This document shows, piece after piece, positions 1 to 23,207 of a DNA stretch of 23,207 nucleotides. The notes beneath the pieces were generated by a model, which did not search any database, was not told where the DNA came from, and saw nothing but the letters and a program-made list of their open reading frames with translations. The DNA comes from a virus: the IMG/VR virus record IMGVR_UViG_3300047409_000140, positions 1 to 23,207 of that record, one strand, 5' to 3'. Every line of letters begins with the position of its first letter. Position 1 is the stretch's first letter. A program made the position numbers and the translations under genes.

Positions 1-566
1 CCGCTCGTGCCGCCCGTCGCGCCCGTGGCTGTTCCGGCGCCGCCGCCGCCGCCGCCGCGTGCGGCGAGCTTCGCGCCGATCGACGTGGCCCCGCCGCTGG
101 TGCCCGCCGTGCCGTCGGTGCTGTCGGCGCCGATCGCCGGGCCGCCGGCATTGCCGGCTCCGATCGTGATGGTCTCGGTGGCACCGAGCACGGAGGCGGC
201 GAACGAGAACTGCAACACCTCACCGCCACCACCACCCCCGCCGCCGCCGCGCACGGTTGCAGTAGCCCCGCGGCGCCCCGAGCCGCCGCCGCCACCGCCG
301 CCGACGAGGACGCCGAAGCACGTCACGGCTCCGGTCGGCTTGGTCCACGTCCCGCCGGCCGTGAACACCTGCACGTCGTCGGCGATCGCCGTGAATCTCG
401 CAGCGATCGTGGCCTGCACGCCCGACGGGTTGAGGCCGAGCTCGGCCTCAACGGCCTCGATGACGTCGTTGATCTGGTTGTGCATCGACGAATGCGTCGG
501 CGGACCTGACAGGTTGCCTGCCGGGTCGCTCATCGTGTCGAAGCTGGTCGGATAGTTCGCTGCCAT
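1..566 (-). CDS. Glycine-rich tail fibre / receptor-binding tip protein, 3' end cut by window
   Basis: An open frame starts at ATG 566 behind AGGAG at 7 nt spacing and runs off the window after 188 codons without a stop. Residues 16-50 (NLSGPPTHSSMHNQINDVIE and onward) match the N-terminal segment common to actinophage minor tail/fibre proteins and look able to form a short trimeric coiled coil. From residue 66, VFTAGGTWTKPTGA leads into a glycine-rich domain with long Gly runs (about 89-97, 107-115, 171-175), the pattern of the Gly-rich domains of phage adhesins that expose polyglycine loops to the host receptor. It follows the baseplate hub gene, the usual place for a fibre. The domain assignment is from pattern memory; receptor binding is inferred. 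Confidence 0.75.
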   Translation of the reverse strand, partial: MAANYPTSFDTMSDPAGNLSGPPTHSSMHNQINDVIEAVEAELGLNPSGVQATIAARFTAIADDVQVFTAGGTWTKPTGAVTCFGVLVGGGGGGGSGRRGATATVRGGGGGGGGGEVLQFSFAASVLGATETITIGAGNAGGPAIGADSTDGTAGTSGGATSIGAKLAARGGGGGGAGTATGATGGTS

Positions 567-576
567 TAGTGGTCTC

Positions 577-1707
577 CTAGGCGATCTGGGTGTCGAAACG
601 GGACTGCAAGTTGGCGATGTCGCGGACGATCCCGGCGAGAAGGTTCGGGGCGGCGTTGCCGAACACCGGCCGGATCACCTGACGTTCGGGAGCGATGTGG
701 AATCGCACCGACTCGACGACAACCGGGTAGCGGACCAGATCGATCTCGACGGCGATGGTGTCGCCGACGTCGTAGTCGACGAGGTACTGGACGCGGCCGG
801 CGGCACTGTCGGTGACCTCGGCGTTGATCGTCAACGAAGCAGCACCGAGGGCGACGGTAGTGTCAGCGGACTGCTGCAACTCGGCAGCGGTGGCGAGAGA
901 CGACTGGTTGGAGAACACCTCGCGGCGCGCCGACCCGGTAGCGGTGCCGGACGTGGCAAATGTTCGTGAGGTCAGCTGGCCTTGGCCGCCGGCCACCACG
1001 AACGTGGCCTTCTGTGGGAGGCGGACGATCTTGATGTTGGTCAGGTCGGCCTGATCGTTGAGCACGGTGGTTGTCCGCCGGTCGCGGGCTGGTCCGAGGG
1101 TGACTCTCAACGACCCGTCGAAGGCGACCGTCGGCCGGCAGACGATGCCGCCGTCTTGGCAGATGCGCGCAACGAGCTCGTCGAGCGGTTGAAGGCGCGC
1201 CGACCACGAACTGGACATTCCCGCTGCGCCGTCGATTACTGTCAGGCCGGTGATGCGGCGGTCGATGAGCGCTGTCGATCCGGCGTTGTCGTTGATGTAG
1301 CCGGCGGCGACCGTCGACGCGAACCCGGTGCGGGTATCCCAGCTGGCTGCCCATGGTGGCGGCGTCGCCGGGTTGGGGTAGGCAACGCGGGAGGCGAGGA
1401 CATCCCAGGCGTCGGGCCCGGAGAGTGTGAATTGCTCGCCCGCCGCCCCGTCGATTGTTTCAAGTCCACCGACACCGGTGGCGACCGGTGCCACGTAGCC
1501 GGCGAACACGATCGTCGCGTCCTGTACCACGCGGACGGTGTCGATGTCGGCGAGGGTGTGGCCGCCGGAGAACGTCAACGGTGTAGTCGAACCCGTGAGG
1601 TGCCATTCCCCGGTCGCGAGCCTGCGAACCACTCCGTCGAAGACGCCGTCGAGGCATTCGGCGACACGGTCCCATCCGACGCACAGATCGATCGAGAAGG
1701 TGCTCAT
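577..1707 (-). CDS. Baseplate hub / tail-associated protein (ReqiPepy6 Gp37-like)
   Basis: 376 residues from ATG 1707, chosen because it forms an ATGA overlap with the stop of the distal tail gene; the frame stays open further upstream but that part lies within the neighbour. The protein has an alternating beta-rich pattern (FSIDLCVGWDRVAECLDGVF near the start, later DVGDTIAVEIDLVRYPVVVE) like the siphovirus ReqiPepy6 Gp37-like family, which forms the hub capping the tail tube and carries the fibres. The C-terminus ends in a short helix, IVRDIANLQSRFDTQIA. It sits between the distal tail and fibre genes, as expected for a hub. I see no peptidase or lysozyme motif. The stop TAG lies inside the fibre gene's ribosome binding site. 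Confidence 0.75.
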   Translation of the reverse strand: MSTFSIDLCVGWDRVAECLDGVFDGVVRRLATGEWHLTGSTTPLTFSGGHTLADIDTVRVVQDATIVFAGYVAPVATGVGGLETIDGAAGEQFTLSGPDAWDVLASRVAYPNPATPPPWAASWDTRTGFASTVAAGYINDNAGSTALIDRRITGLTVIDGAAGMSSSWSARLQPLDELVARICQDGGIVCRPTVAFDGSLRVTLGPARDRRTTTVLNDQADLTNIKIVRLPQKATFVVAGGQGQLTSRTFATSGTATGSARREVFSNQSSLATAAELQQSADTTVALGAASLTINAEVTDSAAGRVQYLVDYDVGDTIAVEIDLVRYPVVVESVRFHIAPERQVIRPVFGNAAPNLLAGIVRDIANLQSRFDTQIA

Positions 1708-2546
1708 GGGGCGAGATACCTGGGATCCCAGGCCATCGAGATCGAAGTCGCTCCGGTCGAACCGGTGGTGCCGGAGATCACCGACGTGACACCCTTGGCG
1801 AGTGTCCACAACCGTGACGCCTCGGAGAGCAGCGACCAGTCGACCGGGCCGCCGTTGAGACGCGGGCCACGACTGCCGGGCCTGTGATCGACGATCAGCG
1901 TGTCCGACGCCAGCAGCGGATTAGCAACGGACCACAGCAGCCCACTTGCGCCGACCGTGAGCGTGGTAACCGGCCCGGTGACGGTGATCACCGGGAATGC
2001 TTCGGCGTCACCGACGATGCTGACACCGACCGCGGCGCCGCCGTCAAATGGCAGCACAGAGTCGAACGAGATCGCCGCGTCGAACGCTGTCGGTGTCGCT
2101 ACCGCGAGTGCCTGACTGTTGGCCGGTCCGTACCACCATGGGTCGAGCGCGAGGAGCATGACGTTGACCTTGCGCCACGTCGACACCGGCGCATCCGTGA
2201 GGTCGCCGCCTAAGCCGCCGTCATAGATGACGTTCTTGAGATAGCGGGTATTGACGCCGTCGGCGTACTCGAGCTGACCGGGCCCGTTGTCGAGCAGGGT
2301 AGCGAGGGTCTCGATTTTGGCCTGGGCGCGGATCGCGTCACGCACGAACATCGGCACGATCAGCGACTGGGTGTCACGGCGACGGTTCGTCAGAGCAGCA
2401 CCATCGAACGCGATCAGGCTCTCGATGGTGTTCTGCGGTGCAGCGACACCAAGACCCTTGGTGGGCCGCAACACCTTGTAACCGTTGGCTTCGGACAGGA
2501 CGGTTGGGATTCCGGTGGCGTCGCGCCACGTGAGGACGATTGCCAT
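1704..2546 (-). CDS. Distal tail protein (Dit-like)
   Basis: 280 residues from ATG 2546, overlapping the tape-measure stop as TGATG. Siphoviral distal tail proteins form the hexameric ring joining the tail tube to the baseplate and normally follow the tape measure gene. The N-terminal half fits this: a beta-strand start, the segment LTNRRRDTQSLIVPMFVRD, then DNGPGQLEYADG and RKVNVMLLALDPWWYGP, where the 'DPWWYG' signature is typical of actinophage and Gram-positive distal tail proteins. The C-terminal half (about 170-280) is beta-rich and probably the galectin-like or variable domain. Family call is from motif and order, not from a search. Confidence 0.8.
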   Translation of the reverse strand: MAIVLTWRDATGIPTVLSEANGYKVLRPTKGLGVAAPQNTIESLIAFDGAALTNRRRDTQSLIVPMFVRDAIRAQAKIETLATLLDNGPGQLEYADGVNTRYLKNVIYDGGLGGDLTDAPVSTWRKVNVMLLALDPWWYGPANSQALAVATPTAFDAAISFDSVLPFDGGAAVGVSIVGDAEAFPVITVTGPVTTLTVGASGLLWSVANPLLASDTLIVDHRPGSRGPRLNGGPVDWSLLSEASRLWTLAKGVTSVISGTTGSTGATSISMAWDPRYLAP

Positions 2547-5215
2547 CAGTTCAACCTCGCCAGTACCAGCGCCCGACTCAACTCGTCAACGGTGATGTCG
2601 TGGCGATAGTTGTAAACGATGTTGTCGCCCTGCACGACGGTCGTCGTCGGGGCAGGGGCACTGCCGCCGCTGCCCAACGCCGCCGCGATGGGTGAGCCGA
2701 CACGGGGGTCTTTCAGCCAGCTGGTCAATGCGGACGGGTTGCCGATCGGCAACGTCACCTCGTCGCCAGCAGGCCCCGGGATTTCGCCGCGCATGCCCAG
2801 CACGTTCGAGCCACCATACACATACCCGCCACTCGCTTGATGGATGACCTGCCCCGGCCTCGCGGTTTGCTGACCGATGGTATCGCCGGCGGCCGTGGTC
2901 ACCTGACCCTGTGAGATGTGGAGAGCGAGGATCGTCGAGATGTTCGACGGGATGTTCTGCAGATCGGAGATGTACTCGTCGAGGAAAGCGCGCAGCGGCG
3001 AGCTCGGGGACAGCGCGTCGCGTTGCGCCTCGAGCGATTCGATCTGCCGGCGGATCGCGCCTTCGGACCCGGCAGCGGCACCGTCGAGGGTGGCGAACTT
3101 GGCGGCCTGATCGAGGATCGCGTCGCGGGCCGACCGGGTTTTGTTGTCGACATCTTCCTGTTTCGCCGCGTGATCCCCGAGCGTCGTGTTGAGATCGTTG
3201 AGCTTGACCCAGGTGTCTGTGACGGCGTCGCGGTAGTCGTATTTTGCCTTCACGGCGTCGTATTGCTTGGGGTACAGCTCGAGCAGCTTGTCGATCTGGG
3301 TCTGCAACGACGAGGCGAAGATGTCGCTCTTGCGAGTCGCCTCTTCTTGAGCTGCTTTCAAGTCATCGGTCGAGGTCGTGATGCCGTCGATGCCTGAGGC
3401 GACCCCGCTGGAGATCCCGAGCTGCTTGTTGAAGTTCTCCGTCTGGGCGGCGATCTGCTCTGAGGACCGCCCGGTCGAGACACCGAGCTCGTCGTTGACT
3501 TTTGCGGCAAGCGCGGCCTGATCCTTGGCGTCGGACAGCGCCGTGGTCAGGGTGTCGAGATCGGTGGCGAGATGCTGGCCCCGTTGGCGCAGCGCATCGC
3601 TCGAATCGGTCGCGGCTTTGTAGTCGTTCACGGCACCGCCGAGCGAGGCCTTCATCTTGTCGAACGCAGGCACCTGCTTGCCGGAGATCACATCGGCCAT
3701 GTCGTCGACGGTGAGCCCGAACTCTTTCGCGGTGGCGATCATGTCCTTGTTCGACAGCATCGTTGCGATCTGGGCCCGCACGGCGTCCTGTTGCCCGTCA
3801 GCTTCACGCTGGAGTGCGTCGGCGAAGTTGTTGGTGGCGTCGGTGAGGGCCTGCTTGTGTTTCGTGTTCTCGGCGTACAGGGCGGTCGCGAGACCGACGA
3901 TCGCACCGATCGCTCCGAGAGCGATGCTGGCTTTGCTGGCCGCGCCGCTCATATCGGTGAGTGTCGTCTTGACCAGGTTGAAGTTCTTCACCATCGTGCC
4001 GGCGATCATCAACACGGGGCCGGCGGCGGCGGCCAAGCCGATGAACCCGACGATGATCTTCTGCACGGGCCCCGGCAGGTCGGAGAACACGGAGGCCATC
4101 TTGGCGATGCCTTCCGCGATGCCGGACGCGATCGGCATGATGATGTCGCCGGCCTTGATCAGGGCGACCTGCAGATCGGCCCACGCCTGCTTCATCTTGA
4201 ACCCGGCTGTGTCGGCGGCGCCGGCGAACGCCGAGTCGAGCTCGCCGGTCGAGTTCTTCGTCGCGTCGAGGGTCGAGTTCAGTGACCCGCTGGTGTCGTT
4301 GACCAGAGCGAGCGCGCCCTGGAAGGCTTGGACGTCGGGGAACAGGTTGCGCAATGCCTCCTGGTTGGCGCCAAACCCTTTCGATCGCAGCAGGTCGAGT
4401 GCGCCCATCAAGCCCTTCTCGTCGATGGCGGCGTGGAGCTCGTCGACGGAGGTGCCCATGTCGAGCAGCGCCTGCTTGCCCTGCTCGGTTGGTGACAGCA
4501 GCTGCACGAAGAATCCCTGCAGCGCGGTGACGGTCTGGGCGGTGTTGCCCATGATGTTGGAGAGGAACGCGGTGGCGCCACCGACCTGGTCGAACGAGAT
4601 CCCCAGCTGCGAGGCGATCGGCAGGATCCGACCGAGCGACCCGGCGAGCTCTTCGGGGTCGGCGCGCCCGGCCTTGATCGACGCTGTGAGGATGTCGGTG
4701 GCCTTGGCCGCGGTGATGTTCTCTTTGCCGTACGCGGCTGTCGCCGACGCGACGAGTCCGACGATGTCTTGGGCGTCGCCCATGCCGACCGCAGCACCCT
4801 TGGCTGCGACCCGCACGGCTTCCATCGCGCCGGCGGTGTCGAGCCCTGCCGATGACGCCTCGTAGAGGGCGTCGGCGAGCTTCTGTGGTGACTGCGCGGT
4901 TTCGCCGGCGAGATCGAGGACGGCCTTCTTGAGCCCGTCGACCTCGTCCGCTTCGACGCCGGCGAGACCGGACATGCGCGCGAACGCCGATTCGAAGTCC
5001 GACGACATCTTGATCGCCACACCACCCGCAGCGATCAACGGCAGGGTCACGCTCTTCGACAGCGTGATGCCGGTGTCCTGCATCTTGCCGCCGAGCCGGT
5101 CGAGGTTGACACCACTATCACCGACGTCTTTGGTGGCCTTCTTGGCTGCCTCCATCGCAGCGAGGTAGCCGTCGACCCTGGCCGACAGTCGAACCGTGAA
5201 TCCCTGTTCGCTCAC
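2546..5215 (-). CDS. Tape measure protein
   Basis: At 889 residues this is the longest gene of the window, the usual situation for the protein that sets tail length and fills the tail tube before DNA ejection. It starts at GTG 5215 in a GTGA overlap with the stop of the frameshifted tail chaperone. Residues 1-50 are helical; 70-290 have the phage minor tail/TMP core (SSDFESAFARMSGLAGVEAD, then Ala/Gly-rich helices); two hydrophobic stretches lie near 385-406 and 430-447; 450-740 is charged and helical, suited to coiled coil; the end has HQASGGYVYGG and PGPAGDEVTLPIG, typical of tape-measure C-termini. At about 0.15 nm per residue the tail would be about 130 nm long (inference). Confidence 0.92.
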   Translation of the reverse strand: MSEQGFTVRLSARVDGYLAAMEAAKKATKDVGDSGVNLDRLGGKMQDTGITLSKSVTLPLIAAGGVAIKMSSDFESAFARMSGLAGVEADEVDGLKKAVLDLAGETAQSPQKLADALYEASSAGLDTAGAMEAVRVAAKGAAVGMGDAQDIVGLVASATAAYGKENITAAKATDILTASIKAGRADPEELAGSLGRILPIASQLGISFDQVGGATAFLSNIMGNTAQTVTALQGFFVQLLSPTEQGKQALLDMGTSVDELHAAIDEKGLMGALDLLRSKGFGANQEALRNLFPDVQAFQGALALVNDTSGSLNSTLDATKNSTGELDSAFAGAADTAGFKMKQAWADLQVALIKAGDIIMPIASGIAEGIAKMASVFSDLPGPVQKIIVGFIGLAAAAGPVLMIAGTMVKNFNLVKTTLTDMSGAASKASIALGAIGAIVGLATALYAENTKHKQALTDATNNFADALQREADGQQDAVRAQIATMLSNKDMIATAKEFGLTVDDMADVISGKQVPAFDKMKASLGGAVNDYKAATDSSDALRQRGQHLATDLDTLTTALSDAKDQAALAAKVNDELGVSTGRSSEQIAAQTENFNKQLGISSGVASGIDGITTSTDDLKAAQEEATRKSDIFASSLQTQIDKLLELYPKQYDAVKAKYDYRDAVTDTWVKLNDLNTTLGDHAAKQEDVDNKTRSARDAILDQAAKFATLDGAAAGSEGAIRRQIESLEAQRDALSPSSPLRAFLDEYISDLQNIPSNISTILALHISQGQVTTAAGDTIGQQTARPGQVIHQASGGYVYGGSNVLGMRGEIPGPAGDEVTLPIGNPSALTSWLKDPRVGSPIAAALGSGGSAPAPTTTVVQGDNIVYNYRHDITVDELSRALVLARLN

Positions 5216-6062
5216 GGTTCCTCACCTCTTTCGGTCACCACGAAGTAGATGCCAGCACGATCCGCCGGCGGCTCTTCGCTCCACTCGAGCGCCTTCTGAT
5301 CGCGGGCCTGACAGGCGAAACAGCACCACGCCTCAGCCGTGTACTCGGGTCCGTCCTCGTCGAACGACTCCCGCCGTGGCCGGCCGCAACCGCTGCACAG
5401 CGACCGCTGGTACTCAACCCATTCGAGCGCCGCCTCAGTATCTTCGGGAAGCCACTCCGGTTCACCCGGGGCGACTACCCGACCGAGGAAGACCGATCGA
5501 GGGATGGATCGTCCATCCCCGAAACAGAACGCTCTAATTCGAATTTCGCTCGGGCTATCGGACCAGCGACTAGCGATTTTGGGGCGTCGACACCACCTCC
5601 CACGTTGGCATCGAGGCAGCCTGCCCACAGCATTTCGAACTGGGCAAGATTGAGTCGCTCCTCGAGCTTTGAAACCTGCTCGACCGTCATCTGCGGATCG
5701 ACACACGACGCGGCAATCGCAGCGATCGGGAAGGTCACCGGGTTGTGGTCGAGGCGCGGGTTGGCTGTCGTCTGATCCCTTGTGGGCGGATGGTGTGCGA
5801 GCAGGTCGGCCCACGCCTTCTTGCCGATCGCCCGGAACCGGAACGGTCGTTTCGCAGCTTCGATCTCCGCTTCGAACTCGACGAGCTTTTTCGCGAGGTC
5901 GGGGCCGAGTGGGTCCCGGTTCTCTTCGGTGTCGGCGTTGAGCGTCGCGACGAGCTCGGCGTCACGGCGGGCGTGTTCGTCGAGCAGGTCCTGGCGCAAC
6001 AGGATCTTGACTGTCTTCTCGCGGACGGTGATCTCCGCGAGAAGATCGTCAATGGTTGTCAT
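5212..6062 (-). CDS. Tail assembly chaperone fusion (G-T type) made by -1 frameshift
   Basis: Predicted joined product: 162 codons of the upstream chaperone frame from ATG 6062, a -1 shift at 5583-5577, then 121 residues ending at the TGA at 5212. The second frame has no good start of its own at the right place, yet its end is protein-like: FLGRVVAPGEPEWLPEDTEA, LEWVEYQRS, then two Cys pairs (LCSGCG and CCFAC) that probably bind zinc. That region matches the frameshifted second chaperone of other actinophages, in which a Trp-rich segment precedes a four-Cys module. As in lambda G/GT, the longer product would recruit tape measure and tail subunits. Shift efficiency cannot be read from sequence. 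Confidence 0.8.
5475..6062 (-). CDS. Tail assembly chaperone (G type), unshifted product
   Basis: 195 residues from ATG 6062, which overlaps the major tail protein stop as TGATG. The protein is helical and charged (LLAEITVREKTVKILLRQDL; DLAKKLVEFEAEIEAAKRPF) with GKKAWADLLAHHPPTRDQ in the middle and a small-residue segment before the frameshift site, all typical of the first tail chaperone of siphoviruses. It lies between the major tail protein and the tape measure, the conserved place of this gene pair. Ribosomes that do not slip add 33 residues after the slippery codons and stop at TAG 5475. It acts in the cytoplasm and is not expected in the mature virion. Confidence 0.85.
   Translation of the reverse strand: MTTIDDLLAEITVREKTVKILLRQDLLDEHARRDAELVATLNADTEENRDPLGPDLAKKLVEFEAEIEAAKRPFRFRAIGKKAWADLLAHHPPTRDQTTANPRLDHNPVTFPIAAIAASCVDPQMTVEQVSKLEERLNLAQFEMLWAGCLDANVGGGVDAPKSLVAGPIARAKFELERSVSGMDDPSLDRSSSVG
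5577..5583 (-). promoter_or_regulatory. Programmed -1 ribosomal frameshift slippery site CCCAAAA
   Basis: On the minus strand the zero frame reads GCC CCA AAA TCG, giving the heptamer C CCA AAA in the X XXY YYZ phase of the chaperone frame that starts at 6062 (477 nt, an exact number of codons, precedes GCC). Slipping back one base gives CCC AAA ATC GCT and enters the frame that ends at 5212. Both the site and the resulting frame agree with the conserved tail chaperone frameshift of dsDNA phages. Confidence 0.8.
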
Positions 6063-6526
6063 CAGACGACGACGGCCTTCTGTGCCGGCTGGGCCGTCAT
6101 GAAGAACGACACCGTGAACGTCTGCGCCGTGTTGGCCGCCGAGTTCGCCGGCTTGGCGATACCCATCTCGGCCGGGATGACGATCGCCTTCGAACCGGCG
6201 ATCGGCGTACCGAACGTCGAGATCAGCACGAAACCTTGGGTGCCCTGGACGATCAGGTCCCAGCCGTTGGTCTCAGACGTGCCGTCGCGGAACAGCTTGA
6301 ACTCGGGCGACATCTGGGTCGACCCGCCGATCTGCGTGTCCCACAGGCTGTCGATGCCGGCGGTGTCGACAGCGTTCTGGCCAGTGTTCAGCGCGGCGCC
6401 GTCCTTGGTGAGGAACGCACCGATGTACTTGCCGGCGGCGATCTCTGCGGTGGTTGGCGATTGGATGTTGGCGCACGACGTGAGCCAGTACACCTTGTAG
6501 TTGTTCTCATAGACTTTCCTGGCCAT
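6062..6526 (-). CDS. Major tail protein (tube subunit)
   Basis: 154 residues from ATG 6526, preceded by GAGGAGG. It lies directly before the chaperone pair, the conserved place of the tail tube gene. The sequence is beta-rich and polar, begins MARKVYENNYKVYW, and contains SPEFKLFRDGTSETNGWDLI and VQGTQGFVLISTF, as in small tube proteins of the phi13/lambda-V superfamily whose hexameric rings stack to form the tail. Its length is within the family's usual 140-220 residues. The assignment rests on position, size and composition. Confidence 0.8.
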   Translation of the reverse strand: MARKVYENNYKVYWLTSCANIQSPTTAEIAAGKYIGAFLTKDGAALNTGQNAVDTAGIDSLWDTQIGGSTQMSPEFKLFRDGTSETNGWDLIVQGTQGFVLISTFGTPIAGSKAIVIPAEMGIAKPANSAANTAQTFTVSFFMTAQPAQKAVVV

Positions 6527-6528
6527 GA

Positions 6529-6876
6529 TCAGCCCTCCTCAGGGTTTGTGGTGGTCTCCCCGAGCGGGGGGGTTTCGGTGTCGCCGGCGGCGACGTCGAT
6601 CGGTGGCGGGTCGAGTGCTTCGACGGCGGCGATGATGTCGTCGCGGGTGGCGCCGACGTCGAGGATGATGTCGCGCTTGGCGGCGTAGTCGAGCCAGGCG
6701 TCGAACCCTGAGCCCTTCCCGGCCTTCGGTGGCCGGTCGTCGGCGCTGGCGTCGCGCGGAAACGGGCCACGGATCCAGCCGTGCGCTTCCCAACCCTCGA
6801 CAGTAGATTCGGGCACCTCCTCCTCGCGGGGGATGCCGTCAATGACTTGGTGGATGGTGACGGTGTCGATGTCCAT
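6529..6876 (-). CDS. Small virion-region protein with SAP/HeH-like C-terminal helices
   Basis: 115 residues from ATG 6876 with GAGG 6 nt upstream. Residues 1-40 (TIHQVIDGIPREEEVPESTV, then EGWEAHGWIRGPF) resemble short proteins found between the connector and tail genes of actinophages. Residues about 58-90 (FDAWLDYAAKRDIILDVG, then ATRDDIIAAVEAL) look like a helix-extended-loop-helix or SAP/Rho-N fold, a small nucleic-acid-binding or assembly module. The tail is Pro/Thr-rich and disordered, and its codons hold a run of seven C on the coding strand. No specific role can be assigned; a minor structural or assembly role follows from location. Confidence 0.6.
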   Translation of the reverse strand: MDIDTVTIHQVIDGIPREEEVPESTVEGWEAHGWIRGPFPRDASADDRPPKAGKGSGFDAWLDYAAKRDIILDVGATRDDIIAAVEALDPPPIDVAAGDTETPPLGETTTNPEEG

Positions 6877-6883
6877 GACGACC

Positions 6884-7213
6884 TCAGCCCGTGAACACGC
6901 CGACGGTCACAGAGGTGACAGCCGAGTAGTTGATGGCGACGAGGCCGTTGGCGTCGGCGAAGTCGATCGGGATCGGGCCGATGACGGCGAAGTTGAGGGT
7001 GGTGATGATCACCGGGATGTCCGGGTTCGCTTGGCCGTAGGTGGTTCGCGGGTCGACGATCGTCACCGTCTTGCTGGTGGCGTCGGCGTTGCGGACCAGC
7101 AGATAGACGTTCGGACGGTCGACCAGGACGGTGTCGCCGCCAGCGTTGGCAGCGTTCATGGTGAGCGGGTTGAGGCCGACGATTGACGCCGCCTGCTTTG
7201 CGAGTAGGGCCAT
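6884..7213 (-). CDS. Small beta-rich virion protein (decoration or tail-associated)
   Basis: 109 residues from ATG 7213, behind AGAAGG. The protein is nearly all predicted strand with little charge: GLNPLTMNAANAGGDTVLVD, YLLVRNADATSKTVTIVDP and VAINYSAVTSVTVGVF. This matches a group of short actinophage proteins with the pattern 'AAGGD...LHVKNGS...TVTI...VTYSAVTSVTVA'. They lie among virion genes and look like jelly-roll or Ig-like decoration modules. It sits between the tail terminator and the SAP/HeH-like gene. Being a virion part is likely; whether it decorates the capsid or the tail cannot be told. Confidence 0.6.
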   Translation of the reverse strand: MALLAKQAASIVGLNPLTMNAANAGGDTVLVDRPNVYLLVRNADATSKTVTIVDPRTTYGQANPDIPVIITTLNFAVIGPIPIDFADANGLVAINYSAVTSVTVGVFTG

Positions 7214-7226
7214 CGGAGACCTTCTT

Positions 7227-7655
7227 TCAGGTTGGTGTGGTGAAGACCGTGTACCGGTCGGGTGCCATGTAGATCGATGGTTGGATGTCGTCGGTTCGTA
7301 CGACGACACCGACCAGGTCGATGCTCCAGCGGCCGAGGCTGCGGCCGGCGACGACGAACGCACCGGTCAGCATCGCTGCACGGGCGTCGTCGGCGATCTC
7401 TTCACATTGGGCTCGTGTGGCGCCGTATGAGGTCACCTGGGCGAGCGGCCAAACGTCGTCGGAGGGTTGGTCGAGGGTGCCGTCGATGTTGAACGCGCCG
7501 ACCGGGTGTACGACGACGTAGCCGCGGAATGTTGACTGGCCTGGTGTGCCCTGCCATCCGCTGTTCGCCGGCTTCTCCCCGTCGCCGACGCGGAGCGTGG
7601 CCACCTCGAGCACGCTGATGATCGATTCGGTGACCAGCCGACCCCGATAGCTCAT
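7227..7655 (-). CDS. Tail terminator-like protein
   Basis: 142 residues from ATG 7655 in an ATGA overlap with the HK97 gp10-like gene. Size, position (last joining gene before the tail tube) and fold pattern (helix, strands with GYVVVHPVGAF, then QPSDDVWPLAQVTSYGATRA, a long helix EEIADDARAAML, and strands SLGRWSIDLVGVVVRTDD) are those of tail terminators such as lambda gpU and related minor tail proteins, which form the ring that ends tube polymerisation and docks to the connector. The call rests on gene order and secondary-structure pattern. Confidence 0.7.
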   Translation of the reverse strand: MSYRGRLVTESIISVLEVATLRVGDGEKPANSGWQGTPGQSTFRGYVVVHPVGAFNIDGTLDQPSDDVWPLAQVTSYGATRAQCEEIADDARAAMLTGAFVVAGRSLGRWSIDLVGVVVRTDDIQPSIYMAPDRYTVFTTPT

Positions 7656-8017
7656 CCGGGCATCCCGGCCTTGCCGAGCTCCTCGAGGAGGTGGGTGATC
7701 TCAGTGCGGGCCGGGCCGGTGAGGAACGGGCGTGGGCCACCGGTCGTCGGTGATCCGAACTCGAGGAAGAACGCTTCACGCAACGTCGACCCGACGGTCT
7801 TGGTCAACGGGGTGCCGGCGACGTGGAGGTCGTTGGCGAGGGCGCCGGTGGCGTGCGGGTAGCTGCGCACCGTCGCGGCGGCCTGGTCGCGTACCGATTC
7901 GGCAGCTCGAGCGAGACCGGCGGAGCGGACCTTGTCGACCCGGCCGGCGGCGGTGGTGAGCAGCTTGTCGAGGTCGTTGAGTTCGGAGGTGTCGAAGATG
8001 ATGTTGGCGGTGGTCAT
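7652..8017 (-). CDS. Tail completion protein, HK97 gp10-like
   Basis: 121 residues from ATG 8017 in an ATGA overlap. The N-terminal helices (SELNDLDKLLTTAAGRVDKV, then AAESVRDQAAATVRSYPHAT) followed by TGALANDLHV, FFLEFGSPTTGGPRPFL and a C-terminal helix are the hallmark layout of the HK97 gp10 family, where a glycine-rich 'E[FY]G...RPF' motif precedes the last helix. These proteins join tail to the head connector. It lies between the stopper-like gene and the terminator, the standard order. Confidence 0.85.
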   Translation of the reverse strand: MTTANIIFDTSELNDLDKLLTTAAGRVDKVRSAGLARAAESVRDQAAATVRSYPHATGALANDLHVAGTPLTKTVGSTLREAFFLEFGSPTTGGPRPFLTGPARTEITHLLEELGKAGMPG

Positions 8018-8412
8018 TCGACGATCTCCAGTCCGAGTTGGCGGTACATGAGCACCGACTTGGCGACGATCGACACGACCCGCATCGCGACGCCGGCGAT
8101 CTCCGGGTCGACGGTGGTGGTCAGCGTGAACACGTCACCGACCGCGACCAGAGGACAGTCATGCGGGAGGTCGACGGTGAACCGCGACACGGTCGTGGAG
8201 ATGTCACCGAACACGAACTGTTCCGACAGGGCGTCCGGTCGGCGCACCCGGCACGGGCCGCTGTACACGGAAGTCGAAGTGGGTGGTGTCCAGTCGCCGG
8301 TGACGGGGTCGATGCTCCCGGGCCCGGTGCCTGGCCGGTTGATCGTGCCGACGTCGACGAGGAGCGTGACCGCCAGCTGGCGGCCGGCCATCATCGCTTC
8401 TTCGACGCTCAC
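8014..8412 (-). CDS. Head-tail connector / stopper-like protein (DUF6093-like)
   Basis: 132 residues from GTG 8412 in a GTGA overlap with the preceding connector. The sequence (MAGRQLAVTLLVDVGTINRP, DPVTGDWTPP, VYSGPCRVRRP, VDLPHDCPLVAVGDVFTL, RVVSIVAKSVLMYRQLGLE) matches a widespread actinophage/actinobacterial joining protein in which the 'DP.TG.......VY.GPCRV' segment is typical. By position it should act as the head-tail stopper that closes the connector channel. The family name is from memory of the motif; the stopper role is inferred from order. Confidence 0.7.
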   Translation of the reverse strand: MSVEEAMMAGRQLAVTLLVDVGTINRPGTGPGSIDPVTGDWTPPTSTSVYSGPCRVRRPDALSEQFVFGDISTTVSRFTVDLPHDCPLVAVGDVFTLTTTVDPEIAGVAMRVVSIVAKSVLMYRQLGLEIVE

Positions 8413-8816
8413 GACCAGGCGTCCAACGGGTTCTCGATCACGATCGCCGGGTCATGCCACGGACGGATCGTGAACGCCTCCGATGCCGACGTGACCTCGG
8501 CGAGCAGATCGAGCTCGTCGTCGGTGATGTACAGCATGCCGGTGTCACCGGTCTCACGCTGGTACGAGTAGTCCTCGATCTGTTCTTGCCGTTTACCGTC
8601 GGGGTTGCGCAGAACGCGGATCACCATCGCGCACTGCACCATCACGACCAGACCAGCCGACAGCGTCGCCGCGGTGATCCGGCCAGGGACGGTCGGGTTG
8701 CGGAGCTGGATGAGCTCCCACGAGTCGTCGAGCAGTACCGACGCTTTGAGTTCTTCGGAGGTTGTGAGAGGGCGCCAGCGGGCAGCGACGTCCGTTGTGG
8801 TTGCGGGACTGTCCAT
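8409..8816 (-). CDS. Head-tail adaptor, Gp19/Gp15/Gp42-like connector
   Basis: 135 residues from ATG 8816 with GAGGAG 6 nt upstream. The N-terminal part has WRPLTTSEELKASVLLDD followed by LIQLRNP; the middle has a hydrophobic helix (GLVVMVQCAMVIRVLRNPDG) and DYSYQRETGDTGMLYITDDE. This 'RVLRNPDG...E...SYSR' pattern is that of the Gp19/Gp15/Gp42 connector family of actinophages, which bind the portal ring below the capsid. It is the first gene after the major capsid protein, the normal place for the adaptor. Confidence 0.8.
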   Translation of the reverse strand: MDSPATTTDVAARWRPLTTSEELKASVLLDDSWELIQLRNPTVPGRITAATLSAGLVVMVQCAMVIRVLRNPDGKRQEQIEDYSYQRETGDTGMLYITDDELDLLAEVTSASEAFTIRPWHDPAIVIENPLDAWS

Positions 8817-8843
8817 CTGGCGCTCCTCTCACATTTTCCTCGT

Positions 8844-8865
8844 GTCGAAACCCGTTGGTTTCGAC
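8844..8865 (-). terminator. Perfect 9-bp hairpin just after the major capsid gene
   Basis: GTCGAAACC and its exact complement GGTTTCGAC are separated by a 4-nt loop and begin 4 nt after the capsid stop codon (TAG 8872-8870). No U-run follows on the minus strand, so this is not a textbook intrinsic terminator; it could attenuate transcription or protect the 3' end of the highly expressed capsid transcript. The next ribosome binding site lies just beyond it. Confidence 0.5.
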
Positions 8866-8869
8866 TGGG

Positions 8870-10123
8870 CTAGAAGGCGGCGGTGCCCTTGGTCAGCAGC
8901 GCGAACGCGTCCGGTGAGCCCATCACGAAGCCGTAATAGGCCTCGACGAGCAGCAGCACGAGGTTCTCCTGGAACGCGGAGTGCCAGGTGGTGCCGTCGA
9001 AGTACGACGCCTCCTTGGAAATGCGCAGGCTGATGTCCATGCCGACGCCGTACGCGGCCTGGCTGTAGTCACCGATCACGCCGCGCAGCAGCGAGTCGAC
9101 GCCGCCGGCGCCGGATGCTGCGATGGTCGCCTTCGAGGTGGCTGCGGTGCCACCGGTGAGGAGCCGCTGGTCGACGGTGAACGGTGCCGCAGCTGCAGCA
9201 ACGTTCGGGGCGACCGCCGGGAACGTGATGGTGTACGGGCCACCTGCGGCGCCGGTCACGGTCACGCCGCTGTAGATGCCGCCCCACGCCTGGATCGCCG
9301 ACTGCACTGTGGTTGCGGCCGCAGCGTTGAAGGCGAGGGTTGTGGAGTTGCCACCGGACGACAGCACGAACGTGCCACCGGTCGGGACACCGTTGATCGT
9401 CACCAGCTGCACCTGGTCGCCTGCACGCCAGTACCGTCCGGAGACTCCCTTGTTGAAGAACACCGGGTACCCGGCGAGGGTGCCACCGTCGGCGCTGCCG
9501 GCTGCCGAGTTGGAGTCCTGGAAGATCGGCCGGCCCTGGGTGTCGACTGCGAGCTGGGCGTCGACCTTGAGGCGTGGGTCGGCGGCGATGCCGGTCACGT
9601 CGTAGTTCTTGTCGACGACCTTGCCAGCCGCGGTGACGATGTCAGCGTAGATGCCACCGTTGGCCTGTGTCGTGGTGCCGAGAGGCTGGGTCGATGTTGC
9701 CATCGCCAGGAAGTCGGGGAACGGGCCGGCGGCACCGGTGCGCAGCGACTTGCCGTTGATCGCGGCGTAGTCGAACGCGCGGGCGATCGCGGTCGGCAGG
9801 TCCTGTTGCATCAGGTCGTACAGGCCGGCCGGGTTGGTGTTGGCGACCTCTTCTGACACAGGGACGAGGAGGGCGACCTTCTTGCCGGTCATGATCTTCA
9901 CACCGACGCCGACCTGGGCGGCAGGCTTGACGCCGCCCTCAGCGACCCAGTCTGCGATGGGAACATCCATCGACACCGGGATCGCGGTGTTGGCATTGAC
10001 AGACAGCGGGACCTTGCGGGCCAGCTGCTGAACTGCGGATTGCTCGGTCGCCTTCGCGAAGATCGGCGCCGAGACGGTGGCTGGGAGGAGTGTTGCGTTG
10101 ACGGCGCTGAGTGCGACGGGCAT
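8870..10123 (-). CDS. Major capsid protein, HK97 fold, with inserted beta domain
   Basis: 417 residues from ATG 10123, with AAAGGA upstream and directly after the scaffold gene. Residues 1-130 show the usual capsid layout: VQQLARKVPLSVNANTAIPV, DWVAEGGVKP, a strand LLVPVSEEVA and helix LYDLMQQDLPTAIARAFDYA. The HK97 A-domain pieces PRLKVDAQLAVDTQGRPIFQ and AGYPVFFNKGVSGR (about 183-230) are followed, after an extra block, by GVDSLLRGVIGDYSQAAYGV (340-359) and the C-terminal strands. The extra block (about 238-338, including GGTFVLSSGGNSTTLAFN and GGPYTITFP) resembles the short Ig-like repeat found in phage virion proteins and lies where compact capsid proteins have only a loop. It would assemble into the icosahedral shell. 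Confidence 0.9.
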   Translation of the reverse strand: MPVALSAVNATLLPATVSAPIFAKATEQSAVQQLARKVPLSVNANTAIPVSMDVPIADWVAEGGVKPAAQVGVGVKIMTGKKVALLVPVSEEVANTNPAGLYDLMQQDLPTAIARAFDYAAINGKSLRTGAAGPFPDFLAMATSTQPLGTTTQANGGIYADIVTAAGKVVDKNYDVTGIAADPRLKVDAQLAVDTQGRPIFQDSNSAAGSADGGTLAGYPVFFNKGVSGRYWRAGDQVQLVTINGVPTGGTFVLSSGGNSTTLAFNAAAATTVQSAIQAWGGIYSGVTVTGAAGGPYTITFPAVAPNVAAAAAPFTVDQRLLTGGTAATSKATIAASGAGGVDSLLRGVIGDYSQAAYGVGMDISLRISKEASYFDGTTWHSAFQENLVLLLVEAYYGFVMGSPDAFALLTKGTAAF

Positions 10124-10154
10124 GGTGGATCGGTTCCTTTACGGGTTGGACCGC

Positions 10155-10706
10155 TCAGCCTTTGTCGAGCTGCGCGGCGATGAATTTGCCGAACTCCTGC
10201 GCGGGGTTCGTTTGACCACTGGCGGGCCGGCCACCTTGGGTGAGGTCTGGGCGCGGGGCGGGTGACGTCGAGTCGGCCGACTTCGCTAACGCAGCGAGCC
10301 GTTCGGCCTGCTTCGTGAGCGTGTCTTCGTCGGTACCGGTGAGGAACGTCTCCGCGTCGTCGGCGGAGATGTTGAACTTGGTGGCGACCTTGTAGCGCAG
10401 CGTTTCCGCTCGCGCTTCGTCGGCCTCACGCTTGGCAGCATCTCGTTCGGTGGCGAGTCGTTCCTCGGCGGTTTGCTGGGCAGCTTTCAGTGCGGCGAGC
10501 TCGGTGGCGGCGGCGGAGTTGTCCTTCGCGCGCTTCTCGTTTTCGCGTGCCTTCTGCTTCCAGAACTCAACCGTGTCGGTCGGCTTCGTCTCGGTCCCGT
10601 CGTTGGCGCCGGGTGCCGCGGTTCCCCCAGTGCCGTCTGCTCCCGTTGCGGGCGGTGGCGGCGCTGTGGTGGTGGTCGTGGTACCTGTTCCTGCGGTGTC
10701 GGTCAT
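10155..10706 (-). CDS. Scaffolding protein
   Basis: 183 residues from ATG 10706, behind GGGAG. A Thr/Pro/Gly-rich disordered N-terminus (1-45) leads into a long charged helix (about 48-115: VEFWKQKARENEKRAKDNSA, AAQQTAEERLATERDAAKRE) suited to coiled coil, then YKVATKFNISADDAETFLTG and a short C-terminal segment AQEFGKFIAAQLDKG likely to touch the capsid protein. This layout and the position just before the capsid gene are characteristic of siphoviral scaffolds, which guide procapsid assembly and leave before DNA packaging. A CCCG-AAA-CGGG mini-hairpin overlaps its Shine-Dalgarno sequence and might limit its translation. Confidence 0.88.
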   Translation of the reverse strand: MTDTAGTGTTTTTTAPPPPATGADGTGGTAAPGANDGTETKPTDTVEFWKQKARENEKRAKDNSAAATELAALKAAQQTAEERLATERDAAKREADEARAETLRYKVATKFNISADDAETFLTGTDEDTLTKQAERLAALAKSADSTSPAPRPDLTQGGRPASGQTNPAQEFGKFIAAQLDKG

Positions 10707-10766
10707 TGCAGTGTTCTCCCGTTTCGGGTTTGCCGGTGCCGTTGCGGCCCCGGAGAATTTGCGGCT

Positions 10767-11537
10767 TCAAGCTGCGAAGCCAGCTGTGCGCAACATGGCG
10801 ATCGCCGCGGCGCGGTCGTCGGTGCTGGCAACGATCTGTTCGGGCATTCGTCGTCCGCTGGTGGAGGTGGCGGCGAGCTCGAGGTTGGACAGGTCTGCCG
10901 ATCCGATGTGCGGTGTTGCTTCGACGAAGTCGCCGGCGTGGTGACGTGTCGTCGGTGTGTGGATGCAGTGGCAGCGCGGGTGGCGTGCGAACCCGGTGTT
11001 GTACCGGAAGAACTTGCCGGACAGGACCAGGCATCTCGTGCATGCCTTGCCGCCGGTCGAGCGGATGTAGCCGTCGATGTCGGGGCGGACGGTGATCCCG
11101 ACTGTGACGGCTGATCGGGCGATATCGCCGATCGTGGTCTGTGTGACCATGTCGAGCCAGCGGCCACCCTGGGCGAGCGCATCGATCGTTGACATCTGGG
11201 TGCGGGCCGTCTTGGCTTCGAACACTGCGCCTTGCAGCAGCCCGGCGAGTGGCCTGCCGTCGGCTGCGGTGCCGGCGAATCCTCGAGACCGCACCAGTGC
11301 CGCTGGCCGGTCGGGTTGAGCGGTCTCGGCGAGCACCGCGGCCATGTACGGTTCGGCGAGGTTCGCTGCGGCGAGTTGGCCGGCGACGACTAGAGCGACG
11401 AGCGACCGTTCGATCTGGGTCCAGGAGGCGTCGAAGTCGTCGCCCATCCGGGCCCAGACTCGATGCGCGGCGAGGGAGGTCGTGTTGGCGAGTCGGGTCT
11501 GGGCCTGATGGTGGTCAGCTGCCGCTTGGGGCAGCAT
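10767..11537 (-). CDS. MuF-like head morphogenesis / capsid maturation protein
   Basis: 256 residues from ATG 11537, overlapping the portal's end by 23 nt. The N-terminal 150 residues are helical and Ala-rich. The C-terminal part has KACTRCLVLSGKFFRYNTGF followed by ARHPRCHCIH, the Cys-Cys / 'HP.C.C' signature of the MuF domain (phage Mu F, SPP1 gp7), minor head proteins bound to the portal inside the capsid and often ejected with DNA. It lies between portal and scaffold as is usual. The frame is open further upstream but that part sits wholly within the portal gene and has the residue make-up of a shadow frame. Confidence 0.85.
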   Translation of the reverse strand: MLPQAAADHHQAQTRLANTTSLAAHRVWARMGDDFDASWTQIERSLVALVVAGQLAAANLAEPYMAAVLAETAQPDRPAALVRSRGFAGTAADGRPLAGLLQGAVFEAKTARTQMSTIDALAQGGRWLDMVTQTTIGDIARSAVTVGITVRPDIDGYIRSTGGKACTRCLVLSGKFFRYNTGFARHPRCHCIHTPTTRHHAGDFVEATPHIGSADLSNLELAATSTSGRRMPEQIVASTDDRAAAIAMLRTAGFAA

Positions 11538-12936
11538 TCGGGACCGGCGTGGCCGGTGGTGTCGTGAGGCTGGTGGCGAGCTGCTTGAGGAGCGGGTCGG
11601 CGGCTTCGGCTTCGATGTACGCCTTCTCTCGTTCCTTGCGGGCGTCGGACCAGCCGAGCTCGTCCCAGCCGCCCTCGCGGGACAGGATCGCTTTGCCGCC
11701 GGTGAGCTTCTGGATCCCGTCGACCCTCGACGCATATGTCGGGGTTGCGGCGTCGAACCATTCGACCTTGATTCGGTCACCGGTTTCGGGCCATTGCTTG
11801 TCGCGGATCCGCATCGCATAGGCCATCACCCGGCCGAGCTGGTCGCCGGCTGATGACATCTTGCGTTCGGCACGCTTGACGAGTCGGGCTTCGTCGGCGC
11901 GGATCCCGTCAGCCGATGGTGGGTTGGCGGTGTTCTGCCCCATGTAGCGCATCGGGAGCCCGTAGAGGCCGGCGACCAGGGCCGCGTAGTGCATCGTGGT
12001 TTCGTGGAAGTTGCGGAGATCCGACGCCGAGAACTGGCCGACCTTGGCGTCCTTGTTCTGGGTGCCCCAGATCGCCCCGAAGTAGGCCTGCCACACTGGG
12101 AGCGGGTCGCCGTTCTGATCGACGAAATCGCCTTTGGACATTCCGAGCACCCAGCGTTGCGGCACCGAATGGGTTTCGGAGGCGACCTGCAGGTTGGTGA
12201 GCGTGCGGCAGGCGGCGTCGCTGAGCGAGATCGAGTCTGCCATCTCGGAGATCCCGATCCAGCGACCGGAGCGGCGACGGTTGAAGAACGGCACGATCGG
12301 TACCCGGCCGATGTTGTGAGCGTCGCGGTCCGTTTCCATCCACTCGTCGCCGTCGAGTTTGAACCATCGGGTCATGTTCGGCTCGTAGAGCGTCGCGTAC
12401 TTCGGTGTGATGCTCTGCAGGCTCCAGTCGATCGTCCCGTCCGCGGTTGGGGCGGGGTTGTCGCCGTACAGCTTCAACGCGCATGTCACTCGGCGCTGGC
12501 GCGGGTCGACCTGCACGGCCATTTCCATCGGTGACTCGACGACGATCAGCGGATGGTCGGGGTCGTCTTCGTTGCTGCCGATCGACAGGAACCCTCGCCC
12601 GAACACGAGCGAGTCGAGCATCGTCAGATGGAACTCGCTGTCGAGATTGTTGGCGTCCCACAGCTCACGCAGATCCTTGGAAGCGAGATCGTCGCCGCCA
12701 CGGATGAACGACTTCACATCGCAACGCTCCTCGATCGACTCGACCACCAGCCGCGGCCAGTTGACGATCGTCTCGAGGTATTGCATGTCCGACGGCACAG
12801 CGATCCCGAAGCGGCGCAGCCGGTGTGTCCCTTCGTAGTAGGCGTCGTGGCGTTGATCGGCGACCTGGGTGATAGCGAGCTCGGCCGACAGGGTTGTGAT
12901 CAGATCTTGCGCATTCTGCGGGTCTGGGGTTGCCAA
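11515..12936 (-). CDS. Portal protein (SPP1 Gp6-like)
   Basis: 473 residues starting at TTG 12936, supported by a strong GGAGGTG site 7 nt upstream and by no better start nearby. The sequence contains YYEGTHRLRRFGIAVPSDMQ, VNWPRLVVESIEERCDVKSF, DSLVFGRGFLSIG and PMRYMGQNTANPPSADGIRA with a following helix EARLVKRAERKM: the conserved elements of the siphoviral portal family, including the 'NP.SADAIRAAE..LV..AE' stretch. Twelve copies form the channel at one capsid vertex for DNA entry and exit. The large terminase genes lie just upstream and the MuF gene overlaps its end. The C-terminus is Pro/Ala-rich and probably disordered. Confidence 0.92.
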   Translation of the reverse strand: MATPDPQNAQDLITTLSAELAITQVADQRHDAYYEGTHRLRRFGIAVPSDMQYLETIVNWPRLVVESIEERCDVKSFIRGGDDLASKDLRELWDANNLDSEFHLTMLDSLVFGRGFLSIGSNEDDPDHPLIVVESPMEMAVQVDPRQRRVTCALKLYGDNPAPTADGTIDWSLQSITPKYATLYEPNMTRWFKLDGDEWMETDRDAHNIGRVPIVPFFNRRRSGRWIGISEMADSISLSDAACRTLTNLQVASETHSVPQRWVLGMSKGDFVDQNGDPLPVWQAYFGAIWGTQNKDAKVGQFSASDLRNFHETTMHYAALVAGLYGLPMRYMGQNTANPPSADGIRADEARLVKRAERKMSSAGDQLGRVMAYAMRIRDKQWPETGDRIKVEWFDAATPTYASRVDGIQKLTGGKAILSREGGWDELGWSDARKEREKAYIEAEAADPLLKQLATSLTTPPATPVPNAAPSGS

Positions 12937-12942
12937 CGAAGT

Positions 12943-13545
12943 TCACCTCCAGACGGTCATGCGTGTATCTACGTCTTCGCCCCATCGTGCCGCCCGGGCG
13001 TCCGCGGCGGCCTCGTGGCACAGCGCCGAAGCCATCGCCAGATCGATCTTCTGATCCTCCGACGGCTTGCCGAGGATGTAGCGATCCCCTGGCTTGGCCA
13101 TCTTGCGGGCGTTGGCGATGTGGATCCCGGTCATCTGGCAGCCGTCGTGGGTCAGCGTGCCGGTGGTCAGATCGGTGACGAACCGTTCGAGCATCGCGAA
13201 CACCACCGGGATCCGTGTCGAGCCACGACCGGTGTCCCACTCGATCACGTGCTCTTCGCCGAACTCGAGCGCCCACTCCTCGATCTCCGATTGCCAGTCG
13301 CGCGGGTCGCAATAGAACCGTTCGACTTCGCACTGGGTGAAGATCTCGTGCACGGCGGCGTGCACTTCGCTGCGCGGGATCCGATGGTTCGGCCATTCGG
13401 CCGGATTCCAATAGGTCGGTCGGGCGTCGGGCCCGTACGTCGGGGTGAATTGGTAGGCGTCGACTGTTTCCAACCGGATCGCTGTCCAGTCGCCTGTCGT
13501 TGATCCGTCGAAGCCGCCGCACACCTGCAGCCGACCTCGACTCAC
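12943..13545 (-). CDS. terL: Large terminase, nuclease half (separate gene)
   Basis: 200 residues from GTG 13545, in a GTGA overlap with the stop of the ATPase half. It holds the RNase H-fold nuclease that cuts concatemeric DNA during packaging. The acidic residues of that fold are present: D13 in CGGFDGSTTGDWTAI, D80 in VERFYCDPRDW and D168 in DQKIDLAMASALCHEA. The sequence between them (YQFTPTYGPDARPTYWNPAE, DTGRGSTRIPVVFAMLERF, ILGKPSEDQKID) follows the order seen in one-piece actinophage terminases. No ATPase motif is present, so it must work with the product of the preceding gene. The frame extends 14 codons further upstream but inside the ATPase gene. Confidence 0.88.
   Translation of the reverse strand: MSRGRLQVCGGFDGSTTGDWTAIRLETVDAYQFTPTYGPDARPTYWNPAEWPNHRIPRSEVHAAVHEIFTQCEVERFYCDPRDWQSEIEEWALEFGEEHVIEWDTGRGSTRIPVVFAMLERFVTDLTTGTLTHDGCQMTGIHIANARKMAKPGDRYILGKPSEDQKIDLAMASALCHEAAADARAARWGEDVDTRMTVWR
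12944..12950 (-). promoter_or_regulatory. Strong Shine-Dalgarno site fixing the portal TTG start
   Basis: GGAGGTG on the minus strand lies 7 nt before TTG 12936 and contains the start of the terminase nuclease stop codon. It is the best ribosome binding site in the window and decides in favour of a rare TTG start for the portal gene. Confidence 0.75.
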
Positions 13546-14600
13546 GCTGCCTCTTCCTGCCGGTGGTTTCGGGCCTGGCGGTCCCACAACCCTTCGGCGA
13601 GCCAGGTGCCGGAGCCGGGCACGATCCGGTTCCCGAAGAACCGCTCGGCCTGGCCCGGGTCACGAGCGACAAGTGTCGCTGCGACCGATTCGATCGAGTC
13701 GAGATCGACCCACCACGACCCCGAGTAGTTGAACGCGTGGATCTTGCGGCGCTCTTCCTTGTTGCGATACGACAGATTCGCCGGCGGCTTGCGGTAGTGG
13801 ATGAAGGTTCCCGGTGTCAGATCCTCGAACGTCTCCTGCGCGGTCGACTGCTCCGACGGATCCCAACAGTTCGTCGTCTGCATCGTCCGGCCGCCCATGC
13901 CGGCAGCGCCACGCATCTGCGTGTCGGCCATCCCGTGCAACTTGTTCGTCTTCGTGTACAACCCCGACTCGTCGTTGAGCACGAACGTCACCGGGTTACC
14001 CAACCTCGAGTTCGCCGACGACGTCACCGGGGCGATCTCGCCGGCGTTCGGCAGAGCGATGAACCCTTCGGTGACCCGCATCAGATCGGCGAGCGGACCA
14101 CCCTTGATCATCGCCTTCAACGGGTTGTACACGTTCGCGACCTGATCCTCCGACGTCGCCGTCATCTGGATCAGCGGCGTCGGCCACGGCATGCCCATCG
14201 GCTCACCCGGATCGTACGAATACTCCCACCCGCAACCACACCCGTGGTCCCGGCACGAGTAGCCGTCACCGATACCGGCCCAACCGGCGAACAGCACCGG
14301 GCCCACACCCTCGGCGGCAACCACCGTTGCCGACCACGGACCCTTCCCCGACTTCTGCGGCCCGACGATCAACGACCGGAAATGCTCGAACGCCGGACCG
14401 AGCACCGGATTGTCCGGCACCCACTCCGCTTCGCGCTTCACCCGATAGTGATTCACCGTCGACCACAGCTGCCAGTCGGCCATCATGAACGGCTCACCCT
14501 TGCGGAACCCGTCCGGAACGATGCAATGCGCCTCGATCCACGACGGCACAACCCACAGCGTCGGCCAACCTACGACGTAGCCGTCATCCTCCTGAGCCAT
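13542..14600 (-). CDS. terL: Large terminase, ATPase half (separate gene)
   Basis: 352 residues from ATG 14600 (GTG 14603 is also possible), overlapping the small terminase end by 17 nt. This is the packaging motor ATPase. Walker A is GPQKSGKG (about 80-87), Walker B is VTFVLNDE (about 204-211) with the catalytic Glu, and the coupling motif TTN lies near 242-244. The N-terminal PFMMADWQLWSTVN is the adenine-binding region. A Cys/His cluster, CRDHGCGCGW, lies between the Walker motifs. The protein ends at FFGNRIVPGSGTWLAEGLWD plus about a dozen residues, exactly where the nuclease begins in one-piece terminases; the nuclease is the next gene. Confidence 0.9.
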   Translation of the reverse strand: MAQEDDGYVVGWPTLWVVPSWIEAHCIVPDGFRKGEPFMMADWQLWSTVNHYRVKREAEWVPDNPVLGPAFEHFRSLIVGPQKSGKGPWSATVVAAEGVGPVLFAGWAGIGDGYSCRDHGCGCGWEYSYDPGEPMGMPWPTPLIQMTATSEDQVANVYNPLKAMIKGGPLADLMRVTEGFIALPNAGEIAPVTSSANSRLGNPVTFVLNDESGLYTKTNKLHGMADTQMRGAAGMGGRTMQTTNCWDPSEQSTAQETFEDLTPGTFIHYRKPPANLSYRNKEERRKIHAFNYSGSWWVDLDSIESVAATLVARDPGQAERFFGNRIVPGSGTWLAEGLWDRQARNHRQEEAA

Positions 14601-15117
14601 CACGCACCAACTTCAACCGCTCTTTCGGCGACAACCCCGACGCCGGTCGAGGCGCCGCCGGCGTGCCCGGCACGTCACCCACAGGGACCGCCTTCGGGGC
14701 CTGCCCGATCCGCCAGCGCAACATGCGCATCCCCACCGGAGTGATCCCCAACCCGTCGGCGTACTGGCGGACCAGATTCCTGACACCGACCGTCGCGCTC
14801 GGCCCCTCGGCCTCAGCCAGATAGCGGACGTACATCGCCACCTGCTCCGTCAAATCGCCAGCACGTTCCCACTGCAACGCCTGCGGACGCTTCCACTGCC
14901 GACGCCACAACACCGACTCCCGCGCCGACGCCCTCGACAACGGCCACGCCGGCGGATTCCCACCACGACCCTCACGAGGCAACGTCACCCAATCACCATC
15001 GTCGAGCACCGCCGGCCGCCCAGCAGCAACCCGACGAGCAGCACGATCCTTCGCCTGCGACTGCTCAGCCGGCGGCCGACCAGCACCAGGACGAAGACCA
15101 CCCGACGGCACAATCAA
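14584..15117 (-). CDS. terS: Small terminase subunit
   Basis: 177 residues. The start at TTG 15117 makes a TTGA overlap with the HNH stop and has GAGGGTGG upstream; GTG 15111 is an alternative. The N-terminus (GLRPGAGRPPAEQSQAKDRA) is basic and probably binds DNA; the middle holds the conserved 'W..P....W' stretch (RRQWKRPQALQWE) and a helical oligomerisation region (LTEQVAMYVRYLAEAEGPSA, VRNLVRQYADGLGITPVGMR). The C-terminus (GLSPKERLKLVRDG) would touch the ATPase. Size and position directly before the large terminase support a DNA-recognition subunit of the packaging machine. Confidence 0.85.
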   Translation of the reverse strand: MIVPSGGLRPGAGRPPAEQSQAKDRAARRVAAGRPAVLDDGDWVTLPREGRGGNPPAWPLSRASARESVLWRRQWKRPQALQWERAGDLTEQVAMYVRYLAEAEGPSATVGVRNLVRQYADGLGITPVGMRMLRWRIGQAPKAVPVGDVPGTPAAPRPASGLSPKERLKLVRDGSGG

Positions 15118-15551
15118 ACACCACCCTCAACACCACTTTGATTGCCACGCACATCCGAGCGGCCTACTGAACGCCCAGGAGGTTGGGTGAGGGGTGGGGG
15201 TGATCCCCCTGGGTGGGCGAGTTGTCCGCCTTGTCGGTCGGAGCATGGTCGGCAGTGGACTCGGTCGGCCACGCTGGTGGGGTCGATTGATCGTGGTGTG
15301 CTGTGGTCGGCGACCATGCGTGTTGGGTCTGTCATCAGGTCACCGCAGTCGGGGCAGTTGGTGCCGATGGCTTGCTGGATGAGGTGTGCTCGGCGTTGTT
15401 GGTGTTGCCAGCCGAGGCCTTGTTCGGTGGTGGTTCCACGTTGTTGGCGTCGCACGGCGCGGCAGGCTGGGCAGCGGCCTTTGTCGACGATGGTGGGGCA
15501 CGAGCCGGTGTGCGCTTCGCAGCCGATGCAGGGACAGACGTGCCTCGTCAT
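15114..15551 (-). CDS. HNH endonuclease next to terminase
   Basis: 145 residues from ATG 15551 in an ATGA overlap with the metalloprotease-like gene. The N-terminus carries a Cys cluster (C6, C8, C11, C18, C27, C30: CPCIGC ... GRCPAC) followed by GWQHQQRRAHLI. The HNH core has CPDCG (66-70), the DH pair at 82-83 in MVADHSTPRS and CRPC (100-103). The residue after the last CxxC, often Asn or His in HNH enzymes, is Ser here (CSDRQGG). HNH proteins beside the small terminase are known in cos-type phages (HK97 gp74), where they assist terminase cleavage; such a role is inferred. The last 35 residues are Pro/Gly-rich. Confidence 0.85.
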   Translation of the reverse strand: MTRHVCPCIGCEAHTGSCPTIVDKGRCPACRAVRRQQRGTTTEQGLGWQHQQRRAHLIQQAIGTNCPDCGDLMTDPTRMVADHSTPRSIDPTSVADRVHCRPCSDRQGGQLAHPGGSPPPLTQPPGRSVGRSDVRGNQSGVEGGV

Positions 15552-16045
15552 GGTGCTGCCAGTTCTACGCCGGTGGCCGGATCGGGAAGTGGGAGCTCGT
15601 CGCGTTCGGCACGTAGGACGTTTTCCCAGAGGCGATCGTGGCGGGGGATCTCGGTCATCAGGTCGACGATCACATAGGTCAGTTGATCGGTCAGGTACTC
15701 GACTTGCACGCGCCACGCTTCTCGGAGGACGACCCATGCTGGTTTGCCGAGGATCTCGTCGAGGCCGTTCTCGATGACGTTGTCACACCCGTCGGTCAGG
15801 ATGTGGGTGAGTTCGTGCACGATGTAGTGGCGTTGCCGATCGGGTTCGAACTCGAAGAAGTCTCTGCAGAGGGCGAGCTCGCCGAGGCGCTGCCCGTATA
15901 CGCACTTCATCGAGGCGGCTGCATCGCCGTCGGGGTAGGCGGCGAGGAGGGTAATGCGCCAGTCCTGGAGCTCGAGGACCAGCTGCACGTATGAGACGTA
16001 GTTGCCGATCGCCTGCTTGAACAGCGGGGTGAAGCGATTGCTCAT
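15548..16045 (-). CDS. HExxH zinc metalloprotease-like protein
   Basis: 165 residues from ATG 16045. The motif HYIVHELTHIL places a zincin HExxH at 77-81, with H77 and H81 as likely zinc ligands and E78 as catalytic base; E109 or E116 in the following helix (REAWRVQVEYLTDQL) could be the third ligand, as in gluzincins. There is no signal peptide or membrane segment, so it should be cytoplasmic. It lies between the early genes and the HNH/terminase block, away from capsid genes, so a capsid-maturation protease is not favoured. Its substrate is unknown; small phage zincins are known but I cannot tie this one to a described family. Confidence 0.65.
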   Translation of the reverse strand: MSNRFTPLFKQAIGNYVSYVQLVLELQDWRITLLAAYPDGDAAASMKCVYGQRLGELALCRDFFEFEPDRQRHYIVHELTHILTDGCDNVIENGLDEILGKPAWVVLREAWRVQVEYLTDQLTYVIVDLMTEIPRHDRLWENVLRAERDELPLPDPATGVELAAP

Positions 16046-16140
16046 CAGCGACACCTGTGGACAACTACTGGCAATATAACCACGCTCGACGCGACGGTGC
16101 ACGCATGCTGCCGTTTCAGGGGGTTACCGATCGTGGTCAT
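16045..16140 (-). CDS. Candidate 31-residue ORF in the only sizeable early-region gap
   Basis: The frame starts at ATG 16140 in an ATGA overlap with the preceding stop and ends in a TGATG overlap with the metalloprotease start: the same junction forms used all over this genome. The product starts MTTIGNPLKRQ and has a hydrophobic stretch SSVVILPVVVH. Its last codons are AT-rich (GTT ATA TTG CCA GTA GTT) and cover a DnaA-box-like 9-mer, so the stretch may instead be a non-coding regulatory gap of about 91 bp. I see no strong promoter; TATATT near 16070 is the only AT-rich hexamer. Confidence 0.35.
   Translation of the reverse strand: MTTIGNPLKRQHACTVASSVVILPVVVHRCR
16056..16064 (-). promoter_or_regulatory. 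DnaA-box-like 9-mer TTGTCCACA
   Basis: The minus strand reads TTGTCCACA, the preferred DnaA box of Streptomyces and mycobacteria, 10 nt before the metalloprotease-like gene. A single box could be chance (about 0.2 exact copies expected in a window of this size on both strands with even base use), but it lies in the most AT-rich spot of the early region and could serve as a DnaA-responsive control or helper site. Confidence 0.4.
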
Positions 16141-16634
16141 GCGCTCGGCTCGAAGAGGTGGGTGACGTCGTGTTCGTTGTCGACTTTCCATCGGTACCAG
16201 CGCATGTAGTGGCGTGGGCAGAGGCCTCGTTTGTCGCCGAGCTCGCGGCAGTCGATGTCGTCGGACCAGTCTCTGGCGGTGCCGAGTGCGACTTGGCCGT
16301 CGTGGCATCGTGGCTTGTCGGCGCTGGCGGGGATGCGTTCTTCGGGTCTGGTCTTGAGGAAGTGGGCGTATTCGTCGGCGGCTCGTTGGACGGCGTTGCG
16401 GAGATCGAAGAGCTGCTGGAGTCGGGCCCGGATGTCTTCGGCTTTCTCGAATGCGGCTGCTGTGGTGGAGCGGTCGTTGTTGCCGCGGCCGGCTGTTTCG
16501 CCGCGGGCGACGTATCCGTCGCAGAGGGCTTCTTCGCGCCGGAGTTCGCGGATGGCGTTGAGGGCGAGTGGGGCAAGGTGGTTGTAGAGACGCATGCCGA
16601 TCTGTTCGGTTTCGTAGTCTCCGTCGCGGCTCAT
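16137..16634 (-). CDS. Unknown protein with helical N-terminus and Cys/His C-terminal motif
   Basis: 165 residues from ATG 16634, in a TGATG overlap with the preceding 59-residue gene. Residues 10-100 are helical (MRLYNHLAPLALNAIRELRR; RARLQQLFDLRNAVQRAADE). The C-terminus has CHDG (C110, H111), C129 and LCPRHYMRWYRWK (C139, H142), spaced like a zinc-binding module; the 'GLCPRHY.RW' ending recurs in small actinophage proteins, some linked to HNH-like folds, but no HNH catalytic set is visible. Function unknown. Confidence 0.6.
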   Translation of the reverse strand: MSRDGDYETEQIGMRLYNHLAPLALNAIRELRREEALCDGYVARGETAGRGNNDRSTTAAAFEKAEDIRARLQQLFDLRNAVQRAADEYAHFLKTRPEERIPASADKPRCHDGQVALGTARDWSDDIDCRELGDKRGLCPRHYMRWYRWKVDNEHDVTHLFEPSA

Positions 16635-16813
16635 CAGACAGTTGCGGCCTGTTCGTGTGCAAGCTTCTTGTGAACAGCGACGAGCAGCTCTTGGATCGCC
16701 TCGACGTCGGCCGGGGTGCGCGGGGTCGCTTGGCAGAGTCGAGCGTCGACCTTGAGGCCGCACAGATCGCATATCGGCATCGGGACCGGCAGAGTCGGCG
16801 CCTTGGTCTTCAC
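16634..16813 (-). CDS. 59-residue Cys-pair protein
   Basis: A short frame from GTG 16813 to TGA 16636-16634 overlaps the next gene as TGATG; at the front, GTG directly follows one upstream stop (TGAGTG) and overlaps another (GTGA). The product has PICDLCGLKVDARLC, giving a CxxC pair and a further Cys 8 residues later, then a helix DVEAIQELLVAVHKKLAHEQ. It looks like a small treble-clef or zinc-ribbon protein with a helical tail. Junction pattern and codon third positions support coding. Function unknown. Confidence 0.6.
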   Translation of the reverse strand: MKTKAPTLPVPMPICDLCGLKVDARLCQATPRTPADVEAIQELLVAVHKKLAHEQAATV

Positions 16814-16932
16814 TCAGACCGCCGCGTCGAGGAGCGCCTCGTATCGGTCCATGACCTCGCGCACCTCGGCGGCTGTAGGCGTGCTTCGTCGATCGTCCTC
16901 GGCTCGATGAGATCCTCGGTGTCGTTGAGCAT
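16810..16932 (-). CDS. Small ORF, possibly frame-disrupted
   Basis: ATG 16932 overlaps the previous stop (TGATG) and the frame runs 40 codons to a TGA that overlaps the next GTG start (GTGA). The first 17 residues (MLNDTEDLIEPRTIDEA) look natural but the rest is Arg/Ser-rich. The -1 frame over the same bases reads TPTAAEVREVMDRYEALLDA, a good amphipathic helix, and ends at TGA 16814 directly against the next GTG. A fused 39-residue protein would need a one-base shift near 16885; there is no slippery heptamer, so an indel, a sequencing error or a plain 40-residue ORF are the options. Confidence 0.4.
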   Translation of the reverse strand: MLNDTEDLIEPRTIDEARLQPPRCARSWTDTRRSSTRRSE

Positions 16933-17288
16933 CAGTCGCCCTCGTCGTCTGGTGAGTCATTGAGTGGGAGCCGTTCGACGCCTTTGGCGCGTTCGATCTT
17001 GAGGGCCTGGGCGTCGAGGGCCTCGGCGACGAGCTCGCGATCGATGATCGCCGCCGTGCCGGCACGCAACGTGTGGACCCGGTTGAGGACGTCGGTGTCT
17101 TTGACTTCGATGAACCCGATCTTGGTGACGGTGTACTCGAGGACGACGACGCCGGTGTCGCCGATGTGCATGATCTGTGGGTCGATGCCGAGTGCTTGGG
17201 AGAGGCCGTCGCCGGCGTTGGTGATGGCGACGCTGGTGGTGATGACGTCTCGGCCGTCGAAGGTGCCGAGCTTGTCGGTGCTGGTCAT
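16932..17288 (-). CDS. Conserved actinophage protein of unknown function
   Basis: 118 residues from ATG 17288, in an ATGA overlap with the AP2 gene stop and with AGGAG 7 nt upstream. Strands and helices alternate: DVITTSVAITNAGDGLSQAL, VVVLEYTVTKIGFIEVKD, VLNRVHTLRAGTAAIIDREL, ending in an acidic tail (NDSPDDEGD). I recognise the pattern 'TNAGDGLS.AL......H.GD..YVVLE......R......LIRVHTLKAGTA' from many actinophage early regions, but no function is known to me. No catalytic motif is visible. Confidence 0.75.
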   Translation of the reverse strand: MTSTDKLGTFDGRDVITTSVAITNAGDGLSQALGIDPQIMHIGDTGVVVLEYTVTKIGFIEVKDTDVLNRVHTLRAGTAAIIDRELVAEALDAQALKIERAKGVERLPLNDSPDDEGD

Positions 17289-17614
17289 GTTGTGCTCCTG
17301 GTGAGTGGTGAAAGTTGTGTTGCGGGTATGGCGTGAGGTGCAACTGAACTGGCGTCTGAGTTGCACCTCAGCGCGGCGGCGAGGTGCTCGGATGCGGCCT
17401 GCCAGAGCAGGTGGACGTCGAGCAGGATGAAGTCGCGATCGTTCGGGACTGCCGGGAGCGCCTTGGGGTCTCGGATCGACTTCGCTGCGAGGTACGCGGC
17501 GGATGCTTCGTCGATCGTGTCGAATGAGCCGAGGTCGATCAGTTCCCGGTCGATCCAGATGCGAGCGGTGTATCGGTCCCTGAGCTTGATGACGCCGCGA
17601 CGGTGAGGGGCCAT
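17285..17614 (-). CDS. AP2-domain DNA-binding protein
   Basis: 109 residues from ATG 17614 in a TGATG overlap. Residues about 6-45 (GVIKLRDRYTARIWIDRELI, then DLGSFDTIDEASAAYLAAK) show the AP2 fold: three strands with Arg/Trp contacts, the 'LG.FDT.EEA..AY..A' turn and helix. In bacteria and phages AP2 modules usually sit in HNH homing endonucleases; here there is no nuclease. The middle adds a helix (ILLDVHLLWQAASEHLAAAL). The last 25 codons have low GC at third positions and contain a perfect 12-bp inverted repeat and the next gene's ribosome binding site, so the C-terminal tail may be a recent read-through extension. Confidence 0.7.
   Translation of the reverse strand: MAPHRRGVIKLRDRYTARIWIDRELIDLGSFDTIDEASAAYLAAKSIRDPKALPAVPNDRDFILLDVHLLWQAASEHLAAALRCNSDASSVAPHAIPATQLSPLTRSTT
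17334..17370. repeat. Perfect 12-bp inverted repeat with 13-nt spacer
   Basis: TGAGGTGCAACT (17334-17345) is exactly complementary to AGTTGCACCTCA (17359-17370), separated by 13 nt. It lies in the 3' part of the AP2 gene, about 45 nt before the next start codon. As RNA it would form a stable 12-bp stem; as DNA it could be a dimeric-regulator operator. No U-run follows it on the minus strand. Confidence 0.8.
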
Positions 17615-18075
17615 CAGAACATTGCCTCCTGGTGTTGTGGGCGACCAGTGAGCCAGTCGGGCCGTCGGGTCGAATCCTCGGGTGGTCGTCGGCCGATCCG
17701 GTCGAGCTCGGCGAGGTTGGCTGCGACGATTCGCCGGTGGACGTCTTCGACGTTGCGACCGTTCGGGCAGCGGCACGGGGCGACGACTGTGTCGAATTCG
17801 GTGGGGCCGACAACGACGGTTTCCCAGCCATCGCCGCCGCACAATCCGCACGCTGTTTTCTCTTCTCGCGCGGTGCCGAATTGCGCGCGATATGTCGCGC
17901 GGAACTTCGCGATCGATGGTTGGTGTTCTTCGTTGTCGCGCAGCGACTTGAACGCGCTTTCGGCGGGCCCGTGGACGAGCTCGGTGAGGACTTCGTACCA
18001 GATCTCGGTCCCGATTCCGCCTCGCCAGGAGCGGGTGATGCGTTCGGCGAGGTTGCGTGCGTCGACGTCGATCAT
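17614..18075 (-). CDS. Possible helicase-loader-like protein with Cys motif
   Basis: 153 residues from ATG 18075 in an ATGA overlap with the initiator gene. Residues 1-70 (ARNLAERITRSWRGGIGTEI, WYEVLTELVHGPAESAFKSL, HQPSIAKFRATYRAQF) have the 'W...L.......A...L......P.I..F' layout of G39P-type helicase loaders from phages and DnaT/DnaI-like N-termini. A CGLCGGDGWE ... APCRCPNG segment (about 87-120) could bind zinc, and the C-terminus is helical. Position just after the initiator is typical of a loader. The assignment is an inference from pattern and context; it could also be an unrelated zinc protein. Confidence 0.45.
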   Translation of the reverse strand: MIDVDARNLAERITRSWRGGIGTEIWYEVLTELVHGPAESAFKSLRDNEEHQPSIAKFRATYRAQFGTAREEKTACGLCGGDGWETVVVGPTEFDTVVAPCRCPNGRNVEDVHRRIVAANLAELDRIGRRPPEDSTRRPDWLTGRPQHQEAMF

Positions 18076-18758
18076 GGTGTGCTCCCGTTGAGTGCTTTGT
18101 CGACGAACCATGGGTCGCCACCTAGTCGGATTGCGGCTTCTCGTAGCGGTAGACCTGCGGTGATGCAGTCGTTGACGGTGGTGGTCTGTTCGCTGCGGAG
18201 GTTCTTGGCGATCCCGGCGATGAACGCTCGACCTGGTCGTTCGCGGTCCTTGAGAGCGATTGCCTTGGCGGTGGTTTCGATGATCTGCTCGACCGACGAC
18301 GACGACCGATGCCGGGTGTCTGCAGAGTCGTCGTCGTCAGTCGTTTTCTCGGTATGGATGGGTTGGGATGTCTTGGGGTAAGGCGAACGTTTGGCGATGT
18401 TCGGGCGAACGTTCGGGCGAACACTCTGCGAACGTTCACGTACCTTCGCCATCCGTTCGCGGGCTGCGGCACGCTCGGCCTCGACCGCTTCTTTCGAGCT
18501 TTGGTAGTCGAGGTAGTCGTGGACGTGGAACCCGTCTTCGGTGCGGTCGAACAGGCCGACGTCGACCAGTCTCATGGCGAGCAAGATCGGTCGCTTGTGG
18601 TTCGTGAGCCGCTTCACCGCCGCGGCCGGGAGCGCTCCGTCGGTGAGGTGCCGGTTGCAGTATGCGAGTGCGCAGACGTACAGCCAGGCGGCCTCGTCAC
18701 CGGCGGCGAGCACTTTGGGGTGCTCGGGGAAGGCGTCGTCGAGACGGACCCAGGCCAT
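18072..18758 (-). CDS. Replication initiator-like protein (winged-helix N-terminus)
   Basis: 228 residues from ATG 18758 in a TGATG overlap. Residues 1-80 (MAWVRLDDAFPEHPKVLAAG, then LYVCALAYCNRHLTDGALP) are the winged-helix start common to actinophage replication proteins: 'W.R.D....HPKV....' followed by helices, the wing and HDYLDYQ. Residues 85-106 are a charged helix; 107-157 form a low-complexity linker (RERSQSVRPNVRPN, then DDDDSAD and RSSSS). The C-terminal 70 residues are helical, ending GDPWFVDKALNG, and may bind a partner such as the loader. The linker codons contain five iteron-like repeats, so this gene probably encodes and contains the origin recogniser's target, as lambda O does. 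Confidence 0.65.
   Translation of the reverse strand: MAWVRLDDAFPEHPKVLAAGDEAAWLYVCALAYCNRHLTDGALPAAAVKRLTNHKRPILLAMRLVDVGLFDRTEDGFHVHDYLDYQSSKEAVEAERAAARERMAKVRERSQSVRPNVRPNIAKRSPYPKTSQPIHTEKTTDDDDSADTRHRSSSSVEQIIETTAKAIALKDRERPGRAFIAGIAKNLRSEQTTTVNDCITAGLPLREAAIRLGGDPWFVDKALNGSTP
18382..18438. repeat. Five iteron-like direct repeats, candidate replication origin
   Basis: The plus strand carries five copies of a GGCGAACGTTCG-like unit starting at 18382, 18393, 18404, 18416 and 18427, i.e. spaced 11, 11, 12 and 11 bp. The third copy is complete and includes the palindrome CGAACGTTCG. Spacing is one helical turn and mostly not a multiple of three, so the repetition is in DNA rather than protein. 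Sequence just downstream on the coding strand (about 18338-18382) is near 49 % GC, low for this window, as expected of an unwinding region. Confidence 0.6.
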
Positions 18759-19015
18759 CAGCGAGCTCCGACGATGTCGAGGCCGGCGTGGGCGAAGGTG
18801 AGGATCAGGGCGAGCTCGTCGGCGTCGCTCATGTTGCGGGTGTTCCACGTCTGCCATGTCGGGCGTGGCTTGGGTTCAACGGGTCGGTGGCGGCGGCGGT
18901 CTCGCAGCCGGTAGTAGCCGAGCACGCGGCGGTTGTAGTGGTAGTGGAGGATCGCGGCGATCTCGACGTCGCCCACCTCGAGGGAGCGCTCGCGCCTCGT
19001 CACGGGGTCGTTCAT
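18758..19015 (-). CDS. Small basic protein of unknown function
   Basis: 85 residues from ATG 19015 in an ATGA overlap with the WhiB-chimera stop. The first part (EVGDVEIAAILHYHYNRRVL, GYYRLRDRRRHRP) is rich in Arg, His and Tyr and could bind nucleic acid; the end (MSDADELALILTFAHAGLDI) is a hydrophobic helix. No known motif. It lies between a DNA-binding regulator and the initiator. Confidence 0.5.
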   Translation of the reverse strand: MNDPVTRRERSLEVGDVEIAAILHYHYNRRVLGYYRLRDRRRHRPVEPKPRPTWQTWNTRNMSDADELALILTFAHAGLDIVGAR

Positions 19016-20127
19016 GCGACCTGCCCTCGTTGGGCGCGGTACTCGCGCTGGTACAGGGCCTGAGCGGCCTTGCATCGTTCGCATGCGTCTTCGCCGCCGA
19101 GAAGGTGGTCGCGGTACCCGCGGGTGGTGCCGTGCTCGCGTGCCATCACGCCGGCGTCTGGGTGCTCTGCGAGCTCGGCACGCAAGCGACGCCGTGCTCC
19201 GGCTCCGAGGCCGCCGTAGATGCCTTCGAGGGCGTCGAGGTTGGCCATCAGGCAGTCGCGCCGCACCGGGCACGACTTACAGATTCGGACCGCGGCGTCG
19301 TGGGTTTCGATGTCGCCGCGTTGCGGGAACCACATCCTCGGCGGCCGGCCTCGGCATGCGGACAGGTGGCGCCATGGTCGCTCGAGGCGGATCTCGACTG
19401 CTTCGGCGAGCGCGGTGATCAGTTGGCGACGGTCAGCGTCTGCTTCGAGGCGGTCGGCTCTGGCGATCGCCGGCGGGACGACGCGCATCGGTGGCGGGCA
19501 CGGGGTTTCGTGGCCCCACGAGTCTCGGCGTACGGGTCGCCATTCGCCGGCGAGCCAGCGGGAGTGAAGGTTGGCGACCTTGTCGCGGTTGGTGGGGCTG
19601 ATGGTGGTGCGTTTGATCTGCAGGCCGCCCCTGTGTGTGCCGAGCGCCGTGGCGATCGTCGACTTGGGGATACCGGCAGCGGTCATCTCGTCGAGCAGAA
19701 CCCAGGTTGGGCCGGCGGGGATCACTCGCCGGTTCTGGCCGCAGTCGGCGGGTGTGACCGCGAGAATTGCTTCGTGGGTGCGCCACCGGATCCGTTTCGA
19801 TGGTGGCGAGCCTCGGCGGCTGTCGCCGAACACGAGCTTGCACAGGGCGCCGTGCGCGACTCCGGAGACCTTGGCGATCTGTTTGCGGCCGATGCCCTGT
19901 GAGGCGAGCCATTGGACGTGTGCGCGGGCTTCGGTGGCGAGCACGTATGGGGGTTCAAGGCGTTGGGCGCGTTGCTTCTCGTAGAGACGGTTCGCTGTGC
20001 GGCAGTCGTCGCAGCGGCATTTGTCGAGGACGTATGCGGCGTGCTGGCCGTGGGCGTAGACCATCGGTCGGCCGTCGTGTGAGAGCACACCGGCGTCGGC
20101 GCGGAGGGGTCGGTTGGTGAGCTTCAC
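19012..20127 (-). CDS. WhiB-domain / HTH / Cys-cluster chimeric regulator
   Basis: 371 residues from ATG 20127 in an ATGA overlap. Five modules in order: (1) 25-54, an 'HG..AAYVLDKCRCDDCR' Cys cluster (C37, C39, C42); (2) 69-101, a helix-turn-helix (LASQGIGRKQIAKVSGVAHG); (3) 141-191, a second helix-turn-helix of the same layout (MTAAGIPKSTIATALGTHRG); (4) 250-316, a WhiB domain with C258, C283, C286, C292 and GIYGG (302-306, normally G[VI]WGG), expected to hold a [4Fe-4S] cluster; (5) 331-365, a second copy of module 1 (EHGTTRGYRDH ... CERC). Typical WhiB proteins have 80-140 residues and no HTH. A redox-responsive or sigma-binding transcription regulator is inferred. All four WhiB cysteines are present. 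Confidence 0.8.
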   Translation of the reverse strand: MKLTNRPLRADAGVLSHDGRPMVYAHGQHAAYVLDKCRCDDCRTANRLYEKQRAQRLEPPYVLATEARAHVQWLASQGIGRKQIAKVSGVAHGALCKLVFGDSRRGSPPSKRIRWRTHEAILAVTPADCGQNRRVIPAGPTWVLLDEMTAAGIPKSTIATALGTHRGGLQIKRTTISPTNRDKVANLHSRWLAGEWRPVRRDSWGHETPCPPPMRVVPPAIARADRLEADADRRQLITALAEAVEIRLERPWRHLSACRGRPPRMWFPQRGDIETHDAAVRICKSCPVRRDCLMANLDALEGIYGGLGAGARRRLRAELAEHPDAGVMAREHGTTRGYRDHLLGGEDACERCKAAQALYQREYRAQRGQVA

Positions 20128-20369
20128 GCCGGCACCTCGTCGGGTTGAGGTGGTGGCGGAGGCGGCCAGGATGCCCGGCGACCGTCGTCAGTGAGGAAGT
20201 CGGACGCTGGGCGCAGTCGATCGAGGAGCTCGCTTACAGCTGCGATGACGAGCCTGTTCATCGATAGGTCCCGTTCGAGCGCCGCTAGTCGGAGGCGCTC
20301 GTGGAGATCGGGTGGGAAGCGCACGGCGGTGGTGACTCGCGCGTGTGGGTATTCGACGGGCCGCGCCAT
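20124..20369 (-). CDS. Ribbon-helix-helix DNA-binding protein
   Basis: 81 residues from ATG 20369 in a TGATG overlap; its end overlaps the next start (ATGA). Residues 10-50 (ARVTTAVRFPPDLHERLRLA, then ALERDLSMNRLVIAAVSELL) are a ribbon-helix-helix: a basic strand followed by two helices with the 'S.N..V..AV...L' pattern of HicB/Arc/CopG-type proteins. A Pro-rich tail follows. It probably binds an operator as a dimer of dimers. The acidic gene before it could be a partner, but no toxin motif is seen. Confidence 0.75.
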   Translation of the reverse strand: MARPVEYPHARVTTAVRFPPDLHERLRLAALERDLSMNRLVIAAVSELLDRLRPASDFLTDDGRRASWPPPPPPQPDEVPA

Positions 20370-20677
20370 CAGCCGGCTCCCGTCCAGAGTTCACTGTCGG
20401 CTTGCTCGATGAAGTCTGCAGCGGCTCGATAGACCTCGGCGATGTCAGGGCATGGCCACGGTGTGGATTCGCCGTTGTCGATCGCGGCATCGTTCATCCA
20501 GTCGTCGATGAACCCACGTAGCCTGCCTGCGGATTGGTCGTAGCTGATGCCGCTGTCGTCGAGTTGGATCCATTCGCCGGCGTCTGACCGCACCACGATG
20601 AGCCACGAGGCCTCGCCACGCTCGTCGACGTAGGTCCAGCCCGCGCACACTGTCCCGGTGATCTGCTCGACAGCCAT
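20369..20677 (-). CDS. Acidic lysine-free protein of unknown function
   Basis: 102 residues from ATG 20677 in a TGATG overlap. About twenty Asp/Glu, only about five Arg and no Lys give a very acidic protein (WIQLDDSGISYDQSAG, then GFIDDWMNDAAIDNGEST). A beta-rich first half (ASWLIVVRSDAGEWIQLD) is followed by helices (DIAEVYRAAADFIEQAD). No domain recognised. Strong acidity next to DNA-binding genes would fit a DNA-mimic or a partner of basic proteins, but this is speculation. Confidence 0.5.
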   Translation of the reverse strand: MAVEQITGTVCAGWTYVDERGEASWLIVVRSDAGEWIQLDDSGISYDQSAGRLRGFIDDWMNDAAIDNGESTPWPCPDIAEVYRAAADFIEQADSELWTGAG

Positions 20678-21675
20678 CAGGCAACCGTCTCTGGCTTGGA
20701 GGAGTCGAGCATCGCTCGTCGTTCGTCCTCGGGAAGCTGCGGCTCAGCCGCCGGCGGCAGTGCACCGTCGGCTCGGGCGCGGCGGATCCACTCCATCGCT
20801 GTCGACCTGTCGATCTTGAGCTGATCGGCGACGTATTGGACCTGTCGCAGGTTCTGGCGGACCGCCTGCCGGTAGTGCTCGGCGACGGCTTCCGCGTTGT
20901 ACTCGACGTCAGGTTTCGTCTCGTCGACCGTGTTGTCCTCGACGACACGCAGGCCGGCGACGAGCGGCTTGACGAGGCCTTGCTCGCGGCAGCGTGCCAT
21001 CCAGTTCTTCGCCGTGGACGGCGGGACCTTGTAGTGCTTGGCGATGCCGTCCTGGACGTTGGCGCCGGCGGCGCGCAGCTCGGCGATGAGTTTGGCCACC
21101 TCGAGGTAGTCGACGGTGGGACGGCGGCCGCCGAGCTGTGCCGGGCCCTTCACCTTCGGTGCGGGTTGCGCGCTGGGTGCGTCGGAGATCTTGGTGACTG
21201 TCGCGTTCGGGGTTGGTGTGTCGAGGAGCCCGGCGTTGCGTGCGGCGGCAGGCCAGTTCCGCACTGTCGATTCGGTGCCTCCGAACGCGTCGATCAGCGC
21301 CTGCGTCGTCGACCGGCCGGCGGCGCGGGCCTCGTTGTAGACGCGGGCGACTTCCTCGAGCGGCGGCCGTTTCCTGTAGGTCGCCGGTCGAGCACGAGTC
21401 TTTGCTTGCGACCTACCAGTCTTCGCCTTGCTGGGCGGCGGTGACACCGGAGGCGTCAGCGGTGGAGTGGGAGTGCGTCGCCCTGTGCCGCCACCGCTGG
21501 TGCCGGTCATGACGGTGATCGTCATCTTGCCGGCCGGTTCTGGATCCTCGATGCCGAAGTCGACGAGCAGCCGGGCGAGCTTGTAGCGGGCGGCGATGTA
21601 CTCGTCGATCTGGACGGTCAGTTCAGCCATCGATCGTCGGATCGCGGCGACGGTGTCGTCGTCGAGGGTGATCAT
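20677..21675 (-). CDS. DNA-binding protein with three helix-turn-helix repeats
   Basis: 332 residues from ATG 21675 in an ATGA overlap with the RusA gene stop; the frame is open further upstream only inside RusA and its neighbour. Residues 1-50 are helical; 51-100 are Pro/Thr/Lys-rich linker. Three related modules follow: 104-152 (EEVARVYNEARAAG ... TESTVRNWPAAARNAGLL), 186-236 (LEVAKLIAELRAAGA ... PPSTAKNWMARCREQGLV) and 259-308 (EAVAEHYRQAVRQN ... DRSTAMEWIRRARADGAL). Each ends in a recognition-helix pattern 'ST..NW...AR..G' with an 'A.LY' helix in front. Proteins of this kind resemble transposase-like or regulator HTH units; here three in tandem suggest recognition of a long or repeated DNA site. 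No catalytic motif. Confidence 0.7.
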   Translation of the reverse strand: MITLDDDTVAAIRRSMAELTVQIDEYIAARYKLARLLVDFGIEDPEPAGKMTITVMTGTSGGGTGRRTPTPPLTPPVSPPPSKAKTGRSQAKTRARPATYRKRPPLEEVARVYNEARAAGRSTTQALIDAFGGTESTVRNWPAAARNAGLLDTPTPNATVTKISDAPSAQPAPKVKGPAQLGGRRPTVDYLEVAKLIAELRAAGANVQDGIAKHYKVPPSTAKNWMARCREQGLVKPLVAGLRVVEDNTVDETKPDVEYNAEAVAEHYRQAVRQNLRQVQYVADQLKIDRSTAMEWIRRARADGALPPAAEPQLPEDERRAMLDSSKPETVA

Positions 21676-22160
21676 GCGGGTTCTCCGAACAGCTCGAGCT
21701 CGTCGGGGAGCGGCATCGAGATCGCCGGCAGGCGGTTGACCCGCCCGATCGTCACGGTCGCCCCGGACCACGACTGGAAGACCTCGACCTTGCGTACGAG
21801 GTGCTCGACGATGAGCTTGTCGTCGGCGATCAGGCCGGCGTCGACGAGGCCGTCCTCGAGGGAGCGGAGCACCTTCGACGAGTCGGGTGTGGAGGTGCGC
21901 CAGCAGCAGCCGGCGAGCCGTTCGGCCTTGGTGCGTGACGACGGCATCGGGAAGCGGAACACGACGATGAGTTGCAGGGGTCCGTCGAGGCAGCCGTGTT
22001 CTTCGGCGATCTCTCGGGCACGGCGCGAGACGGCGTCGCGCCATGCGACGAGGCCTGCGCCGGCGGATTCCTTCATGCCGGGTTTGCCGGTACGCCGGTT
22101 GAGGAAGGCCTTCTTCGAGCCCTGCGGTGCGGGCTGGCCGATGATGTCGAACGTGATCAC
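21672..22160 (-). CDS. rusA: RusA-like Holliday junction resolvase with altered active site
   Basis: 162 residues from ATG 22160. The RusA fold is recognisable: MITFDIIGQPAPQGSKKAFL, a strand LQLIVVFRFPMPSS, then the catalytic region TPDSSKVLRSLEDGL and GLIADDKLIVEHLVRK, and final strands. RusA enzymes cut Holliday junctions and help DNA repair and packaging in phages. In E. coli RusA the region reads D-x-D-N...K with a later DD; here D93 and D113/D114 are kept but the second Asp position is Ser95 and the Lys position is Arg99 (family members often have Lys/Arg there). It sits near RecT, as in many phage recombination blocks. Confidence 0.75.
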   Translation of the reverse strand: MITFDIIGQPAPQGSKKAFLNRRTGKPGMKESAGAGLVAWRDAVSRRAREIAEEHGCLDGPLQLIVVFRFPMPSSRTKAERLAGCCWRTSTPDSSKVLRSLEDGLVDAGLIADDKLIVEHLVRKVEVFQSWSGATVTIGRVNRLPAISMPLPDELELFGEPA

Positions 22161-22417
22161 GCGAACCTCCCCGTCCCGGGCAGATCGAACCGGGGCACAT
22201 CAGGGGCGGCCGCGCGGCGGGCCTCGTAGCCGGCGAGCCACTCGTCGGTCGCTGCGTCGAGCGCCATCACCGCTATGCGCACTGCCTTGTCGCGGACGGA
22301 GAACAGCGCCTGCCGTTCGGTCCGGTTGGTCACGCGGCGCGCCAGCGCGTTCCACAGCTCAGCGTCGATGCCGAGCTCGGCGGTCGATGGCAGATCGCCA
22401 CGGCCGCTCACGACCAC
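22157..22417 (-). CDS. Small helical protein of unknown function
   Basis: 86 residues from GTG 22417; GTG 22411 would give a neat GTGA overlap with the preceding stop and is an equally good start. It ends in an ATGA overlap with RusA. Mostly helical: LGIDAELWNALARRVTNRTE, FSVRDKAVRIAVMALDAATD, EWLAGYEARRAA. It lies between two recombination genes. No motif recognised. Confidence 0.5.
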   Translation of the reverse strand: MVVSGRGDLPSTAELGIDAELWNALARRVTNRTERQALFSVRDKAVRIAVMALDAATDEWLAGYEARRAAAPDVPRFDLPGTGRFA

Positions 22418-22578
22418 ATCCCCCTGAGGTTGGCAGCGGACGCGAGGCAGAGCTTGCCATCACGGTCGATCGTGGCGGACCCGCCTTCGAACAGGCAGTC
22501 GAGCAGCTCCCCACTGCGGCCTTCGACGATCGCCGCGGCGAGGATCGCCCGGGCCAGCTGCTCGTCAATGCCGCTCAT
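22408..22578 (-). CDS. 56-residue helical protein of unknown function
   Basis: ATG 22578 makes an ATGA overlap with the RecT stop; the frame is open further upstream only within RecT and is not credible there. The product begins MSGIDEQLARAILAAAIVEG, then RSGELLDCLFEGGSATIDRD: a helix pair followed by a short hairpin. No function can be given. Tight coupling to RecT makes it part of the recombination operon. Confidence 0.5.
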   Translation of the reverse strand: MSGIDEQLARAILAAAIVEGRSGELLDCLFEGGSATIDRDGKLCLASAANLRGMWS

Positions 22579-23207
22579 CGCTTCGCCTTCTTGGTGTCGT
22601 CGAGTGGGAGGGCGCCGTCGGGCGAGCCGGTGGCTTCCCGAACTACGCCGACCGGTTCGCCCGACGGCAGGTTGGTGACGGCGAAGCAACCCTCGACATG
22701 CTCGGCCGCCTGACAGTTCGCTGACCCGTCGCACTCCACCGCAGGCTCGTCAGCGCTGGTGGCCTCGACGACGGTGGTCGGGTCGAGCTCACCTGTCGCG
22801 CCGTCGACGTTCTCGGGGAGCTCGGGCACTTGGAAGCGGGCCCCGTAGTCGGCGGTGGACACCTCGGTCGAGGTGGCTTCGATCGCGTCGTCGTGGATCG
22901 CGTCGCGCAGCTCGACAGCGACGGGCAGATAGTTGAGCAGCGCTCGGATGACGGTCTTGCGCGCCATCGCATCGAAGTGATCGACCCACGGGCCGGTGAT
23001 CTCTTTGCTGTTGTAATCACGAGACGAGGCGAACTTGTCGCGGTGCTCTTCGACCTCATGTACCGACATGATCGTGAACGCCGGCGTGCGCGCGTCAGCG
23101 AATGTCGCGGTGGCGTAGTAGCCGAGCACGCGGCCGCGCTCGTCGAGCGTCGGCTTGTGGTGGAGGAACCTGTTGGTGCCGAGCGAGAAGTCGTAGTCGT
23201 CGTTCTC
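22575..23207 (-). CDS. recT: RecT-family single-strand DNA annealing protein, 5' end outside window
   Basis: The frame is open from the window edge to TGA 22577-22575, giving 210 visible residues; a GTG at 23129 is internal, not the start. Visible signature: NDDYDFSLGTNRFLHHKPT, GYYATATFADARTPAFTIMS, VEEHRDKFASSRDY and GPWVDHFDAMARKTVIRALL with LNYLPVAVEL, the conserved core of RecT/RedB-type annealases, which pair complementary strands and work with an exonuclease. The C-terminal 80 residues are acidic and of low complexity. An exonuclease partner, if any, would lie further upstream outside the window. The next gene overlaps its stop. Confidence 0.88.
   Translation of the reverse strand, partial: ENDDYDFSLGTNRFLHHKPTLDERGRVLGYYATATFADARTPAFTIMSVHEVEEHRDKFASSRDYNSKEITGPWVDHFDAMARKTVIRALLNYLPVAVELRDAIHDDAIEATSTEVSTADYGARFQVPELPENVDGATGELDPTTVVEATSADEPAVECDGSANCQAAEHVEGCFAVTNLPSGEPVGVVREATGSPDGALPLDDTKKAKR

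Follow-up and report, generated by a model that had tools for sequence, protein, structure and literature searches.

An origin of replication that lies inside the gene for its initiator is an already known kind. In phage lambda, ori is located within gene O, and its iterons, which are bound by the encoded initiator, adjoin a region that opens (PMC5043065). The lambda iterons sit between the binding and the partner domains of O. In the Bacillus phage SPP1, oriL comprises direct repeats in gene 38 that are bound by gp38, with a separate loader, gp39, and a DnaB-type helicase, gp40 (PMC6316719). In the RepA_N initiators of plasmids and of the PLE satellite, an N-terminal winged helix, which resembles the N-terminal domain of DnaD, binds iterons, and the C-terminal domains vary (PMC7145576). 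RepA_N origins lie inside rep. In the DnaA-trio, one strand carries a very short word that recurs with a constant step and adjoins the double-strand sites of the initiator (PMC10797057). For RepA-encoding phages, the origin was thought by Wetzel et al. to be just upstream of or within repA, and no repeated motifs were found between the tail genes and parS-L (PMC7157519).

The window considered here, that is, the whole stretch of DNA that was analyzed, is the virus record IMGVR_UViG_3300047409_000140 with its 23,207 bases. Profile scans of its ORFs identified tail, capsid, portal, RusA, RecT, and WhiB-like genes, the last three near the gene discussed here; Rfam and tRNA scans of the window gave no match. 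Residues 1 to 160 of the product of this gene match phrog_2447, "replication initiation protein" (a profile match to the N-terminal part, E = 6.9e-34), and tblastn with this protein, hereafter the initiator, found matches in 329 phage records. The window also encodes (19012-20127, minus strand) a protein of 371 aa, in which residues 252 to 315 match a WhiB domain and other parts match, more weakly, phage families that are unknown or named for HNH endonuclease; this is longer than the usual WhiB protein. The features of the locus are as follows.

18072-18758, minus strand: initiator gene, with a 228-aa product consisting of a winged-helix part, a linker, and a C-terminal helical part
17614-18075, minus strand: next gene, whose ATG overlaps the initiator TGA (ATGA); possibly a helicase loader
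18382-18438: iteron array, five ~11-bp GGCGAACGTTCG-like units
18439-18448 (CGAAGGTACG) and 18450-18459 (CGAACGGATG): two degenerate units, a possible extension of the array, read from the sequence with their significance not assessed
18351-18381, minus (coding) strand: degenerate C-rich tract, the counterpart of the short-period tract of the relatives
18337-18350: AT-richer stretch behind the tract; the relatives are AT-richer just past the tract
18290-18343: GAC/GTC inverted repeat, with 17-nt arms at 18290-18306 and 18327-18343 that are 94% complementary

In the predicted structure of the initiator, confidence is high up to residue 110, with a helix at residues 89 to 112, and low at approximately 113 to 153; predicted helices at 154 to 223 make up the C-terminal helical part. 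Structure comparison points to a winged helix in general and does not single out any family. The best row was Rio2 kinase (Z = 8.1), the RepA_N initiator domains 4pt7 and 4pta aligned with Z scores of 7.0 and 6.6, the DnaD N-terminal domain 2vn2 with 6.6, and LexA, ORC, and MarR-like chains scored similarly to the DnaD and RepA_N domains. PDB sequence searches returned nothing useful, and the best Foldseek match in PDB had an E value of only 0.24; against viral models, Foldseek produced 18 matches at E ≤0.001, including phage replisome organizers and DUF1376 proteins. The likeness to RepA_N is one of fold, tied with that of unrelated winged helices and without a sequence match (no hit to PF06970 in a Pfam scan of the initiator with E up to 1), and no description of a short-period tract such as that presented below was found in PMC7145576. 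With the cluster A RepA of Miko and other phages, the protein shares the character of an actinophage initiator with a helix-turn-helix. However, homology to the Miko RepA is not established, and no repeated motifs are reported there for the region between the tail genes and parS-L, whereas repeats and tract are plain here.

The next gene is a possible helicase loader on the strength of a weak BLASTP similarity of its product to Blett gp43, annotated as "helicase loader" (15 of 43 residues identical, E = 2e-4, a single comparison); a Pfam scan of this product gave no match. In Blett, the initiator gene is followed by the genes for the helicase loader and DnaB, and in MrSmee, by the gene for DnaB. 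The resemblance to SPP1 thus includes both the repeats in the initiator gene and, in Blett, the separate loader and DnaB. In contrast, the AT-rich unwinding element and the second origin, oriR, of SPP1 are not seen here.

The five units of the array start at 18382, 18393, 18404, 18416, and 18427, and TRF run on the window returned an array at 18382-18437 with a period of 11, 4.9 copies, and 74% matches. The array occupies nt 321 to 377 of the initiator gene (residues 107 to 126), which places it at the end of helix 89-112 and the start of the linker. The earlier note, made from the sequence alone, had described five units at spacings of 11, 11, 12, and 11 in codons 107 to 126, which holds, and had put them exactly in the linker, which holds only in part, as the array begins in the end of the helix. 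A clump of five related 8-mers in 60 bp was matched by only 2 of 500 synonymous-codon shuffles. The best single-lag score was matched by 69 of 500 and is not unusual; the statistic that sums the best lags was matched by 1 of 100. Allowing at most one mismatch, the window contains CGAACGTTCG 6 times (expectation, 2.23); 2 of 100 shuffles reach this number, and 3 of the 6 occurrences fall within the array. The repeated peptide VRPNVRPN is visible in the linker. On the coding strand, the array is followed by 45 bp (18337-18381) with a GC content of 49%, compared to 63% for the whole gene, in agreement with the earlier note, and only 0.4% of the 45-bp stretches in the window are as GC-poor. The correspondence of this stretch to a conserved short-period tract had been missed.

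Conservation of the repeats was evaluated in 12 named actinophage loci, one early locus, and three sets of viral contigs, referred to as A2 (the best 80 of 301 related loci), A4 (the best 80 of 249, from a search seeded with the window), and A3 (72 of 72). After removal of near-duplicates (≥90% nucleotide identity), 210 loci remained: the window itself, 13 named or early loci, 72 from A2, 64 from A4, and 60 from A3. An earlier set used for the tract retained 86 loci after 8 of 94 were removed as duplicates. Self-similarity at each lag was measured from nt 288 of the gene up to the short-period tract, with synonymous shuffles as controls for the 142 coding loci and base shuffles for the 68 loci with early-ending ORFs. 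All 60 A3 loci have ORFs shorter than 480 nt, so that the tract and part of the tested stretch fall in the gap behind the ORF.

The coding homologues show an excess of self-similarity at lags 11, 12, 22, 23, and 24 (z = 43, 19, 40, 14, and 10, respectively), and no other lag from 7 to 30 has a z above 3. Among the loci with early-ending ORFs, the excess is seen at lags 11 to 13 (z = 13, 28, and 36) and 23 to 26 (z = 8, 25, 21, and 9). Individually, 97 of 142 coding loci and 60 of 68 early-ending loci pass the test at ≤5/100. A single 7-mer clump test was passed at ≤3/60 by 58 of the 142 coding loci and by 25 of the 68 with early-ending ORFs; the lag test was used instead because this one is weak, its shuffles often reaching 4 copies. 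These data show that the repeats are maintained as DNA in this initiator family. Retention of the repeat as DNA had been claimed in the earlier note, with conservation among homologous genes as the proposed check; the claim holds, even though 45 of 142 and 8 of 68 loci fail individually.

The alternative explanation at the protein level is that the linker is a low-complexity region with repeated residues, of which the DNA repeat is a by-product. In its favor are the VRPNVRPN peptide in the window and the contribution of lag 12, which is a multiple of the codon length. However, lags 11, 22, and 23 are not, and synonymous shuffles preserve the protein but lose the signal. Furthermore, the iterons are kept in the 60 of 68 early-ending loci mentioned above, and the short-period tract lies past the stop codon in 47 of 60 A3 loci. 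This explanation is all but excluded.

The iteron motif itself varies. It is GAACGTTC-like in the window, MrSmee, and UmaThurman, GTGAC- or GTAAC-like in Gudmit and Melba, and GGCAAA- or AGCAAA-like, CGATC-like, or yet another in other phages. Similarity of the repeats tracks similarity of the winged helices (Mantel r = 0.45, reached in 0 of 999 permutations) in 98 loci selected by length, a lag result of ≤10/100, and the presence of at least two repeated words. Among pairs with C-terminal identity below 0.35, repeat words are shared by 40% of the 60 pairs whose winged helices are at least 0.70 identical but only by 1.5% of the 1372 pairs in which this identity is below 0.35. UmaThurman and Melba represent a natural swap, in which the C-terminal parts are 74% identical, the winged helices are 34% identical, and the iterons are different. 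In the nine pairs of this kind (C-terminal identity ≥0.5, winged-helix identity <0.5), the four with winged-helix identities of 0.30 to 0.38 share no words, and the other five, at 0.42 to 0.49, do. Thus, the type of repeat is linked to the winged-helix domain, even where the C-terminal domains are unrelated. As counterpoints, certain pairs with winged-helix identity above 0.7 have no repeat words in common, and physical adjacency by itself would produce some linkage between the repeats and the winged helix. For the window, 13 of the 16 closest winged helices (identities of 0.47 to 0.55) pass the lag test at ≤5/100, but most of these nearest homologues carry different iteron motifs, and only one (L095) clearly has, as judged by eye, GAAC/GTTC iterons. 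This motif is commoner at loci of lower identity; at least five such words are found in 26 of 210 loci, some of them incidentally.

In the first 12 homologues, TRF detected runs of very short words near or behind the iterons. The words include CCCAT, CCCGA, ACCCG, TCCCT, CCAAC, and also CCCGTA; in non-coding gaps, they are words of 4 or 6 bases, among them ACGN. This tract exceeds synonymous shuffles (≤3/300) in 57 of 80 coding homologues, and the strongest 4- to 7-bp tract of the locus falls in this stretch, which averages 8% of the locus, in 72 of 86 loci. Chains of at least four CCC runs are present in 63 of 86 loci, compared to 4 of 892 control chunks, and GGG chains in none of the 86. In the later set A4, the strongest tract is found here in 49 of 64 loci and C chains in 46 of 64. 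In A3, the strongest tract is also here in 49 of 60 loci, mostly with the ACGN word and without any C chains (0/60): at least three ACGN units are seen in 47 of 60 loci, in all 47 past the stop codon, and in none of the 60 within the first 310 nt of the gene. The form ACGGACGGA occurs in 34 of the 60 A3 loci, and CCGTCCGT occurs in none. Of the 81 loci in which both elements are clear, 77 have the iterons first and the tract second; in two coding loci, L024 (346-446 from the initiator start) and L033 (350-427), the order is reversed. The encoded peptides vary (PDPTR, PVPSR, PIPSH, PFPSL, and PLLSS), and the arrangement and orientation remain constant. In six of the eight whole named genomes, this tract is the strongest of its kind in the genome, the exceptions being Taheera (rank 6) and Blett (none at threshold).

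The A3 loci (L174-L245) additionally share words past the ACGN tract, at approximately nt 380 to 600 from the initiator start, such as ACTCACCT, TAACGGAG, and GTAACGCGC; these words of the short-ORF relatives are likely to be further parts of the origin. Formation of G-quadruplexes was considered as a general function of the tract and rejected as a universal one, given that the motif is found in 0 of 60 A3 loci. The C chains (63/86 and 46/64) would make such motifs on the template strand, which leaves this possibility for some clades.

Among known elements, the DnaA-trio comes closest to this tract. However, the trio has a step of 3 and is used by DnaA, whereas here the steps are 4 to 7, the words are many, and the initiator has a winged helix; the tract does not qualify as a DnaA-trio, which requires a three-base word with a step of 3 beside a DnaA box. 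The parallel is an analogy, and single-strand binding has not been shown. In the open-access literature searched (synonyms were not exhausted), no description of a short-period tract was found, which is weak evidence of novelty. As far as this search can tell, the tract with its clade-specific word and the frequent hairpin behind it are likely to be new.

Immediately past the tract, the AT fraction of the first 10 nt is 0.55 in A2 and 0.58 in A4, compared to 0.34 and 0.33 further on. A perfect short hairpin is found past the tract in 33 of 67 A2 loci and 18 of 53 A4 loci; A4 played no part in its discovery. The control values were 3/201 (A2) and 7/159 (A4) for winged-helix codons, 24/670 and 18/530 for shuffles, and 1/53 for A4 further downstream. 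The A2 loops are mostly TAAC, TAAA, TGAC, TTAC, or TAC, and those in A4 are more varied. Template-strand readings of the type C-GNNA-G (TNAC loops) and C-GNA-G (TAC loops) belong to unusually stable kinds of DNA hairpins. The word CTNACG was also tried as a mark of the region past the tract and dropped as not specific: it occurred in 39 of 131 loci, compared to 7.6 in shuffles, but also in 41 of 131 in one winged-helix control stretch.

In the window, the iterons are clear, and the junction between the last of them and the tract, GTTCGCCTTACCCC, fits the pattern GTTCGC[CG]TTACCCC, which is common to MrSmee, L044, and L067. Past this junction, the tract (CCCCAAGACATCCCAACCCATCC) is degenerate, and the test for a short-period tract in the window linker revealed none that was significant (172/300 shuffles). 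A search of the window for the short hairpin with a 3- to 4-nt loop found none. The GAC/GTC inverted repeat, whose arms encode runs of DDDD and SSSS, is a possible but uncertain counterpart of the hairpin of the relatives. With its degenerate tract and missing short hairpin, the window is an eroded or divergent member of the family, and the general claim about the tract rests on the relatives.

What is shown is the DNA anatomy of this region, together with the fact that it is maintained and is tied to the winged helix. That the array is the initiator-binding part of a phage replication origin embedded in the initiator gene is very likely, because of the family of the gene, the DNA periodicity, the link to the winged helix, the second tract, and the neighboring replication genes in relatives. 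Binding, opening, helicase loading, and origin activity are all inferred, without any experiment. In the proposed mechanism, the ~11-bp iterons, which recur roughly once per helical turn, would be occupied by copies of the winged helix lined up along a single side of the duplex. The bound complex would strain or open the adjoining DNA, which comprises the C-rich tract and then the AT-richer stretch. That tract may then offer the initiator or the loader a strand-specific ladder on which to land, and the hairpin may hold the other strand or mark a priming site. The C-terminal part of the initiator, together with the product of the next gene, would bring in the replicative helicase.

Similarly to lambda, this arrangement would have the origin inside the initiator gene and iterons for the encoded initiator, although here the binding is inferred. 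In lambda, the iterons are four inverted repeats of 19 bp and the AT-rich region spans 40 bp; here, the units are ~11 bp long and, in the relatives, the short-period tract is GC-rich. No sequence relation to O was detected. The lambda-like precedent invoked in the earlier note holds for an origin within an initiator gene (PMC5043065), and its central claim, that the array is an origin bound by the protein in whose gene it lies, is supported as very likely, with binding and activity remaining inferences.

GC skew, another check that the note had proposed, gave no support. In the window, the skew keeps its sign around 18.4 kb, and the eight whole phage genomes are inconsistent, with percentiles of the step at the predicted origin of 0.88, 0.35, 0.91, 0.88, 0.11, 0.15, 0.89, and 0.02; skew is therefore unusable as supporting evidence. 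Propionibacterium phage E6 (L286), unlike the other seven genomes, has its cumulative GC skew maximum at ~33607, beside the tract at 33620-33643. Only in MrSmee is the strongest 11- to 13-bp repeat signal of the genome found in the origin region. In the other seven genomes, this region ranks 2, 14, 2, 2, none, 4, and 13, and rank 2 in Blett and Sarge derives from the short-period tract itself. The strongest 11- to 13-bp signal in E6 comes from a long repeat with a 12-bp period at 28929-29125, in gene 40, which is unrelated to the initiator.

Two further explanations retain the DNA-level repeats but assign them a different role. If the repeats were operator sites, the winged-helix protein would control its own operon and replication would start elsewhere. 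Many repressors contain winged helices, the structure comparison gave LexA and MarR-like chains scores similar to those of initiators, and an initiator can double as a repressor at iterons. However, the sites are located ~320 nt into the gene or behind it rather than at its beginning, an operator would not need long phased arrays together with a second tract and a hairpin, and the family is named for replication initiation, which makes this explanation unlikely. Still less probable is a partition site. In cluster A mycobacteriophages, parS consists of direct repeats of an 8-bp motif, some of them adjoining repA (PMC7157519), and Blett has an annotated protein with a ParB-like nuclease domain. 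Against this, no ParA or ParB match was found among those window ORFs that were scanned (not all were), and seven of the eight whole relatives have an annotated integrase and so have no need to be partitioned as plasmids. A parS-like role is thus very unlikely, and an origin remains the preferred reading.

To estimate how widespread such tracts are, 2.9 million viral contigs were scanned for word repeats only, and the matches were traced back to genes. The (ACCAG)n repeat yielded 21 stretches, nine of them in genes that match replication initiation, primosomal, or replisome families; among the other 12, only two ORFs were scanned, a methyltransferase (L254) and one without a match (L265). The (CCCAT)n repeat yielded 13 stretches. 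Six scanned genes match the same families, and three more (L276, L278, and L279) have an N terminus and linker identical to one matching gene, their family being assigned by likeness only. The remaining stretches comprise two scanned ORFs without a family match and two without an ORF of ≥120 aa over the repeat. The initiation and primosomal genes with pentamer tracts are as follows.

(ACCAG)n: L249, L253, L255, L258-L261, L263, L264
(CCCAT)n: L267, L268, L270, L272, L275, L277

Certain (ACCAG)n genes bear other N-terminal domains, such as DUF1376 and Lin1244_N. The ACCAG and CCCAT tracts are also present in other families of replication initiation or primosomal genes, where their translations are DQTRP or PIPSH peptides. 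The tract is therefore neither limited to one initiator family nor exclusive to initiators.

A bolder reading, somewhat less likely than not, is that tailed phages whose initiators have a winged helix possess a common type of origin, which consists of three parts and moves together with the initiator gene. Its parts would be helically phased iterons, a strand-oriented tract of a 4- to 7-base word at a fixed step, and an AT-richer, often hairpin-forming stretch. The tract would correspond in phages to the DnaA-trio and act as a ladder on which the initiator or the helicase loader docks step by step on single-stranded DNA, a role that is inferred with no single-strand binding shown. Its word would have changed many times while the arrangement and orientation were kept, and it would mark origins across different initiator families and be visible in genomes through unusual linker peptides (for example, PDPTRPDPTRP, PIPSHPIPS, and DQTRPDQTRP).

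The origins of most sequenced phages are unmapped. Should this reading prove true, the origin of many actinophages could be located simply by inspecting the initiator gene or the gap that follows it, and perhaps the same would apply to other phages with winged-helix initiators. The low-complexity linker peptides of phage initiators would be explained as DNA signals. The passage of an initiator from double-strand binding to opening has been studied closely in few systems; in phages, the conserved tract would allow origin opening to be tested on a short DNA, for which nature supplies a broad range of variants.
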